A stretch of 64,000 nucleotides of DNA, taken from contig DXLP01000009.1 of the NCBI GenBank assembly GCA_019414645.1, positions 1-64,000 of the forward strand. The letters run 5' to 3'. A program made the translations under genes and the position numbers. The notes below the pieces were generated by a model. The model worked only from the letters and a program-made list of their open reading frames with translations. It did not search any database and was not told the DNA's origin. The stretch comes from Collinsella sp. (GTDB lineage: Bacteria; Actinomycetota; Coriobacteriia; Coriobacteriales; Coriobacteriaceae). This document shows positions 1 to 64,000 of the stretch, one piece after another (the first letter of the stretch is position 1; every line of letters begins with the position of its first letter).

Positions 1-131
1 CCAGACCGGAGGGGCCCCGGGGGCGGGAATCTGGGCGTACACATTTCCTACACATCTTGTGATCCGACTAACGTTTGCCAGCCGTTAACTACCGCTCGCC
101 GAGCATCTCTTTATATAAGGCAGTCTCATGG

Positions 132-1532
132 TTAAAGCGGATACGTCCCCCTAGCTAAAGCACAGCCAGCATCGAGCAACTCATCACGTTCTTCCACCGA
201 GAACCCCTCGGCGTAGACGCGCACCACTGGTTCGGTCCCGCTAGGACGGACCAGCAGCCACGTGTCATCCTCGAATGACAGACGCAAGCCGTCCATATGA
301 CTAACGTTTTGCGGCACCTTGCCACAAATCGACTTGGGGTTTACGCCCGGCAGCAGGGTTCGTAACGTTTCGGCATCTTCGGCCTCAAGGCGCAAATCGC
401 GTCGACCGTAACTCGTCTTACCAAAACTGTCCTCGAGTTGGTCGACCAGAACGCCCAAAGGCGCGTCCGTCTTTGCCATAAGCTCACACAGAATCAGACA
501 GGCGAGGATTCCATCGCGCTCGGGCATATGCGCGGCGATGCCGATACCACCGGCTTCTTCGCCGCCTATGAGGACGCCGCCCTTCTTCATCTCCGCCGCT
601 ATATATTTGAAACCGACTGGTTTGACGGTCACGCGGCAGCCAAGCGCCTCGGCAATGCGACGTACGAGCGTCGAGCATGAAAGATTGACGACGACGCGCC
701 CCTCCAAATTACGAAATTGAACCAAGTCGCCCAAAACGAGCGCCATGATCTGATGCGGATGTATATATCTGCCGCGCTCGTCAACCGCGCCGATACGGTC
801 GGCGTCGCCGTCGGTCACCAGGCCAGCGCAAGCTCCGTCCTCGATAACCGTGCGCTCGCAAGCGTCCACCCAAGGTTCAACGGGGTCGGGGCAGATATCT
901 TCTTGGTCAGACGCCTGCCCGGCGTGAATCTCGTGCGCCTCAACGCCAAGCTCGCGCAGCAAGTCGGCTAGATAGCCCTGGGCTGCGCCGCCCATGGGAT
1001 CGACAACCACGCGCAGGTGCGCGGCGCGGATGGCTTCGGCATCGACAAATGATGCCACCGCCTGCATATAGTCAGGAATGATATCCGCGGTGCGATATTG
1101 CCCCTCGATCCCCATTGGCTCGGGAGCCATGGTCTCTTCGAGCTCTTCGATGACATCCTGGTTGGCGGTTGAGCCGTCACCCATGCGAATCTTGAGGCAC
1201 AGATAACCCTGCGGATGATGGGACCCCGTCACCATGAGCGCGCCGCACGCCTCACCGTCATAAGCCGCCGCCCACGTAAGGGCAGGGGTCGGAACAGGTC
1301 GCGAAGCGAGCACGGCGTCCAGCCCGTGCGCTGCTAGCACGCCCGCCGCAAGTTCAGCGAACTCGCTCGCCAGGGGCCGGGTGTCGAACCCTATATATAC
1401 TGTTTTGCCCGGATTGGTCTTTTGCCACAACTCGCCGACGGCATCGGCGATACGAGCAACGTTATCGGCAGTGAAGTCCTCATCGACGCGAGCGCGCCAA
1501 CCGTCAGTTCCAAAATGAATTATCGCGCACAC
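132..1532 (-). CDS. Phosphoglucomutase/phosphomannomutase family protein
   Basis: This is an alpha-D-phosphohexomutase of 466 residues, which would interconvert hexose 1- and 6-phosphates in the cytoplasm to feed sugar-nucleotide synthesis. The active-site loop TGSHHP holds the phosphoserine (Ser104). The metal loop DGDADR lies at 241-246, the sugar-binding GGEEAGG follows near 330, and the phosphate-binding RPSGTEP is near the C-terminus, so all four canonical domains are present. I chose the GTG at 1532 because GAGGTG sits seven bases upstream and the protein then opens with the family-typical FGTDGWR. An upstream in-frame ATG would add 28 unrelated residues. Substrate preference (glucose, mannose or glucosamine) cannot be told from these motifs; SHHP rather than SHNP is a small deviation in the loop. 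Confidence 0.9.
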   Translation of the reverse strand: MCAIIHFGTDGWRARVDEDFTADNVARIADAVGELWQKTNPGKTVYIGFDTRPLASEFAELAAGVLAAHGLDAVLASRPVPTPALTWAAAYDGEACGALMVTGSHHPQGYLCLKIRMGDGSTANQDVIEELEETMAPEPMGIEGQYRTADIIPDYMQAVASFVDAEAIRAAHLRVVVDPMGGAAQGYLADLLRELGVEAHEIHAGQASDQEDICPDPVEPWVDACERTVIEDGACAGLVTDGDADRIGAVDERGRYIHPHQIMALVLGDLVQFRNLEGRVVVNLSCSTLVRRIAEALGCRVTVKPVGFKYIAAEMKKGGVLIGGEEAGGIGIAAHMPERDGILACLILCELMAKTDAPLGVLVDQLEDSFGKTSYGRRDLRLEAEDAETLRTLLPGVNPKSICGKVPQNVSHMDGLRLSFEDDTWLLVRPSGTEPVVRVYAEGFSVEERDELLDAGCALARGTYPL

Positions 1533-1656
1533 GCGCAGACACCTCACAGTGTTTGGATCATGGTACGCATGGGGTATACCCGCAACATGCACTCGGCAAC
1601 CTGCCGGCACCAGCATTCACCATTTGGGCAAATGCTGCCGAGGACATGCAAGCAAT

Positions 1657-1686
1657 AAAAAAAACCGCCCCGTATGGAGCGGTTTT
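1657..1686 (-). terminator. Rho-independent terminator behind the homocysteine methyltransferase
   Basis: Reading the minus strand, an inverted repeat with arms near AAAACCGC and GCGGTTTT is followed by a run of eight T. It lies just past the stop codon at 1692, so it would end the regulator-methyltransferase transcript. Confidence 0.8.
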
Positions 1687-1691
1687 GCCCT

Positions 1692-2585
1692 TTATATATC
1701 GAGCGCCTCGGCCATCGCGGCCGTAGTGATTGCCGTGGTTCCACAGCAACTGCCCACCATTGCGGCACCGGCATGTCTCCATTCGATGCATGCGCGCGCG
1801 AAAGCTTCGGGGTTCTCGTGCCATACGGGGCCATCCTGAGTCTGGACCGGATCGCCTACGTTGGGACGCACCGTGACGGGAGTAGTCGCCGATGCAACCA
1901 TCCTGGGCACCGCCGCGTTCGCGGCCGCAAGCGAACAGCAATTAACACCAACCGAGTTTGCGCCGTGTTTTTCGGCGTACAAAACGGCCGCCTCGATGTT
2001 GAGGCCATCGCCCAACAGGTCGCCTTTATCGTCAACGACAAAACTCACCAGAACAGGCATGCCGTCGGCGGCATCTCGGGCGCCGGCAAGCATGGGCTGC
2101 AAATTACGGATAGACGTCACCGTCTCGATCAGCAGACCGTCAACGCCGGCATTGAGCAAGGCGTGCGCCTGTTCGCGCGCAATGCCTCGGATTTCACGAT
2201 ACTCGGCAGAGTCCTCGGCAAACCACTCAATACCGATCGGGCCCATCGAGCCCAGCAGCAGTTGCGGGTGCGCCTGGCGAGCATCGTCGACGGCCCCGCG
2301 ATTGACCTCCGCCACGGACGGCGCAATCTGGTCGTGCTTGAGGGCATAGCTTGATGCCTGAAAGGTGTTGGTAATGAGCACCTGCGCGCCGGCAGCGACA
2401 TACAAGCGATGGATACGAGAAACGGTCTGCGGCTCTGCCAGATTCCAAAACGCCGGTGGAATGTCGGCGGCATCGTACTCACTCAACAGAACACTGCCCA
2501 TGGGGCCCTGCGCCAACAAGGTCTCGCTCGACAAGCGGCGCGCAAGTTCCTCGGCACCAAAGCGGTTGTAATAACTCGTATCCAT
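1692..2585 (-). CDS. Homocysteine S-methyltransferase family protein
   Basis: This 297-residue TIM-barrel protein of the homocysteine-binding family transfers a methyl group to homocysteine to give methionine. The two zinc-ligand regions are visible: GVNCCS near residue 213 and GSCCGTT near 276, which together supply the three cysteines expected. The N-terminal QGPMGS corresponds to the family's DGAMG strand. There is no cobalamin or folate domain, so the methyl donor could be S-methylmethionine, betaine or a corrinoid protein encoded elsewhere. The gene starts 10 bases after the stop of the DtxR-like regulator, suggesting one transcript. The sequence looks closer to the N-terminal domain of MetH-type enzymes than to E. 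coli MmuM, so no symbol is assigned. Confidence 0.88.
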   Translation of the reverse strand: MDTSYYNRFGAEELARRLSSETLLAQGPMGSVLLSEYDAADIPPAFWNLAEPQTVSRIHRLYVAAGAQVLITNTFQASSYALKHDQIAPSVAEVNRGAVDDARQAHPQLLLGSMGPIGIEWFAEDSAEYREIRGIAREQAHALLNAGVDGLLIETVTSIRNLQPMLAGARDAADGMPVLVSFVVDDKGDLLGDGLNIEAAVLYAEKHGANSVGVNCCSLAAANAAVPRMVASATTPVTVRPNVGDPVQTQDGPVWHENPEAFARACIEWRHAGAAMVGSCCGTTAITTAAMAEALDI

Positions 2586-2595
2586 ATATATCCCG

Positions 2596-3018
2596 CTATT
2601 CCTCGACGCTGATTCCCTGCTTTTCGAGATAGGCGAGCCAGCGGTTCATCGTGTCCTCGGAAAGCGCATGCTCCATCATGCAGGCCTCGGAATCGGCTCG
2701 CTCAAATTCGACACCGAGCTCCTGAACCAAAAACGTGCGGATGAGGCGATGACGGTACCAGATAGCCGCACCAACCTCGCGGCCGCGATCGGTCAGGACT
2801 ACCTTGCCGTAGTGCGATTGCTCGACAAGTTCGGATGCCTTGAGCGCCGAAACCGCTTTATTGACCGATGCCTTGGAGACGCCAAGGCGCTGCGCGATGT
2901 CGACCGATCGCACGCCGTTGGTTTCCCCCTCTTCGCTTTCAATGCGAACCATGCACTCCAAGTAGTCTTCGTTCGCCACCGTCAGATGCAGTTCGCGCGA
3001 GCTATTTGTCGTATCCAT
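2596..3018 (-). CDS. DtxR/MntR-family metal-dependent transcriptional regulator
   Basis: This 140-residue regulator has an N-terminal winged helix (recognition region RLGVSKASVNKAVSAL) and a C-terminal metal-binding and dimerisation domain. Residues matching MntR metal ligands are visible: the acidic pair in NEDYLE, the histidine in YRHRLI, and the glutamates and histidine in EACMMEHAL. There is no SH3-like third domain, as in the short MntR type. The start at 3018 (MDTTNSS) is preferred over one seven codons upstream because it is preceded by AAGGGACGGAAG. It is divergent from peptidase T, and a perfect inverted repeat lies between the two genes. A manganese- or iron-responsive repressor is likely; which metal is not known. 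Confidence 0.88.
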   Translation of the reverse strand: MDTTNSSRELHLTVANEDYLECMVRIESEEGETNGVRSVDIAQRLGVSKASVNKAVSALKASELVEQSHYGKVVLTDRGREVGAAIWYRHRLIRTFLVQELGVEFERADSEACMMEHALSEDTMNRWLAYLEKQGISVEE

Positions 3019-3049
3019 GATCTTCCGTCCCTTCTGCATTCAATGGCTG

Positions 3050-3055
3050 ATTCTA
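3050..3055 (-). promoter_or_regulatory. Possible -10 box of the DtxR/MntR-like gene
   Basis: The minus strand reads TAGAAT here, 32 bases before the proposed start codon. The expected -35 position (CATACC, 17 bases upstream) is a poor match but falls inside the palindrome at 3073-3090, which would suit repression by an operator-bound protein. Confidence 0.4.
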
Positions 3056-3072
3056 CCCCATCCAAGCGTCGC

Positions 3073-3090
3073 GGTATGCCGTGGCATACC
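3073..3090. promoter_or_regulatory. Inverted repeat, candidate operator of the DtxR/MntR-like regulator
   Basis: The sequence GGTATGCC-GT-GGCATACC is a perfect 8-bp inverted repeat with a 2-bp centre. It lies in the 120-bp divergent gap between the metalloregulator and pepT. An 18-19-bp dyad beside the regulator gene is the usual DtxR/MntR operator geometry. That this site binds the neighbouring protein is inference. Confidence 0.55.
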
Positions 3091-3138
3091 GTGCTAGAGT
3101 TCTTGTTGCACACGACGACCAAGATTGGAGCGGTCTTT

Positions 3139-4386
3139 ATGGAAAACACCACCACGAACCCCGATGTCCTCGAGCGCTTTTTGCGCTACGTCCAGATCAA
3201 CACGCAGTCCGAGGATGCAAACTGCGACCAGGTACCCTCGAGCGCCGTTCAGTTTGACCTTGCCAACGTGCTGGCTAAAGAGCTGCGCGAGCTTGGTGCG
3301 GAAGATGCCCACGTGACCGAGCACGCCTATGTCTGCGCGCATATCCCCGCAAGTGCGGGCGCTGAGGACAAGCCCGCCCTGGGCCTGATCGCCCATCTCG
3401 ACACCACCGAAGTTGCACCGGGTGCCGGCGTGAAACCGCACATCGTACACTACGAAGGCGGCGACCTGGTCTGCGGCACGGTTGACGGTAAGCCCGTTGC
3501 CATGAGTACCGCCAAGCTTCCCGCCCTGAACGACCTCGCGGGTGAGGACCTGGTCTGCAGCGATGGCACCACGCTGCTGGGCGCGGACGACAAGGCAGGC
3601 GTCGCCGAGATCATGTCACTTGTCGCGCGCATCGCTCAGGACCCCTCTCTGCCCCATCCCGCACTCGGCATTTGCTTCTGCCCTGACGAGGAGATCGGCC
3701 ACGGAGCCGAGCTGTTGGATATCGATACCTTTGGCTGCAAGTACGCCTACACGGTCGACGGCGGCCCCATCGGCGAGCTGGAGTGGGAGTGCTTTAACGC
3801 CGCCGAGGCGACCGTCCGCTTTGAGGGCCAGTCCATCCACCCGGGCGACGCCAAGGGCCGTATGATCAACGCAGGCAATCTGTTCTGCGACTTCAACGCG
3901 TTGCTCCCCTACGTGCAGCGCCCGGAGTATACGGAAGGCTACGAGGGCTTTTATCACCTTGAGGGCGTATCTGCGACCGTCGATCACGCCACAGCGCGTT
4001 ATATCGTCCGCGACCATGACGCCGCCAAGTTCCAGCAGAAACTCGACCTTATTGATGCCGCCGCCTCGATGCTCAACCAGCGTCTGGGTGAGGAGCGCGT
4101 GACGGTCGAGATTAAGCAGCAGTATCGAAATATGGCCGAGATCGTTCGTGACTATCCCGAGCTTATTGATGTTGTCAAGGAAGCCTACCTTGCCTGCGGC
4201 GTTGAGCCCCAAGTGCTGCCGATTCGCGGCGGCACCGACGGCGCCCAGCTGTCGTTCCGCGGTCTGCCCTGCCCCAACCTTTCCACCGGCGGCTATTGCT
4301 ACCACGGCGTCAACGAGTTCGTCCCGGTTAGTTCGCTCGTCAAGATGACCGACGTGCTCCAGGAGCTCGTCACCCGCTTTGCATAA
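3139..4386 (+). CDS. pepT: Peptidase T (tripeptide aminopeptidase, M20B)
   Basis: This cytoplasmic di-zinc aminopeptidase of 415 residues removes the N-terminal residue of tripeptides. Motifs run in family order: GLIAHLDTTEVAPG supplies the first zinc histidine and catalytic aspartate, LLGADDKAG the bridging aspartate, FCPDEEIG the catalytic and ligand glutamates, YTVDGGPIGE the inter-domain segment, and RGGTDGAQLS plus YHGVNEF the C-terminal ligand region. Length matches the family (about 410). The ATG at 3139 follows TGGAG at good spacing; the longer open frame upstream overlaps the divergent regulator and is not coding. It is followed by a terminator at 4411. Confidence 0.95.
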   Translation: MENTTTNPDVLERFLRYVQINTQSEDANCDQVPSSAVQFDLANVLAKELRELGAEDAHVTEHAYVCAHIPASAGAEDKPALGLIAHLDTTEVAPGAGVKPHIVHYEGGDLVCGTVDGKPVAMSTAKLPALNDLAGEDLVCSDGTTLLGADDKAGVAEIMSLVARIAQDPSLPHPALGICFCPDEEIGHGAELLDIDTFGCKYAYTVDGGPIGELEWECFNAAEATVRFEGQSIHPGDAKGRMINAGNLFCDFNALLPYVQRPEYTEGYEGFYHLEGVSATVDHATARYIVRDHDAAKFQQKLDLIDAAASMLNQRLGEERVTVEIKQQYRNMAEIVRDYPELIDVVKEAYLACGVEPQVLPIRGGTDGAQLSFRGLPCPNLSTGGYCYHGVNEFVPVSSLVKMTDVLQELVTRFA

Positions 4387-4410
4387 GGAACTCGAACAAT
4401 CTAGGTAAGC

Positions 4411-4451
4411 AAAACCGCCCCGTCCTCAAAACCGAGAACGGGGCGGTTTTT
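4411..4451 (+). terminator. Rho-independent terminator behind pepT
   Basis: A 13-bp perfect stem (AAAACCGCCCCGT and its complement) closes a 14-base loop and ends in TTTTT. The left arm starts with AAAA, so it could also stop leftward transcription from the LCP gene. Confidence 0.85.
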
Positions 4452-4472
4452 GGTGCAAGGGGAGTAGTCAGC

Positions 4473-4639
4473 ACCGCAGGTTGAGCCAACGTCAGCGAGC
4501 GACGTCCAAGGCGAACAAGTTGGCATGAAAAAGGCAGGGCATTGACCTTCTGGTCATGCCCTGCCTTTTGAATGACAAATTGTCGCCTTGGGCGGCGCGC
4601 AGCGTCGAGCCGTTACGGCGTTTGGTAAAACGCCGTAAC
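4473..4639. repeat. Nested-hairpin element, copy 1
   Basis: The outer stem pairs CCAAGGCGA (4506-4514) plus CAA (4516-4518) with 4580-4591. Inside it, a 14-bp stem (4529-4542 with 4556-4569) carries a GACC-TTCT-GGTC apical hairpin. A second hairpin, GTTACGGCGTTT-ggta-AAACGCCGTAAC (4612-4639), ends one base from the stop codon of the LCP gene. Related copies lie at about 20110-20311, 37730-37859 and 52465-52625. On the minus strand the inner hairpin is followed by TTTTT and could terminate transcription. Confidence 0.75.
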
Positions 4640-5875
4640 TTAGTAGTTGGCTTCGTAGCCGTTGCCGTCACCGGTGGGCTCTTCGTAGTAGTCCGAATCG
4701 CTTGAATCGCTTGAGTCATCGGAATCGTCAGAGCTGACCGATGAGGTTGCGGTACCGTTTGCGTAGTCGTCAGACGTGTTGTTGTTCAGGTCGCCGATCG
4801 TAGAGCTGGAACCGTCGGAAAGACCCATGGTGTTGGGACCCTTGGGATCCTTGCCGGCATCGACGCGCTCCATCATTTCCTTGAGCTCGTCCTCGTAGAC
4901 AAAGACGTAGCTCACTCCGTCGATCATGGTGCTGTCGTCGGCGTACGAGGGCAGGTTGGCCGAGTAGATACCGTCGACATCCATACCGCGCATGGCATTG
5001 ACCGTAGCCACGATATCCTGAACGCTCATATCGGTTACGAGCATATCGGACAGCGAATTAACCAGGCCAAAGATCTTCGTGGCATCGAAGTTATTGAGAA
5101 TCTGGTTGGCAAGGGCGCCAAGCACCTGACGCTGGTGGCGCATGCGCGTGTAATCGCCGTCGGCATAGGTGTAGCGGCAGCGGGCATAGGTAAGGGCGGT
5201 GGCACCGTCCATATGCTGCTGGCCAGCGGTAATCTTAATATCCAGGTGCTCGGGGTCGTCAACATCATCGGTTGCGTTAATGTCGATACCGCCAACCGAA
5301 TCAATCAGCGCCTGCATACCGTCGAAGCTGACCTCGGCATAGTGGGAAATCTGAACACCGCACAGCTCGTTGACCGCCTCGACCATGGCCTCGGCGCCGC
5401 CAACGGTATGGCAGGCGTTGATCTTCATGGTCTCGCCCTTGTACTCGACCTTGGTGTCGCGCGGAACGGAAATGAGCGTCGCCTGCTTTTGCGTGGGGTC
5501 GATGCGTGCCAGGATAATCGAGTCGGCACGATACGTATCCTCGCCCGGACGGCCGTCGGTGCCAAGAAGCAGCACGTAGAACGGATCCTTTGCCTCATCG
5601 GTGTCAACCAGAACCCGACGCAGATTGTCGGTAATGACATTAGAATCGCCGAGCTTGCCCATAATGGTGGCAAACCACAGGCCGGCAGCGGTAGTGGCAC
5701 TCAGCAGCACGCCAAGCACGACAATGAGCGCGACGTGACGAATCGTGTGGCTACGACGACGTTGACGAGCGCGCTCGGAATAGCGAGCCACGTTATCGCG
5801 ACTGTAGATCTTGGCCTGCGCACCAGTTGAGGGTCTTCGGGCGGTGGTATCCGCGAGGGGCTTTTTATTAAACAT
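4640..5875 (-). CDS. LytR-CpsA-Psr (LCP) family cell-wall glycopolymer ligase
   Basis: LCP proteins attach phosphodiester-linked glycopolymers to peptidoglycan at the outer face of the membrane. The protein has a basic cytoplasmic N-terminus (to about 45), one membrane segment (about 46-70) and the catalytic LCP domain with LGTDGRPGEDTYRADS, ISVPRDT, KINACH and YARCRYTYADGDYTRMRHQ, including the conserved arginines and aspartates. The last 60 or so residues are a low-complexity acidic Ser/Asp tail. The ATG at 5875 is used; an in-frame TTG two codons upstream is an alternative. It begins 12 bases past the murA stop, so it shares a transcript with murA, coupling peptidoglycan precursor synthesis to wall decoration. 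The stop codon abuts nested-hairpin copy 1. Confidence 0.9.
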   Translation of the reverse strand: MFNKKPLADTTARRPSTGAQAKIYSRDNVARYSERARQRRRSHTIRHVALIVVLGVLLSATTAAGLWFATIMGKLGDSNVITDNLRRVLVDTDEAKDPFYVLLLGTDGRPGEDTYRADSIILARIDPTQKQATLISVPRDTKVEYKGETMKINACHTVGGAEAMVEAVNELCGVQISHYAEVSFDGMQALIDSVGGIDINATDDVDDPEHLDIKITAGQQHMDGATALTYARCRYTYADGDYTRMRHQRQVLGALANQILNNFDATKIFGLVNSLSDMLVTDMSVQDIVATVNAMRGMDVDGIYSANLPSYADDSTMIDGVSYVFVYEDELKEMMERVDAGKDPKGPNTMGLSDGSSSTIGDLNNNTSDDYANGTATSSVSSDDSDDSSDSSDSDYYEEPTGDGNGYEANY

Positions 5876-5887
5876 AGGCAACCTGTA

Positions 5888-7171
5888 TTAGTAGATGACG
5901 GGATCGGGGACGGTAGCATGCTCGACATGCGCGCCGAGCGCCTGCAGCTTTTCGACAAACTGCTCGTAGCCGCGCTTGATGTGATGGATGGCCGAAACCT
6001 CGGTCGTCCCGTCGGCGATCAAGCCCGCTACGACGAGGGCCGCTCCGCCACGCAGATCGGGCGAGGTAACCTGTGCACCCGAGAAGCCCTTGACGCCATG
6101 AATCATGGCATGATGGCTCTCGATACGAATGTCGGCACCCATGCGCACCAGCTCAGAGGCAAACATAAAGCGATTCTCGAAGATGTTCTCGGTAATAACG
6201 GAACTGCCGTCGGCGAGAGCGGAGAGCACCATAATCTGCGCCTGCATGTCCGTCGGGAAGCCGGGGAACGGAAGCGTCTGGATGTCGACCGGCTTGATAC
6301 GCTCGGCACGGTTTACATGGACGCCATCCTCGACGCGCTCGCAGTCGATACCCATGAGCTCCATCTTCTTGAGCACCATGCCCAAGTGAATGGGGCAAAA
6401 GCCCGTGACATCGACACCGCGATCGTCGGCCATCAACGCACCGGCAACGATAAAGGTACCGGCCTCGATGCGGTCGCCCACCACGCGATGGGTAACGGGA
6501 TGGAGCTCTTCCACGCCTTCGATAGTCACGACGGGCGTACCCGCGCCGACAATCTTGGCGCCCATCTCGTTGAGCATGTTGGCGAGATCGACGATCTCGG
6601 GCTCGCGGGCGGCATTGTCGATAACCGTGGTACCCTGCGCGCGCACGGATGCCATAATGAGGTTCTCGGTCGCACCGACGCTGGCGAACTCGAGCGTGAC
6701 GGTGGTACCGCGCAGACCTTGGGGCGCATTAGCGTTGATGTAGCCGTGGGCGGTATCGAACTCTACGCCCAGGGCCTCGAGACCCAGAATGTGCATATCG
6801 ATCTTGCGAGCACCCAGGTTGCAGCCGCCCGGCATGGCGATCTTGGCGCGATGGAAACGGCCCAGCAGGGGTCCCATCACGGCGGTGGAAGCACGCATCT
6901 TGGCAACGAGCTCGTAGGGGGCCTCCCAAGAATCGACCTGAGAGGTATCAATCTCGAGCGTGTGCTCGTCAAGGACATCGATTGTGGCGCCCATACCCTT
7001 GAGCACCTTGCCCATCACGTGGACATCGGAAATATCGGGCACGTTCTGCAGCGTCGTCTTGCCCGGCGCCAGAAGCGTTGCCGCCATGAGTTTGAGCGCG
7101 GAGTTCTTGGCGCCCGAAACGGGCACAGAGCCTCCGATGGCGTGGCCACCCTCAACGCGGATAATATCCAA
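5888..7171 (-). CDS. murA: UDP-N-acetylglucosamine 1-carboxyvinyltransferase
   Basis: MurA adds enolpyruvate from phosphoenolpyruvate to UDP-GlcNAc, the first committed step of peptidoglycan synthesis in the cytoplasm. At 427 residues it has normal length. Lys22-Asn23 in GAKNSALK bind substrate, and Cys117 in GGCNLGARKID is the catalytic cysteine that fosfomycin alkylates, so this copy should be sensitive in principle. The start codon is TTG at 7171, preceded by AAAGGG; the protein then starts MDIIRVEGG as expected. The gene lies behind the terminator of the ATP synthase operon and ahead of the LCP gene. Confidence 0.97.
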   Translation of the reverse strand: MDIIRVEGGHAIGGSVPVSGAKNSALKLMAATLLAPGKTTLQNVPDISDVHVMGKVLKGMGATIDVLDEHTLEIDTSQVDSWEAPYELVAKMRASTAVMGPLLGRFHRAKIAMPGGCNLGARKIDMHILGLEALGVEFDTAHGYINANAPQGLRGTTVTLEFASVGATENLIMASVRAQGTTVIDNAAREPEIVDLANMLNEMGAKIVGAGTPVVTIEGVEELHPVTHRVVGDRIEAGTFIVAGALMADDRGVDVTGFCPIHLGMVLKKMELMGIDCERVEDGVHVNRAERIKPVDIQTLPFPGFPTDMQAQIMVLSALADGSSVITENIFENRFMFASELVRMGADIRIESHHAMIHGVKGFSGAQVTSPDLRGGAALVVAGLIADGTTEVSAIHHIKRGYEQFVEKLQALGAHVEHATVPDPVIY

Positions 7172-7190
7172 GGTCTACCCTTTCAAAAAG

Positions 7191-7223
7191 CATGCCCGGG
7201 ATGGCTGGGCCATCCCGGGCATG
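7191..7223 (-). terminator. Terminator of the ATP synthase operon
   Basis: A 14-bp perfect stem (CATGCCCGGGATGG and complement) with a 5-base loop is followed on the minus strand by CTTTTTG. It sits between atpC and murA and separates the two operons. Confidence 0.85.
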
Positions 7224-7259
7224 ATGTGTTCGCAAATGGTCGAACGCTAAATCGTTTGA

Positions 7260-7652
7260 CTATTGGGCAAGCTTGAGCTTACACCATGCGATTTCATTAT
7301 AGAGGTAGGCGCGGCGTGCATCATCCTCCGACAAATTACCCAGCTTCTCTTCAAAACCTTGAATATCAGCTTTAAGCTTGTCGGCATCGACGGTCGCCAA
7401 ATCGCAAGCGCGCTCGGCGAGAACGGTCACGACATCGTCCGCAACCTGGGCATAGCCGCCGGCCACGGCAAACGTGTGGTCGACAGTGCCCATGGCCTTA
7501 TCGGAAACGCGAACGTAACCGCGGTCGATCGTGCAGATCTCGCTGGAGTGAGCAGGCAGAACGCCAAACTCGCCATCCGTGGACGGAATCGACACAAACG
7601 CAGCGTCGCCCTCATAGGCGCAGCTCACGGGGCACACGATGCGGATACGCAT
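7260..7652 (-). CDS. atpC: F1 ATP synthase epsilon subunit
   Basis: The epsilon subunit of 130 residues is part of the central stalk and can inhibit ATP hydrolysis. The N-terminal beta sandwich is recognisable from EFGVLPAHS and the following AVAGGYAQV strand pattern; the C-terminal two-helix region (about 88-130, FEEKLGNLSEDDARR) is complete. It is the last gene of the operon, starting three bases after atpD ends. Confidence 0.95.
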   Translation of the reverse strand: MRIRIVCPVSCAYEGDAAFVSIPSTDGEFGVLPAHSSEICTIDRGYVRVSDKAMGTVDHTFAVAGGYAQVADDVVTVLAERACDLATVDADKLKADIQGFEEKLGNLSEDDARRAYLYNEIAWCKLKLAQ

Positions 7653-7655
7653 AAC

Positions 7656-10018
<2,363 letters not shown>

Positions 10019-10023
10019 AGGGC

Positions 10024-11622
10024 TTAGTTCTCCTCTGATCCAGTCGTATCGGCATGGTGCTTTGCCATGAACTGCTGCTTAAAGTCGCCGATGACGCGCA
10101 GGAGCTCAGCCTTGGTGTCATCGTCGATCTTCTTGGCGCGAACCTTGTCGAGCAACGAGCCAAAACCGTTGTCCATGTACTCGATGAGCTCGGCACGGAA
10201 GGGAAGCACGTCGGCGATCTCGAGATCGTCGAGGAAGCCCTCGTTGCCGGCAAACAGCGTAACGATCTGCTCGGAAACCTCAAACGGCTTGTAGCGCGGC
10301 TGCTTAAGGAGCTCGGTCATGCGAGCGCCGTGGGTAAGCTGCTTCTGCGTAGCCTCGTCAAGGTCGGAGCCGAACTGCGTAAAGCCGGCGAGCTCCTGAT
10401 ATGAAGCGAGGTCCAGGCGAAGGTTGCCGGCAACCTGCTTCATGGCCTTGGTCTGAGCGTCACCACCGACGCGGGACACGGAGATACCCACGTCGACTGC
10501 CGGGCGCTGGCCCTGGAAGAAGAGCTCGGACTGCAGGTAAATCTGACCATCGGTAATGGAAATGACGTTTGTCGGAATGTAGGCCGAAACGTCGCCATCC
10601 TGGGTCTCGATAATCGGCAGGGCCGTCATGGAGCCGTAACCGTTCTTCTTGGACATCTTGACGGCACGCTCGAGCAGACGAGAGTGCAGGTAGAAGATGT
10701 CGCCAGGATAGGCCTCGCGTCCGGGCGGACGATGCAGCGTCAGCGACATCTGACGGTAAGCCACGGCCTGCTTGGACAGGTCATCGTAGATGACAAGCAC
10801 GTGACCGCCGGGGTTGGTCTCGCTGGCGGGCTTACCGTCCTCGCCGTTGTACATGAAGAACTCGCCGATAGCGGCACCGGCCATAGGCGCGATGTACTGC
10901 ATAGGGGCAGAATCAGCAGCGGTTGCCGAAACGATGATGGTGTAGTCGAGCGCACCGTGCTGAGCGAGGGTCTCGCGGATGTTAGCAACCGTGGAGGCCT
11001 TCTGGCCGATGGCGACATAGATGCAGACCATGCCCTTGCCGCGCTGATTGAGGATAGCGTCGATGGCAATGGCGGTCTTACCGGTCTTACGGTCGCCGAT
11101 GATAAGCTCGCGCTGGCCGCGGCCGATAGGCACCATGGAGTCGATAGCCAATAGGCCGGTCTGGACCGGCTCGCACACCGGGGTACGGTCGATGACGCCG
11201 GGGGCCTTGAACTCGATGGGACGACGGTGCGTGGCGACAATGTCACCCAAACCGTCGATGGGCTGGCCGAGCGGATTGACGACGCGGCCGAGCATTGCAC
11301 GGCTCACGGGAATATCCATAATGCGGCCAGTGGTGCGGCACTCGTCGCCTTCCTTGATGGAGTCGACGGCACCAAACAGAACGGCGCCGACCTCGTCACG
11401 GTCAAGGTTCTGGGCGAGGCCGAATACGGTCTCACCGGTATCGGAGCTCTTGAACTCCAGAAGCTCGCCTGCCATGGCACTCTTGAGGCCGGAGACGCGC
11501 GCGATGCCGTCGCCTACCTCGTCGACCGTTGAAACCTCATGCGTATCGACCGTCGCGGAGAGGCTCGTGAGCTGCTCCTGCAGTTTCTTGGCGATATCCT
11601 GGGCATTGAGGGTTTCGGACAT
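10024..11622 (-). CDS. atpA: F1 ATP synthase alpha subunit
   Basis: The non-catalytic nucleotide-binding alpha subunit has 532 residues. The P-loop [15 protein letters not shown] is near residue 170, and [19 protein letters not shown] lies in the C-terminal half. It is slightly longer than the usual 505-515 residues through its C-terminal tail ([11 protein letters not shown]). A strong GGAGGTGA site overlaps the end of atpH. Confidence 0.98.
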
Positions 11623-12098
11623 TAGGCTTCACCTCCGTACGAATTAGCAGAGTTTGCGAGGGTCTCCTGCGCGATGCGCAGCTGCGTCTTGACGGAGATG
11701 TCACGACGCTCGCCGCGGGCCTCGAGCACCAGGCCGCCCACGATAGACGGGTCGACCTGCTCGATAAGGAATACCTTGCGGCCGAAGTCCTGCTCGCATT
11801 TCTTAGTGATGGTTTGACGCAGCTCGTCGTCGAGCGGGATCGCCGTGGTGACGGTCACGCCCACTACATCCTCGTCTTCCTCGGCAACATACTTAAAGGC
11901 AGCTGCCACCTTGGGAAGAAGGTCGAGCTGGTCGCGCTTGGACATGGTGTCGAGCACGGCGATGATCTCGGGGCTGGCAGAAGCCAAGCGCTCGACCATC
12001 TCGAGGTCCTCGAACACATGGTTCTCGGCCTTGGCGGCTTCCAAAAGGGAACGCGCGTAGGTCTCGAGCACCTTGTCCTGATAGCGGCTAGTCGGCAT
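11622..12098 (-). CDS. atpH: F1 ATP synthase delta subunit
   Basis: The delta subunit links F1 to the peripheral stalk. At 158 residues it is somewhat shorter than the usual 175-180. The N-terminal helical bundle ([10 protein letters not shown], ending in LPKVAAAF) and the C-terminal segment with [26 protein letters not shown] are clear. It overlaps atpF by 11 bases at its start and atpA by one base at its stop. Confidence 0.95.
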
Positions 12099-12690
12099 TC
12101 AGGCTACCTGCTTCCTGGATGTAGCGCTCGATGAGCTTCTTCTGCTCGGCATCGTCCTCGAGTGCCTCGCCCACGATCTTGGTGGCGACGGCAACGGACA
12201 GGTCGGCGATGGAGCTCGCGGCACCGGCGTAGATGGACTTGCGCTCGTCCTCGACGGTCGTATGGGCCTTGGCGATGATCTCCTCGGCCTCCTTGTGAGC
12301 AGCCTCGATGATACGGGCGCGCTCGGACTCGGCGTCCTTACGGGCCTCGAGAACGATGTCGGCAGCCTGACGACGGGCGTCGGTGACGATCGAGTCGGAC
12401 TCAGCGCGCTTGGCGATAGCCTCCTGCTTGGTCTTCTCGGCCTCGTCGAGGCTCTCCTCGATCTTCTTGCCGCGCTCCTCCATGGTTTTCATGATGCCCG
12501 GCAGGGCGACCTTGGCCAGCACGATCCAGATGATCAGGAAGGCGATAAGTGCCGGGATGAACTCCGCCATCTTAGGGATGAGGATGTCCGCACCGGCAGC
12601 GCCGTCCTCGGCGAACGCGGAAACCGGCATGAGCAGCGCGGCCGCGGACGCGGAGAGTGCGATCGCGCTCTTCTGGGATGAAAGATTCAT
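12088..12690 (-). CDS. atpF: F0 ATP synthase b subunit
   Basis: The b subunit (200 residues) forms the peripheral stalk: a membrane helix (about 43-65, FIPALIAFLIIWIVLAKVAL) and a long charged coiled coil. It carries an extra hydrophobic N-terminus (SAIALSASAAALLMPVSAFA) that looks like a cleavable signal peptide before the membrane anchor, so the N-terminus may be exported. The usual b subunit is about 160 residues and lacks this. Confidence 0.95.
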   Translation of the reverse strand: MNLSSQKSAIALSASAAALLMPVSAFAEDGAAGADILIPKMAEFIPALIAFLIIWIVLAKVALPGIMKTMEERGKKIEESLDEAEKTKQEAIAKRAESDSIVTDARRQAADIVLEARKDAESERARIIEAAHKEAEEIIAKAHTTVEDERKSIYAGAASSIADLSVAVATKIVGEALEDDAEQKKLIERYIQEAGSLNAD

Positions 12691-12705
12691 ACTTGACGCT
12701 CCGTG

Positions 12706-12900
12706 CTATTTAACGATCAGCGCGACAACGAAGCCGATCAGAGCCAGAGCCTCGCCGAAGGCGGAGCCCATGATGAAGACGGTGAACACGCGGCCCTGGA
12801 CCTCAGGCTGACGGGCCATAGCACCCGTAGCACCCAGAGCAGACAGGCCGATAGCAAGACCAGCGCCGATAACACCGAGACCGTAACCGATAACTCCCAC
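12706..12900 (-). CDS. atpE: F0 ATP synthase c subunit
   Basis: The c subunit builds the rotor ring. It has two glycine-rich helices joined by the polar loop ARQPE, and the ion-carrying glutamate in GSAFGEALALIG on helix 2. That glutamate is followed by alanine, and helix 1 lacks the glutamine of sodium-type rings, so protons are the likely coupling ion. At 64 residues it is short (commonly 70-85). The GTG start at 12900 is well supported by AAAGGAGG five bases before it. Confidence 0.95.
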   Translation of the reverse strand: MGVIGYGLGVIGAGLAIGLSALGATGAMARQPEVQGRVFTVFIMGSAFGEALALIGFVVALIVK

Positions 12901-13025
12901 GATTCCTCCTTTGTCGTGCGTGTCTTATTTCACGCAGGATAACCTTATTTATAACTGCCGGGCTCCATGGGTACGGGCACCAGCGGTTTAACGAATTGCC
13001 TTACCTTTAAGGCGCGAACGGAAGA

Positions 13026-13829
13026 CTACTCCTCCTCCGCAACCTCCTCTGCCTCGGAGACATACACGGCGGTAAGGACCGTGAAGACATAAGCCTGGAT
13101 GGCGCCGACTACAAGCTCGATCGCATAGATCAGGATGAGGATGGCAAGCCAGGCCAGCGAAGGCAGGGCGCCGACGGCGTGAGCCGCGGAAACCTGCTGA
13201 AGCAGCGGCTGCATGAACATGCTCGCCATGATGGCGAACGAGCCCATGACCACGTGTCCTGCGAACATGTTGCAGAACAGACGGACGGCAAGCGTGATGA
13301 GGCGCAGGAAGGTCGAGAAAAGCTCGACGACCCACACAAGCACGTTCATCGGGAAGCTCACGCCCTGCGGGGCGAGGCTCTTGATGTAGCCGATCACGCC
13401 GTGAGCCTTGCATCCGTAGTAGATGAAGTACACGAAGGCGAAGATGGCGAGCGCGGCGGTGGAGCCGATTGCGCCGGTGCCGGGCTTCATTCCCGGAATC
13501 AGGCCAATCATGTTATTGATCAGGATGAACAGGAAAAGCGAGCACAGGAACGGGAAGTGCTTCTTCCAGTTCTCACCCACGACGCCCTTGCCGATATCGT
13601 TCTCGACGTACTCGATGATGTACTCGAAACCGTTGACGAAGAAGCCCTTGGGAACCAGGGTCTGCTTCTTCTTGAACACGGCCAGGACGATCAGGAGCAC
13701 GATCGTGGAGACGATCAGCCAAAACGAGTACTGCGTGATGCCGCAGCTCAGATCGCCCACGACAGGGGTGGAGCTGAACTCGCTGACCAGATGATTAATC
13801 TCATCAGGCAGCTTTTCAAAAATTTCCAC
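13026..13829 (-). CDS. atpB: F0 ATP synthase a subunit
   Basis: The a subunit (267 residues, five to six membrane helices) forms the ion half-channels against the c ring. The essential arginine is in LRLITLAVRLFCNMFAGH, and the preceding helix has WVVELFSTF. It is followed by a 125-bp gap before atpE with a small GCGTG...CACGC hairpin, comparable to the translation-boosting leader known upstream of atpE in other bacteria. Confidence 0.97.
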   Translation of the reverse strand: MEIFEKLPDEINHLVSEFSSTPVVGDLSCGITQYSFWLIVSTIVLLIVLAVFKKKQTLVPKGFFVNGFEYIIEYVENDIGKGVVGENWKKHFPFLCSLFLFILINNMIGLIPGMKPGTGAIGSTAALAIFAFVYFIYYGCKAHGVIGYIKSLAPQGVSFPMNVLVWVVELFSTFLRLITLAVRLFCNMFAGHVVMGSFAIMASMFMQPLLQQVSAAHAVGALPSLAWLAILILIYAIELVVGAIQAYVFTVLTAVYVSEAEEVAEEE

Positions 13830-13832
13830 GAC

Positions 13833-14144
13833 TTACCTTTCGACCTCATGAGGATCTCGCAGCACCTTGGCGACGCGAACCGCGCAGGCGGCCATAAAGG
13901 CCACGAAGCCGATCGCCTCGCCCAGGAGGAACATGCGAAACGCCTCTCCGAACAACGCAAACACAACCAAGGTAAAGACGAGCAGGGCGATTGCCGAGAC
14001 CGCCAGGCTCACCATACCCTTGAGCATGTCCGCATTCTGTTTATCGTCAAGAACCGGCTTGAGCGTAAAAACAAAGGGAAGAAAGGCGACCGCGCCCGCG
14101 ATGGCGCCTGCAACGATAGCGAGCAGATCGGCTATCTGAAACAC
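13833..14144 (-). CDS. atpI: Small membrane protein at the AtpI position
   Basis: This protein of about 103 residues has roughly four hydrophobic segments, starting LLAIVAGAIAGAVAFLPFVF. It is the first gene of the operon, ending 3 bases before atpB, which is where AtpI (a c-ring assembly and ion-handling factor) is normally encoded. The sequence itself is not strongly diagnostic, so the name rests on position, size and topology. I use the GTG at 14144 because GAGG lies six bases upstream; a GTG at 14156 is the alternative. Confidence 0.65.
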   Translation of the reverse strand: MFQIADLLAIVAGAIAGAVAFLPFVFTLKPVLDDKQNADMLKGMVSLAVSAIALLVFTLVVFALFGEAFRMFLLGEAIGFVAFMAACAVRVAKVLRDPHEVER

Positions 14145-14206
14145 TGGCGTCCTCACTTTCTTTTTTTAACGCTTCCCAGAACAGTTCCCGCCAAACATTG
14201 GTGACT

Positions 14207-14234
14207 ATTGTACGAGCCAATCGCTAAAGTACAA
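14207..14234 (-). promoter_or_regulatory. Predicted promoter of the ATP synthase operon
   Basis: On the minus strand TTGTAC and TACAAT are separated by 16 bases, a good sigma-70-type match, 63 bases before the first gene. Confidence 0.6.
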
Positions 14235-14348
14235 CCGAAAAAGCATCGGTTAATACGCACCTGTTCGTTTTCTTAAGACCTTCTTTATGCCGCAGGTAGG
14301 TAATACGTTTTTCTCGAACCCCTCTGGGCTAAACGTCCGTTAACAGGA

Positions 14349-14383
14349 GTGCGCGCGGTCGCCTTTTGTTCGACCGCGCGCAC
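14349..14383 (-). terminator. Strong hairpin after upp
   Basis: A 13-bp GC-rich stem (GTGCGCGCGGTCG and complement) with a 9-base loop lies about 40 bases past the upp stop. No T tract follows on the minus strand, so termination is possible but unproven. Confidence 0.5.
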
Positions 14384-14425
14384 CGTTTCTTCGTATTTGC
14401 AGCCGCGGCCGTCTTAGCCCAGCGA

Positions 14426-15073
14426 CTAGAGCGTGCCGAAGATGCGGTCGCCGGCGTCGCCGAGGCCGGGAACGATGTAGGCGGCCTCGTTGAGATGGTC
14501 GTCGATAGCGCAGGTATAGATATGCACGTCGGGATCCTTCTCGGTCAGTGACTTGAGGCCCTCGGGGGCCGCGACGATGCACAGCATGCGAATGTCCTTG
14601 ACGCCGCGCTCGCGCAGATAGCTGATGGCCATCTCGGCCGAGCCGCCCGTGGCGAGCATAGGGTCGACGACCAGACAGATACGCTGGTCGATATCCTTGG
14701 GCATCTTGCAGTAATACTCGTGAGGTTCATGGGTAACCTCGTCGCGCTCCATGCCGATGTGGCCCACGCGAGCGGAGGGCACCAGGTCGAGGATACCGTC
14801 GACCATGCCAAGGCCCGCACGCAGGATGGGCACGATGGCGAGTTTCTTGCCGGCAAGCTGTTTGAACGTGGCAGTAGTGATGGGGGTCTCGACCTCGACG
14901 TCTTCCATAGGCAGGTCGCGCATGGCCTCGTAGCCGTCAAAAAGCGCGAGTTCGCGCACGAGCTGACGGAACTGGTTGGTGCCGGTGTTTTTGTCGCGCA
15001 GGATCGACAGCTTGTGCTGGACGAGCGGATGATCGACAAGCGTCACACGGGACGCATCGTAGGTGACGGTCAT
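14426..15073 (-). CDS. upp: Uracil phosphoribosyltransferase
   Basis: Upp converts uracil and PRPP to UMP in pyrimidine salvage. The 215-residue protein has the PRPP-binding loop [18 protein letters not shown] near residue 130 and the uracil-binding C-terminus [18 protein letters not shown] set the start at 15073 ([22 protein letters not shown]), preceded by AAAGGGG; an upstream in-frame ATG adds 20 unrelated residues. It stands alone on the minus strand, 123 bases after glpK. Confidence 0.96.
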
Positions 15074-15196
15074 GGGTTGATTGCCCCTTTCGTTGCAGCC
15101 GCAAAACGGCCTTGCTGACAAGGCGCGCAGCAATGTTGCCGCCGCACGCCATGCATAAGTTTAGCGGTTTGTTGTATCGAGCAGCCCATCGCAGCC

Positions 15197-16738
15197 CTAC
15201 TGTGCGGTACTGAGCGAGCGCTTGACTGCATCACGCCAGCCCGCAAGGTTTTGCTCGCGACGCTCGGCGGACATATGGGGAAGGAAGGTCCTAACGATCT
15301 GGGCATTTTGCTCCAGCTCTTCAAGGTCTTCCCAATAGCCGACGGCAAGACCCGCCAAGTACGCGGCACCGATTGCCGTGGTCTCCACCGTCTCGCATTG
15401 CAGCACGGGGATATCCAGCAGGTCGGCCTGGAATTGCATGATGAACTCGTTGCGCGAGGCACCGCCATCGACAGACAGGCGCTCAATCGAAAGCCCCACG
15501 TCCTGCTCCATGGCGCGCAGCACGTCGTAGCTCTGATATGCCATGGATTCGCAGGCGGCACGTACGATGGTCGCACGGCTCGAGGCGCCGGTCAGACCGC
15601 ACACGATACCGCGGGCATGCGGGTCCCACCAGGGAGCACCCAAACCTGCAAAGGCGGGAACGAAGTAGCAGCCCTCGTTGTCGCTAATCGAAGCGGCGAG
15701 TTGTGCCGACTCGCTCACACTCGAGATGATGCCCATGTTGTTGCGAAGCCAGTTCATCGTTGAACCGGCGGCAAAAATAGAGCCCTCGAGCGCATAGCTG
15801 ACTTTGCCGTCCGCAGCGATACCGATGGTGGAGACCAGGCCATTCTTGGATTCGACGATCTCGTCACCGGTGTTCATGAGCATAAAGCAGCCCGTGCCAT
15901 AGGTGTTTTTGGTCTGGCCGGGATAGAAGCAGCAGTGGCCGAACAGCGACGCCTGCTGGTCACCCGCCACGCCCATGATGGGCGGCATGTTGGTCATGAT
16001 GTCGCTCGCGACGCGGCCGTAGTCGCCCGAGCTCCAGCGAACCTCGGGCATCATGGAACGTGGAACGTCAAAGAGCGCCAGCAGGTCGTCGTCCCAATCG
16101 AGCGTATGGATATTAAAGAGTGCCGTGCGGCTGGCATTGGTGTAGTCGGTGGCAAAGACCTGGCCGCCGGTGAGGTTGTAGATGAGCCAGGTGTCGATGG
16201 TGCCAAACATGAGGTCGCCCGCCGCCGCGCTCTCGCGTGCGCCGTCGACGTTGTCGAGAATCCACTGCACCTTGGAGGCCGAGAAATACGGGTCAAGCGT
16301 GAGTCCCGTGCGGGAGCGCACCAGCTCCTCGCAACCCTGTTCAACCAACGCGTCGATCGCCGGCGCGGTACGACGGCACTGCCATACGATGGCGTTATAG
16401 ATGGGCTGGCCGCTCACGCGGTCCCAGACCACCGTGGTCTCGCGCTGGTTGGAGATGCCGATGGCGGCGATGCGATCGGAATGGATGCCGCTCTTAAACT
16501 GAACCTCCATCATGACGGCAATCTGGCTGGCAAGGACCGTCATGGGGTCTTGCTCTACCCAACCGGGACGCGGAAAACTCGTTTTGACGCTGCGACGTGC
16601 CTGCGCGACGATGCATCCATACTCGTCGACGATGGTCGCAAGTACCGAGGTGGTGCCGCAGTCGAGCGCCATGATGTAGGAACCGCCAAAGTTAAACGAG
16701 GCATCTTCCATGCCCAGGCTGCCCAGATTCAACGACAT
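15197..16738 (-). CDS. glpK: Glycerol kinase
   Basis: GlpK phosphorylates glycerol to glycerol 3-phosphate. The 513-residue FGGY kinase has the N-terminal phosphate-binding DCGTTSVLATIVDEYG, GWVEQDP, the substrate-site NQRETTVVWD, and the C-terminal YALEGSIFAAGS and SVDGGASRNEF. It carries an N-terminal extension of about 20 residues before the usual IMALDCGT. The start is preceded by AAAGGTG and lies 13 bases past tsaC, so the two are probably co-transcribed. No glycerol facilitator or glycerol-phosphate dehydrogenase lies next to it. Confidence 0.95.
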   Translation of the reverse strand: MSLNLGSLGMEDASFNFGGSYIMALDCGTTSVLATIVDEYGCIVAQARRSVKTSFPRPGWVEQDPMTVLASQIAVMMEVQFKSGIHSDRIAAIGISNQRETTVVWDRVSGQPIYNAIVWQCRRTAPAIDALVEQGCEELVRSRTGLTLDPYFSASKVQWILDNVDGARESAAAGDLMFGTIDTWLIYNLTGGQVFATDYTNASRTALFNIHTLDWDDDLLALFDVPRSMMPEVRWSSGDYGRVASDIMTNMPPIMGVAGDQQASLFGHCCFYPGQTKNTYGTGCFMLMNTGDEIVESKNGLVSTIGIAADGKVSYALEGSIFAAGSTMNWLRNNMGIISSVSESAQLAASISDNEGCYFVPAFAGLGAPWWDPHARGIVCGLTGASSRATIVRAACESMAYQSYDVLRAMEQDVGLSIERLSVDGGASRNEFIMQFQADLLDIPVLQCETVETTAIGAAYLAGLAVGYWEDLEELEQNAQIVRTFLPHMSAERREQNLAGWRDAVKRSLSTAQ

Positions 16739-16751
16739 CGCTTACACCTTT

Positions 16752-17495
16752 CTATTGCATCGGGTCGGACAGGACCCGTTCGATCTCTGATGCGGGAAGT
16801 GCGCCTTGGCGCAGGATCTGGAGCCCGCCGCGCTGGAACGACACGATGGTCGAGGCGTCGCGACACGGGGTCTCGCCGGCGTCGACGGCAACATCGACCC
16901 CCTCCAGGATGCGACCTTCGACGGCGGCAAAGCTTGCCGGCGAGGGCGCGCCGTGTGTGTTGGCGCTCGTGCAGGCAAGGGGACTGCCGCAGGCGCGGAT
17001 GAGCGCTTGGACCACGGGAGAGGCCGAAGCGCGCAGGGCCACGGTGTCGTCGGCAGCACGCATAAAGGTCGGCACGCAGGGAGCCGCCTTGACCACGATA
17101 GTCAGGGCTCCCGGCCAGCATCGTCGCGCAAGTACGCGGGCATCTTCCGGGATATCCACGCCATAGCGGTCGAGCGCCTCGACGCCATCGACCAGCCAGG
17201 CGACCGTTTGGGTGAGTTCACGTTGCTTGAGAGTGAAGATGCGTCGATAGCCGGTGCCGAGCGCAGGGACTGCGGCACCGTTGACGGCAGCCTGCGGATC
17301 GCGCGGCCACGATGGGAATTCGCTTGTATCTTGGGGCACGGCGTCCGAGAAGGCGTTGACTGCCACGGCGACACCGTAGACGGTCTCGGTCGGAATCAAG
17401 GCCAGGCCGCCGCGGCCGAGCACCTCGGCTGTGCGCTCGACGGCAAGCCGATGCGGCTCGCGCGTTCCCTCGTATACCCGATAGACCGTCTGCAT
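16752..17495 (-). CDS. tsaC: Threonylcarbamoyl-AMP synthase (Sua5/YciO/YrdC)
   Basis: This enzyme makes threonylcarbamoyl-adenylate from threonine, bicarbonate and ATP, the first step of t6A modification of ANN-decoding tRNAs. Family motifs: LIPTETVYGVAV, RIFTLKQRELTQT, RRCWPGALTIVV, TVALRASASP and PLACTSANTHGAPSP. Length is 247, with an atypical insertion of about 25 residues (roughly 50-75) between the first motif and the lysine-containing KQR segment. It lies just upstream of glpK. Confidence 0.92.
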   Translation of the reverse strand: MQTVYRVYEGTREPHRLAVERTAEVLGRGGLALIPTETVYGVAVAVNAFSDAVPQDTSEFPSWPRDPQAAVNGAAVPALGTGYRRIFTLKQRELTQTVAWLVDGVEALDRYGVDIPEDARVLARRCWPGALTIVVKAAPCVPTFMRAADDTVALRASASPVVQALIRACGSPLACTSANTHGAPSPASFAAVEGRILEGVDVAVDAGETPCRDASTIVSFQRGGLQILRQGALPASEIERVLSDPMQ

Positions 17496-17643
17496 GTGTA
17501 TGCCAGCCCCTTACGCTCTGGTGAAAGTTTGTTTACTGAGGGGCATTCTCGCACGAAACGTTCAACCTATTTGGCCAGAGTGCATGTTGGTTTGGTGAGC
17601 GGCTCTAGTAGTCGGTGAAAGTGAGGGGGTTAATTGAAGATTT

Positions 17644-17946
17644 TTAGCGCGCAAGCGTAACGGTACGATCGGGAAACTCGATGCTTGCAACCAGTTTTCC
17701 GCCGAGGCTCTCTGCGTACCTGCTCAGCGTGTCGAGCCTCATCGAACCCAACTCCCCACGCTCGAGCTCGGATACACGTTTTTGAGAAACGCCCATCGAC
17801 TGGGCGACCGACGCCTGTGTTAGATCTTTTAACCTGCGAATCTGAGCAAGCTTATAGGCTTCGATACGATCGCGAGTCCTCTCCTGCTCGGCGGTAATGG
17901 AGTCGCGTGTTATCCCGCGAGATTCCATATACTCATGCAGTTCCAT
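17644..17946 (-). CDS. higA: HigA-like XRE-family antitoxin
   Basis: This 100-residue helix-turn-helix protein has a HTH_3 domain in the middle (LTQASVAQSMGVSQKRVSEL) and a short beta-strand tail (GGKLVASIEFPDRTVTL). It overlaps the 3' end of the toxin gene by 14 bases. The toxin-first order with a downstream HTH antitoxin is the HigBA arrangement. It would neutralise HigB and repress the shared promoter. Confidence 0.85.
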   Translation of the reverse strand: MELHEYMESRGITRDSITAEQERTRDRIEAYKLAQIRRLKDLTQASVAQSMGVSQKRVSELERGELGSMRLDTLSRYAESLGGKLVASIEFPDRTVTLAR

Positions 17947-18328
17947 CTCGATCGAGCCTCCTTACGTGGCGACGGTATATTTGCTCGGCCCTTGGAATGT
18001 TGATCGCATACCAACCGTTCCATTTTGCCCTTGACGATCCCGCTCGCGACTTATCACCCGCCAATAGCAATACCGCCTGGCGCTTGGGGTCAAAGGCGAA
18101 GAGGATGCGAATCACCTGCCCACCACACGACGTCACTCTCAGCTCCTTTAAATGATGAAGCTTCGAGCCCTTTACGCGGTCAACCAGCGGACGACCAAGG
18201 CTGGGACCTTCCTTCTCGAGCACCAAAAGGTCTGCATAAATCTGCTTCAGCGTAGCTTCATCCTGCTCATCAAGCCAAGGTTCAATGTAATCAAGCACGA
18301 TACGGTACCGATGCAGCTGATTTGACAT
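17933..18328 (-). CDS. higB: HigB-like toxin (RelE superfamily, phage Gp49-type)
   Basis: This 131-residue protein matches the Gp49/HigB pattern: LKELRVTSCGGQVIRILFAF, then RQAVLLLAGDKS, WYAINI and AEQIYRRH near the C-terminus. RelE-fold toxins of this group are ribosome-dependent mRNA endonucleases. The start follows GAGAAAGG. Together with the overlapping XRE gene it forms a complete chromosomal toxin-antitoxin module, flanked by housekeeping genes, which suggests insertion as a unit. Confidence 0.87.
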   Translation of the reverse strand: MSNQLHRYRIVLDYIEPWLDEQDEATLKQIYADLLVLEKEGPSLGRPLVDRVKGSKLHHLKELRVTSCGGQVIRILFAFDPKRQAVLLLAGDKSRAGSSRAKWNGWYAINIPRAEQIYRRHVRRLDRDGTA

Positions 18329-18337
18329 ACCTTTCTC

Positions 18338-18352
18338 CTTCTATAGTAGAAG
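18338..18352. promoter_or_regulatory. Palindrome over the higBA -10 region, candidate operator
   Basis: CTTCTA-TAG-TAGAAG is a perfect 6-bp dyad with a 3-bp centre. It overlaps the predicted -10 box, a usual place for antitoxin autoregulation. Confidence 0.55.
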
Positions 18353-18370
18353 TTTTACGGTATATTGCAA
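18343..18370 (-). promoter_or_regulatory. Predicted higBA promoter
   Basis: The minus strand reads TTGCAA, 16 bases, TACTAT, about 15 bases before the toxin start codon. Confidence 0.5.
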
Positions 18371-18403
18371 GGACAAACTTGCGCAAATGTCTATTAATTC
18401 AGC

Positions 18404-19678
18404 TTAAATACGCTGTTTGGGCTCGGTGACGATGGCTCGGACGATGCGGGGGCGATCGGTGAGGTCATGGACGATACGCACGTCCGAAAGGCCTGCCTGG
18501 CGACAGAGCTCGGCCGCGGCATCGAGGGCACCCTCGTAGAGCTCGCAGGCAAACAGGCCGCCGGCGCGCAGCATGTAAGGCGCCGCATTGAGCAGGCGGC
18601 GGAAAATATCGAGGCCGTCGGCGCCGCCCTCGAGCGCCAGGTCGGGCTCAAAGTCCTTGACCTCGTGCGGCAGCGAGCGCATGACGTCGGTCGGGATGTA
18701 AGGCGGGTTGGAGACGAGCACATCAAAGGTGCCCCACTCTTCGCGGGGAATGGAACTCACCAGGTTGGTGAGGCTAAAGGCAACCTCATCTGCCGTGAGG
18801 CCGAGGGCGTCGCGGTTTTTGGTGGCCAGATCGATGGCGCGCGGCTCGATATCGGTGGCGGTGCAGGTAACGTGGCCGCGGCGCTCCCAGGCAAGGGAGA
18901 GCGAAATGCAGCCCGTGCCGCAGCCGACCTCGAGAACGCGGGCAGTGCAGGGCTCGGTTGGGGCAGATACGTTAGCCTCGGCGGCATCTTGCGCGGGAGT
19001 CGCCTGTTGGTCGTTGTCCTCAATGGCGATGCCGTATTCGTCGAGCTCGGGCTCGGGGGTTTCCATGGCCTCTGCTTCTGCCGCTTCGGCTTCTGCTGCC
19101 TGCGCGGCGGCTTCCTCGGCCTCGCGGTCGGCCAGTTCCTCGGCATAGGCGCGGCTACCGAGCACGTCGCTACCCAGCGCAGCCTCATCGGCGGCCGTCA
19201 GGTTGGCGGCACGGCGCTCGGCGGCCGCGCGTTCGTCAGCCAGCGCCGCCTCGGCTTTGCGGGCCTGCTCGACCTCATCGTTCCAAGGCAGCTCAACACG
19301 CTGACGGGCAGCAGCCTCGGGGCTCAGCACCTCGGCATCCAGATAATTGAGGACTTCCTCGACGAGCATCTCGGTCTCGGGGCGCGGAATGAGCACACCG
19401 GGGGCGCACGCGACGTCGATCATGCGAAACTGCGTGCTGCCGGTGATGTACTGCAGCGGCTCGCCCTTCGCGCGACGGACGACCGCCGCGTGCATGGTCT
19501 CGAGCTGCGATGCGTCGAGCGTCTCGTCCATGCGCATATACAAGTCGATACGCGCCAGGCCCGTGGCCGCGCACAGCAGCCACTCGGCAGAAAGACGGGG
19601 ATGCTCCTCACCGCGCTCGGCCAGGTACTCCTTGGTCCACTCGAGACAACGCTTGATGGTCCAGATCTCGTTTGCCAT
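18404..19678 (-). CDS. prmC: Release factor glutamine methyltransferase with a large acidic insertion
   Basis: PrmC methylates the glutamine of the GGQ motif in release factors. Residues 1-114 are the N-terminal helical domain ending in the hairpin VLIPRPETEMLVEEVLNYLD. Motif I VLEVGCGTGCISLSLA starts near 248, and NPPY (in VSNPPYIP) defines substrate specificity. Between them, residues about 115-246 form an Ala/Glu-rich, probably coiled-coil insertion absent from typical 280-residue PrmC; the total is 424. The frame is open throughout, so this is an insertion, not an artefact of joining. The start at 19678 follows GGGGAGGA; an earlier ATG adds 25 unrelated residues. It lies downstream of prfA, its substrate gene, but 632 bases away. 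Confidence 0.9.
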   Translation of the reverse strand: MANEIWTIKRCLEWTKEYLAERGEEHPRLSAEWLLCAATGLARIDLYMRMDETLDASQLETMHAAVVRRAKGEPLQYITGSTQFRMIDVACAPGVLIPRPETEMLVEEVLNYLDAEVLSPEAAARQRVELPWNDEVEQARKAEAALADERAAAERRAANLTAADEAALGSDVLGSRAYAEELADREAEEAAAQAAEAEAAEAEAMETPEPELDEYGIAIEDNDQQATPAQDAAEANVSAPTEPCTARVLEVGCGTGCISLSLAWERRGHVTCTATDIEPRAIDLATKNRDALGLTADEVAFSLTNLVSSIPREEWGTFDVLVSNPPYIPTDVMRSLPHEVKDFEPDLALEGGADGLDIFRRLLNAAPYMLRAGGLFACELYEGALDAAAELCRQAGLSDVRIVHDLTDRPRIVRAIVTEPKQRI

Positions 19679-20310
19679 GGGGTCCTCCCCTCTTAAGCGC
19701 CGGGCGGCGCGCGAATGTCGGAGCAGATTGTACGCGAGGGTGGCACGCGGCAAGGGACGATTGGAAGCGATTATCGAGAATCAGCCCAGAATTTTGCACC
19801 GAGCTCGCTCAAAGTGTTCATTCGCCGACGTCCAGATTTGCATTCGTCAAGCTTTTGGCAAGGTTGCCCAAAAACTGACCAATATCTAACCAAGAACATA
19901 CCAAATCACTTGACGCGCGACTCATCAAAAAATGCACTGCGACTTCTTGGACGATTTTTTGAGCAATATTTTCAATAGCAGATGAATGCTATTAATTACT
20001 TTGAGCAGGTAGACAGCTTAATTTCTAACAAAACAGATTAAATAAACTCGAAAAGTAATTTACCCAACCTAGTCATTTAAGAACGTCCCCAATGACTACC
20101 TCTAAGGCGCCGCAGGTTGAGCATACCGCATCCGGAGCAAGGCAACGCCGCATGTAGAGGACGGACAGCGAGCGGGTCGCATTTGAGACAAGGTGACGTG
20201 AAACGAAAGGGCGCTGACCTTCTGGTCGCGCCCTTGAAGTTGAACGTCAGATTGTCCAAATGCGGCCCGCGCAGCGTCGGCTGGTCCGCCGTTCGGTAGA
20301 ACGGCGGAAC
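19679..20310. other. Intergenic stretch between prfA and prmC
   Basis: This 632-bp gap holds no convincing gene. The part from about 19790 to 20090 is clearly more AT-rich than its surroundings and contains a long inverted repeat with a GCAGGTAGAC core. The part from 20110 holds nested-hairpin copy 3. The short open frame on the minus strand at 20077-20259 is the hairpin element read as codons. Confidence 0.7.
19994..20062. repeat. AT-rich inverted repeat with GCAGGTAGAC core
   Basis: Arms TAATTACTTT and AAAGTAATTTA (around 20052-20062) flank GAG...CTC and the core GCAGGTAGACAGCTT (20006-20020). The same core occurs in the long inverted repeats at 52209-52365 and 61791-61928. Confidence 0.6.
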
Positions 20311-20311
20311 C
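20110..20311. repeat. Nested-hairpin element, copy 3
   Basis: The outer stem is 20174-20185 with 20257-20268 (core CGCATTTG). The middle stem is TGACGT (20194-20199) with ACGTCA (20244-20249). The inner stem AAGGGCGC (20207-20214) closes the GACC-TTCT-GGTC apex. The second hairpin GTCCGCCGTTC-ggta-GAACGGCGGAAC (20284 onward) abuts the stop codon of prfA at 20311. Confidence 0.75.
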
Positions 20312-21378
20312 TACACAGCCTGTGCCAGCTTCTCGGCTCGCTCGGCGGCGGCGAGCGCCTCGATGACGGTGCCGAGCTGATCGCCCAGAAGGACGCCGTT
20401 GTAGGTGGAGTTGAAACCGATGCGGTGATCGGTCACGCGGTCCTGGGGCTGGTTGTAGGTACGGATCTTCTCGGAACGGTTGCCGTGGCCGATCTGGCTC
20501 TGGCGCTCAGCACCAAGCTCTGCCTGCTGCTTCTCGAGCTCCATCTCGTACAGACGAGCACGCAGCATCTGCATGCAGACCTCGCGGTTCTGAATCTGGG
20601 AGCGCTGCTCCTGCGACTGCACCACGGTGTTGGTGGGCAAGTGGGTGATGCGCACGGCGGAGTAGGTAGTGTTAACGCACTGACCGCCAGGGCCGGAGGC
20701 GCAGTAGGTGTCGATGCGCAGGTCGGACTGGTTGATCTGGACGTCAATTTCCTCGGCCTCGGGAAGTACGGCGACGGTAGCCGTGGAGGTCTGAATGCGG
20801 CCCTGGGACTCGGTCTTGGGAACGCGCTGGACGCGATGCACGCCGGACTCGAACTTCATGACGGAGTAGACGCGGTCGCCCTCGACCTTGAACTCGATGG
20901 ACTTAAAGCCGCCGGCCTCGCTGGGGCTGGAATCGAGCACGGTGGTCTTCCAGCCGCGCGATTCGCAGAAGCGCTGGTACATCTTGTACAAGTCGCCGGC
21001 GAAGATGGCTGCCTCGTCGCCACCGGCGGCGGAGCGAATCTCGACGATGGTGTTCTTGTCGTCGTTGGGGTCGCTCGGGATGAGCATGTACTTGATGTCT
21101 TCCTCGAGCTGGGGAAGCTTTTCCTCGTTCTCGGAGATGTCCATCTGGAGCATCTCCTTCTCGTCCGCATCGCTGGTGTCGCGGAGCATCTCCTTGGCGG
21201 CCTCGATGTCATCGAGCGCGCCGATGTACTCGCGCGAGGCAGCGATGAGGTCGGACTGGTGTGCGTACTCCTTGTTGAGACGCGTGAACTCCTTGATGTC
21301 GGAGGCGACGGCCGGGTCGGAAAGCTTCTTCTCGAGCTCCTCGTAGGCCTTAATGATCTTTTCGAGCTTGTCGCGCAT
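20311..21378 (-). CDS. prfA: Peptide chain release factor 1
   Basis: RF1 (355 residues) ends translation at UAA and UAG. The GGQ loop reads SGPGGQCVNTT, and the codon-recognition tripeptide is PKT in RVPKTESQGRIQTST, in the P-x-T class of RF1 rather than SPF of RF2. The start follows AAAGGAG. It is the substrate of PrmC, which is encoded downstream on the same strand. Cysteine after GGQ, where histidine is usual, is a mild deviation. Confidence 0.96.
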   Translation of the reverse strand: MRDKLEKIIKAYEELEKKLSDPAVASDIKEFTRLNKEYAHQSDLIAASREYIGALDDIEAAKEMLRDTSDADEKEMLQMDISENEEKLPQLEEDIKYMLIPSDPNDDKNTIVEIRSAAGGDEAAIFAGDLYKMYQRFCESRGWKTTVLDSSPSEAGGFKSIEFKVEGDRVYSVMKFESGVHRVQRVPKTESQGRIQTSTATVAVLPEAEEIDVQINQSDLRIDTYCASGPGGQCVNTTYSAVRITHLPTNTVVQSQEQRSQIQNREVCMQMLRARLYEMELEKQQAELGAERQSQIGHGNRSEKIRTYNQPQDRVTDHRIGFNSTYNGVLLGDQLGTVIEALAAAERAEKLAQAV

Positions 21379-21574
21379 GGCGGGACTCCTTTATGTGCGT
21401 GAAGGCGAAAATCGGCAGAGTTGATGGGGCGCGCGGCGCCACTGCGGGGGTAAGCCCAGCTAGAACATGTCGATCTTCAGATACATGCGCATCCCTTCGC
21501 GTATGAGGTACATAGTTGCGGTCTAACCCATACATGATAGCGTGCGCAGGCATACCTGCATATAACCCGCACGG

Positions 21575-21604
21575 AATGCGACAAAGGGTCAGTCTCTTTC
21601 CTTG
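21575..21604. repeat. Partial copy of the GACAAAGGG palindromic repeat
   Basis: It shares CGCACGGAATGCGA-C/T-AAAGGG with the copy at 39780 but its right arm is degenerate (TCTTTCC), so the hairpin is incomplete. Confidence 0.5.
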
Positions 21605-21716
21605 AATACAACTTCATCCGAACGCCTCCCGCATTCATCCGCACATATACGGATAAATTTGGGAATCCGATACCCTGAGGGCCGGATCGGCCGGCCCCGG
21701 GAGATCGGAGGACGCC

Positions 21717-22045
21717 ATGTCCGGAAAGGGCGGGAAGGGCGCCGCGAGGGCGGTCCCGAGGACCCACGGCAGGCTCACCGGGTACGAGCGGGACACGGTC
21801 CAGAGGATGCTGAAGCGCAGGGTTCGCTCGGCCACTTTCTCGAGAGGTTCAAGGGCGTATCGACCCGCAGGCTCCACAGCTGCCTGATGTGGTTCAGATG
21901 GCTGCGCGAGGCCGCACGCGTCGGGGACAGGACGTCGCTCATGCGCGAGCAGCTCGACGACGGGCGCTACGAAAAGATCCGGAAGAAGATGATGGAGCCG
22001 GAGTACGAGTTCCATCTGGAGCCGGACGTGCAAACGGCGGGTTAA
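21717..22045 (+). pseudogene. Degenerate transposase remnant (IS1595/ISXO2-like C-terminus)
   Basis: An ATG at 21717 with GGAGG upstream starts a basic peptide (MSGKGGKGAARAVPRTHG) that reads to a stop at 21887. In another frame the segment FLERFKGVSTRRLHSCLMWF and its continuation to 22045 resembles the C-terminus of ISXO2/IS1595 transposases, where a (F/R)xGVSTKxLxxYL pattern is typical. The catalytic middle part is missing and the two ends are out of frame, so this looks like an internally deleted and shifted copy. No terminal inverted repeats were recognised. The family assignment is by memory of the motif only. Confidence 0.5.
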
Positions 22046-22059
22046 CATAGCCTTTCACC

Positions 22060-22083
22060 AAAAAGGGCGAGCGGCCGCGCCCT
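22060..22083 (-). terminator. Terminator of the giant adhesin gene
   Basis: On the minus strand AGGGCG-cggccgct-CGCCCT is followed by TTTT, about 45 bases past the adhesin stop codon. Confidence 0.7.
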
Positions 22084-22126
22084 GCGACCACCCGCCCTCA
22101 ATCAAAGCCCTTCTCGGCCGCCGTAG

Positions 22127-25100
22127 CTACCGGTTCCGGCGCCGCAGGATAACGCCTGCGGCGATCAGCACCACCGCGCCGCCCGCGATGCCACCCAGGG
22201 CCATCGGCGACAAGCTGGTATCGCCCGTATACGGCAGACCCGGCTTCTCCTCCTTCGGCACCGGTGACTTGCTCGGCGGATTGGTGGGCGGCTCCGTCGG
22301 CGGGGTGGTCGGCGGCGTGTACGTGTTCTTGAACACCGGCGCCACGGCGCCGTCATAGGTTACCGTCGCCACCAGATGGCCCGCACCGTCGTCCGTCACC
22401 GTCACCGTTACCCGGTGCTCGGCCGCGTCGTACGTCACGTTCTTCTGACCGTCGTCCACCTCGGAGATGCTGTAGGCGTACGTTCCGGGCTTGTCGTACG
22501 AGATCGCCTCGAAGCCCACCGTGCCGTCCGCCGCGTTCTTTGCGGTCTGCAGCACCTTGCCGTCGGCATCCTTCAGCTGGAAGGAGAACTGCCCTTCCTT
22601 CAGGTCCTCGCCGCTCAGCACCTTGGAGGCCCCCAGCTTCACCTCAGTCGCGGCCGGCGCGTAACTGTTGCTGAACGCCACCGCATCCGCAGCCTTGCCG
22701 CCCTTGCTGTAGGCAACCTGCGCCTCCAGCGCGTGCGTCTCCGCATTCTCCGTCACCGTCACCGTCGCGGTAAAGACCGTCGTGTCGTAGGTGACGCCGT
22801 TCGCCGTCGCCCCTGCCCGCTCGGACACGGTGTAGACGTACGTCCCCACCTTGTCCAGCTGCAGCGGCGCGAAGCCGAACGTGCCGTCGGCGCCGTTCTG
22901 CACCGTCTGCACCACGTTACCGTCGGCGTCCTTCAGGTCGAAGAAGAACTCACCCTCGGCCAGGTCGCGGCCGGTCAGGGCCTTCGTTCCGGTAATCGTC
23001 GCCGTCGTTGCCGTCGGCGTGTAGGTGTTGGTGAAGGTCAGATCCGCGGCCGTCTTGTTCGCCGTCGCGGTCAGCTGGCCGCTGCCGTCGTCGGTCGCAC
23101 TCACCGTCACATCCAACACCGCATCGCTGTAAGTGATGGTGCCATCTTGGCCCGCAACCTCCTTCACCTGGTACGCATGCGAACCAGTCGCGGTGTACGA
23201 GATGGCCTTGAAGGTAAACGCGTTACCCACGTTCGTGGTCCGGTCGATCTCCTGCCCGGTGGCCACGTCAATCAGCGCGAACGTGAACTCGCCATCGGCG
23301 GGCGTCCGCATGGTGGCCGAATCGGTATTCTCAAGCACCTTGGTGCCGGAGATCTGGTAGGAGGTCGCGCCCGGCTGGTAGCTGTTCGCAAACGTCATGG
23401 TGTTGGGGGTGACGCCGTTCTCGGTGCCCTCGCTCGGCTTCACCGTGGAGTTCTCTACCACCAGCTTGCCGTCGTTGTTGTCCTTCACCACGTAGGTCAG
23501 GGTGTACGTCTTGCCGGTGTAGGTCACGCCCGGCACGCCCGGCGCGTCCCCCGTCGGCTGCACCTCGCGGACCGTGTAGGTAAAGGTGCCCGCATGGTCG
23601 AAGGTCAGCTTGTCGAAGGCAACCTTGCCGTGCGCATCGTTCTTCTGGGTCTGGATCACCGAGCCGTCAGACCCCACCAGCTCGAAGGCGAAGTCTCCCG
23701 CCTTTAGCTGATAGCTGCCGTCGTGCACGTCAACGCTCTTGGTGAGGGCGATCGCGCCGGAGTCCGTCGCCTGTGCCTCATAGGTGTTGGTGAAGCTGGG
23801 CTTCGTGACATTCGTGCCGTCGTAGGCGACGCTCGCCTGCAGCGTGCCGGCATTGTCCGCAACCGTCACCACGGCATGGTGCACCGCGGCGTCGTAGGTC
23901 ACGTAGGCCAGATCACCCTTCCGCTCCACGATGGTGTACTCGTGCGTGCCCGGCTTCGCGTAGGAGAAGGCGTCGAAGTTAACACTTCCGTCCGCGCCGT
24001 TGGTCGCGGTCCGGACGGGCTTGGCCCCGGCAAGCTGCTCAGCCGTCAGGTTGCCCTCGTACACATCGAAGGTGAACTCGCCGCACTTGGGGACGATCGG
24101 CGTGTTGTCGTCCTTCTTCACATAGCTCTTCTGCGCACCGAGGGCCAGGCCGGTCGCGGCCGGCTGGTAGGTGTTGGTGAAGGTATCCGAGCCGGATGCG
24201 CTCGTCACGATCGCCTTCGCATTCAGTGCTCCGTTCCCGCCGTCCGCGACCGTCACCGTATAGGTGAGGGGATGGCTGTCATAGACCATGCCCGGCTCCG
24301 CGCCCGGCTGCTCCACGATGGTGTAGGTGAAGTCCTTGCTCGCGGCGCCGTCCAAGTCGGAGAGCTGGAACTCGCGCGTGAAGCTGACCTTGCCGTTTGC
24401 ATCGTTCTTCGCGGTGTCGAGCACGTTGCCGGCAGCGTCCTTCAGGTCGAAGGTGAACTCGCCGTCCGCGGGCTTCGTCGTGTGGTCGAAGCCGTCCGCA
24501 ACCTTGATGGTCTTGGTCGCCGTCAGGGTTACGGAACCCTTTGCGTCGTAGGTGTTGTTGAAGGTGGGAGCCGTAGCGGCACCGTCATAGGTGACGGTCA
24601 CCTTCGTCTTGTTGTTGTCGCCCTGGTTCTGCTCTACCTTGACGTGGACCTTGACTTCCTTGGCGTCGTAGGCCACGCCGTCGACGGTCTGGCCGGCTTT
24701 CTCCTCCTTGAGCGTGTAGTCGTACTCGCCCAGGTTCAGGTTCTTGACGGCCAGCTCGACCTTGCCGCCCCGGTCGTTGGTGCCCTTGGCGACCTCGTTG
24801 CCGGCCTGGTCGTACAGGCCGAAGGTGAACGCGTCGGCCGTCAGGTCCTTGCCCGTGAGGATCTTCGTCGCCTCGACGGTAACGTCCGTCGTCGGCTTCG
24901 AGTTGGTGAAGGTCGGAACGTCGGCCTCGCCGTCGTAGGTGGCGGTCGCCTTTAGCTCGCCCTTCTCATCGGAGACCTTGATGTGGACCTTCACGTCCTT
25001 CGTGTCGTACACGACGGTCGGGTCGTTGCCGGCAACCTCCTTGATGGTGTAGTCGTGATCGCCCGGCGTGTCGTAGCTGATTGCCTGGAAGGCGACCTTG

Positions 25101-28100
25101 CCGTCCTTGTCATTCTGGACGGTCTGGATCACGTTGCCATCCTTGTCGAGCAGCTGAAACGTGAAGTCGCCCCCTGCGAGCTCGCCACCCGTGAAGCGCT
25201 TCGTCGCCTTGAGCGTTACCGAGGTCTCCTTCGGGTGGTACGTGTTCGTGAAGGTCTTGTCTCCACTCGTTACCTGCGGTGTGGCCGTCAGCGAGCCGGT
25301 GCCATCGTCCGCGACCGTCACCTTGTAGATGAGCGCATGGGTGTCGTAGACCATGCCCGGCTCCGTGCCCGGCTTCTCCGCGATGGTGTAGGTGAAGTCC
25401 TTGCTCGCAGCGCCGCCCAGGTTGGAGAGCGTGAACTTGCGCGTGAACTTCACCGTGCCATCGGCCTTGTTCGTCGTGGTGCCGAGCACCTTGCCGTCGG
25501 CGTCCTTCAGCTCGAACGTGTATTCGCCGCCCTTCAGCTTGGTGTCGTGCGTGAAGCCCGGCGCGACCGCAACGATCTTGGTCGCCGTCAGCTCCACGGA
25601 TCCCTTTGCGGTGTAGGTGTTCGTGAAGGTGGGGGCGACCGTCTTGCCGTCATCGTAGGTGACGCTCGCCTCCAACTGGCCGGCGGTGTCCACGACCTTC
25701 ACCACGGCGTGGTGAACCGCATCGTCGTAGACCACGTGGGACAGGTCGCCCTTCTGCTCCACGATAGTGTATTTGTACTCGCCGGCCTTGGTGTAGTTGA
25801 TGGCCGGGAAGGTAACGGTGCCGTCCTCGCCGTTCTTAGCGGTCTGGATGGGCTGCTTGCCCTTCAGCTGCTCAGCCGTCAGATCACCCTCGTACAGGTC
25901 GAAGGTGAACTCGCCGCCCTTGAGCGTGGCCTGCGTGTTGTCGGACTTCACGTACGATTTCTTCGCCGTGAGTGTAGCCAAGGTCTCGGCAGGCTGATAC
26001 TTGTTAGTGAAGGTCGGGGCATCATTCTTGTCGTCATAGGTGACAGTCGCCTTTGCCTTGTCACCGTCCGCCTTCACCGAGACGTGGACCTTCACCGCCG
26101 TGAAATCGTAGGTGATGGTCGAATCGCTGTCAGCGACCTCCTTGAGCGTGTAGTCGTACTCGCCTATGGTCAGACCGGTGAGGATGAGCTTAATCTTGCC
26201 GTCCTTGTCGTTCTGGACAGTCTGGATGGGATCAACCGTAGTCGTGTCGCCTTGATATAGGCCGAAAGTGAACGCACCAGCCGTCAGGTCCTTGCCCTTG
26301 AGGATCTTCGTCGCCTCGATAGTGGCGTCGGCCGTCGGCTTCGAGTTGGTGAAGGTCGGCACGGCCTTCTCGCCGTCGTAGGTGGCGGCCGCGCTCAGCG
26401 TGCCGTTCTTGTTATCGGTGACGCTAACGTGCACTTTCACCGTCTTGCCATCGTAAACGATAGTCGGGTCGGCGCCTTCGACCTCCTTGATGGTGTAGTC
26501 GTGCTCACCGGCCTCGGTGTAATAAATGGCCGGGAAGGTGATGTTGCCATTGGCATCGTTCTTTTCTTCGGCGACAACCTTATTGCCCTCCTTCACCTGG
26601 AATGAGAACTGCTGGTTCTCAAGGGTGCCGCCTGTAAAGTGCTTCTTCGCCGCCAGGGTTACGGAACCCTTTGCGTCGTAGGTGTTGTTGAAGGTGGCGA
26701 GGTTCACCTTGCCGTTCTTGACCTCAAGCGTCTCGCTCTTGTCATCGCCGCCCTTCTCTACCGTCACGCCTGTGACAGTCAGCTTGGCATTCTTGTCCTC
26801 AACCTTCACCGTGACGGTGTAGGTGGAATCGTCCATCGTCCAGCCGGCGTTCTGCACGCCGTCCGCCGCGGGATCATCATCAGCGTTGTGCACCTCGGTG
26901 AGCGTGAACGTGTACTCGCCCGCCTTGTTGAACGCCATATTCGAGAAGTCGACCGTCTGGCCCTTGTCCTTGATGATCTTGCCACTCGTGACCTTTGACT
27001 CAGCATGCTCATTGCTCGCCAGAGCATCCGAGACTGTGAGGGCACCGTCATCGATCTGCTTCTGCGTCTCCGGCGTGGCGGTCAGCGTGAACGAGAACGC
27101 CTTCTCCGTGCTCTCAACACCGGAGATCTTCTTCGTCACCTGCGGGGCCAGCTTATCGCTGGCAGTCGTCTTGTAGCTGTTCTTGAACGGGATGGTTGCC
27201 GTGTTGCCCTCGAGCGTTCCGTTGGGCGCAAACTCACGATAATCGACCTTCTCGCCATCACTGTTCAGAACTGTCGTCTCGATTTTCAGCGTACCGTCGC
27301 CGTTGTCGAACACCGCGATCTCGATGGTGTAGGCCGCCTTGTCGTAGGTGTAGCCGGCGGGAACGGACTTCGGCACGTTCTCTTCCACCCTGTATTGGTA
27401 GACGTTGGCGCCGTATTCATTGTTCACGTCGTCATGTGTGAACTGCAAGCCCTTCGGCAGCAGGCTCACGGTCTTGGTGTCCCCAAGCTTCATCTCGGGA
27501 ATCTTGACTGTCTTCGTCCCACCCGTGATGCCGAGCTTCTTCGCCGCGGCGTCGGCGGAGGTCAGGATGAACTTCGTGCCATCCAGACCCTCGGCCTGAT
27601 AGTCCTCGGGCGTCACCGTAAAGCTGAATGTGCTGCTCACATCACCGGTGCCGGTGAATTTCTTCTCAATCTGCAGACCGGCCTTCGCACCGTACTCAAC
27701 CGTCTCGACCTTGTACTCGTTCTTAAACGGGACGATAGGCGTAGCGGGCTTCGCATCGCGACTCGAGACCGTCTGCACGTAGTTGGTCGTGGTATCGAGG
27801 CCCTTAATCGCCTCGGCCGTCAGCGCATCAACGTTGTCGTTCTCGCCAACGAGCGCCGTCACGTCCGGGCCCTTCACGATGGTCGTCTCGGTGTAGAGCT
27901 GGCCTTTGTTGTCCGGATTCGGCTTCACCGCAATGAGCACGTAGGCGTCACCGGGGTACTCGGTGTCATACGTGTATCCACCAGCGTTGGCGCCATGCGC
28001 CTCAGACACCTTGTACACATACACCTTGTTGTAGCTCAGCTGCGTGAAGTTCATCTTCAGCTTGCCGGACATCGTGGCGGTCTGCGTATCGTCACCGTCA

Positions 28101-31100
28101 TCCTTGCCCACGGTGTTCTTGAACGACTTATCGGTATCAGCCGGCTCCGGGGCCGTCGTACCGTTATACGTCATCGCCTCGATGGTGAACGGGAACATGC
28201 CATTCTTCAGCGGGGCACCAACCAGAGTCTTGGTCACATCGATGCCCGCATAGGTACCGGAGGCCGTATAGGTGTTGGTAAACGCGGCAGCGCCCGTCAC
28301 CTGTCGGTCGACATCCGTCATCGCCTGCTTGTTGTCGTACGCAACCGTCGCGGTCAGCTTACCGGTATGCGTGCCGTTCTCGATATCGGTCACTGTGTAG
28401 GTCACCGTGGACGTATGGCCGTCATAGCTGATGCCGGTCTTGTCCACGTTCTCCGACGCCTTCTCGTTCACCTTGAATTTGTACGTGCCAGGCTTGGTAA
28501 ACACCAGGTCGCCCACACCAAAGGCTGCGGTACGGGTCACGGAAGAACCATCGCCGGAGATCGAAATCTTAGCAGCAATATCCCCAACGTCCTCGCCCGT
28601 GCCCGTCTTTTGGATAACGACCTTGTTTTTAACCGCTTTCGTCGTGGCGTCATCCGCCGGCGTCAGTGTGAAATCAAACGTATCGCTCGTCTCCCACGCG
28701 CGCCCGGTGAACGTCTTCTGCACCCTGATTGGCGCCGACGTCGCCTGGGTCACCGTGTAGGTGTTCTTGAACGGAATGTATCCGTTGGCGTCCGTCAGCT
28801 GCGTGCCGTCGGCCTTCCAATACGTGACCGTGGAGGACAGGCACCTACCCGTCCCAGACTCGTTATCAACCTGCTGGTTCTTCACCAGCACGTAGTACAC
28901 CGCGTCATCGTAGCCCATGCCACTGGACGTCGATGTATCGGAATCCTTGACCTCGGTCACCCTGTACACGTAAGTGAGGTTCTCGCTGCCCATCGTATAG
29001 GTGATCTGCGGGAACGCGGCGATACCGCCGTCATCGTTCTTCGCCGTGGTCGTGGTGGACGTGCACCCCATAGGCATGGGGACCTTGCTGGCATCGACGC
29101 TGTAGGCAAGATCGCCGAACTTAAGGGTGCCACTCGGCACGGCATCATTCTTCATCCCGCCGAGTGCCTCGAGCTGGAACGTGAACTTATCCTTCACAAG
29201 CGGATTTGCACCGGACTGGTCGACATACGTCTTCTGCACGTGGAAGGAGATGGTCTTCTCATCGGTGTTATAGGTGTTCGTTATCTTGGCGATTTTGTCA
29301 GCAACCTCGATCGGGCTGTCCTCATGGCTCACGCCGTCGTCGGTGTAGGTCTGCTCCATCTTGACTGCCGGCTGCGACAGCGTGCCGTCGCCGCTATCCT
29401 TCACCGTCACCGTGACGCGGTAGGAAGCGCTTGAATACCCGAACCCGGGCAGCCAGCTAGCGTCGTTTTGAGACGGCGTGGCCTCGGCGATGAGATAGGT
29501 GTAGGTGCCGGGCTTGGTGTACTCAATCTCGCCGAAGTCGAACTTGTCCCCGTTCTCAACAGTCTTCACAACCTGCTTCATACCACTCACGGGTGCATTC
29601 TCGGCACCGTCGGGCATCGGCGTGCCCTTGTCCGCGCGCAGGTAAATCTTGAAGCTATCGCCATCTTTCCAGTCACGGCCCTGGAGCACCTTCTGCGCCC
29701 AGAACGCATTGGTGAGCGTCACCGGCGACTTTACGCTGTAGGTGTTTGTGAACACCAGCTTGTTGGCTTCGGCCAACGTGCCGTCGGCATTCTGTTTCGC
29801 GATCGTGCCGGAGATGCTGTCGCCCTCGCCGCCCAGGGCGTTGCCGCCCTGCTCGCGCTTGGTCAGCGTGAAGCCGGCCGGCATCTTGCCCGCGCGGGTC
29901 AGCTCCTGAACCGTATACTTGTCACCCTCGGCGAGACCGTACACGCGGATCGTCTGGCCGGCCGTGATGGTCTGCTCGCGTCCGTTCGTCAGGTCGAACA
30001 TATCGCCGACCTGCTTCTCATCGGCCGCGCCCGCCTTCTCGAAGACTGCAGCCTTATACGTCTTCCCCTTGGGCACGGTGAACTTGAAGGTGAACTCCGC
30101 ATCCTTATTGCCCGTCAGTCCATCGGGCACGTCAACCTTCTTCGTCACCTCGAGGCTCGCCTCGCGCTTGTTAGCCACGCGCACGCAGGTGGCGCCCGTA
30201 AACAGGGCATTCAGGTTGTTCATGTCGCGCAGATCGGCACGGGCACCTTTCGACTTGGTCCCCTTGGGCTGCTCGTCCTGGGTGATACCCATACGTATCC
30301 AGCCCGTCTCGGTCTCCAGGCGGTAGGGTTTGCCCTCCTCGGTGGGCCCATACTGGTAGACACGTCCGTTGGCACCGTACTTGAGGTGCACCGTGTCGCC
30401 GGCACCGGCGAGATCGACATTGCTCCACGACAGATTACCGTCAGTATCGGTCACACCATTCGAGGTCTGCCGCACACCCTTGATCCACGTGAGCGTGTTG
30501 TCGATGTCGCCCTCTGCGCCAAACTGGCCCAGGCTCTTCATCAGCGCGCCCGGGCCCACAAACGTCGAAACGCCGTCATCGCGCGTACCGGCATCGGCAT
30601 GGACGCCGTAATCGTCCACAATCACTTTGGTGAGCGTGTCGTTGAGCAGGAAACCGCTCGGCGCTGAGATTTCCTTCAGGTAGTAGGTGCGTTTCGTAAG
30701 CGGCTTGTGCTCCTTGCTCGTATTCGGGAATATGCCCGCACCTTCGAGCGGGACCGGGTTGCCGACCGACCCCGTCGTCAGGGTGTCGTAGGGGGTCTGC
30801 TCGCCCTTGAGCACGACCTTGCCGTTTGCGTCTGTTGTCACCTGATCGGCCGTGTACAGGCCGAACTTCGCCCCCTCAACGGGCTTACCCGCGGTATCGG
30901 TCTTCTGCACGAACAGGCGGTTCTGGATGTTCGTGACGAGCAGGCGCGTGGCGAACTGTCGCTGGAAATTCTTCTCGCCGCTGGGGAGGTCATCGCTGAA
31001 CACGTGGACCGTGTTGTCCGTATTCGCGTTGGCGATGGAACTCGCCGTTGTGTGGTAGATGGCCACCGTGTACTCGGCATCCTTGCGGGCATCACCGCTC

Positions 31101-32923
31101 AGCAGGTAGTAGTACTTGGAGATGTCACCGGGCAGATTTTGAATCTCTACCTGGTACTGGCCGCTCGTGTTGAGCGTGAAGGCGTGCAGGTCCTTCTTCG
31201 CCGCCTCGATAGCGCCGGCCTTGCTCGGCTTCTCGGCGAGGGTGTACCCCATTCCCGTCGATGGGTCGCCCGACACGGCGTACCAATTGTTCTGATTTTT
31301 GATATCTGCGTTTGCGCTTTTATCGCGCTTGAGCACCACAGCGAACAGTATGCCAGACTTCAGGTTGACGGTCTCGTCGGACTTCGTCAGGTCATCATTC
31401 GCCTTGTACACGTTCACCGGTGCGGTGATGGTCTCCTTCGCGCCGGCAAACGCACCAGTCTTCCACACGACGCTGTCCGCATCCATACCGCCGCGGTTGA
31501 TGATGACGCCGCCCGCGCCGTTCTCAGCGCTCGCGGGCACGTACTCGAGCTGCATGCTGCCACCTGTCGCCGTGAGACTCGAGCGGTATCCCTCCGGCAC
31601 GCGCGTCTCCTTCAGGAGGTAGTACTTGTTACCGTGATTCTTGTTGTAGAGATCGTCGAAGTTGATGACGCCGTTGTCATCGTCGTTCGTGAGCGTTAGG
31701 TGGCCGGCCTCGTCCGTGGTGCCGGAGCCGAGGAGCGCGTTCTTGTCATTGGTCGTATCTGTAAAGTTCTCGTCTGTTTTGTACAGCGCGAACTCGGCGC
31801 TCTGTACGAACTTGCCGTCCTGGTCGAACTTTATGATGTCGGACTCGGGCACCGTCACGAGGTTGAACTTGAGCTCCATGTTGGAGTCGGTGGCGCCGCG
31901 CTCCAGGTAGAAGAACTTGAGGGTGTGGTTGGTGTCGTCGGCGAAGGTGTTGCCTTCCCAGCTCGTGTCGCCGGCCTTGCCCGCCTTCTGGTACTTGCTC
32001 TTCAGCGTGCCGTTGTAATTGTCGTTTACCTTAATGTCGCCCGTATGAAAGTTGATGCTCAGACTCGCGCGGTTGTGAATACCGCCGATATCACCCACGA
32101 GGACATCATCGATGAACACCCAGACGTCATCATCGCCGGCGAACTCGAAGGTCATGTCATTATTATTGTTCGTCAGGCCGCCCTTGGGCTGCACGAATCG
32201 CGTGAACATTGAGAGACCGAAGTGGTGGTTGACGGGTTTGCCGCCGTTGTAGTGCGAATCACCGGTGTTGTCTGCCTTGATGCCGGTTTGGACGAGCTGG
32301 CCGTTTTCCTCTTTGAACACCTTGTCTGCCGCGTCGAACGGGAAGAACTGACCCTGGTGGGACGAATCGCCCACTTTGTCAATGCCCCAGGTGCCATAGA
32401 TGTCGAAGGCATTCTTGTCAGCGTTGTAGGCTGCGTAGTTTTCGGAGCTGTCATAGACGTAGTAGCCGCCCTGAACCTTGAGGAGGCCCGTCACGCCAAA
32501 ATGGGACGTCTTGCCGGTCTGGGCAGAGGAATCGAACAGGTAGCGGAGGGACTCGTCGCCCAAGGCTTCGGAAAGCTTCGGGTAGCCGTCTGAAAGCGTG
32601 TTGTTGACGATGCCGGGCCGCGGGCTCGTGCCGCCCGTCCATTGGTTGAGCGGCCCATCACCCTTGCCGTCGTTAAACTGGAACTTGTGGCCTGCGTTGA
32701 CGCCGCCGCTGCCGGAAACCGACAGATGGTCATCGGGATTCACCCAGTAATCAAACAGGTTGATCGTCGTCCCCGAGGGCGAGGTCGTCGGAACCGTGTG
32801 GTCGGAGATCGCCGCCTCGGCACGAAGCGGCAGGAAGAAACTCGCCGTCAGCGCGACGGCGAGGGCCAGAACAATCGCATATGGCGAAACCGGGCGCAGC
32901 CCACGACGGCGGCCATAAGACAT
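22127..32923 (-). CDS. Giant LPXTG-anchored, isopeptide-repeat surface protein
   Basis: This 3598-residue protein is predicted to be exported and covalently attached to the wall. Residues 1-38 are a signal peptide (LALAVALTASFFLPLRAEAA). A PA14/fibro-slime-like domain follows, with GDDDVWVFIDDVLVGDIGG near 260-280. Next come two SpaA/Cna-B-like domains (FVQSAEFALYKT; NRLFVQKTDTAGKPVEGAKF) up to about 1000, then roughly 18 tandem Spy0128/FctA-type domains of about 130-140 residues. Each starts with a lysine strand (ATKxLTG type) and ends with FTNTY or a variant, the Lys and Asn partners of intramolecular isopeptide bonds. A Pro/Thr spacer, LPYTG near 3563, a membrane helix and RRRNR finish it. 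No sortase lies nearby. The start at 32923 is favoured because the signal peptide follows at once; 23 extra codons are open upstream. Confidence 0.9.
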   Translation of the reverse strand: MSYGRRRGLRPVSPYAIVLALAVALTASFFLPLRAEAAISDHTVPTTSPSGTTINLFDYWVNPDDHLSVSGSGGVNAGHKFQFNDGKGDGPLNQWTGGTSPRPGIVNNTLSDGYPKLSEALGDESLRYLFDSSAQTGKTSHFGVTGLLKVQGGYYVYDSSENYAAYNADKNAFDIYGTWGIDKVGDSSHQGQFFPFDAADKVFKEENGQLVQTGIKADNTGDSHYNGGKPVNHHFGLSMFTRFVQPKGGLTNNNNDMTFEFAGDDDVWVFIDDVLVGDIGGIHNRASLSINFHTGDIKVNDNYNGTLKSKYQKAGKAGDTSWEGNTFADDTNHTLKFFYLERGATDSNMELKFNLVTVPESDIIKFDQDGKFVQSAEFALYKTDENFTDTTNDKNALLGSGTTDEAGHLTLTNDDDNGVINFDDLYNKNHGNKYYLLKETRVPEGYRSSLTATGGSMQLEYVPASAENGAGGVIINRGGMDADSVVWKTGAFAGAKETITAPVNVYKANDDLTKSDETVNLKSGILFAVVLKRDKSANADIKNQNNWYAVSGDPSTGMGYTLAEKPSKAGAIEAAKKDLHAFTLNTSGQYQVEIQNLPGDISKYYYLLSGDARKDAEYTVAIYHTTASSIANANTDNTVHVFSDDLPSGEKNFQRQFATRLLVTNIQNRLFVQKTDTAGKPVEGAKFGLYTADQVTTDANGKVVLKGEQTPYDTLTTGSVGNPVPLEGAGIFPNTSKEHKPLTKRTYYLKEISAPSGFLLNDTLTKVIVDDYGVHADAGTRDDGVSTFVGPGALMKSLGQFGAEGDIDNTLTWIKGVRQTSNGVTDTDGNLSWSNVDLAGAGDTVHLKYGANGRVYQYGPTEEGKPYRLETETGWIRMGITQDEQPKGTKSKGARADLRDMNNLNALFTGATCVRVANKREASLEVTKKVDVPDGLTGNKDAEFTFKFTVPKGKTYKAAVFEKAGAADEKQVGDMFDLTNGREQTITAGQTIRVYGLAEGDKYTVQELTRAGKMPAGFTLTKREQGGNALGGEGDSISGTIAKQNADGTLAEANKLVFTNTYSVKSPVTLTNAFWAQKVLQGRDWKDGDSFKIYLRADKGTPMPDGAENAPVSGMKQVVKTVENGDKFDFGEIEYTKPGTYTYLIAEATPSQNDASWLPGFGYSSASYRVTVTVKDSGDGTLSQPAVKMEQTYTDDGVSHEDSPIEVADKIAKITNTYNTDEKTISFHVQKTYVDQSGANPLVKDKFTFQLEALGGMKNDAVPSGTLKFGDLAYSVDASKVPMPMGCTSTTTTAKNDDGGIAAFPQITYTMGSENLTYVYRVTEVKDSDTSTSSGMGYDDAVYYVLVKNQQVDNESGTGRCLSSTVTYWKADGTQLTDANGYIPFKNTYTVTQATSAPIRVQKTFTGRAWETSDTFDFTLTPADDATTKAVKNKVVIQKTGTGEDVGDIAAKISISGDGSSVTRTAAFGVGDLVFTKPGTYKFKVNEKASENVDKTGISYDGHTSTVTYTVTDIENGTHTGKLTATVAYDNKQAMTDVDRQVTGAAAFTNTYTASGTYAGIDVTKTLVGAPLKNGMFPFTIEAMTYNGTTAPEPADTDKSFKNTVGKDDGDDTQTATMSGKLKMNFTQLSYNKVYVYKVSEAHGANAGGYTYDTEYPGDAYVLIAVKPNPDNKGQLYTETTIVKGPDVTALVGENDNVDALTAEAIKGLDTTTNYVQTVSSRDAKPATPIVPFKNEYKVETVEYGAKAGLQIEKKFTGTGDVSSTFSFTVTPEDYQAEGLDGTKFILTSADAAAKKLGITGGTKTVKIPEMKLGDTKTVSLLPKGLQFTHDDVNNEYGANVYQYRVEENVPKSVPAGYTYDKAAYTIEIAVFDNGDGTLKIETTVLNSDGEKVDYREFAPNGTLEGNTATIPFKNSYKTTASDKLAPQVTKKISGVESTEKAFSFTLTATPETQKQIDDGALTVSDALASNEHAESKVTSGKIIKDKGQTVDFSNMAFNKAGEYTFTLTEVHNADDDPAADGVQNAGWTMDDSTYTVTVKVEDKNAKLTVTGVTVEKGGDDKSETLEVKNGKVNLATFNNTYDAKGSVTLAAKKHFTGGTLENQQFSFQVKEGNKVVAEEKNDANGNITFPAIYYTEAGEHDYTIKEVEGADPTIVYDGKTVKVHVSVTDNKNGTLSAAATYDGEKAVPTFTNSKPTADATIEATKILKGKDLTAGAFTFGLYQGDTTTVDPIQTVQNDKDGKIKLILTGLTIGEYDYTLKEVADSDSTITYDFTAVKVHVSVKADGDKAKATVTYDDKNDAPTFTNKYQPAETLATLTAKKSYVKSDNTQATLKGGEFTFDLYEGDLTAEQLKGKQPIQTAKNGEDGTVTFPAINYTKAGEYKYTIVEQKGDLSHVVYDDAVHHAVVKVVDTAGQLEASVTYDDGKTVAPTFTNTYTAKGSVELTATKIVAVAPGFTHDTKLKGGEYTFELKDADGKVLGTTTNKADGTVKFTRKFTLSNLGGAASKDFTYTIAEKPGTEPGMVYDTHALIYKVTVADDGTGSLTATPQVTSGDKTFTNTYHPKETSVTLKATKRFTGGELAGGDFTFQLLDKDGNVIQTVQNDKDGKVAFQAISYDTPGDHDYTIKEVAGNDPTVVYDTKDVKVHIKVSDEKGELKATATYDGEADVPTFTNSKPTTDVTVEATKILTGKDLTADAFTFGLYDQAGNEVAKGTNDRGGKVELAVKNLNLGEYDYTLKEEKAGQTVDGVAYDAKEVKVHVKVEQNQGDNNKTKVTVTYDGAATAPTFNNTYDAKGSVTLTATKTIKVADGFDHTTKPADGEFTFDLKDAAGNVLDTAKNDANGKVSFTREFQLSDLDGAASKDFTYTIVEQPGAEPGMVYDSHPLTYTVTVADGGNGALNAKAIVTSASGSDTFTNTYQPAATGLALGAQKSYVKKDDNTPIVPKCGEFTFDVYEGNLTAEQLAGAKPVRTATNGADGSVNFDAFSYAKPGTHEYTIVERKGDLAYVTYDAAVHHAVVTVADNAGTLQASVAYDGTNVTKPSFTNTYEAQATDSGAIALTKSVDVHDGSYQLKAGDFAFELVGSDGSVIQTQKNDAHGKVAFDKLTFDHAGTFTYTVREVQPTGDAPGVPGVTYTGKTYTLTYVVKDNNDGKLVVENSTVKPSEGTENGVTPNTMTFANSYQPGATSYQISGTKVLENTDSATMRTPADGEFTFALIDVATGQEIDRTTNVGNAFTFKAISYTATGSHAYQVKEVAGQDGTITYSDAVLDVTVSATDDGSGQLTATANKTAADLTFTNTYTPTATTATITGTKALTGRDLAEGEFFFDLKDADGNVVQTVQNGADGTFGFAPLQLDKVGTYVYTVSERAGATANGVTYDTTVFTATVTVTENAETHALEAQVAYSKGGKAADAVAFSNSYAPAATEVKLGASKVLSGEDLKEGQFSFQLKDADGKVLQTAKNAADGTVGFEAISYDKPGTYAYSISEVDDGQKNVTYDAAEHRVTVTVTDDGAGHLVATVTYDGAVAPVFKNTYTPPTTPPTEPPTNPPSKSPVPKEEKPGLPYTGDTSLSPMALGGIAGGAVVLIAAGVILRRRNR

Positions 32924-32951
32924 GACGGACCACCGCTCGCGCGGCCGATGT

Positions 32952-33032
32952 TCACCAGGAAGTTCCCTGCTTAGACACCCCCCCGGTAGCATTATTCACG
33001 AGTCGAGACGTCGTCTCTCTGAGCTCCTGCAT
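32952..33032 (-). CDS. Possible 26-codon leader ORF upstream of the adhesin gene
   Basis: A very strong ribosome site (GGGGAGGAAATT then ATG) starts a short frame, MQELRETTSRLVNNATGGVS and six more residues, that stops 28 bases before the adhesin start codon. The giant gene's own site (GGTGG) is weaker. This could be a translated leader controlling adhesin expression, or the remnant of a longer upstream frame (the same frame is open for 34 more codons). No protein family is recognised. Confidence 0.4.
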   Translation of the reverse strand: MQELRETTSRLVNNATGGVSKQGTSW

Positions 33033-33059
33033 AATTTCCTCCCCAGTCACACGGCGACC

Positions 33060-33092
33060 TGCCCGGGTGCTCCCCGGGGGCCGAGGCAGTCT
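33060..33092 (-). other. GC-rich potential hairpin in the adhesin leader
   Basis: The run CCCGGGTGCTCCCCGGGG and its flanks can fold into a stable stem upstream of the leader ORF. I see no riboswitch consensus in it. Together with a 10-bp dyad AAGATATCTT near 33144, it is the only structure found in the 295-bp upstream region. Confidence 0.35.
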
Positions 33093-33218
33093 GGCACATG
33101 CCCGCAGTCGTTCAAGGAATACCAACCCCAGCATATGTCTCTTAAGATATCTTAGTCTTATTCTATGACAGTTTTTGTCTCATTATCGATGAAATCGGCT
33201 CAGTCCCTTTGTCGCATG

Positions 33219-34646
33219 CTAGAGCGTGTGGAGCAGGGCGATGAGGAAGCGGATGCCTTGGAGGTAGGCGCGACGGGTGATGCGCTCGTTGGTGCCGTGG
33301 ACGCCGCGGTCGCATTCGTCATCGTCGACCACAAAGGCGGAGAAGCGGATGCACTCGTGGCAAATGCGCTGGTAGTTGGCGGCATCGGTTGCACCAATCA
33401 CGGTCGAGGGCACGATGCTCATCGGCTCTTGGCCCACCGCAGACGATCCGTTTTCCTCCGTCGGCTTGGGATCACGGAAATAGCGGGCGGCGATGGCGCG
33501 GACGGCCTCGAGCCCCGGACCGCCCACGCGCGGGGACGGCGAGGGCTCGGAGCTGCCGGGGCCCAGCTCGACCTCGACTCGGCCGGCGAGCCCAGCGGTG
33601 GCAACGGCCTCGCGGCAGCAGGCCACGACATCGGCCACGCTCGTACCCTCGAGCATGCGGAAGTTGATATTGACCCACATATCTTGCGGCATTACGTTGG
33701 CACCGGTACTGCCGCCCTCGATTTGCGTGGGCGCACAGGTGGTGGTCACAAGCGGGTACAGCTTTTTGCTGGCAAGGCAGTCGCGCACGATGGCATCCTT
33801 GCTGGCAGCAATCTCGTCTGCGGTATAAAGCCCCAGCTCGACGAGCTGCGCGGCAAGCAGATCGGTCACACGCGCCGGCCACTCGATATCGCAAATCGCG
33901 GCAATAGCGCGGCTGAGCACTTCGAGCGACGTGCCACCGTAAGGGTTGGAAGAATGCCCGCCCTCACTCTTCGTCTTGAGCACGATATCGGCATAGCCCT
34001 TCTCGGCAAGGTCGGCGTGCATGAGCCAGTCCTCGCCCGCGCTGTACTCGGCAGCCGAAACGATGCGGTAGTCGCCCTCGTCGATCAGGTACTCAAGCTC
34101 AATGCCGCGCTCCTCGAGCGCGCGGCCGATGGCGCCTGCGCCGTACTGCGTAGTCTCCTCGTCCTGGCCAAAGGCCAGGAGCAGCGTGCGCTCGTGCTGC
34201 CAACCGTGTGCCAGCGCATACTCAACCGCCTCGAGAATGCCTGCGACCTGGTCTTTCATATCGATAGCGCCGCGACCCCAAATGTAGGTGTCGTCTACAT
34301 GCCCGCTAAAGGGGGCGTACGTCCAGTCGTCCTCGGTACCCGGCACCACGGGGACCACGTCCATGTGACCCATGAGCACAACGGGCTTGAGTGCGGGGGC
34401 GGAGCCGGAAAGCGTCACCAGCAACGAATGATCGATGAGCTCGACCTTACCCGCTGTAAATACGTGCGGCCAGGCCTGCTGCATATAGGCGCGCAGGTCG
34501 TCGAACGGCTGCCAGTCCACTGCCTCGGTATCCATGCTCGAAATGGTCGGAAACGACAGCACGCGGCCCAGGCGCTCGCACGCGCCGACCTCGTCGATAT
34601 CGGCAAAATCATCCTCGTGCGCAAAGAAGCGCCAAACCTCGGCCAT
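33219..34646 (-). CDS. M20-family metallopeptidase (carboxypeptidase S-like)
   Basis: This 475-residue di-zinc peptidase shows VVLMGHMDVVPV (ligand histidine and catalytic aspartate), WGRGAIDMKD (bridging aspartate), FGQDEE (catalytic glutamate), and HSSNP in the dimerisation-domain linker. The insertion and overall length fit the CPS1/carnosinase-like M20 branch rather than PepT or DapE. It would hydrolyse small peptides or N-acyl amino acids in the cytoplasm; the substrate is unknown. The ATG at 34646 is chosen because GGAGGA precedes it; a TTG six codons earlier is less likely. It lies just behind the amino-acid ABC operon, separated by a hairpin, which suggests a link with peptide or amino-acid uptake. 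Confidence 0.88.
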   Translation of the reverse strand: MAEVWRFFAHEDDFADIDEVGACERLGRVLSFPTISSMDTEAVDWQPFDDLRAYMQQAWPHVFTAGKVELIDHSLLVTLSGSAPALKPVVLMGHMDVVPVVPGTEDDWTYAPFSGHVDDTYIWGRGAIDMKDQVAGILEAVEYALAHGWQHERTLLLAFGQDEETTQYGAGAIGRALEERGIELEYLIDEGDYRIVSAAEYSAGEDWLMHADLAEKGYADIVLKTKSEGGHSSNPYGGTSLEVLSRAIAAICDIEWPARVTDLLAAQLVELGLYTADEIAASKDAIVRDCLASKKLYPLVTTTCAPTQIEGGSTGANVMPQDMWVNINFRMLEGTSVADVVACCREAVATAGLAGRVEVELGPGSSEPSPSPRVGGPGLEAVRAIAARYFRDPKPTEENGSSAVGQEPMSIVPSTVIGATDAANYQRICHECIRFSAFVVDDDECDRGVHGTNERITRRAYLQGIRFLIALLHTL

Positions 34647-34662
34647 GCCTTCCTCCAAAAAC

Positions 34663-34695
34663 AACGTGGCAAAGAGGCGGTCCCTTTGCCACGTT
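34663..34695 (-). terminator. Palindromic repeat acting as terminator of the ABC operon
   Basis: AACGTGGCAAAG and its complement form a 12-bp stem. On the minus strand it is followed by TTGTTTTT. It belongs by sequence to the GACAAAGGG palindrome family. Confidence 0.65.
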
Positions 34696-34703
34696 CGCTT
34701 GCA

Positions 34704-35489
34704 TTATTTGTCGTTGAGATAACGCGAGAGGAACTCGCGGGTGCGCTGGTGCTTAGGATTGCCGAAGAGCTCGGCCGGCGCGGCGTCCTCGAGGACCACG
34801 CCCTTGTCCATAAAGACCACGCGGTCGGACACCGTGCGGGCAAAGGCCATCTCGTGCGTGACGACGACCATGGTCATGCCGTCGGCAGCGAGCTTGCGCA
34901 TGACCTCGAGCACCTCTCCCACGATCTCGGGGTCGAGTGCGGAGGTCGGCTCGTCGAACAGCATGATCTGCGGATTCATGCATAGGGCACGAGCGATGGC
35001 AACGCGCTGCTTTTGGCCGCCGGACAGGCGACCCACGGCGGCGTGCGCGAACTTCTCGAGCCCCACGCTCGTCAGATGCTCCATCGCGACCTTCTCGGCC
35101 TCGGCCTTGCTCATCTTTTTGAGCGTGACGGGCGCGAGCGTGCAGTTGTCGAGCACATCCATGTTGTTGAACAGGTTAAAGCCCTGGAACACCATGCCGA
35201 TGTCCTCGCGCAGCTTGTTGATGTTGCAGCGCTCGGCCGTGAGGTCCTGGCCGTGGAACCAGATGTGGCCCGCGTCCGGGGTCTCGAGCAGGTTGAGGCA
35301 GCGCAGGAAGGTCGACTTGCCCGAACCCGAGGCGCCGATGATGGTGACGACCTCGCCGGGATTGACGGACAGGTCGATGCCCTTGAGTACCTCGAGCGAG
35401 CCGAAGCTCTTGCGCAGGCCCTCGACGCGGATGAGCGGCTCATTGGTCTGTGCGGCGGCCGCAACGCCGGTAATGGCGGTATCTGCCAT
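34704..35489 (-). CDS. Polar amino-acid ABC transporter, ATP-binding protein
   Basis: This 261-residue ATPase of the GlnQ/ArtP type has Walker [12 protein letters not shown]-loop VFQGFNLF, signature RLSGGQKQR, Walker [15 protein letters not shown] and switch histidine VVTHEM. The start at 35489 (MADTAITG) is preceded by GAGGAG; the longer frame upstream lies inside the permease gene. It is the third gene of a binding protein-permease-ATPase operon and energises import of an amino acid. Confidence 0.93.
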
Positions 35490-35511
35490 GATGATTCTCC
35501 TCGTCTTGAGC

Positions 35512-36660
35512 CTAGTTGGAGCTGGGCAGCGTGACCGGAGCCTCGGCGCCGAGCTTTTTGCCAAAGGCCTCGAGCAGGCGGCTCGCCACGAGCGTCAGGA
35601 TCAGGTAGACCACGAGCGCCACGCAGTAGACCTCCATCTGGCGGTAGTACACGCCGGCGACGGTGGTGGTGGCGTACATGAGGTCAAACACGCCGATGAC
35701 CGAGAGCACCGACGAATCCTTGATGTTGATGATGAGCTCGTTGGTGAGCGCCGGGATCGCGTTTTTAATGCCCTGGGGGAACACGACTTTACGCATAGCT
35801 TGCCACTGCGACAGGCCCAGCGAGCGCGCCGCCTCGGCCTGGCCGGGATCGATGGACTCGATGCCGCCGCGCAGGACCTCCATCATGTAGGCGGTGGAGT
35901 TGAGCGAGATGGTAACGAGGCCGGCGGTGAAGGTGCTCCAAATCTGGTTGGCCTGGGCGGTCTCGAAGCCCATGCCGCGCAAAACGGTGAAGCCCGCGTA
36001 ATAGATGAGCAGGCCCTGGACCATCATGGGCGTGCCGCGCACGATGGTGGAGTAGATGGTCGCAAAGCCGCGGCCGATACTCTTAAAGAAGCGCACCAGG
36101 TCGTTATCCACGCGGTCGAAGGTCTGAATACGCAGGAACACAAAGAGCAGCGCCAGGAAGAATGCGATGACGGTGCCGAAGGTGGCAAGCGCGATGGTGA
36201 TCTCGATACCGCGAATGAAGAAGTCACCGCTCTTGTAGGTCATGTAGACCAGGCTCGACAAAAAGTCGCTGGGGTTGGAATCCGAGACAATGCTCACCTG
36301 CACCAGGTCGATAAACGACATGACGCAGCGGTCCACGAAAAAGATCGCCGCGATGGCGACCACGACGTAGCTGCCCAGGCGTGCGCCACGACGGCAGCGC
36401 TCGGATGCGAACGGCGACTTTTCGCGATAGTCGTTCCAGTGCATGAGCTTGGTGACCAGCGCCGCCGCCGACACGACGAGCCAGGCCCAAAGGATTGCCC
36501 AGAGGCAGTCTTGGAACACGCCCGTAGGCGCCAAGAAACTCATCGGCGTGGGGTTGCGCTGGCTAAACGCCAGGCCGAGCGCCGCGATGACGCTCGTGCC
36601 CAGGTATACATAACGGTGGTCTGCCTTGATAAAGGAGGCCAGGCGATTGATGGTTTTCAT
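35512..36660 (-). CDS. Amino-acid ABC transporter permease
   Basis: The C-terminal 220 residues form a HisM/GlnP-type permease, with [11 protein letters not shown] and the EAA loop [20 protein letters not shown] that docks to the ATPase. The first 150 residues are an extension with three or so additional hydrophobic segments, making the protein 382 residues against a usual 220-250. The single permease gene suggests a homodimer. It starts 9 bases after the binding-protein gene. Confidence 0.92.
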
Positions 36661-36669
36661 GCTGCCTCC

Positions 36670-37596
36670 CTATGCCGGCTGACGGTCGAGGCACGCGTCC
36701 CACATTTGGTCGCGCTCCTCTTGGCTAATGCCCTTGAGTGTCTTGTCGATGAGCTTAAGCAGTTTGTCCGAGCCCTTGCGGCAGCCGACGTTTGCCGTGA
36801 CCTCCTGCTTAAAGCCCTCGCCCTCGGCAAATTGAATGGGGACGATGCCCGGGTTTTGGGCCATATAGCCCTTCTCGTTCTCGGTGTTGTAGGTCACGGC
36901 GTCGCACGTGCCCTGCAGCAGATTCGAGAACACCGTGGGGACGGAGTCGACCGGGTTCTTGTGCACAACGCCCGGAATCTCGTCGATGACGGTGTCGAGC
37001 ATGGTGTCCTTTTGGCCGAGTACCGTGGCACCGCTAAAGACGCTGAGTTTGGTGGCGTTTTGGTAGGGGGAACCCTCTTTTACGAACAGGCCAAAGTAGC
37101 CAATAAAGTACGGGTCGGAGAAGCCGACCGACTCCTCGCGCTCGGGCGTGGCGCTCATGCCGGCGATGATGAGGTCGATCTGGCCGTTGTTGAGCGAATC
37201 GATAAGGCCCGAGAAGCTCTGCTTGACGGCAACGGGCTCGCCACCGAGGGCCTTGCAGACGATCTTGGCGATCTGCACGTCGTAGCCATCGGCATAGGCG
37301 CCCTGCACGTTGTCGATGGGGATAGTGTACTCACTGGCTTCGGAAACCTGCCAGTTGTACGGGGCGTAGGCCGCCTCCATGCCAATGCGGATCTTGTCCT
37401 TGCCGATCACGGAATCGGACAGGTCGTCGCGACCGCCGCCCGTCGTGGGCTGAACCACCTTGAGCGTGGACGGACGCTGACAGCCGGCGAGCGCGCCGGC
37501 GACGACGGAAGCGCTCGCAGCGAGAGCGCTACCCAAGAAGATGCGACGGCTGCACACCGGCTGTGGATGCGCGTCGCGCTGATGGGGAGAATGCAT
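36670..37596 (-). CDS. Amino-acid ABC transporter substrate-binding lipoprotein
   Basis: This 308-residue SBP_bac_3 protein has an N-terminal SRRIFLGSALAASASVVAGA segment ending in the lipobox LAGC, so it is lipid-anchored outside the membrane; the paired arginines may make it a Tat substrate. IRIGMEAAYAPYNW and GLIDSLNNGQIDLIIAGMS are family hallmarks. The start follows GGGAAGG. Ligand identity cannot be read; a polar or cystine-type amino acid is plausible. Confidence 0.92.
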   Translation of the reverse strand: MHSPHQRDAHPQPVCSRRIFLGSALAASASVVAGALAGCQRPSTLKVVQPTTGGGRDDLSDSVIGKDKIRIGMEAAYAPYNWQVSEASEYTIPIDNVQGAYADGYDVQIAKIVCKALGGEPVAVKQSFSGLIDSLNNGQIDLIIAGMSATPEREESVGFSDPYFIGYFGLFVKEGSPYQNATKLSVFSGATVLGQKDTMLDTVIDEIPGVVHKNPVDSVPTVFSNLLQGTCDAVTYNTENEKGYMAQNPGIVPIQFAEGEGFKQEVTANVGCRKGSDKLLKLIDKTLKGISQEERDQMWDACLDRQPA

Positions 37597-37729
37597 AATC
37601 TGCCTTCCCTGTTGAATCGTATGCTGACGACTTAACAGGATATACGCCAGCGACCAGCAGTGCAGCACAAGCTCGAAAAATTAATAGACACATGGTAGTC
37701 ATTGGGGACGTCGATGTTTTGGCAATGCC

Positions 37730-37859
37730 GGCGAGCGACGTCCAGAGCGAACAAGTGGCATGAAAAAGACAAGGCATGACCAGAAGGTCTATGCCTTGCC
37801 TTTTGAATGACAAATTATCGCTCTGGACGGCACGCAGCATCGACCGAGCGGCGGAACCT
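37730..37859. repeat. Nested-hairpin element, copy 2
   Basis: The outer stem GTCCAGAGCGA (37740-37750) pairs perfectly with 37818-37828. The inner stem ends in a GACC-AGAA-GGTC apex, the reverse complement of the apex in copies 1 and 3. The second hairpin has lost its left arm: only CGGCGGAACC remains, right before the stop codon of the epimerase gene at 37860. Confidence 0.7.
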
Positions 37860-38753
37860 CTAGAGCAAGGTGACGCTAAAGCTGCGTTTATCGGTAGCGC
37901 CGGGGGCCAAGGTGATGGTGTTGACCTTGTGCTCAAAGACGTCGTCCTCGGTGGACATGGTGGTGTGACCGGTCCAAGGCTCGAGCGCCACAAACGGGGC
38001 GTCGTTGGCGGCAGACCACACGCCGATGTACTTAAAGCCCTCAAAGTCGATCTTGACGCCGTGGCCCGACTTGCGGCCGCGCAGCGTGAGCGTGGAGCCC
38101 GGGGTATCGGTGAACATGATGGCGTCGTTATCGAAGCTGCGGTGCGTGATGGGCAGCACGTCCGAGTTATCGGGAGCCTTGTAGCTACCCTCGAACGTCA
38201 TGAGGCCATCGGGCGTGATGATGGGGGCCTCGTTGGTCCAAGCCTCGGTAAATGCCAGCTCGTAATCCTCGAACGCCTCGTCCTCGGCACCGGGAGCAGG
38301 TACGTTAAATGCGGGGTGGCCGCCCACCGAGAACGGCAGGTCCACGTCGCCGGTATTGGTGACGGCAAAGGTCTGGGTAAGTGTGGCGTCACCAGTCAGG
38401 GCATAGGTCATGTTGAGCTTAAAGTGGAACGGAAAGGCCTTGAGCGACTCGAGCGTGTCGGTGATCTCGTACGTTACCGAGGAGCCGTCCTCCGAAACCT
38501 CGACCAGCTTGTGCTCGACGATGCGCGCGAGGCCGTGGCGCGGCATCTCGCAGGTGCCAGCCGCAGACGTCGCCGTGTTGTTGCGCAGCGAGCCCACAAT
38601 GGGGAACAGGATGGGCGCATGCTTGCCCCAAAAGGCGGGGTCGCCCTGCCACAGATACTCGTTGCCGTTGAGGGCAAGGCTCGTGAGCTGGGCGCCCATG
38701 GAATCGATGGCCGCGGTGAGGCTGCCGAGCTTGATGGTAGTGACGGTAGACAT
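37860..38753 (-). CDS. Aldose 1-epimerase family protein
   Basis: This 297-residue GalM-superfamily beta-sandwich protein resembles the LacX/YeaD-like branch. The pattern includes LWQGDPAFWGKHAPILFPIVG, an RHG near 80, and the catalytic-region SVGGHPAFNVP. It would equilibrate sugar anomers, but this branch often has unknown or sugar-phosphate substrates. The start at 38753 follows GGAGGAAG. Its stop abuts nested-hairpin copy 2. Confidence 0.85.
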   Translation of the reverse strand: MSTVTTIKLGSLTAAIDSMGAQLTSLALNGNEYLWQGDPAFWGKHAPILFPIVGSLRNNTATSAAGTCEMPRHGLARIVEHKLVEVSEDGSSVTYEITDTLESLKAFPFHFKLNMTYALTGDATLTQTFAVTNTGDVDLPFSVGGHPAFNVPAPGAEDEAFEDYELAFTEAWTNEAPIITPDGLMTFEGSYKAPDNSDVLPITHRSFDNDAIMFTDTPGSTLTLRGRKSGHGVKIDFEGFKYIGVWSAANDAPFVALEPWTGHTTMSTEDDVFEHKVNTITLAPGATDKRSFSVTLL

Positions 38754-38832
38754 GCTACTTCCTCCAAAAGTAAACAATAGTGTCGAGGGCTATTGTCCCA
38801 CTCTTGGCGGCGGGGTTGAGCGACAGGCGCAG

Positions 38833-39702
38833 TTATTGAGCAATAGCGTAAAGGTCAAACCCGCCCTGCGGAGTGCTATCGACCGTATCGGGCGCCTGCG
38901 AGTTAAAGCTCACGGGAACCATGCGCTTTGAGGCGCGGAAGCGCGTGCCGTCGGTGGCGACGGGCGGTTCGTCGACGGTGAGCTCGTAGTCGCCGGGCTT
39001 GAGCTCGATGCCGTCACCAGCGGAATTGACGTATTGATACTCGTCAATCGTCTGCCCTTTGAGCGTACGCCCCACGATGTGGATGAGCATTTGGCTGTCG
39101 CCACGCGCGGTGTCCCACATCGCGCCGTCCTTGACCTCGACCGACACATGTACCGAGCGCGTGCGGCTGAGCGATTGCTCGACAGACATCTCGACCTTGG
39201 CGGCGTCTTGACGCTGCTGCTCGACATGGCTCCAAACGCTACCGATTGCCGAGCAGGCGATAACGCCGGCCATGAAGGCGATGAGGATGGGGCCGAGCGG
39301 AGAACGGCGGCCCGCGTCTTCCTCACGAGCCAGGTCGGGGCGATGTGTGGGCGCAGGCGCCTGGGCGCCTTGCGCGGGCACGTCGAGAATGCTGAAGGAT
39401 GCCGTGCTGTCGGGGTCGATGGTGTGACGCGGCTGCGGGATCTTTGCCGGCGAGATGGACATGTCCGCCGGCTCACCGAGTGTGGCCGTGGCATCGGCCT
39501 TAGCCTCATCGGCCTCGGCTTGGGCCCAAGCCTGCTCAAAGGTCAGGGGCTCGGCGGCATCGGAGGCGGCATCAGGCTCGACAGCGGCATCGTTGCCGGT
39601 CTCGTCCTCGTCGCTCGACACGTCACGCGACGCGGGCTCGTCCCACTCCTCGTCCGGAGCCTCGCCCTCGCTATACCACCATTCAAAGTTATCGATATCC
39701 AT
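38833..39702 (-). CDS. Uncharacterised single-pass membrane protein
   Basis: I do not recognise the family. The 289 residues divide into an acidic, Ala/Asp/Glu-rich cytoplasmic half (1-130), one membrane helix near 136-158 (PLGPILIAFMAGVIACSAIG), and an extracellular domain of about 130 residues with regular beta-strand character (VHVSVEVKDGAMWDTARGDS, then GDGIELKPGDYELTVDEPP). There are no cysteines in the outer domain. An AAGGGG sits 14 bases before the ATG. A wall- or surface-related role would be a guess. Confidence 0.7.
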   Translation of the reverse strand: MDIDNFEWWYSEGEAPDEEWDEPASRDVSSDEDETGNDAAVEPDAASDAAEPLTFEQAWAQAEADEAKADATATLGEPADMSISPAKIPQPRHTIDPDSTASFSILDVPAQGAQAPAPTHRPDLAREEDAGRRSPLGPILIAFMAGVIACSAIGSVWSHVEQQRQDAAKVEMSVEQSLSRTRSVHVSVEVKDGAMWDTARGDSQMLIHIVGRTLKGQTIDEYQYVNSAGDGIELKPGDYELTVDEPPVATDGTRFRASKRMVPVSFNSQAPDTVDSTPQGGFDLYAIAQ

Positions 39703-39779
39703 ACGGGGCGCCCCTTAGGCCTCGCAAATAAACACTTGTTAGCCTTATACCCGCAGATGGCGCTGGAGCTCGCACGGAA

Positions 39780-39808
39780 TGCGATAAAGGGACTGCTCCT
39801 TTGTCGCA
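39780..39808. repeat. GACAAAGGG-type palindromic repeat
   Basis: TGCGATAAAGG pairs with CCTTTGTCGCA around a short loop, with one G-T pair. It lies between the unknown membrane-protein gene and the MerR gene. Confidence 0.6.
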
Positions 39809-39878
39809 TCGAAGTTGCGGTGGAATAGTTCCTGTTTGCACGCCCACTCGAGCTATTTAGGGACTATTTCACCGCAAG

Positions 39879-40745
39879 TTATTTGAGGGCGACGGGGATT
39901 TGGATACAGCAGAAGTCCTCTTGGTGAGACTCGTCGTAGCTCGTGGTGTCCAGGTAGCAAAAATCGAAAGCATTGCCGATGGGCTGGAGCGCGTGCCTGT
40001 CCATGCAGGCCACGATGGCGCGGATACCCTCGGGCTCGTACGGCATGCCCCAGCGACTCATGCACAGGTACGTGCCCTCGGGCAGCACCTCGACGCCAAT
40101 CTCCGCCAGCTCGGCAGGATCGCTCGGCAGTATTTCCTCGGCACCACGCGGCAACACGGCAAAGGAACCGGCACCGGCGATGGGGTCGTCGGAATGCAGC
40201 GCCTCGCAACGCAGCATGGCGCCCCAACCGCGCATGGGGCGTGTGCCCGTGAGCGCACGCATGCGCAGAATCGCCCGCATGAGCGTGGGGTGCAGCATCG
40301 AGCGGCCACGCTCGATATCGCTCGGGAACTCCTCAAAGACCACGTAGCGGCGCTCGAATTGCTTGAGCTCCGGTTTGCCCTCGCGCTCGCGCCAATAGAC
40401 CGCCTCGTCGTAAAAACTCAGCCGCTCCTGCACGCTCGCGCGCTCGGCTTTGAGCCCGGCAATCTGCTCGTCGAGCGCCTGCACCCGCGAGCGCAGGTGA
40501 TCGGTCATCTCTCCAATGTCGAACGTCGAGGTCAGGCGATCGATCTCATCGAGTTCCAGTCCCAAGTCGCGCAGCATGCAGATCAGACGCATGAGCGGGA
40601 TCTGCGTGGGCGAATAGAAACGGTAGCCTTTTTCGTTAACCACGGCGGGTTTAAACAGACCGATCTTGTCGTAGTAGATGAGCGTTTGGCGCGAAACGTT
40701 AAACAAGCTCGCCATCTCGCTAATCGCATACATACCCGTCTGCAT
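39879..40745 (-). CDS. MerR-family regulator with an effector-binding C-terminal domain
   Basis: Residues 1-75 are a MerR winged helix (MYAISEMASLFNVSRQTLIY, then YDKIGLFKP). A dimerisation helix follows (HLRSRVQALDEQIAGLKAER), and the C-terminal 150 residues resemble a GyrI/BmrR-type small-molecule domain. This suits a drug- or metabolite-sensing activator. The start at 40745 has GGGAGGACCT directly before it. No obvious target is adjacent; ubiX follows upstream behind a terminator. Confidence 0.87.
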   Translation of the reverse strand: MQTGMYAISEMASLFNVSRQTLIYYDKIGLFKPAVVNEKGYRFYSPTQIPLMRLICMLRDLGLELDEIDRLTSTFDIGEMTDHLRSRVQALDEQIAGLKAERASVQERLSFYDEAVYWREREGKPELKQFERRYVVFEEFPSDIERGRSMLHPTLMRAILRMRALTGTRPMRGWGAMLRCEALHSDDPIAGAGSFAVLPRGAEEILPSDPAELAEIGVEVLPEGTYLCMSRWGMPYEPEGIRAIVACMDRHALQPIGNAFDFCYLDTTSYDESHQEDFCCIQIPVALK

Positions 40746-40773
40746 AGGTCCTCCCGACACACCCTTTGACACG

Positions 40774-40803
40774 AAAAGCCCGCCGCCCACAGGGGCAGCG
40801 GGC
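40774..40803 (-). terminator. Terminator of the ubiD-ubiX operon
   Basis: On the minus strand an 11-bp, slightly imperfect GC-rich stem (AGCCCGCTGCCC and partner) is followed by TTTTCG, about 35 bases after ubiX. Confidence 0.7.
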
Positions 40804-40836
40804 TCAAACACTACTCGTATCCTACCCTAAAGATGC

Positions 40837-41415
40837 CTATGACCAGCGCTTATAGTTGGCGCACGACACGCCGACGGCCTCGAGTGCCTTGGCGGCGATG
40901 TGATGCACCGCCTCATCGAGCGTGGCGGGGCCGTTGTAAAACGTGAGCATGGGCGGCATGAGCATGACACCCGGCACGCGCGCCAGGCGTGCCATGTTGT
41001 CGACATGGATCGCACTGAAGGGCGTCTCGCGCACCATAAGCACCAGGCGGCGCTGCTCTTTCATCTGCACATCGGCCGCACGCAGCAACAGGTTTTCGCT
41101 GTAGCCGCTCGCGATGCCGGCGAGCGTCTTCATGGAGCAGGGAGCCACGATCATGCCGTCGACCGGATAGGTGCCGCTTGCGATGGCAGCGCCAATGTTC
41201 TTGTTGTCGTAGACCACATCGGCATAGCACGCAAACTCGTCGAGCGTCATGCCGAGCTCCTGCTCGATGGTGATCTCTCCCCCGCGCGTGACGACAAGCG
41301 CCGACTCAGCGCCGGCCTGGCGCAGGCATTTGAGGCATTCAAGGCCCAGTGCCGCACCGCTGGCGCCAGACACGCCAACGACAATGCGACGGGGACGAAC
41401 AGAAGACTCAGGCAT
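40837..41415 (-). CDS. ubiX: UbiX-type flavin prenyltransferase
   Basis: UbiX joins dimethylallyl (mono)phosphate to reduced FMN, making the prenylated flavin cofactor needed by UbiD enzymes. The 192-residue flavoprotein shows the FMN-binding VVGVSGASGA near residue 12-21, PCSMKTLAGIASGYSENLL and the RETPFSAIHVDNM segment of the prenyl site. It lies 33 bases after ubiD, whose product it would serve. Confidence 0.93.
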   Translation of the reverse strand: MPESSVRPRRIVVGVSGASGAALGLECLKCLRQAGAESALVVTRGGEITIEQELGMTLDEFACYADVVYDNKNIGAAIASGTYPVDGMIVAPCSMKTLAGIASGYSENLLLRAADVQMKEQRRLVLMVRETPFSAIHVDNMARLARVPGVMLMPPMLTFYNGPATLDEAVHHIAAKALEAVGVSCANYKRWS

Positions 41416-41448
41416 GACAACTCCTTAACTACTTGGTAGGGCTACTTA

Positions 41449-42936
41449 CTAGAAGGCGAGCTCGGCGGCCCACTTGTCCTTGTCGATCTCCATGAACTGC
41501 GAGCGGATGAAGTTCTTCTTGAGGTTAAACGGAACCGTGCAGTCGAAGATGGCCTTGCAGGCGATACCGTGCTCGCGGATCGAAGGATCGAACGCGGGGT
41601 CGTTGGACGGATCGAGCACGTGGCAGTGGCAACCGGGGATGGTGATGAGGTCCACGTCGGCCTGGAAGCGCGTGGTCATGGCCCACATCACGTCGCTCAT
41701 ATCGAAGATGTCGACATCCTCGTCGACAAGGATGACGTGCTTGAGCTCGGAGAACGCCGAGAAGGCGAGCATGGCGGCGTTGCGCTGACGGCCCTCGTCA
41801 TTTTTGCTCGACTTCTTGAACTGCATGATGGCAACGAACTTGCCGCCACCGCAGGGAGCGGCGTGAACGTTGAGCAGGCGGCCCGGGATAGCGGTCTCGA
41901 CCATCTTGTAGATGGAGGCCTCGGTGGGGATACCGGCCATGGACACGTGCTCGTGCGAAGGGCCGATGCAGCTCTCCATAATGGGGTTGACGCGCGTGGT
42001 GACGGCGGTGATCTTGATCACCGGGCAGACCTTGGCGCCACCGGTGTAGCCGGGGAACTCGGGCATGGCGTAGCCGTGGCCGTTGACATCCTCGTTGATG
42101 GTCTCGTCGTGCATGAGGTAGCCCTCGAGCACGTACTCGGCATTGGCAATGCACTTCTGCGGAACGGTGACGCAGTCGGCAAGCTCGACGGCGCGGCCGC
42201 GCAGGGCGCCGGCGATCTGCAGCTCGTTGAAGCCGAGCGGCGTGGTGGGAGCCTCGAAGCCGCAGCACATGTACACGGCGGGGTCCAGGCCGATGGAGAT
42301 GGAGATGGGCATATCCTCGCCGCGCTGGCAGTACTCGTCAAAGAACGCACCCAGGTGACGGCTGCCCGGGGTGATCCACATGGCGAGCTTGTCCTTGTCG
42401 ACGCAGGAGAAGCGGTGGATGGTTACGTCGGACTGGGTGCCATCGGGGCTCGTGCCATAGGCGAGGCCCATGGTGATGTAGGGGCCGCCGTCAACGGGCG
42501 TGTTGGTGGGAGCGGGAACGATCTTGCGCAGGTCAAAGCCCTCGTCGGTCGCCTTGTACACGACCTCCTGGCAGTCGACGTGCTTGCCCTCGGCGATCTG
42601 CTCGGGGGCGATCAGGTTCTCGAAGCGCTTGCCGATCTCGAGGCCCAGGTGCTCCTCGTCCAGGTCGAGCAGGGCGGCAACGCGCTTGCGGCTGGCAAGC
42701 ATACCGATGCAGACCTTGGCGTCGTCAAAGCCCTTGACGTTGTTGAAGACCATCGCCGGACCCTCTTTGGTCGGGCGCATGACGGTGCCGCCAGCACCGA
42801 CGTGACGGTAGACGCCCGAGACCTCGGCATCGGGATCGACCTGGGTGTCGGTCTCGAGCAGCTGGCCCGGCATCTCACGCAAAAAGTCGAGCGCGGAACG
42901 CAGGTCGTGGATCTGGGAAGCATCGGTAGTGGACAT
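41449..42936 (-). CDS. ubiD: UbiD-family prenylated-flavin decarboxylase
   Basis: This 495-residue member of the UbiD family catalyses reversible decarboxylation of an aromatic or alpha,beta-unsaturated acid with prenylated FMN. TIHRFSCVDKDKLAMWI and SRHLG lie in the cofactor domain, and MESCIGPSHEHVSMAGIPTE carries family acidic residues. The start at 42936 follows AAAGGAG; the longer upstream frame adds 32 low-value residues. The substrate is unknown. Its operon partners are ubiX and an anion transporter that could import the acid. Confidence 0.92.
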   Translation of the reverse strand: MSTTDASQIHDLRSALDFLREMPGQLLETDTQVDPDAEVSGVYRHVGAGGTVMRPTKEGPAMVFNNVKGFDDAKVCIGMLASRKRVAALLDLDEEHLGLEIGKRFENLIAPEQIAEGKHVDCQEVVYKATDEGFDLRKIVPAPTNTPVDGGPYITMGLAYGTSPDGTQSDVTIHRFSCVDKDKLAMWITPGSRHLGAFFDEYCQRGEDMPISISIGLDPAVYMCCGFEAPTTPLGFNELQIAGALRGRAVELADCVTVPQKCIANAEYVLEGYLMHDETINEDVNGHGYAMPEFPGYTGGAKVCPVIKITAVTTRVNPIMESCIGPSHEHVSMAGIPTEASIYKMVETAIPGRLLNVHAAPCGGGKFVAIMQFKKSSKNDEGRQRNAAMLAFSAFSELKHVILVDEDVDIFDMSDVMWAMTTRFQADVDLITIPGCHCHVLDPSNDPAFDPSIREHGIACKAIFDCTVPFNLKKNFIRSQFMEIDKDKWAAELAF

Positions 42937-43078
42937 GGCGTACTCCTTTCGGGAGAGTGTCCGGCGACGGGGTGCCGCCGGACGGGGTAACGTAATGGGG
43001 CCGCGGCGCTCACAAATGGAGCGCTCGACCACTCGAAGTTCAAGCGCTTGGCTGCTTACAGCCGGGGCGCTCGACCGC

Positions 43079-44536
43079 TTACATCAGGCCAAAGAGGTGG
43101 AACCAGGCGGCCTCGACCAGCACGACGACAAAGACGACCGCGGTGAGGGGGATGCCCATGCGCATAGCCTCTTTGGAGGTGTAGCCGCCGGCGTCCTTGC
43201 CTTCGCCGATAAGGATCGGCAGGTTATGGAACGGCAGGATGTAGTGGATGTTGATGGACGTGAAGACGATGAGCGCCACGGCGAGTGGGCTCACGCTGGA
43301 GCCGGCGGCAAAGCTGATAAATGCCGGCACGCACACGCCGAGCACGGCCATGACCGAGCCCATGAACATGTGGATGATCATGGAAAGCGCGGCGACGAGC
43401 AGGGCGAACAGGAAGATGTTCTCAGGCACGGAGCTGGGGAGCACGACGTCGGCGATCCAGGCGTTCATGCCGGTGGCACCGCCCACGGAGCCCACGGCCA
43501 TGGCGGCCGTCAGGAACATGAGGGACTTGATGTCGACAGCGTTCCAGCTGGCGGGAGTGAGAACTTCGCCGATGATGGGCATGGCGAGAGCAACGCCAAT
43601 GGCCAGGGTGACCCAGCCGATATAGTCGCCCGAGACGGTGAGCCACAGCGCGATGGCGATGACAAGCCACACGATGGTGCGGATCTCCTTGACGGAGAGC
43701 TTGCCGAGCGCGGCCTGCTTGGCCACGATCTGCTCGCGATCGTAGACGAGCTCCTTGCTGGGCTTAAAGAGGAAAAGGCCCAGGAACAGGGTGCACAGCA
43801 GCGCAACCAGCATAGGCACGCTCATGTACAGGAACCAGTCGACGAAGGACGGGCTCATGCCGCCGGCCTCGGCACTGTACTGCGCAACGAGCGGGTTAAG
43901 CGTGGAGTCGCCCGTCAGGAAGAACATGGAACCCGGGGCGGCAGCGGCAAACACGAGGAAGCCGAGCTTGCCCTTGTCGTCGTCACCGTAGCCGGCGGAC
44001 TCGGCGATGACCGAGACGACGGCGAGGATGAGGAAGGCGCGGGGGAACGGATGCGGGATCAGCAGCGACAGCACAAAGGTGAGCGCGAAGATCGAGATGA
44101 TGAGCGACTTGGCGTCGCGCACGAACTTGAGCATGAACGCGTAGGCGATGCGCTCGCCCAGGCCCGACTCCTTGACCGCGCTGGCGATGAGGTAGGCGCC
44201 GATGACGAGCCACATGGTGGCCTTGGTCCACGAGCTAAACGTGGAGGCGACCGTCGCCGAGATGCTCGCGGCGCCCGTGTCGTCCACGCACACCTTGAAC
44301 AGGACGAGCAGTGCGCAGTAGAGCAGGCCCACAAAGCCCGGCTGTGCCACGCCGCATGCCCAGAACACCACCGTGGCGAGCGTCAGTGCCAGACAGGTCT
44401 GACCGCCGACCGTGAGCTCGACCGTCGAGCTCAGCTCCGCCAAAGGAAGAAACTTCACCAGCAAAAAGACAACGATACCCAGCACAAAGCCAATTTCGCG
44501 CTTGGTGATCTTAAACGCCTTCTTTTCCGCTTCCAT
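43079..44536 (-). CDS. DASS-family (SLC13-type) anion transporter
   Basis: This 485-residue protein with 11-12 membrane segments resembles sodium-coupled or exchange carriers for di- and tricarboxylates. SNT-like signature regions are visible as PGSMFFLTGDSTLNPL and TSINIHYILPFHNLP. It lies upstream of ubiD and ubiX on the same strand, so its most likely job is uptake of the acid to be decarboxylated, or exchange of substrate for product. The exact anion cannot be told. Confidence 0.88.
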   Translation of the reverse strand: MEAEKKAFKITKREIGFVLGIVVFLLVKFLPLAELSSTVELTVGGQTCLALTLATVVFWACGVAQPGFVGLLYCALLVLFKVCVDDTGAASISATVASTFSSWTKATMWLVIGAYLIASAVKESGLGERIAYAFMLKFVRDAKSLIISIFALTFVLSLLIPHPFPRAFLILAVVSVIAESAGYGDDDKGKLGFLVFAAAAPGSMFFLTGDSTLNPLVAQYSAEAGGMSPSFVDWFLYMSVPMLVALLCTLFLGLFLFKPSKELVYDREQIVAKQAALGKLSVKEIRTIVWLVIAIALWLTVSGDYIGWVTLAIGVALAMPIIGEVLTPASWNAVDIKSLMFLTAAMAVGSVGGATGMNAWIADVVLPSSVPENIFLFALLVAALSMIIHMFMGSVMAVLGVCVPAFISFAAGSSVSPLAVALIVFTSINIHYILPFHNLPILIGEGKDAGGYTSKEAMRMGIPLTAVVFVVVLVEAAWFHLFGLM

Positions 44537-44687
44537 CTCCCCACCTTTCTTGTTGGGGGCGCTCCGAATTCGCAGCCATGTTGCCGCTTAAAAAGGGGCG
44601 CCCGTTATCGGACACCCCTTACGTTGCGCTGTGTTGCGGCAATACAGTCAAGCGGATTTTTTGGATGAGAAGCGATTCCCTAGACAA

Positions 44688-44752
44688 AAACCGTCACAAC
44701 ATTCGACGCTTTTCCTCGTTTTCGAGATTTTCGCCGAATGTTGTGACGGTTT
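44688..44752. repeat. Long inverted repeat A
   Basis: An 18-bp perfect stem (AAACCGTCACAACATTCG with 44735-44752) encloses a 29-base centre that itself contains CTCGTTTTCGAG. It is followed at 44757-44785 by a degenerate GACAAAGGG-type palindrome. Confidence 0.7.
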
Positions 44753-44756
44753 GGAT

Positions 44757-44785
44757 GTGGCAAAGGGACTGTCTTTTTTACATAG
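44757..44785. repeat. Degenerate GACAAAGGG-type palindrome
   Basis: ATGTGGCAAAG is partly complementary to CTTTTTTACAT. It sits immediately before the stop of the LpdD-isomerase gene. Confidence 0.5.
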
Positions 44786-45725
44786 CGAGGGCCGTGCGGA
44801 TGAATGGGTCGCCGAGGGCCTCGCGGAGCCAGGGGGCCAGCTGCTCGGGGTGACCCTGCAGGTAGCCTTTGAGCTCGGACGGAGCCACGCGACGCACTTC
44901 CGAGATCTCCTCTTGGTTGATATGCAGCTCGCCCGGCTCAACATGGGCAAGGTAGACCTCGCACCATTCGCACTCGCAGCGACCGTCGCCGTGGTCCTCG
45001 CGGTACACCACGTGTCCGAGGTGCTTGAGCTGATCGGGCTCGCGCGTAATGCCGAGCTCTTCGTTGATGCGGCGCGCCGTGGCGGCCGCGACGTCTTCCC
45101 CGGGGAGCGGATGGCCGGCGCAGCTATCGGCCAGCACCCCGCCCCACAGGCGCTTGAGCGGACTGCGGCGACAGAGCAGCAGGCGCGCGTCTTCGCCCCG
45201 GCCCTCGACCAAAAGCGTCAGAAATGCCTGATGCAGGATGCCCTCACCAGCATGGGCCTCGATGCGGTCGACGGGGCCAAGCGCCTCGCCGGTCGCAGCA
45301 TCGACCGCCACGACCTCGGCGCCCGCACCGCCCTCATCCCAGCCGGCGCGCAGAATGCGGGCTGCGGCTTCCTCGAGCGCGGCGATGAGCTCCTTGGTGG
45401 TGTCGAGCACGCGCTGCAGGTCGTCACCGCTCGCTTGTTCAACATGAAAACCCGTGCTTGCAACTACCGGCACGCCAAAGCGCGTGGCCAGCGCCGCCGC
45501 GATATCGTGCGCCGGGATCTCGTCTCGATGGCACGGAACGGCCAGGATGCTCACCGTTGCCGTACGGCCGGGCTCGGGGCGCGGAATGGCCTGCGCCGTG
45601 GCGCCCAGGTGCGCAAACTCCGGCGAGCAGGCGTACACCGCCATGCCTCGCGGCGTCACCGTCAGCTGGGCCTCGAGCGCAAACTTGCCCTCGCCCACTG
45701 CAACCTTTGTCGTGTGCATACCCAT
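44778..45725 (-). CDS. Fusion: LpdD-like domain plus type-1 isopentenyl-diphosphate isomerase
   Basis: Residues 1-125 match the LpdD-like (prenylated-flavin chaperone) pattern: FALEAQLTVTPRGMAVYACS, HLGATAQAIPRP, then PVVASTGFHVEQAS. Residues about 137-305 are a Nudix-fold type-1 IPP isomerase. The E. coli metal ligands are all matched: His158, His165, His205, Glu251 and Glu253, and the catalytic cysteine is Cys202 in DSCAGHP. IPP isomerase makes DMAPP, the source of the dimethylallyl group that UbiX adds to FMN. The start at 45725 follows AGGAG; 58 further codons upstream are open but include a palindromic repeat. It lies on the same strand upstream of the transporter, ubiD and ubiX. Domain names are from memory; the isomerase half is the surer. 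Confidence 0.82.
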   Translation of the reverse strand: MGMHTTKVAVGEGKFALEAQLTVTPRGMAVYACSPEFAHLGATAQAIPRPEPGRTATVSILAVPCHRDEIPAHDIAAALATRFGVPVVASTGFHVEQASGDDLQRVLDTTKELIAALEEAAARILRAGWDEGGAGAEVVAVDAATGEALGPVDRIEAHAGEGILHQAFLTLLVEGRGEDARLLLCRRSPLKRLWGGVLADSCAGHPLPGEDVAAATARRINEELGITREPDQLKHLGHVVYREDHGDGRCECEWCEVYLAHVEPGELHINQEEISEVRRVAPSELKGYLQGHPEQLAPWLREALGDPFIRTALAM

Positions 45726-45797
45726 GGGATCTCCTGCCGCCCGCGATGTACCTGAGACCATCTTCGCCTGTATTGCGACTATACAGGCAAGCCCTCC

Positions 45798-45828
45798 ATG
45801 TGACAAAGGGACTGCCCCTTTGTCACAT
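45798..45828. repeat. GACAAAGGG palindromic repeat, perfect copy
   Basis: ATGTGACAAAGGG pairs over 13 bp with CCCTTTGTCACAT around ACTGC. It lies in the divergent gap between the LpdD-isomerase fusion and an MFS gene. Confidence 0.75.
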
Positions 45829-45886
45829 TCTGTTAGAGTTGCAGGGATTGAATCCCGCTTATTCATGCGACATTGGAGTGACAACC

Positions 45887-47140
45887 TTGACCGCCGCAAC
45901 CACGCCTAAAAGTAAGCCAACCGCCGCCGCGCTCTCCCCCGCGCGCACCAAGCTCTGCCTGGCGCTGCTCGTGCTGTTGGGATTCTCGCTCGGCTGCTCC
46001 GAGTTCGTGGTCATCGGCATCGAAAGCGACTTGGCAACGGAACTCGGCATATCACTTGCCACTGCGGGCCAGCTCATCAGCGTGTTTGCGCTCGTCTACG
46101 CTATCGCCACGCCGGTGCTTGCGCTCAGCACGGGGCGTTTTCGCCGCTACCAGCTGCTCGTGTGCTATAGCGTCGTCTTTGTGCTCGGCAACCTGGTCAT
46201 GGCGTTGGCTCCCAACTTCCAGGTGCTGTTTATCTCACGCATTGTCCTGGGCTCTGTCTCGGGTGCGCTGCTCGCCGTGGGCGTGACGTACATCCCTGAG
46301 CTGCTATCCCCGCAGCAAACCTCACTTGCCATCTCGGTCGTGTACGGCGCGTTTTCCGTGGCGATGGTCTTTGTGACCTCGATTGGCAAGTTTGTGGCCG
46401 ACACACTCGATTGGCACGTGGCCATGTACGGCACGCTGACCTTTGCCGTTTTGATCTGTAGCGCGCTCGTGGCGTTTATGCCTCGCGCCGGGCAGACCGA
46501 TGAGCCCGCCACCTTCCGCGAGCAGGCGGGGCTACTACGCGAGCCGAGTATCATCACCGGCATGCTCATCTTCTTGTTTGGCGTGGGCTCGGTCTACGTA
46601 TTCTACGGCTACGTGACGCCTTATCTGGAGCAGATGCTGGGCATGGATACCGTTCAGGCGAGCACCACACTTATGGCCTATGGCGTGTTCTGCCTGATCT
46701 CGAACATCCTGGGCGGATGGATCGATGCGCGTTTTGGCATGAAGGCGCTGCTGGTTACGTTTGTGCTGCAGGCGGCGGCACTGCTCGGGCTGTTTGCCGT
46801 GGGCGCCGCCATGCCGCTCGCGCTGGTCTTTGTCTTTAGCCTGGCGATGCTCATGTACCTGTTCTCGGTCTCATGCATCACGCACTTTATGGACGTGGCT
46901 CGCAGCCGCCATCCCAAGTCGATGGTACTCGCAAGTTCGGTTGAGCCCATGGCGTTTAACGTCGGCATCTCGTTTGGCACCGCAGTGGGCGGCGCCGTGG
47001 TAAGCAGCATTGGCATTGCGTACGTGGGTGCAGTGGGCGCCGCGTTCTCGCTTGTGGCCTGGGCGCTCACGCTGGTGACGATTAAGTTGGCTCGCTGGGA
47101 GCGCCGTCGTCAATCTGCACAGCCCCGGATGCAGGCATAG
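45887..47140 (+). CDS. MFS transporter, DHA1-type
   Basis: This 417-residue, 12-helix carrier resembles drug and sugar effluxers (AraJ/PbuE-like). After a polar N-terminus, helix 1 is LCLALLVLLGFSLGCSEFVV; the loop 2-3 motif is ALSTGRFRRYQLL. I use the TTG at 45887 preceded by TTGGAG; a GTG nine bases earlier is also possible. Substrate unknown; export is more likely than import given the subfamily. Confidence 0.87.
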   Translation: MTAATTPKSKPTAAALSPARTKLCLALLVLLGFSLGCSEFVVIGIESDLATELGISLATAGQLISVFALVYAIATPVLALSTGRFRRYQLLVCYSVVFVLGNLVMALAPNFQVLFISRIVLGSVSGALLAVGVTYIPELLSPQQTSLAISVVYGAFSVAMVFVTSIGKFVADTLDWHVAMYGTLTFAVLICSALVAFMPRAGQTDEPATFREQAGLLREPSIITGMLIFLFGVGSVYVFYGYVTPYLEQMLGMDTVQASTTLMAYGVFCLISNILGGWIDARFGMKALLVTFVLQAAALLGLFAVGAAMPLALVFVFSLAMLMYLFSVSCITHFMDVARSRHPKSMVLASSVEPMAFNVGISFGTAVGGAVVSSIGIAYVGAVGAAFSLVAWALTLVTIKLARWERRRQSAQPRMQA

Positions 47141-47225
47141 GGGCGAACATAGCCCAAGGTGGCGAGCAACCGGTGAAAACCGTCCCATACGAGTAGTGTT
47201 TATCCGCCTGCAAGCTCCAGCAGTG

Positions 47226-47322
47226 CAATTTCGTGTACTTCAGATACACACTTTTCTACTATTTCGTGTATTCCAAGTACATGAAATCGTACTAAACTAT
47301 GTATCTGAAGTACACGAAATTG
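47226..47322. repeat. Long inverted repeat B with 33-bp-spaced half sites
   Basis: A 23-bp perfect stem starts CAATTTCGTGTACTTC and pairs with 47300-47322. TTTCGTGTA begins at 47229 and again at 47262; the complementary GAAA ends at 47286 and again at 47319. Both spacings are exactly 33 bp. The right arm ends 13 bases before the ATPase start codon. Confidence 0.75.
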
Positions 47323-47335
47323 GAAAGGCGGCCCC

Positions 47336-48706
47336 ATGCGCAGATCAATCGAATCCGTTATCGAATCATGGGCGACAAAGGACGCGTCGCGCCCCCTCCT
47401 CATCCGTGGTGCGCGACGCGTAGGCAAAACGTACGTTGCCGAGGAAATCGGCAGACGAATCGCCGGCGATGCGTTTGTCAAACTCGACTTTCAGACCGAT
47501 CTTGAGCTGATCGCTCCGCTGTTCGACTGTCCCACCGACGACGTTAACGCCATCGTGGCGCGAATCTCAGACTATAAACGCACCCCCATTCGCAAAGAAA
47601 CCGCCTTCATCCTGTTTGACGAGGTGCAGCTCTGCGAACGGGCGCTCAACTCGCTTCGCTTTTTTTCGGGTTCGGGCTGGCGCATATGCGCGACCGGCAG
47701 TCAGCTCGGCGTCGCCACGCGCAAGCGCAAGTTGCCTTTTCCCAGCGGCGTTCGTCAAGAGACCATGCATCCTATGTCGTTCGAGGAGTTTCTCTGGGCG
47801 CTCGACGAGGAGCAGATGGCCAATGCCATTCGTACCCACGCCGGCACGCTCGATACCTACGCCGCGCACCAAGCCGCGCTCAGCCTGTTTCATCGATACC
47901 AGATCGTGGGCGGCATGCCCGCCGCCGTCAACGCATATCGCAAGACGTTATCCATCGAGGATGCGCGCGTCGAGCAGCGCGAAATCGACGAGACCTATAC
48001 CGCCGATATGACCGACCCCGAAAACGGGATCAGCGGCGTGGCGGCGCGCAAGGTCTGGCGCTCCATTCCGTCCCAGCTGCTGAGATCGTCCACAAAAAAA
48101 TTCAAGTACTCCGAGGTCGAACGCGGAGGCCGTCGCGCCAAGCTTATCGAGCCGCTCGACTGGCTCGAAGGCGCCGGCATCATATCGGTCAACAACCTGA
48201 CCGAAGGCATCGAGCCTCCCCTCGTTCCCTTCGACGACGAAGATGGAAGTTTCTTTAAGGTCTATCTTCTCGATACCGGCCTCATGTTCTACAAACTCGG
48301 CATCAACCCGCGGCTCTGGCTCGACCTCAAAGAGGATTCCGCCATAGCGCTATCTTCCGACTTCCGAGGCGCCCTGGCGGAAAACTCGGTCATGCAAGCA
48401 TTTTCGGGCAATAGCTTGCAGACGTATTACTGGGTGCCGCCGTCGTCTTGGAAGACGACCGGCGAGCTCGATTTTTTACTTCAGACCGACCGTATGGAAA
48501 TTGTGCCCGTCGAAGTAAAGTCCGCACGTAACGTGCGCGCGAGAACCCTCGGGTCGTTTATGGACAAAGCCCGATCGCCATATGCCTACATTTTGTCCGA
48601 GAACAATTTTTCCCGCAGCGAAACCGATGACGGGCGCGAGCTGCGCCACCTCCCCTTGTACGCAGCGGGCTTTATTGGAGCAAACTGCCTCAAGAGCAGT
48701 CTGTAA
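47336..48706 (+). CDS. AAA-family ATPase with DUF4143 domain
   Basis: This 456-residue protein has an N-terminal AAA_14 ATPase: Walker A IRGARRVGKTYVAEEIG near residue 22, Walker B FILFDEVQL near 104, and a sensor-like ICATGSQLG. The C-terminal DUF4143 half ends in a nuclease-like fold with GALAENSV, ELDFLLQ and PVEVKS (a PD-(D/E)xK-like pattern). Such solitary genes are common and horizontally mobile in gut bacteria; their function is not established. The site GGAAAGG lies directly behind inverted repeat B. A second member is encoded at 49338-50699. Confidence 0.85.
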   Translation: MRRSIESVIESWATKDASRPLLIRGARRVGKTYVAEEIGRRIAGDAFVKLDFQTDLELIAPLFDCPTDDVNAIVARISDYKRTPIRKETAFILFDEVQLCERALNSLRFFSGSGWRICATGSQLGVATRKRKLPFPSGVRQETMHPMSFEEFLWALDEEQMANAIRTHAGTLDTYAAHQAALSLFHRYQIVGGMPAAVNAYRKTLSIEDARVEQREIDETYTADMTDPENGISGVAARKVWRSIPSQLLRSSTKKFKYSEVERGGRRAKLIEPLDWLEGAGIISVNNLTEGIEPPLVPFDDEDGSFFKVYLLDTGLMFYKLGINPRLWLDLKEDSAIALSSDFRGALAENSVMQAFSGNSLQTYYWVPPSSWKTTGELDFLLQTDRMEIVPVEVKSARNVRARTLGSFMDKARSPYAYILSENNFSRSETDDGRELRHLPLYAAGFIGANCLKSSL

Positions 48707-48739
48707 GCCCTGCGCGACCGCCTAGAAAGGAAGCCGCTC

Positions 48740-49189
48740 ATGCAACGCATTCTTTTTATCTGCTATGGAAATATCTGTCGCTCGACGATGGCTGAGTCCG
48801 TGTTTACCGAGCTGGTGCGGCGCGCCGGGCGCGCGGGCGAGTTTGTCATTGACTCCGCTGCGACCTCAACTGAGGAGATCGGCAACCCGCCGCATCATGG
48901 CACGGTCGCCAAGCTGCGCGAAGTCGGGATTCCCGTCGTTGCGCACCGTGCCCGCCAGGTGCGTCGCGCGGAGTATGGCGACTGGGATCACATTGTCTAT
49001 ATGGATGCTGAGAACGCGCGGGGCCTGCGTCGCATCTTTGGCGACGCAGGCCCCGACGGAAAGATTACGCGCTTGCTCGATTGGACCGAGTGTCCCGGCG
49101 ACGTGGCCGACCCCTGGTACACCGGCAATTTCGATGCCACCTACCGCGATGTGCTCGCCGGTTGCACCGCTATGCTCGAGCAGCTGTAG
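48740..49189 (+). CDS. Low-molecular-weight protein tyrosine phosphatase
   Basis: This 149-residue phosphatase has the catalytic loop CYGNICRST (Cys8, Arg14) near the N-terminus and the general-acid aspartate in DPWYTGNF near 125. It would dephosphorylate protein tyrosines, often in capsule or stress regulation. No tyrosine kinase or capsule genes are near. The start follows GAAAGGAAG. It lies 33 bases behind the DUF4143 gene. Confidence 0.93.
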   Translation: MQRILFICYGNICRSTMAESVFTELVRRAGRAGEFVIDSAATSTEEIGNPPHHGTVAKLREVGIPVVAHRARQVRRAEYGDWDHIVYMDAENARGLRRIFGDAGPDGKITRLLDWTECPGDVADPWYTGNFDATYRDVLAGCTAMLEQL

Positions 49190-49226
49190 GTTCGTGGGCG
49201 CACGAACCGCGCCCACGGCATAAATC

Positions 49227-49290
49227 GAGCGTAGATTTTCTCCCACTTTGAGCGTTCAAGTGCGCTCTATACGGGAGAAAATCAACGCTC
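49227..49290. repeat. Long inverted repeat C
   Basis: GAGCGTAGATTTTCTCCC (49227-49244) pairs with 49273-49290 at 17 of 18 positions. The centre has a smaller GAGCG...GCGCTC stem. A GACAAAGGG palindrome follows four bases later. Confidence 0.7.
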
Positions 49291-49294
49291 ATGA

Positions 49295-49325
49295 ATGTGA
49301 CAAAGGGACCGCCCCTTTGTCACAT
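49295..49325. repeat. GACAAAGGG palindromic repeat, perfect copy
   Basis: ATGTGACAAAGGG pairs with CCCTTTGTCACAT over 13 bp. It lies at the convergent end of the phosphatase and the second DUF4143 gene and may terminate both. Confidence 0.75.
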
Positions 49326-49337
49326 CCGGGACCGGCC

Positions 49338-50699
49338 CTAGACCGGCTTGACCTCCAGCTTAATCCCCTTGGCACAGAAGTCGCCCAAAACATCCGAAAG
49401 GGCCCAGGTCGCATATAGCGGCAAATAGAGAACCGCTCCGTTGCGCTCAACGTTGCCTTTCGAGAAAACAATCCCGAGCCTTACGCCATATTCAGCCGTA
49501 TCAAGCACATGACCGAGCGCAGCGTGCGCGTGGTAATAGGAGCCCGATTTAACCTCGATCGGAACAGCCGTCCCATCCGGTCCATCGACCACAAAGTCCA
49601 CTTCACCGCGCTTTTTTGTCTGATAGTAGTAAAGCTGGCGATTTTGGGCAGCCAGCTGCTGGGCCACCACGTTTTCGTAAATGCCGCCCAGATTGGGCTC
49701 CTTGCTATCAAGATACGCCGCTTGGGCGACTCCAACGGGGTAGCGCGCCATCAACATGCCCGTATCCGATTGGTATAGCTTGAACTGCGATGGCCGTGCC
49801 GTCTTGAGCAGGGGCGACTTTGGCTCGGTTACGATATCGGCTTTGAGAGCAACGCCGGCATCGACAAGCCAGACAAAATCTCGCTGGTACTTCTCATAAT
49901 GCGCCTTGGGGTCAATGGAATTGAGCACGAAACGCTTGTGTTCGCCCTCAAGCATAATGGGGAGCTGATCGTAGATGCTCTGCACCTGAAGGGCACGCCC
50001 GCTTGCATACTTGGAAATATCCCGTCGGTACTGTTCGTTGAGCTCGGACTGTAGCTGACGAACAGAGGCAAGGTCGCCCTGCGTGTCAAGGAAACGCTGC
50101 ACGACCTCCGGCATTCCGCCGACAACGGTATAGGTCCTGAAGTTTGCCATCATCGCGTCATGAATGTAATCAGGAATGGGCCTCTCGCTGATACACGCGT
50201 CACGTATCGTTTGGCGAGCCCCCTCGCTCACCCCGATTGCCCAGCAAAACTCCTCAAAATCGAGCGGGAACATCCTAAGCTCGTGAACATACCCCACGGG
50301 ATAGGACCTGACGCCCTTGAACTGAGTCCCGAGCATTGACCCCGAAAACGCCCAGCGGCACCTCCCGTCCTCAACAAGGAACTTTGCCATCGTCATGATG
50401 TCGGGGGCCTCTTGGACCTCATCGATAAACACGAGCGTTTTGCCTGGTGCAATCGACTTTCCCGAAAGAAGCGTCACCCTGCTGATGAAATCATCGGCAT
50501 CCCGCGCCTCGAGAAGAGCATCTTTTGCCTGGCGATTTTCCATGAGGTTAAACTCGATGTAGGTTGCATGGTTGGCTTTGCCAAATGCGCGAATCGAATA
50601 GCTTTTGCCAATCTGGCGAGAACCCGTAATGAATAAGGCCTTTTGCTCGGCAGACTTCAGCCAACGCTCCAGCTCTGCCGCTATTTTCCTGCGCAGCAT
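49338..50699 (-). CDS. AAA-family ATPase with DUF4143 domain (second copy)
   Basis: The 453-residue protein has Walker A FITGSRQIGKSYSIRAFG near residue 24, Walker B LVFIDEVQEAP near 92, and the AAA_14 sensor AFSGSMLGT. The C-terminal DUF4143 half has GGIYENVVAQQL, EVDFVVDG and PIEVKSG, again a PD-(D/E)xK-like pattern. It is a different subtype from the copy at 47336 (low identity by eye). The start at 50699 follows GGGGAGAG. Directly upstream are three repeats 33 bp apart. Confidence 0.86.
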   Translation of the reverse strand: MLRRKIAAELERWLKSAEQKALFITGSRQIGKSYSIRAFGKANHATYIEFNLMENRQAKDALLEARDADDFISRVTLLSGKSIAPGKTLVFIDEVQEAPDIMTMAKFLVEDGRCRWAFSGSMLGTQFKGVRSYPVGYVHELRMFPLDFEEFCWAIGVSEGARQTIRDACISERPIPDYIHDAMMANFRTYTVVGGMPEVVQRFLDTQGDLASVRQLQSELNEQYRRDISKYASGRALQVQSIYDQLPIMLEGEHKRFVLNSIDPKAHYEKYQRDFVWLVDAGVALKADIVTEPKSPLLKTARPSQFKLYQSDTGMLMARYPVGVAQAAYLDSKEPNLGGIYENVVAQQLAAQNRQLYYYQTKKRGEVDFVVDGPDGTAVPIEVKSGSYYHAHAALGHVLDTAEYGVRLGIVFSKGNVERNGAVLYLPLYATWALSDVLGDFCAKGIKLEVKPV

Positions 50700-50723
50700 A
50701 GGCTCTCCCCTCAGCGTCATCGA

Positions 50724-50805
50724 ATGAAATGCAAAGTTTTATACGCTTGATTATCGATGAAACGCAGAATTTATAGAACTTAAAATCAAATGAAATGCAG
50801 AGATT
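50724..50805. repeat. Three direct repeats with 33-bp period
   Basis: ATGAAATGCAAAG (50724), ATGAAACGCAGAA (50757) and ATGAAATGCAGAG (50790) recur at exactly 33-bp intervals, starting 24 bases upstream of the ATPase start. The consensus is ATGAAAYGCARAR. This tract is AT-rich against the local background. Confidence 0.75.
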
Positions 50806-50840
50806 TGAGATTATAAGCAAAAGAAGGGGCGCCACCGGCG

Positions 50841-50873
50841 AATGTGTCAAAGGGGCTGCCCCTTTGTCACATT
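50841..50873. repeat. GACAAAGGG-type palindromic repeat
   Basis: AATGTGTCAAAGGGG pairs with CCCCTTTGTCACATT with one mismatch. It ends just before the stop of the TIGR04076-like gene at 50882. Confidence 0.7.
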
Positions 50874-50881
50874 GCGCTCGA

Positions 50882-51211
50882 CTACTCGTCAACGATCTCG
50901 GCAAGCCAGACGTTCAGCGTATCGACCTCGGGGCAGCAGAACTTTGCCGTACCAGGCTCGTTGCCAGGCACGGTTCCGCCATAGCGCAGGATATCGATAT
51001 AGAGAAAGCCCACATGGCAAGCCATGGCGCACATCTTGCCGCGATCGCGGTCGAAGTCAAAAACGTCGCCCGGCTTGTGACCATGGTGGCAACGGCACGT
51101 TCCCAGCTGGTCCACGCAGCTCACGCGGATACGCGGACGCTTGCCACGCGGCGCGCCGAGCGGCTTGCTCTCGCCTGCAGGCTTGATGCCGCCCTCGCCA
51201 GCGTTACTCAT
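50882..51211 (-). CDS. TIGR04076-like small cysteine-rich protein
   Basis: This 109-residue protein matches, from memory, the TIGR04076 pattern: a cysteine region GTCRCHHGHKPGDVFDF, then KMCAMACHVGFLYIDILRYG and a late FCCPEVD. The clustered cysteines and histidines suggest metal binding; no function is established for the family. It overlaps the end of pdxY by 8 bases, so it is translated from the same transcript. Confidence 0.7.
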   Translation of the reverse strand: MSNAGEGGIKPAGESKPLGAPRGKRPRIRVSCVDQLGTCRCHHGHKPGDVFDFDRDRGKMCAMACHVGFLYIDILRYGGTVPGNEPGTAKFCCPEVDTLNVWLAEIVDE

Positions 51212-52028
51212 GGTCGATCACGTCCAAGCAGGCCTCGATGGGAAGGCCGGCCGACTTGTCCTCTTGGTCGGCATTGCGCTCGATAAGCTCAGCCACCACA
51301 CGCATGGCATCGGACGTCGCGCGCTGCAGACTCCAACCTGCCATAACGCGGCCGACGAGCACCGCCGAGAACGTGTCGCCCGTGCCCGGGAAATACACCG
51401 GAATGAGCTCAAAGGGAATCGTGAAGTACTCCCCCGCTACATGGTCGTAACCGATAACCGCGTTCGTGCCATTGACCACGGCGCTCGTAATGACCACCGA
51501 CTTGGCACCCAGGGCACGCACGGCGTCCACAAGAACGCGGCCCTCATCGGGCGTGATTTGCTCGGCAATAGGCGTATCGGTGAGCAGACAGGCCTCGGTG
51601 TAGTTAGGCACCGCGTAGTCGGCGCACTCGAGCAGGTGCCTCATGAGACCGATCGTGGACTCGGGCACGCCGGCGTAGAGCTTGCCGTTGTCGCCCATGA
51701 TGGGGTCGACGAACACCTTGGTGCCCTTTTGCGCGCGACGGTGGCAGAAGTCCGAAATAATGCGCGTCTCTTCCTCGGTCACGATAAAGCCAGTCGAGAT
51801 GGCGTCGAACTCAAAGCCGAGCTCCTCCCAGATAGCGAGGCTCCGGCGGACATACTCCGTGGTGTCGTGGATGTAGAACTTGGGGTAGTTGAGCGTATCG
51901 GAAACGAGGGCCGTCGGCAGGTTGTGAATGCGATAGCCCATGTGCGACAGCACCGGCAGCATTGCAGAAAGCGCGACCTTGCCGTAACCGCACATATCGT
52001 TGATCAGCAGCAGCTGGGTATTCTTCAT
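51204..52028 (-). CDS. pdxY: Pyridoxal/pyridoxamine kinase
   Basis: This 274-residue ribokinase-fold enzyme phosphorylates B6 vitamers to feed pyridoxal 5'-phosphate salvage. INDMCGYGKVALSAMLPVLS is the N-terminal substrate region, FVDPIMGDNGKLY the middle motif, and PGTGDTFSAVLVG the C-terminal anion hole with the catalytic aspartate. The start at 52028 follows GGGAG; the longer frame upstream is not conserved in character. PdxY versus PdxK cannot be told with certainty. Confidence 0.88.
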   Translation of the reverse strand: MKNTQLLLINDMCGYGKVALSAMLPVLSHMGYRIHNLPTALVSDTLNYPKFYIHDTTEYVRRSLAIWEELGFEFDAISTGFIVTEEETRIISDFCHRRAQKGTKVFVDPIMGDNGKLYAGVPESTIGLMRHLLECADYAVPNYTEACLLTDTPIAEQITPDEGRVLVDAVRALGAKSVVITSAVVNGTNAVIGYDHVAGEYFTIPFELIPVYFPGTGDTFSAVLVGRVMAGWSLQRATSDAMRVVAELIERNADQEDKSAGLPIEACLDVIDHE

Positions 52029-52208
52029 GAGGGTCTCCCTTGTTTCGGGCGCGGCGCGGCAGCGCCACAGTGCGACTAAGTGTAGCGCAGGGGACGTTGC
52101 GAGCGGAGGCGAGCGGTGCGAAGTGCAAATTGTTGCGGAAAGGTTTCGGAAATGGGAGGCAAATCGCGGCGGTAGCGGCACAGTAGCTGCCATCTATTTA
52201 CTACCATT

Positions 52209-52365
52209 CCAAAACTATGCCGGATTACTACGATAAACCGCCAGTCTCCAACCACAACGAATTGCACTCCAGCAAAAACCGCAGGTAGACAGCTTGTGAT
52301 TTTCCGAAAAACAATGCCGAGGTCTGAGATTTCGAATTCATCGTAGTAATCCGGCATAGTTTTGG
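52209..52365. repeat. Long inverted repeat D with GCAGGTAGAC core
   Basis: A 25-bp perfect stem (starting CCAAAACTATGCC; right arm 52341-52365) encloses about 107 bases. The centre holds AAAACCGCAGGTAGACAGCT followed by TTTTCCGAAAA, shared with inverted repeat F. Confidence 0.75.
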
Positions 52366-52464
52366 GCAAAGCAACTTCGGAAGGGTGTCACCGCAGCCCA
52401 AAATGATCCCTTTTCCTCCGTCCCCAAGGGATCAACATGCACCGAAGCGGACCGTGGCGGAATC

Positions 52465-52625
52465 ACAGGTTGAGGACGGACAGCGAAAGCGTTCCTAAGC
52501 GAGCAAGGTGGCGTGAAAGAGGAGGGCATAGGCCTTGTGGCCATGCCCGACGATTGAACGCCAGATTGCCGCTTAGGAACGCTTGCAGCGTCGAGCGGTT
52601 ACGGCGTTTGGCAAAACGCCGTAAC
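52465..52625. repeat. Nested-hairpin element, copy 4
   Basis: The outer stem AAGCGTTCCTAAGC (52487-52500) pairs perfectly with 52571-52584. The middle stem is TGGCGT (52509-52514) with ACGCCA (52558-52563). The inner stem GGGCAT closes GGCC-TTGT-GGCC. The second hairpin GTTACGGCGTTT-ggca-AAACGCCGTAAC is at 52598-52625. Unlike copies 1-3 it does not abut a gene end. Confidence 0.75.
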
Positions 52626-52642
52626 TTAATAAGTTTGGTACC

Positions 52643-52671
52643 TTGACATTTATTTACCATGCTCCTAGATT
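52643..52671 (+). promoter_or_regulatory. Promoter of the MarR-ABC exporter operon
   Basis: TTGACA, 17 bases, TAGATT is a near-consensus sigma-70 promoter, about 50 bases upstream of the MarR start. Confidence 0.75.
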
Positions 52672-52705
52672 AGTTAGGCACAAAACAATTCCACTACCTA
52701 ACTAA
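52670..52705. promoter_or_regulatory. Inverted repeat, candidate MarR operator
   Basis: TTAGTTAGG (52670-52678) and CCTAACTAA (52697-52705) are perfect complements at the start of the transcript, touching the -10 box. This is a suitable place for repression by the MarR protein encoded just downstream. Confidence 0.6.
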
Positions 52706-52726
52706 AGAAAGGAGCGAAGCTTAGAT

Positions 52727-53230
52727 ATGTGTGTTGAACCACTCGTCCTTCCACATGAGCCCGGCGGTGACCCGTCGCAACCGGTAGACATACCCGAAGC
52801 GGTCAGCGCCGAAGACAAACTCGCCAAGCGCATCCTGAGCGGCCTGGGCTTTTGCGGCCATTACATGCACTTTCATGGCGGGGGCGTGTCCGGCAAGGCG
52901 CCCATCGTCTGCCTGCTCGCCAAGCAGCCCACCGGCGAGCTTTCCCAGCAAGAACTCGGCATGCACTTCGACCTCAAGCCGGGATCCCTTTCCGAGATCC
53001 TGTCCAAGCTCGAAATGGGCGGCATCATCGAACGCAGTCGCAATCCCAAAGACCGCCGGCAGCTCACCATACGCCTAACCGAAGCGGGGTGGGAAAAGGC
53101 CCGCGTTGAGCAGGCCGCCCGCATTCGCTTTAGAGAGCAGGCCTTTAGCGCCCTCACCCACGACGAGCGCGAGCAACTCGCCGAAATGCTCGAGAAAATC
53201 CGTGTAACCTGGGAGGAACTGGATGATTAA
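52727..53230 (+). CDS. MarR-family transcriptional regulator
   Basis: This 167-residue regulator has a winged helix in its middle (LSQQELGMHFDLKPGSLSEI, then LSKLEMGGIIERSRNPKDRRQ, the wing). The N-terminal 40 residues are an extension. It precedes and overlaps, by 8 bases, the first of two ABC exporter genes, so it most likely senses a toxic compound and derepresses the exporter. A GAAAGGAG site lies before the ATG. Confidence 0.9.
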   Translation: MCVEPLVLPHEPGGDPSQPVDIPEAVSAEDKLAKRILSGLGFCGHYMHFHGGGVSGKAPIVCLLAKQPTGELSQQELGMHFDLKPGSLSEILSKLEMGGIIERSRNPKDRRQLTIRLTEAGWEKARVEQAARIRFREQAFSALTHDEREQLAEMLEKIRVTWEELDD

Positions 53231-55037
53231 AACCCTCATGGGCAGCATCCGCGACTATATGAAAGTCACCGTTGCCACGCCGTTGCTCGTGCTTGGCGAG
53301 GTGCTCTGCGAGATGCTGATTCCATTTATCACCGCCAACCTGATCGACGCCATCAAAGACGGCGCCACCGTAGCCGAGATGCTTCCCACCGCAGGCCTTT
53401 TGGTGCTCATCGCGCTGACATCGCTTGCTTTTGGCGCCGCTGCCGGCGTCACCTGCAGCCATGCGAGCTGCGGCTTCGCCAAGAACCTGCGTCACGACCT
53501 GTTCTACAAGATCCAGACGTTCAGCTTTGCCAACATCGATGAGTTCTCGAGCTCCTCGCTCGTCACGCGCCTGACCACCGACATCAACAACGTGCAGCAG
53601 GCCTTTATGATGATCATCCGTATCGCCGTGCGCGCGCCGTTGGTATTGATCTTCGCCTTTACCATGGCATTTATCATGGGCGGCAGCGTCGCCATGGTCT
53701 ACCTGATCATCATTCCGCTGCTGGGCTTTGGACTGTTCTTTATCATCTTTAAGGTGCGCCCCATCTTCTCGCGCGTGTTCCACAAGTACGACGCCCTTAA
53801 CGAGTCCGTCGAGGAAAACGTCACCGGCATGCGCGTGGTCAAGAGCTACGTGCGCGAAGACTTTGAGAAGGAGAAGTTCGCGACCGCCGCACGCGACGTC
53901 CAGATGGACTTCACCCGCGCCGAGAAGCTGCTGGCCTTTAACAACCCCATGATGAACATCTGCGTCAACGGCGCATTTGTCGTCATCATCTACCTGGGCT
54001 CCAAGCTCATCATCACGAGCCAGGGCACGCTGTTCGACGTGGGCCAGCTCTCCTCGATCTTTACCTATGGCTTCCAGATCCTTATGAGCCTGATGCAGCT
54101 GTCGATGATCTTTGCCATGGTGACCATGGCCGACGAGTCGGCACACCGCATTACCGAGGTGCTGGCCGCCGAGCCCACGATCGCCAATCCCGCCGAGCCC
54201 GTACTCGAGGTTGCCGACGGCTCCATCGACTTTGACCACGTGAGCTTTAAGTATTCCGCGCACGCGAAGCGCCAGGCGCTCGACGATATTGACCTGCACA
54301 TTAAGAGCGGCGAGACCATCGGCATCATCGGCGGCACCGGCTCGGCCAAGTCCACGCTCGTCAACCTCATCGCCCGCCTGTACGACGCCACCGAAGGCAC
54401 TGTACGCGTGGGCGGCATGGACGTGCGCGACTACGACCTGGACGCCCTGCGCCACCAGGTGGCCATGGTGCTGCAGAAAAACGTGCTGTTTAGCGGCACC
54501 ATCGCCGAGAATCTGCGCTGGGGCGACCCGAACGCCACCGACGAGGAAGTCCGCGAGGCGGCACATCTGGCCTGCGCCGACGAGTTTGTCGATGGCTTCC
54601 CCAAGGGCTATGACACCTGGATCGAACAGGGCGGCTCCAATGTTTCCGGCGGCCAGAAGCAGCGCCTGTGCATTGCGCGCGCCCTGCTGCGTCGCCCCAA
54701 GATCTTGATCCTGGACGACTCCACCAGCGCCGTCGACACCAAGACCGACGCCAAGATCCGCGCAGGGTTGGCAAGCTATCTGCCCAACACGACCAAGCTC
54801 ATCATCGCCCAACGCATCAGCTCCGTGCAGGACGCAGACCGCATCATCGTCATGGAGGGCGGCCGCATCGCGCAGATCGGTAACCACGATGAGCTGCTCA
54901 AGACGAGCGAGATCTACCGCGAGACCTTCACCTCGCAAAACAAGATGTCTGCCGAGGGCGAAGGGGCCGTCGAGGCCGACACTGAGGCATCCGTAACGCA
55001 AGCTCAGACCCAGGAAGGAGGCGAGGCACATGAGTAA
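53223..55037 (+). CDS. Heterodimeric ABC exporter, subunit with the degenerate site
   Basis: This 604-residue type IV exporter half has six membrane helices (about 1-310) and a nucleotide-binding domain. Walker A reads GGTGSAKSTL (alanine for the usual glycine), the signature is NVSGGQKQR, and Walker B ends LILDDSTSAVD, with aspartate where the catalytic glutamate is expected. This is the known pattern of the non-catalytic partner in BmrCD/LmrCD-type exporters. Start codon overlaps the MarR stop and follows GGAGG. Confidence 0.93.
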   Translation: MIKTLMGSIRDYMKVTVATPLLVLGEVLCEMLIPFITANLIDAIKDGATVAEMLPTAGLLVLIALTSLAFGAAAGVTCSHASCGFAKNLRHDLFYKIQTFSFANIDEFSSSSLVTRLTTDINNVQQAFMMIIRIAVRAPLVLIFAFTMAFIMGGSVAMVYLIIIPLLGFGLFFIIFKVRPIFSRVFHKYDALNESVEENVTGMRVVKSYVREDFEKEKFATAARDVQMDFTRAEKLLAFNNPMMNICVNGAFVVIIYLGSKLIITSQGTLFDVGQLSSIFTYGFQILMSLMQLSMIFAMVTMADESAHRITEVLAAEPTIANPAEPVLEVADGSIDFDHVSFKYSAHAKRQALDDIDLHIKSGETIGIIGGTGSAKSTLVNLIARLYDATEGTVRVGGMDVRDYDLDALRHQVAMVLQKNVLFSGTIAENLRWGDPNATDEEVREAAHLACADEFVDGFPKGYDTWIEQGGSNVSGGQKQRLCIARALLRRPKILILDDSTSAVDTKTDAKIRAGLASYLPNTTKLIIAQRISSVQDADRIIVMEGGRIAQIGNHDELLKTSEIYRETFTSQNKMSAEGEGAVEADTEASVTQAQTQEGGEAHE

Positions 55038-56949
55038 GGCAACGACCGCCGAGCGCGCGCTCAACCGCAAGGGCGGCACCATGTCGCGCCTCATCAAGAC
55101 GCTCTTTGGCTTCTATCCCGTGCTTTTGCCCCTCGTCGTCGCCGGCGTGGTGCTCTGCGCCATCATCAACTCCATCGGCGCGACCTTCCTGCAGAGCGCC
55201 CTGCAAATTATTGGCGAATCGTGGCAGTCGGGCGATTGGGAAGCCGCGCAGCCCAAGATCGCACAGCTCGTGACCACCCTCGCCTGCATCTACGGCGTCG
55301 GCGTCCTGTCCTCGCTCTTCTGGAACCGCGCCATGGCTATCGTCACGCAGGGCTCGCTGGAGAAGCTGCGCGAGATGATGTTCAACCGCATGCAGGACCT
55401 GCCGATCCGCTACTTCGACACGCACCAGCGCGGCGATGTCATGAGCCACTACACCAACGACATCGACACGCTGCGTCAGATGATCAGCCAGTCGCTGCCC
55501 AACCTGCTCATGACGACCATCGTCATCGTCACGGTGTTCTTTATCATGCTGTACTACAGCGTGTGGATGTGCCTGGTCATTGTGGCAGGCGTCGCCTTTA
55601 TGACCTTTATGACCAAGCTGCTCGGCTCCAACTCCGCGCGCTTCTTTATTGCGCAGCAGACCGAGCTCGGCGTGGTCGAGGGCCATATCGAGGAAGTCAT
55701 GAATGGCCAGAAGGTCGTCAAGGCATTCTGCCACGAGTCTGCCGCCGAGGCCGATTTTGACGAGCGCAACGAAAAGCTCTTCGAGGTCTCGCAGAAGGCC
55801 AACATGTATGCCAACATCCTCATGCCCATCCTTATGAACCTGGGAAACCTGCTCTACGTGCTGGTCGCACTGGCGGGCGGCATTTTCCTGGCGCTGGGCG
55901 TGCCCAACCTGAGCATCTCGGGCATGGCACTGTCCATCACCGTCGTGGTGCCGTTTCTCAACATGACCAAGCAGTTCTGCGGACAGATCGGCCAGATCTC
56001 GCAGCAGATCAACGCCGTGGTCATGGGCCTCGCCGGCGCCGACCGTATCTTTGAGCTCATCGACGAGGAGCCCGAAGCCGACGAAGGCTATGTGACGCTC
56101 GTCAACGCTCAGGTGAACCCCGACACCTGGCAGCTCGAGGAGGCCGACCACCACACCGGCATGTGGGCGTGGAAACATCCGCACCGCGCAACCGGCGAGA
56201 TCGAGTACGTGCCGCTGCGTGGCGACCTGGTCATGGACAACGTCGACTTTGGCTACACGCCCGACCACGAGGTGCTGCACGGCGTGTCTGTGTACGCCAA
56301 GCCGGGCCAGAAGGTCGCGTTTGTCGGCGCCACCGGTGCCGGCAAGACGACCATCACCAACCTCATCAACCGCTTCTATGACATCGCCGATGGCAAGATC
56401 CGCTACGACGGCATCAACGTCAACAAAATCCGCAAGGCCGATCTGCGCCGCTCGCTGGGCGTCGTGCTGCAGGACGTGAACCTGTTCACTGGCACCGTGA
56501 TGGATAACATCCGCTACGGCAACCTGGACGCCACCGACGAGGAGTGCATCGCGGCGGCAAAGCTCGCCGGCGCGGACGACTTTATCACCCGCCTGCCCGA
56601 CGGCTACGACACCATGCTCACCGGCAACGGCGCGCAGCTGTCGCAGGGCCAGCGCCAGCTGATCTCAATCGCACGCGCCGCCGTCGCCGATCCGCCGGCA
56701 ATGATTCTGGACGAGGCCACATCGAGCATCGACACCCGCACCGAGGCTATCGTGCAAGCGGGTATGGACAAGCTCATGGAGGGCCGCACGACGTTTGTCA
56801 TCGCACACCGCCTGTCCACCGTGCGCAACTCCGACGCGATCATCTGTCTGGACCACGGCCGCATTATCGAGCGCGGTAACCACGACGAGCTGATCGCCAA
56901 GCGCGGGTATTACTACCAGCTCTACACCGGAGCGTTTGAGCTGGAGTAG
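55030..56949 (+). CDS. Heterodimeric ABC exporter, subunit with the catalytic glutamate
   Basis: This 639-residue partner has six membrane helices and a nucleotide-binding domain with Walker A GATGAGKTTI, signature QLSQGQRQL and Walker B MILDEATSSID with the catalytic glutamate. Together the two subunits make one competent and one degenerate ATP site, typical of multidrug or lipid/peptide exporters. The insertion near 355-385 (VNAQVNPDTWQLEEADHHTG) before the ATPase domain is longer than usual. It overlaps the previous gene by 8 bases and follows GAAGGAGG. Confidence 0.93.
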   Translation: MSKATTAERALNRKGGTMSRLIKTLFGFYPVLLPLVVAGVVLCAIINSIGATFLQSALQIIGESWQSGDWEAAQPKIAQLVTTLACIYGVGVLSSLFWNRAMAIVTQGSLEKLREMMFNRMQDLPIRYFDTHQRGDVMSHYTNDIDTLRQMISQSLPNLLMTTIVIVTVFFIMLYYSVWMCLVIVAGVAFMTFMTKLLGSNSARFFIAQQTELGVVEGHIEEVMNGQKVVKAFCHESAAEADFDERNEKLFEVSQKANMYANILMPILMNLGNLLYVLVALAGGIFLALGVPNLSISGMALSITVVVPFLNMTKQFCGQIGQISQQINAVVMGLAGADRIFELIDEEPEADEGYVTLVNAQVNPDTWQLEEADHHTGMWAWKHPHRATGEIEYVPLRGDLVMDNVDFGYTPDHEVLHGVSVYAKPGQKVAFVGATGAGKTTITNLINRFYDIADGKIRYDGINVNKIRKADLRRSLGVVLQDVNLFTGTVMDNIRYGNLDATDEECIAAAKLAGADDFITRLPDGYDTMLTGNGAQLSQGQRQLISIARAAVADPPAMILDEATSSIDTRTEAIVQAGMDKLMEGRTTFVIAHRLSTVRNSDAIICLDHGRIIERGNHDELIAKRGYYYQLYTGAFELE

Positions 56950-56975
56950 CTCAAAACAGCCCCAACGCTCCCAAC

Positions 56976-57079
56976 GGAGTTCCCCGAGGGAGACGGGGTG
57001 TTTACTCCGTGCTCAAACATTCTCGCTTCGCTGCGAAACTGCGCGCGGAGCAAACACCCCGTCTCCCTCGGGGAACTCC
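56976..57079. repeat. Long inverted repeat E
   Basis: The arms 56976-57009 and 57046-57079 pair at 33 of 34 positions (GGAGTTCCCCGAGGGAGACG at the outer end). It lies behind the exporter operon at a convergent gene end. Confidence 0.8.
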
Positions 57080-57117
57080 TACGCGCAGCCTTTTCTCGCA
57101 GCCTAAAAAGAAGTGGT

Positions 57118-57151
57118 GAGGCCCTGGCCGTTTGGCCAGGGCCTCATTTTG
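57118..57151 (+). terminator. Terminator behind the exporter operon
   Basis: GAGGCCCTGGCC-gttt-GGCCAGGGCCTC is a perfect 12-bp stem followed by ATTTTG. It lies between convergent genes. Confidence 0.8.
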
Positions 57152-57183
57152 TAAGGAGTCAAAAAAGTCCCGTTCCAGGTGAG

Positions 57184-58062
57184 CTACTTGAGGAGTTGGG
57201 CCATGGCGTTCACGAATTTTTGGACTTGGAGGGTGGGCTCGAGCGGGTAGTGCAGAAAGACCGGTACCTCGCGACCGCACAGGAACGGCACGCCCACAAA
57301 GGCCGGGTGCACCCCCGACCACGCTCCGCAGGTGAGCACCGCGTCACCCTTTTCCTCCGCCTCGTTAAAGAGCGCAAAGTCGAAGCTATCCACGTCGATC
57401 ACGTCCACGCCGCCGTCGGCCAACAGGTCGATGCGCAGGCTGTCCATGGCGTCGTTGCCGTGGCGGAGCACGCGCAGGCGCATGCCCTCCAAGTCGGCGA
57501 CCGTAATGCGTGTCTTGCGCGCCAGCGGGCTCGTGCGCGGCACGTCGATATAAAACGGCACGTTGACGATGCGGAGCTTTTGGCAGGTGTCGCCCCAGCG
57601 CGGGGTCGAAAAACTCGACTGCACCACATCGACCTCGCGGCCCAAGCTGCGCATGACGGATTCGCGCTCGTCGTAGAGGTCGCTTACCGGCGCGATCTCA
57701 AATCGCAACGATGGCTCCAGCTCGTGGATGCCCGTCCACATCGACAGCGTTTGGCGCCCCGGGCACATCATCGACACGCCCAGGCGCACGGCACCGCCAT
57801 CGCCCGCCGCGCGTCGGGCACGGCGCAGCGCGTCCTCGGACTGCCGCATGATCGAGCGTGCGTCGTCCACCAGCAGAGCGCCCGCCGGCGTCACCTTGAC
57901 GCCCGAGTGCGAGCGCTCGAACAACGTGACGCCAAACTCGGCCTCGAAGCCCGACACCTGCTTGACGAGCGCCGGAGTCGACACACGCAATTTTGCCGCC
58001 GCACGCGAGAAGCTTCCCAGCTCCGCGGCGGCCGATATGGCCTCGAGTCGTCGATCGTACAC
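57184..58062 (-). CDS. LysR-family transcriptional regulator
   Basis: About 292 residues. The N-terminal helix-turn-helix reads AELGSFSRAAAKLRVSTPAL followed by VKQVSGFEAEFGVTLFER. The rest is a periplasmic-binding-like effector domain. I choose the GTG at 58062 with GGGAG eight bases upstream because the protein then starts at the usual LysR position; an ATG at 58095 adds 11 basic residues. It is divergent from the SDR-MFS-oxidoreductase genes and is their likely activator. Confidence 0.9.
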   Translation of the reverse strand: MYDRRLEAISAAAELGSFSRAAAKLRVSTPALVKQVSGFEAEFGVTLFERSHSGVKVTPAGALLVDDARSIMRQSEDALRRARRAAGDGGAVRLGVSMMCPGRQTLSMWTGIHELEPSLRFEIAPVSDLYDERESVMRSLGREVDVVQSSFSTPRWGDTCQKLRIVNVPFYIDVPRTSPLARKTRITVADLEGMRLRVLRHGNDAMDSLRIDLLADGGVDVIDVDSFDFALFNEAEEKGDAVLTCGAWSGVHPAFVGVPFLCGREVPVFLHYPLEPTLQVQKFVNAMAQLLK

Positions 58063-58295
58063 GTCAATCTCCCGTTTTCGCGCCCGTGACCGCATGGGGC
58101 CACAGGGGGTTGTTTTCGCAGGTCACGCGCTCAATTGAGAATAAACTGCATCGCACAGTGTAAACCTACGGTTAACGCTATTCTAACAAATATGCAATTC
58201 ACCTGCGCAAATGCAAAGCATACGATAACCAGCGAAAACCACGTGGGTCGGTTAATGGGAGCGACCCACCGGGAGGCACAAGAAGGGAAGTTCCT

Positions 58296-59177
58296 ATGAG
58301 CAACTGGCTTAAGCTCGAGGGCGATGTCTGCGCCGTGACTGGCGCACTCGGCGGTATGGGCGTCGAGATCTGCCGCGAGTTCGCCCGCAACGGCGCCAAT
58401 GTCGTCCTGCTCGACCTGGACGAGGAAAAGGTCAAGGCCGCAGCCGCCGACCTCGCCGCCGAGTTTGGCATCCACGCCGAGGGCTACAAGATGAACGCCA
58501 CCGACGAGGCCGAGGTTCAGGCCGCCGTCGATGCCACCATCGCCGACTTCGGCCACGTCGACGTTCTCGTCAACACCGCCGGTATCCTGCGCTTCGCAGC
58601 CATGGAAGACCTGCCGCTCTCCGACTGGAACGAGGTCATCAACGTCAACCTCACCGGTTACTTCATCACCTCGCAGCGCTTTGGCCGTGAGATGATCAAG
58701 GCCGGCCAGGGTCGCCTGGTGCACATCTCGACCGTTGCCAGCCACTCCCCCGAAACGTTCTCGGGCGTGTACAGCTCCACCAAGGCGGGCGTCAACATGA
58801 TGTCCAAGATGCTGGCTGCCGAATGGGGCCCCTACGGCGTGCGCTCCAACTGCGTCGAGCCCTGCTTCGTCAAGACCCCGATGTCGGCCAACTTCTATGC
58901 CGACCCCGAGGTAGAGAAGAGCCGCAGCCGTCTGATCGCCACGCGTCGCATCGGCGAGGTCAGCGATATCGCCAACGCCGTCATGTTTCTGGCGTCCAAG
59001 CGCTCGGACTTTACCACCGGCGACGCCATCAAGGTCGACGGCGGCTTCTCCAACATGATGGGCGACCTCACCGCCAAGCCCGGCGGCCGTCGCGCATACG
59101 CCGACAACTACCTTAAGAACAAGGGTGTCGAGCTCTGGTCCGATGAGTCCGGCGTCGCCAAGCCGACTGACCAGTAA
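58296..59177 (+). CDS. Short-chain dehydrogenase/reductase
   Basis: This 293-residue Rossmann oxidoreductase shows the dinucleotide motif TGALGGMG near residue 16-23, NTAG near 93, the catalytic serine in HISTVASHSP, and YSSTK supplying Tyr and Lys. An acidic residue ends strand 2 (LLDLDEEK), which favours NAD over NADP. The C-terminus is extended by about 35 residues. With the downstream MFS carrier and Gfo/Idh/MocA enzyme it probably forms a catabolic set for a polyol, cyclitol or sugar acid; the substrate is unknown. Confidence 0.9.
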   Translation: MSNWLKLEGDVCAVTGALGGMGVEICREFARNGANVVLLDLDEEKVKAAAADLAAEFGIHAEGYKMNATDEAEVQAAVDATIADFGHVDVLVNTAGILRFAAMEDLPLSDWNEVINVNLTGYFITSQRFGREMIKAGQGRLVHISTVASHSPETFSGVYSSTKAGVNMMSKMLAAEWGPYGVRSNCVEPCFVKTPMSANFYADPEVEKSRSRLIATRRIGEVSDIANAVMFLASKRSDFTTGDAIKVDGGFSNMMGDLTAKPGGRRAYADNYLKNKGVELWSDESGVAKPTDQ

Positions 59178-59243
59178 ACCAACCTAACAGGGAGGCCCCG
59201 CGGACACGCCCGCCCCTCCCCCGTATCGATGAGAAAGAGTCCA

Positions 59244-60500
59244 ATGGCTTCCACCAACTCCAACAAGGGTCGCGCCGTCGTGCTTTCCGCCGCGTGCGTC
59301 ACCATGTTCTTCATCAGCTCCATCGCGCTGTATTCCGTCGTGAGCAAGAACCTGCTCGCCGTCTACCCCGAGTGGTCGAGCGCCCTTACCTGGGCGTTCC
59401 CGGTCTTCCAGACCATCATGGCCGTGACGGGCATCTTCGCCGGCCGCATCTCCGACAAGATCGGTCCGCGCAACGTCGTGATCGCTGCCGCCGTGTGCTA
59501 CGGCCTGGGCTGGTTCATGTCCGGCACCGTCACCGAGCCGTGGCAGTTCTACCTGTGGTTCTCGCTCGTCGCCGCCATCGGCAACGGTCTGGGCTACAAC
59601 CCGGCGCTCACCACCGGCCAAAAGTGGTTCATTGACAAGAAGGGGCTCGCCTCCGGCATCACCCTGGCCGCTTCGACCGCCGGCCCCGCCGTGCTGTCCC
59701 CGGTGCTCGCCTCGCTGCTCATCCCGAGCCTGGGCATCTTTGGCGCCCTCAAGGCACTCGGCGTCATCTTCTTTGTGACGATCGCCGCCTCCGCCCTGTT
59801 CCTGAAGGCCCCCGAGGCCGGTTGGCTGCCCGAGGGCTTCGAGGCCCCCAAGGGCGGCGCGCATGCCGGCACCTTCGGCGACCTCACCCCGGGCGAGATG
59901 GTCAAGGCCCCGCGCTTCTGGGTCCTCATCGTCACCTTCGCCTTTGCCGCCACCGCGGGCACCCTGCTCGTGGGCAAGGTTGCCTCCATCGCCGCCGTCC
60001 AGCTTTTCGCCGACCCCACGAGCGCCGCGGCCGTCGCCCTCGGCGGTGTAGTGGTCTCCGTCAACACCTGCGCCAACCTGGTTGGTCGTCTGTCCTTTGG
60101 CCAGATCATCGACAAGCTCGGCGCCTATAAGTCGCTGCTCATCAGCCTTGTCGTCACCATCGTCGCACTCGTCATCATGTCGATGAGCTTTACGCAGAGT
60201 ATGTTCTTTGTGGCGCTCGCCCTGCTCGGCTTTAGCTTTGGCGCCCTGCTCGTCATCTACCCGCCGCTCACCGGTGGCGCCTTCGGCACCAGCAACATCG
60301 GCGTCAACTACGGCATCATGTTTTTGGGCTATGCCGCTTCCACCTGGATCAGCCAGCCCATCACCGCCGTGCTGTATCACGCCGAGGCCGGCAGCGCCGC
60401 CTACCAGCAGTCTTTCTACGGCGCCATTGTGATCGCCGCCATCGCCGTCGTGCTCACCGTCTACATGATGGTCTCCGACAGCAAGAAGAAGTCCGCTTAG
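59244..60500 (+). CDS. MFS transporter, OFA (oxalate/formate antiporter) type
   Basis: This 418-residue, 12-helix carrier resembles the OFA family, which exchanges or imports organic anions. The loop 2-3 motif GRISDKIGPRNVV and NGLGYNPALTTGQKWFIDKK are typical. I use the ATG at 59244; the one at 59229 lacks a ribosome site. It lies 66 bases behind the SDR gene and probably imports the substrate of this operon. Confidence 0.88.
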   Translation: MASTNSNKGRAVVLSAACVTMFFISSIALYSVVSKNLLAVYPEWSSALTWAFPVFQTIMAVTGIFAGRISDKIGPRNVVIAAAVCYGLGWFMSGTVTEPWQFYLWFSLVAAIGNGLGYNPALTTGQKWFIDKKGLASGITLAASTAGPAVLSPVLASLLIPSLGIFGALKALGVIFFVTIAASALFLKAPEAGWLPEGFEAPKGGAHAGTFGDLTPGEMVKAPRFWVLIVTFAFAATAGTLLVGKVASIAAVQLFADPTSAAAVALGGVVVSVNTCANLVGRLSFGQIIDKLGAYKSLLISLVVTIVALVIMSMSFTQSMFFVALALLGFSFGALLVIYPPLTGGAFGTSNIGVNYGIMFLGYAASTWISQPITAVLYHAEAGSAAYQQSFYGAIVIAAIAVVLTVYMMVSDSKKKSA

Positions 60501-60508
60501 TTTTACCG

Positions 60509-60540
60509 ATGCGACAAAGGGACAGCCCCTCTGTCGCATT
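60509..60540. repeat. GACAAAGGG-type palindromic repeat
   Basis: ATGCGACAAAGGG pairs with CCCTCTGTCGCAT with one mismatch. It is located inside an operon, between the MFS and oxidoreductase genes. Confidence 0.7.
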
Positions 60541-60569
60541 CCACCGGTCACCAGTATTAAGGAGTCGAA

Positions 60570-61610
60570 ATGTCTGAGCTCAACCCCGTCCGCATTGCCG
60601 TTATCGGCGCCGGCGCCATGGGCCGCAACCACATCCGCTTTGTCACCGAGGAGCCCGAGGCCGAGCTCGTCGCCATCGCCGACGCCTTTGAGGGCGCCCG
60701 CGCCACGGCCGAGGCCGCCGGCGTGCCGTTCTTTACCGATCCCGCCCAGATGATGGACGAGGTCAAGCCCGAGGCCGTCATCATCGCCACCCCCAACGAC
60801 CTGCACCTGGGCGTTGCCCGCGAGGCCGTGAAGCGCAACATCGTGCCGCTGGTCGAAAAGCCGATCTCCAACGACCTCGAGGATGCCCAGGCCTTTGCCG
60901 CCGAGGCCGAGACCGCCGGCGTGCCCGTACTCGTGGGTCAGCACCGTCGCCACAATCCCTTCGTCAACAAGGCCAAGGAGATCATCGAGTCCGGCGAGCT
61001 GGGCAAGCTCACCGTGTCGAGCTTCCACTACATGATCTATAAGAATGACGAGTACTTCGATGTCGAGTGGCGCCGCAAGAAGGGTGCCGGCCCGATCCTG
61101 GTCAACCTGGTGCACGACGTCGATCTGCTCCGCTACCTGCTGGGCGAGCCCGTTGCCGTCCAGGGCATGCAGTCCAGCGCCGCCCGCGGTTTTGAGACCG
61201 AGGACTCCGCCGTGGTCAACGTCCGTTTTGCCGATGGCGCGCTTGCGAGCATGACCATCTCCGACGCCACCGCCAGCCCCTGGAACTGGGAGGCCACCGC
61301 TCGCGAGGATCCGCAGTACCGCCCCTTCGACGCCGACGCCTACTTTATTGGCGGAACCTTGGGTGCCCTTTCGCTGCCCCGCCTGCACCAGTTCTCCTAC
61401 GACGGAGCCTCCAACTGGCACAAGCCGCTGCAGATGGAGATTCCGGCCGTCGACCCGGCGCTGCCGCACAAGATGCAGCTCAAGCACTTTGTGAAGGTCG
61501 TTCGCCGCGAGGTCGAGCCCGTCGTGACCCCCGCCGACAACGTTAAGACGCTCACGCTGCTTAACGCCATCAAGGAGGCCGCCGAGACCGGCCAGCTTGT
61601 CGAGCTGTAA
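60570..61610 (+). CDS. Gfo/Idh/MocA-family oxidoreductase
   Basis: This 346-residue NAD(P)-dependent sugar or cyclitol dehydrogenase has the Rossmann motif VIGAGAMGRNHI, the catalytic lysine in PLVEKPISND near residue 97, and the downstream NLVHDVDLLRYL with the conserved aspartate and histidine. The C-terminal alpha/beta domain is complete. AAGGAG precedes the ATG. Inositol dehydrogenase-like activity is one option among many; the partner SDR suggests a two-step oxidation. Confidence 0.9.
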   Translation: MSELNPVRIAVIGAGAMGRNHIRFVTEEPEAELVAIADAFEGARATAEAAGVPFFTDPAQMMDEVKPEAVIIATPNDLHLGVAREAVKRNIVPLVEKPISNDLEDAQAFAAEAETAGVPVLVGQHRRHNPFVNKAKEIIESGELGKLTVSSFHYMIYKNDEYFDVEWRRKKGAGPILVNLVHDVDLLRYLLGEPVAVQGMQSSAARGFETEDSAVVNVRFADGALASMTISDATASPWNWEATAREDPQYRPFDADAYFIGGTLGALSLPRLHQFSYDGASNWHKPLQMEIPAVDPALPHKMQLKHFVKVVRREVEPVVTPADNVKTLTLLNAIKEAAETGQLVEL

Positions 61611-61683
61611 TGCCTTAAGAGCGGCCGCGGCAGAAACCCCATGCCGAACCCCTCGGTCCGCCACAAATATGCCCCTCTTCTTT

Positions 61684-61718
61684 GCCCCGCGAGCAGCCTC
61701 CTGCCCGCGGGGCTTTTT
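61684..61718 (+). terminator. Terminator of the SDR-MFS-oxidoreductase operon
   Basis: GCCCCGCGaGCAG-cctc-CTGCcCGCGGGGC is a 13-bp stem with one mismatch followed by TTTTT. Confidence 0.85.
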
Positions 61719-61790
61719 GCTACCTTAACGACGATTTTTCTGGGGCGGGGGCTATTTTGCACCTCGGCTTGATTCGTTCGCCACCAAATG

Positions 61791-61928
61791 GGCCTATCTA
61801 CTACGTTTAACCGATTACCCTCAACCATGCCGAATTTCGCGAAATTAAAACCGCAGGTAGACGGCTTGCGTATTCTCGGAAAACCGGGGGATGGTCGACC
61901 CATACGGTTCAAACGTAGTAGATAGGCC
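61791..61928. repeat. Long inverted repeat F with GCAGGTAGAC core
   Basis: GGCCTATCTACTACGTTT plus AACCG (61791-61813) pairs with 61905-61928, with one bulged base. The centre contains AAAACCGCAGGTAGACGGCT and then TCTCGGAAAA, matching inverted repeat D. Confidence 0.75.
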
Positions 61929-62021
61929 GTTTTCGTGACGCAGCCCCAAAACAGTCTTTTGGGACGGGTGGTATCCTTGGTAGCTCTGCGCTGCAAACGT
62001 ACCTCAAACGCAAGGAGTCCC

Positions 62022-64000
62022 ATGGATCTTATCGCCCAGCTCGCCGGCGAGCTCAACCTCAAGGCCGCCAACGTCGAGGCAGCCGTCAAGCTCATCGACG
62101 AGGGCAACACCATCCCCTTTATCTCGCGCTACCGCAAGGAAGCCACGGGCGGCATGGACGACGTCGCCCTGCGCGCACTCGACGAGCGCCTGTCCTACCT
62201 GCGCAATCTTGAGCAGCGCAAAGAGGACGTCATTCTGCTCATCGACGCCCAGGGCAAGCTCACGCCCGAACTCGAGCAGCAGATTCGCGAGGCCACGCAG
62301 CTGCAGCGTGTCGAGGACCTCTACAAGCCCTACCGCAAAAAGCGCATGACCCGCGCGCAGAAGGCCCGCGAGGCAGGCCTGGAGCCGCTCGCCAACATGA
62401 TCATCATGCAGGCCTCGACCAAGGGCAGCGCGCTCGACGCCGCCGCGGCATACGTCAACGAGGGGGCCGGCTTCGACACGCCCGAGAAGGCGCTCGCCGG
62501 CGCCGCCGACATCGTGGCCGAGACGGTAGCCGAGGACCCCGAGAACGTCGCCGACCTGCGCGCCTTTACGCAAAACACCGCCGACATCGTCGTCGAGGCC
62601 ACCGACCCCGCCGAGAAGACTCCCTACGAGCCCTACTACAACTTCGACGAGCCGCTGCGCCGTATACCCAACCACCGCGTGCTGGCTATCGACCGCGGTG
62701 AGCGCGAGGGCAAGCTCCGCGTGCGCGTGAACGTCGACGGCACTGCTGCCACGGCACGCCTCGGCAGCCGCTGGCCCCGTCGCCAGGGCGTGTTTGCGCC
62801 CGTCTTTGACGCCGCTATCGCCGACGGCTACAAGCGCCTCATGGCCCCCTCGCTGGAGCGCGAGGCCCGCGCCAAACTCACTGTCCGTGCACAGACCGAG
62901 GCCATCAACGTCTTTGCCAAGAATCTCGAGGGCCTGCTCTCGGCACGCCCCGTCCGTGGCGCCCGCGTGCTCGCGCTCGACCCGGGCTACCGCACCGGCT
63001 GCAAGGTCGCCGTCATGGACGAGACCGGCAAGCTACTCGACCACGGCGTGGTCTACCCCACCAAGCCGCGCCACGACGTCGCCGGCACCAAGCGCGAGCT
63101 CGCTCGCCTCGTCAAAAAGGACGGTGTCAACACCATCGTCATCGGCAACGGCACCGCTAGCCGCGAGACCGAGGAAGTAGTCTCGGAGTTCATTGCCGAG
63201 CAGGCGCCCAGCCTTCGCTACACCATCGTCAACGAAGCCGGCGCGTCGGTGTACTCCGCCTCCGAACTCGCAAGCCAGGAGTATCCCGACCTGGACGTCA
63301 CCGTGCGCGGCGCCATGAGCCTGGGCCGCCGTCTGCAAGACCCGCTGGCAGAGCTCGTCAAGATTCCGCCCCAGTCCATCGGCGTTGGCCAGTACCAGCA
63401 CGACCTTGACCAGGCAGAGCTTTCGCGCACCCTGGGCCACGTGGTGGAGGACGTCGTCAACCGCGTGGGCGTCGACGTAAACACCGCGAGCGCGAGCCTG
63501 CTGGGATACGTATCGGGCATCACGCCGAGCGTGGCCAAGAGCATCGTGGCCTACCGCGAGGAAAACGGCGCCTTTACCGATCGCCGCCAGCTCAAGAAGG
63601 TCCCCAAGCTGGGACCCAAGGCATATCTCAACGCCGCGGGCTTCCTGCGCATCAGCGGCGGCAGGAACCCGCTCGACGCGACAAGCGTCCACCCCGAGAG
63701 CTACGAGGTGGCCACGTCCGTCTTGGAGCGCGCAGGCGTTAAAGCCAGCGAGCTCAGCCGTGGCGGCATGCCCGACATTGAGCGCCGTCTGGGCAGCATC
63801 TCGGCGCTGGCAAGCGACCTGGACTGCGGCACCCTCACGCTCATCGACATCGTCAACGAGCTCAAGAAGCCCGGCCGCGACCCGCGCGACGACGCGCCCG
63901 AGGTGGTCTTTAGCCGCTCGGCACTTTCTATCGATGACCTGGAGCCCGGCATGGAACTCAAGGGCACGGTGCGCAACGTCGTAGACTTTGGCGCCTTCGT
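62022..64000 (+). CDS. tex: Tex-family RNA-binding transcriptional accessory protein (partial)
   Basis: The first 659 residues are present; the window ends inside the gene. The N-terminal helical domain has NTIPFISRYRKEATGGMDD. A YqgF-like RNase H fold follows around 320-450 (VLALDPGYRTGCKVAVMDET). Helix-hairpin-helix repeats come next (TASASLLGYVSGITPSVAKS; KKVPKLGPKAYLNAAGFLRI). The S1 RNA-binding domain is just beginning at LEPGMELKGTVRNVVDFGAF where the sequence is cut. Tex is a widespread nucleic-acid-binding protein that affects transcription. AAGGAG precedes the ATG. Confidence 0.95.
   Translation, partial: MDLIAQLAGELNLKAANVEAAVKLIDEGNTIPFISRYRKEATGGMDDVALRALDERLSYLRNLEQRKEDVILLIDAQGKLTPELEQQIREATQLQRVEDLYKPYRKKRMTRAQKAREAGLEPLANMIIMQASTKGSALDAAAAYVNEGAGFDTPEKALAGAADIVAETVAEDPENVADLRAFTQNTADIVVEATDPAEKTPYEPYYNFDEPLRRIPNHRVLAIDRGEREGKLRVRVNVDGTAATARLGSRWPRRQGVFAPVFDAAIADGYKRLMAPSLEREARAKLTVRAQTEAINVFAKNLEGLLSARPVRGARVLALDPGYRTGCKVAVMDETGKLLDHGVVYPTKPRHDVAGTKRELARLVKKDGVNTIVIGNGTASRETEEVVSEFIAEQAPSLRYTIVNEAGASVYSASELASQEYPDLDVTVRGAMSLGRRLQDPLAELVKIPPQSIGVGQYQHDLDQAELSRTLGHVVEDVVNRVGVDVNTASASLLGYVSGITPSVAKSIVAYREENGAFTDRRQLKKVPKLGPKAYLNAAGFLRISGGRNPLDATSVHPESYEVATSVLERAGVKASELSRGGMPDIERRLGSISALASDLDCGTLTLIDIVNELKKPGRDPRDDAPEVVFSRSALSIDDLEPGMELKGTVRNVVDFGAF

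Follow-up and report, generated by a model that had tools for sequence, protein, structure and literature searches.

The four nested hairpin structures in a 64,000-nucleotide stretch of Collinsella sp. DNA (positions 1-64,000 of contig DXLP01000009.1; the whole stretch was analysed and is called the window below) are copies of a dispersed palindromic repeat of about 170 bases, probably a small mobile element that spreads by way of a folded single strand. As far as we searched, the repeat forms a large, real and apparently undescribed family of a known kind, the small mobile palindromes, in another bacterial class. The original prediction, made from the window alone, had missed that the structure is dispersed, lies at gene ends and invades genes; the element is a repeat rather than a class of RNA genes.

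Reading and folding the window confirmed that all four copies are present with the nested pairing that had been described. On the strand of the neighbouring gene, the unit consists of a stop codon, a hairpin A, GACGCTGC, a long hairpin B, CTCGCTGA and then about 20 bases; hairpin B combines stems of free sequence (outer, middle and inner) with fixed internal loops. Each window copy shows on the minus strand the order hairpin A, linker, hairpin B, CTCGCTG or a close form of it, and a C module of about 20 bases. The linker ends in GACGCTGC in the window copies, with GATGCTGC in copy 3. The minus-strand limits of the copies are 4639-4473, 20310-20146, 37857-37709 and 52625-52461, and a profile built from the four scores them at 120-181 bits. 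Their parts are as follows.

4612..4639, minus strand: hairpin A of copy 1, directly after the TAA stop of a LytR-family gene (4640-5881; Pfam PF03816)
4599..4611, minus strand: linker of copy 1, ending in GACGCTGC
4500..4598, minus strand: hairpin B of copy 1, its layout read on the minus strand, its better-folding strand the plus strand
4473..4499, minus strand: CTCGCTG and C module ACGTTGGCTCAACCTGCGG of copy 1
20284..20310, minus strand: hairpin A of copy 2, directly after the TAG stop of prfA (20311-21378)
20271..20283, minus strand: linker of copy 2
20173..20270, minus strand: hairpin B of copy 2, of the GCATTTG type
20146..20172, minus strand: CTCGCTG and C module of copy 2
20110..20125, minus strand: TATGCTCAACCTGCGG, which resembles the remnant of the C module of an older element (compare L047)
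37848..37857, minus strand: truncated hairpin A of copy 3, 2 nt past the TAG stop of a galM-like gene (37860-38777)
37834..37847, minus strand: linker of copy 3
37736..37833, minus strand: hairpin B of copy 3, its apical hairpin inverted relative to the other copies
37709..37735, minus strand: CTCGCCG and C module of copy 3
52598..52625, minus strand: hairpin A of copy 4, with no gene end nearby on the minus strand (the closest stop of an open frame is 95 nt away)
52585..52597, minus strand: linker of copy 4
52488..52584, minus strand: hairpin B of copy 4, with three tandem UC/UC mismatches on the minus strand (GA/GA on the plus strand)
52461..52487, minus strand: TTCGCTG and C module of copy 4

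The gene at 37860-38777 is one that we take to be galM-like from our own reading, and copy 4 lies upstream of a plus-strand frame at 52727-53230. Folded whole, copies 1, 2 and 4 are more stable on the plus strand (-96.0, -100.1 and -93.2 kcal/mol, vs -91.5, -88.6 and -83.3 kcal/mol on the minus strand), whereas in copy 3 the plus strand is the worse folder (-65.2 kcal/mol vs -74.8 on the minus strand, here the gene strand). Several details of the original prediction had to be revised. Copy 2 had been drawn too wide, from 20110, which takes in the piece resembling an older element's end; its limits are 20310-20146. The outer stems had been listed in the wrong order, CGCATTTG being that of the 20-kb copy and GTCCAGAGCGA that of the 37.7-kb copy. 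They had also been called unrelated, which is true of the 20-kb copy, whose stem is of another type, but not of the other three, where CCAAGGCGA, CCAGAGCGA and CCTAAGCGA have a common pattern. What had been read as a GACC/GGCC tetraloop is a stem, GACC/GGTC, and not a tetraloop. Finally, the layout said to be common to all four holds for the nested pairing but not for the 37.7-kb copy in full, with its truncated first hairpin and inverted apical hairpin.

Two further features of the window were seen. At the galM site (37771-37796), the apical hairpin reads as the reverse complement of its usual form, as though it had been turned round in place between its arms, and inverted apical hairpins were also found by eye at L020, L036 and L077. 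On the minus strand, an open frame of 3621 codons at 22127-32992 probably encodes one giant protein.

Selection on the structure, which had been proposed from four copies, was borne out in a larger set. An alignment of 34 copies from the window and its relatives has standard pairs in 97.1% of pair cells, 27 of its 52 pairs change on both sides, and its covariation score is 0.360 vs 0.127 for shuffled alignments; none of 500 shuffles reached the observed pairing, the number of covarying pairs or the covariation score. The number of pair types was ordinary, the observed value being reached by 232 of 500 shuffles. At the gathering cut-off, Rfam gave no match over the whole window, in line with the earlier view that no named class fits, and the sole match above cut-off among 14 further loci was a tRNA. 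Collinsella-1, an RNA that its source, in the part available, assigns to Actinobacteria of the human gut (PMC2864571), had been named as the first motif to compare. The likeness lies in host group and gut habitat: the model (RF01700) has no match at cut-off in the window and is not among the sub-threshold matches (E<=10) of copies 1 and 4, the two copies searched to that depth. The best sub-threshold match of copy 1, the microRNA-precursor model mir-789, was rejected at 32 bits against a cut-off of 100. The literature searched showed no description of this family; it may be present as an unnamed prediction among 3161 predicted structures (PMC8040213).

Further copies in related genomes, which the original prediction had asked to be sought, proved to be numerous. 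BLAST detected the unit in 11 of 13 genomes of the same genus and in 1 of 8 others, and a covariance model found the element in 34 of 43 genomes of the genus. Across the order, with at most 21 candidates scored per genome, the model found it in 48 of 149 genomes, belonging to 24 of 77 genera. In the complete genome G048 it occupies 30 distinct places, and in G106, of another family, 34; because a palindrome matches both strands, the rows found per genome are not clean copy numbers (41 rows for the 30 places of G048). A DNA-pattern scan of named genomes returned at least 80 loci, 55 from Coriobacteriia by title and 25 from other organisms, and among the matches listed the stem was present in 53 of the 55 vs 1 of the 25. 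Titles of Coriobacteriia among these listed matches include Collinsella, Gordonibacter, Eggerthella, Paraeggerthella, Adlercreutzia, Slackia, Enteroscipio, Atopobiaceae and others. Across families the flanking motifs are constant and the B stems vary from copy to copy. The second family sampled (f2) is, to judge by the named records, Eggerthellaceae. The phage records searched gave no match, and the plasmid records gave one, Collinsella aerofaciens NZ_OY725717.1 (899,693 bp), which has the element at 13 places, none with an annotation under it; this record may be a piece of chromosome filed as a plasmid. In the genome G001, copies of the element lie at or next to the ends of several contigs (L015, L016, L018, L022, L024 and L025), and the hairpins may thus interrupt assembly from short reads.

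Selection sees one strand of the element, that opposite the gene. We compared the two strands of 122 distinct B hairpins, taken from relatives of C. aerofaciens, from other Collinsella and from the second family. By a margin of >1 kcal/mol, the opposite strand was the more stable in 112 of them and the gene strand in 6, whereas 940 other inverted repeats of the same loci, used as a control, split 325 vs 311. A further group from named genomes, which contains chance pattern matches and was kept out of the 122, favoured the opposite strand in 81 of 108 cases and the gene strand in 17. The isolated non-Watson-Crick pairs of 117 deduplicated copies were A-C 53 times and G-U 15 times on the gene strand, hence G-U 53 and A-C 15 on the other, and loop mismatches on the better strand, counted in its own predicted fold, were mostly A-G (420) and G-G (105), followed by A-C (46), A-A (9) and pyrimidine-pyrimidine (9). 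In the second family (62 copies), pairs 12 and 13 are Watson-Crick or A-C on the gene strand, bar one G-U each, and Watson-Crick or G-U on the other strand. Deamination of an exposed gene strand would push in the opposite direction. Taken by itself, hairpin A favours neither strand (G-U 30, A-C 24); 73 closely related Collinsella copies gave G-U 42 vs A-C 29, and it was the diverged set that decided the matter, for B but not for A.

These results bear on what the folded molecule could be. Cruciform DNA, which had been offered as an alternative to RNA, is disfavoured because the strand opposite the gene folds better, with its G-A, G-G and G-U pairs, in 112 of 122 copies against an even split in the control. 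DNA energy parameters also favour this strand (107 of 117), and therefore the strand bias does not tell RNA from single-stranded DNA. If it were RNA, each copy could be a gene for an antisense noncoding RNA, transcribed opposite the neighbouring gene and acting as a structured molecule, as the selection of that very strand would suggest, together with its tandem G-A and UG/GU pairs, a type of pairing often seen in RNA. We consider this improbable: in a scan for sigma70-like promoters before the better-folding strand, sites scoring >=8 occurred in 0/26, 2/14 and 2/65 copies vs 4, 2 and 8 shuffled, and this lack of enrichment weighs against an RNA gene at each copy, while in compact tandem sites the promoter would fall inside the next gene.

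Most copies of the element sit at gene ends. We parsed 37 copies from the window and from sampled loci of two Collinsella genomes, 36 of them with a hairpin A, and in 30 of these 36 the element starts -1 to +4 nt from the stop codon of a same-strand ORF (60 codons or longer); by comparison, 143 of 5000 random places lay within -1 to +5 nt of a stop. The remaining six comprise two behind a terminator, three that either adjoin a divergent promoter-like region or have no gene end, and one behind an older hairpin A. A second set of 70 loci (67 from the second family, 3 from G088 of the Collinsella family) has the stop just before A in 43, inside A in 7 and past A in 11, with 6 lacking an upstream frame and 3 unparsed; hairpin A is doubtful at L203 and L212 (stop inside A) and at L307 (past A), which were not relied on. 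Among 38 parsed copies of two second-family genomes, a tandem gene comes next in 22, with a predicted start no more than 30 nt from the element's end in 16 of the 22, and a convergent gene faces the element in 5.

Such placement could mean that the hairpins are a resident part of the messenger, kept to protect or process the upstream transcript, with mobility only the route by which they came in, a reading that overlaps with ours. The contact with stop codons in 30 of 36 copies, the tandem genes next to 22 of 38, 16 of them with nearby predicted starts, and the conservation of sites across species and genera would all fit it, as would two precedents in the available part of PMC2229807, where YPAL might influence the stability of the upstream transcript and where orientation matters for the effect of ERIC on its mRNA. 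However, the messenger strand is the worse folder and carries the destabilising mismatches, and the upstream genes, 16 of 20 scanned having a Pfam family, share no common theme; we regard this explanation as unlikely, if the best of the alternatives. Far less probable still is a portable transcription terminator that replaces the gene's own. One type of hairpin B does end in TTTTT, and at L081, where the galM element is missing, a normal terminator is present, but no uninterrupted stretch of five T was seen in the other B types read, a tandem gene follows many copies directly, and in 9 of 105 copies a terminator-like hairpin comes after the element within 130 nt (0 of 105 shuffled).

The copies are also oriented with respect to replication. 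In four complete genomes, 104 of 112 listed copies are co-directional with the replication fork and 8 run against it. For genes, the counts in two of these genomes are 137 of 195 and 131 of 184 (about 70%, after a codon-position filter); this excess over the gene average (P ~6e-9) may reflect housekeeping genes, which tend to a higher leading-strand bias anyway. The count used 28 of 41 matches in G096 and 20 of 31 in G119, assumed the terminus to lie opposite dnaA, and rounded the length of G119. A recombination site in single-stranded DNA, similar to attC or REP/RAYT sites, that folds on the strand opposite the gene and is processed at the replication fork would fit the co-direction, the stop-codon contact with folding of the bottom strand, and the DNA energies that favour that strand in 107 of 117. 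We give it as little weight as the antisense RNA. The general bias of housekeeping genes could produce the co-direction, the folding strand would be the leading-strand template and not the exposed strand, and no attC core was seen by eye. Such cores have the form RYYYAAC/GTTRRRY and go with an integron integrase.

Nor was the element seen next to transposases of the Y1 type, a further point against that explanation. These genes are present in the genus, and the 20 that we read by eye, from 260 nt before to 330 nt after, are adjoined by other hairpins or none and in no case by the element, so that no mobilising enzyme was found among them; a copy in G009 lies about 6 kb from a Y1 gene. A lack of Y1 hits coincides with a lack of the element in G002, G006, G035, G041 and G042, but G024 and G030 have a Y1 hit and no element, and we conclude nothing from this. 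A second hairpin family, with free arms and a loop like GGGGAC or GTCCCC, was encountered in the window (20070-20098) and at loci such as L180, L183, L184, L190, L192-L194 and L198. It adjoins many RAYT-like Y1 genes and many copies of the element, and is likely the true REP family of these genomes.

Comparison of fixed sites revealed both persistence and turnover. Among the matches listed, close relatives keep the element, whole or truncated, behind the same prfA, galM and LytR-gene stops, with L081 of G028 as the sole exception, where galM is followed by an ordinary terminator and another repeat. The types of A, B or C nevertheless differ between relatives at these three gene ends. G001 and G008 (17 and 16 sampled copies) have 10 sites in common, 5 of them with visibly different variants, and two genera have at least 4 sites in common, with wholly different B hairpins at L275/L308 and compensatory changes at L286/L293 and L278/L294. 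Conversely, identical B hairpins occur at two places of G106 (L277, L281), and B hairpins behind different genes of two genera are 92% alike (L288, L290). Of 13 outgroup loci at prfA, 10 were parsed; 9 lack the element and L071 has a related double hairpin. At L071 (G043), two divergent B-type hairpins stand in tandem without a hairpin A, and the first has the strand order of its internal loop swapped. At L014 and L016, the copy is followed by what is left of an older B, its 3' half, broken off close to the apex (2 among 100 such 3' halves). No target-site duplication was seen at the sites compared and no clean pair of empty and filled sites, the one empty site (L081) holding another repeat. 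Since many sites are common to species and some to genera, movement is rare or old, and the swapping of variants could be gene conversion.

The element has also entered protein-coding genes. In 10 of the 70 loci of the second set, the reading frame is open through the whole element, each time in the same frame (GAC GCT GCG), and all 10 proteins carry Pfam domains in that frame. They are RecQ (2), the small chain of carbamoyl-phosphate synthase, CarA (4), a GNAT-TsaD fusion, PhnJ, fumarase and a HAD hydrolase. In the last three the element forms the C-terminal end; in CarA it stands before the tail segment YLDIDIA(A/E)DRLAGW in three genomes and after it in one; and in RecQ it lies between YFGE and the zinc ligands of CGNC. 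This RecQ loop ranges from 6 to 130 residues in the 117 proteins measurable by a motif script among the best 120 of 7970 scored homologues. Uptake of the element by this loop has occurred in both orientations: a forward match is found in the insert of P0002 (E 2e-34) and a reversed one in that of P0007 (E 5e-22), with weaker matches in the opposite sense as expected of a palindrome. In P0060, two elements appear to be present. Across the homologues P0001-P0120, the hypervariable YFGE-CGNC loop has also collected other low-complexity inserts. The Collinsella copies tested include no in-frame copy. Two kinds of candidate were left out of these counts: many "antisense ORFs", which we take for shadow frames of high-GC genes, and one match in the window, taken as a chance match to the pattern.

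The explanation that we favour is the mobile element. Its intermediate would be a folded single strand, of RNA or of single-stranded DNA, which an enzyme acting in trans may recognise by its G-A and G-U loops; the same putative enzyme would copy or recombine the element into new places. Copies would persist in the least harmful positions: after a stop codon, ahead of the next Shine-Dalgarno sequence, or within a protein loop that tolerates them. The orientation that is kept would put the tighter-folding strand outside the messenger RNA. Several observations sit less well with this account: the lack of a target-site duplication and of a clean pair of empty and filled sites; the many sites common to species or genera; the absence of the element beside the 20 Y1 genes read; the absence of in-frame copies among the Collinsella copies tested; the lack of a strand preference in hairpin A; the better folding of copy 3 on the gene strand; and, where a long gap precedes the next gene, as at prfA, a closer contact with the stop than mere tolerance would lead one to expect. 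More tentatively, and with the balance of our judgement still against it, the element might represent a new mobile class, in which a folded strand held by G-A and UG/GU pairs, with stems that are rewritten yet stay paired, docks behind stops and repeatedly enters protein loops in frame, either way round, by means of an enzyme not yet linked to such elements. Since common gut bacteria offer complete genomes and many species, the movement of protein-invading palindromes and their effects on proteins would become testable there. The strand-specific structure offers an approach to the intermediate, and the RecQ loop, from 6 to 130 residues and with inserts in both orientations, is a natural experiment on proteins that gain segments. 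The element would also explain unannotated hairpins at gene ends and odd protein inserts rich in Ala, Ser, Gly and Pro in this class.

Protein-invading palindromes are best known from Rickettsia. In the portions of the sources consulted, the Rickettsia palindromic elements (RPE) are palindromes of 105-146 bp (about 150) in some ten variant families, lying either in intergenic DNA or, in frame, within conserved protein-coding genes (PMC2229807, PMC10969869), and the first report on them, going by its title, called them selfish DNA (cited in PMC10969869). The present element, at about 170 bases, is likewise a palindrome of roughly this size in many copies, partly in frame in conserved genes, and is likened to RPE by this habit. 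It differs in its host class, the Coriobacteriia, and in having two hairpins with fixed linkers, contact with stop codons, strand-specific folding and free stems.

The likeness to RPE, and to YPAL of Yersinia, rests on their descriptions and not on their sequences, and we claim no descent from RPE, YPAL or ERIC. YPAL makes target-site duplications of 3-26 bp, which sets it apart from the Coriobacteriia element, where none were seen; in a 2006 abstract it is said to insert closely downstream of stop codons. As excerpted in PMC2229807, YPAL (RU-2) is palindromic, about 168 bp long, partly in frame and co-translated with upstream genes, and ERIC (RU-1) is a 127-bp hairpin repeat between genes, sometimes in frame, whose orientation matters and which has a terminal TA and target duplications. 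ERIC differs from our element in its host and in these last two features, which were not seen in Coriobacteriia. A trait of MITEs, YPAL and ERIC, presence or absence at orthologous sites, was found for the element at galM (L081) and among the prfA outgroups. REP elements with their RAYT genes are also dispersed palindromes outside genes, but they are shorter, 20-40 bp in the part of PMC3733652 available, and our element was seen by eye beside none of the 20 Y1 genes read. In the literature read, the combination of a strand-specific structure of tandem mismatches, contact with the stop codon and entry of one loop in both orientations is not reported for the known members. The interpretation that we favour from these comparisons is that the element works like RPE in its in-frame invasion of genes and like YPAL and ERIC in its hairpins at gene ends and between genes.
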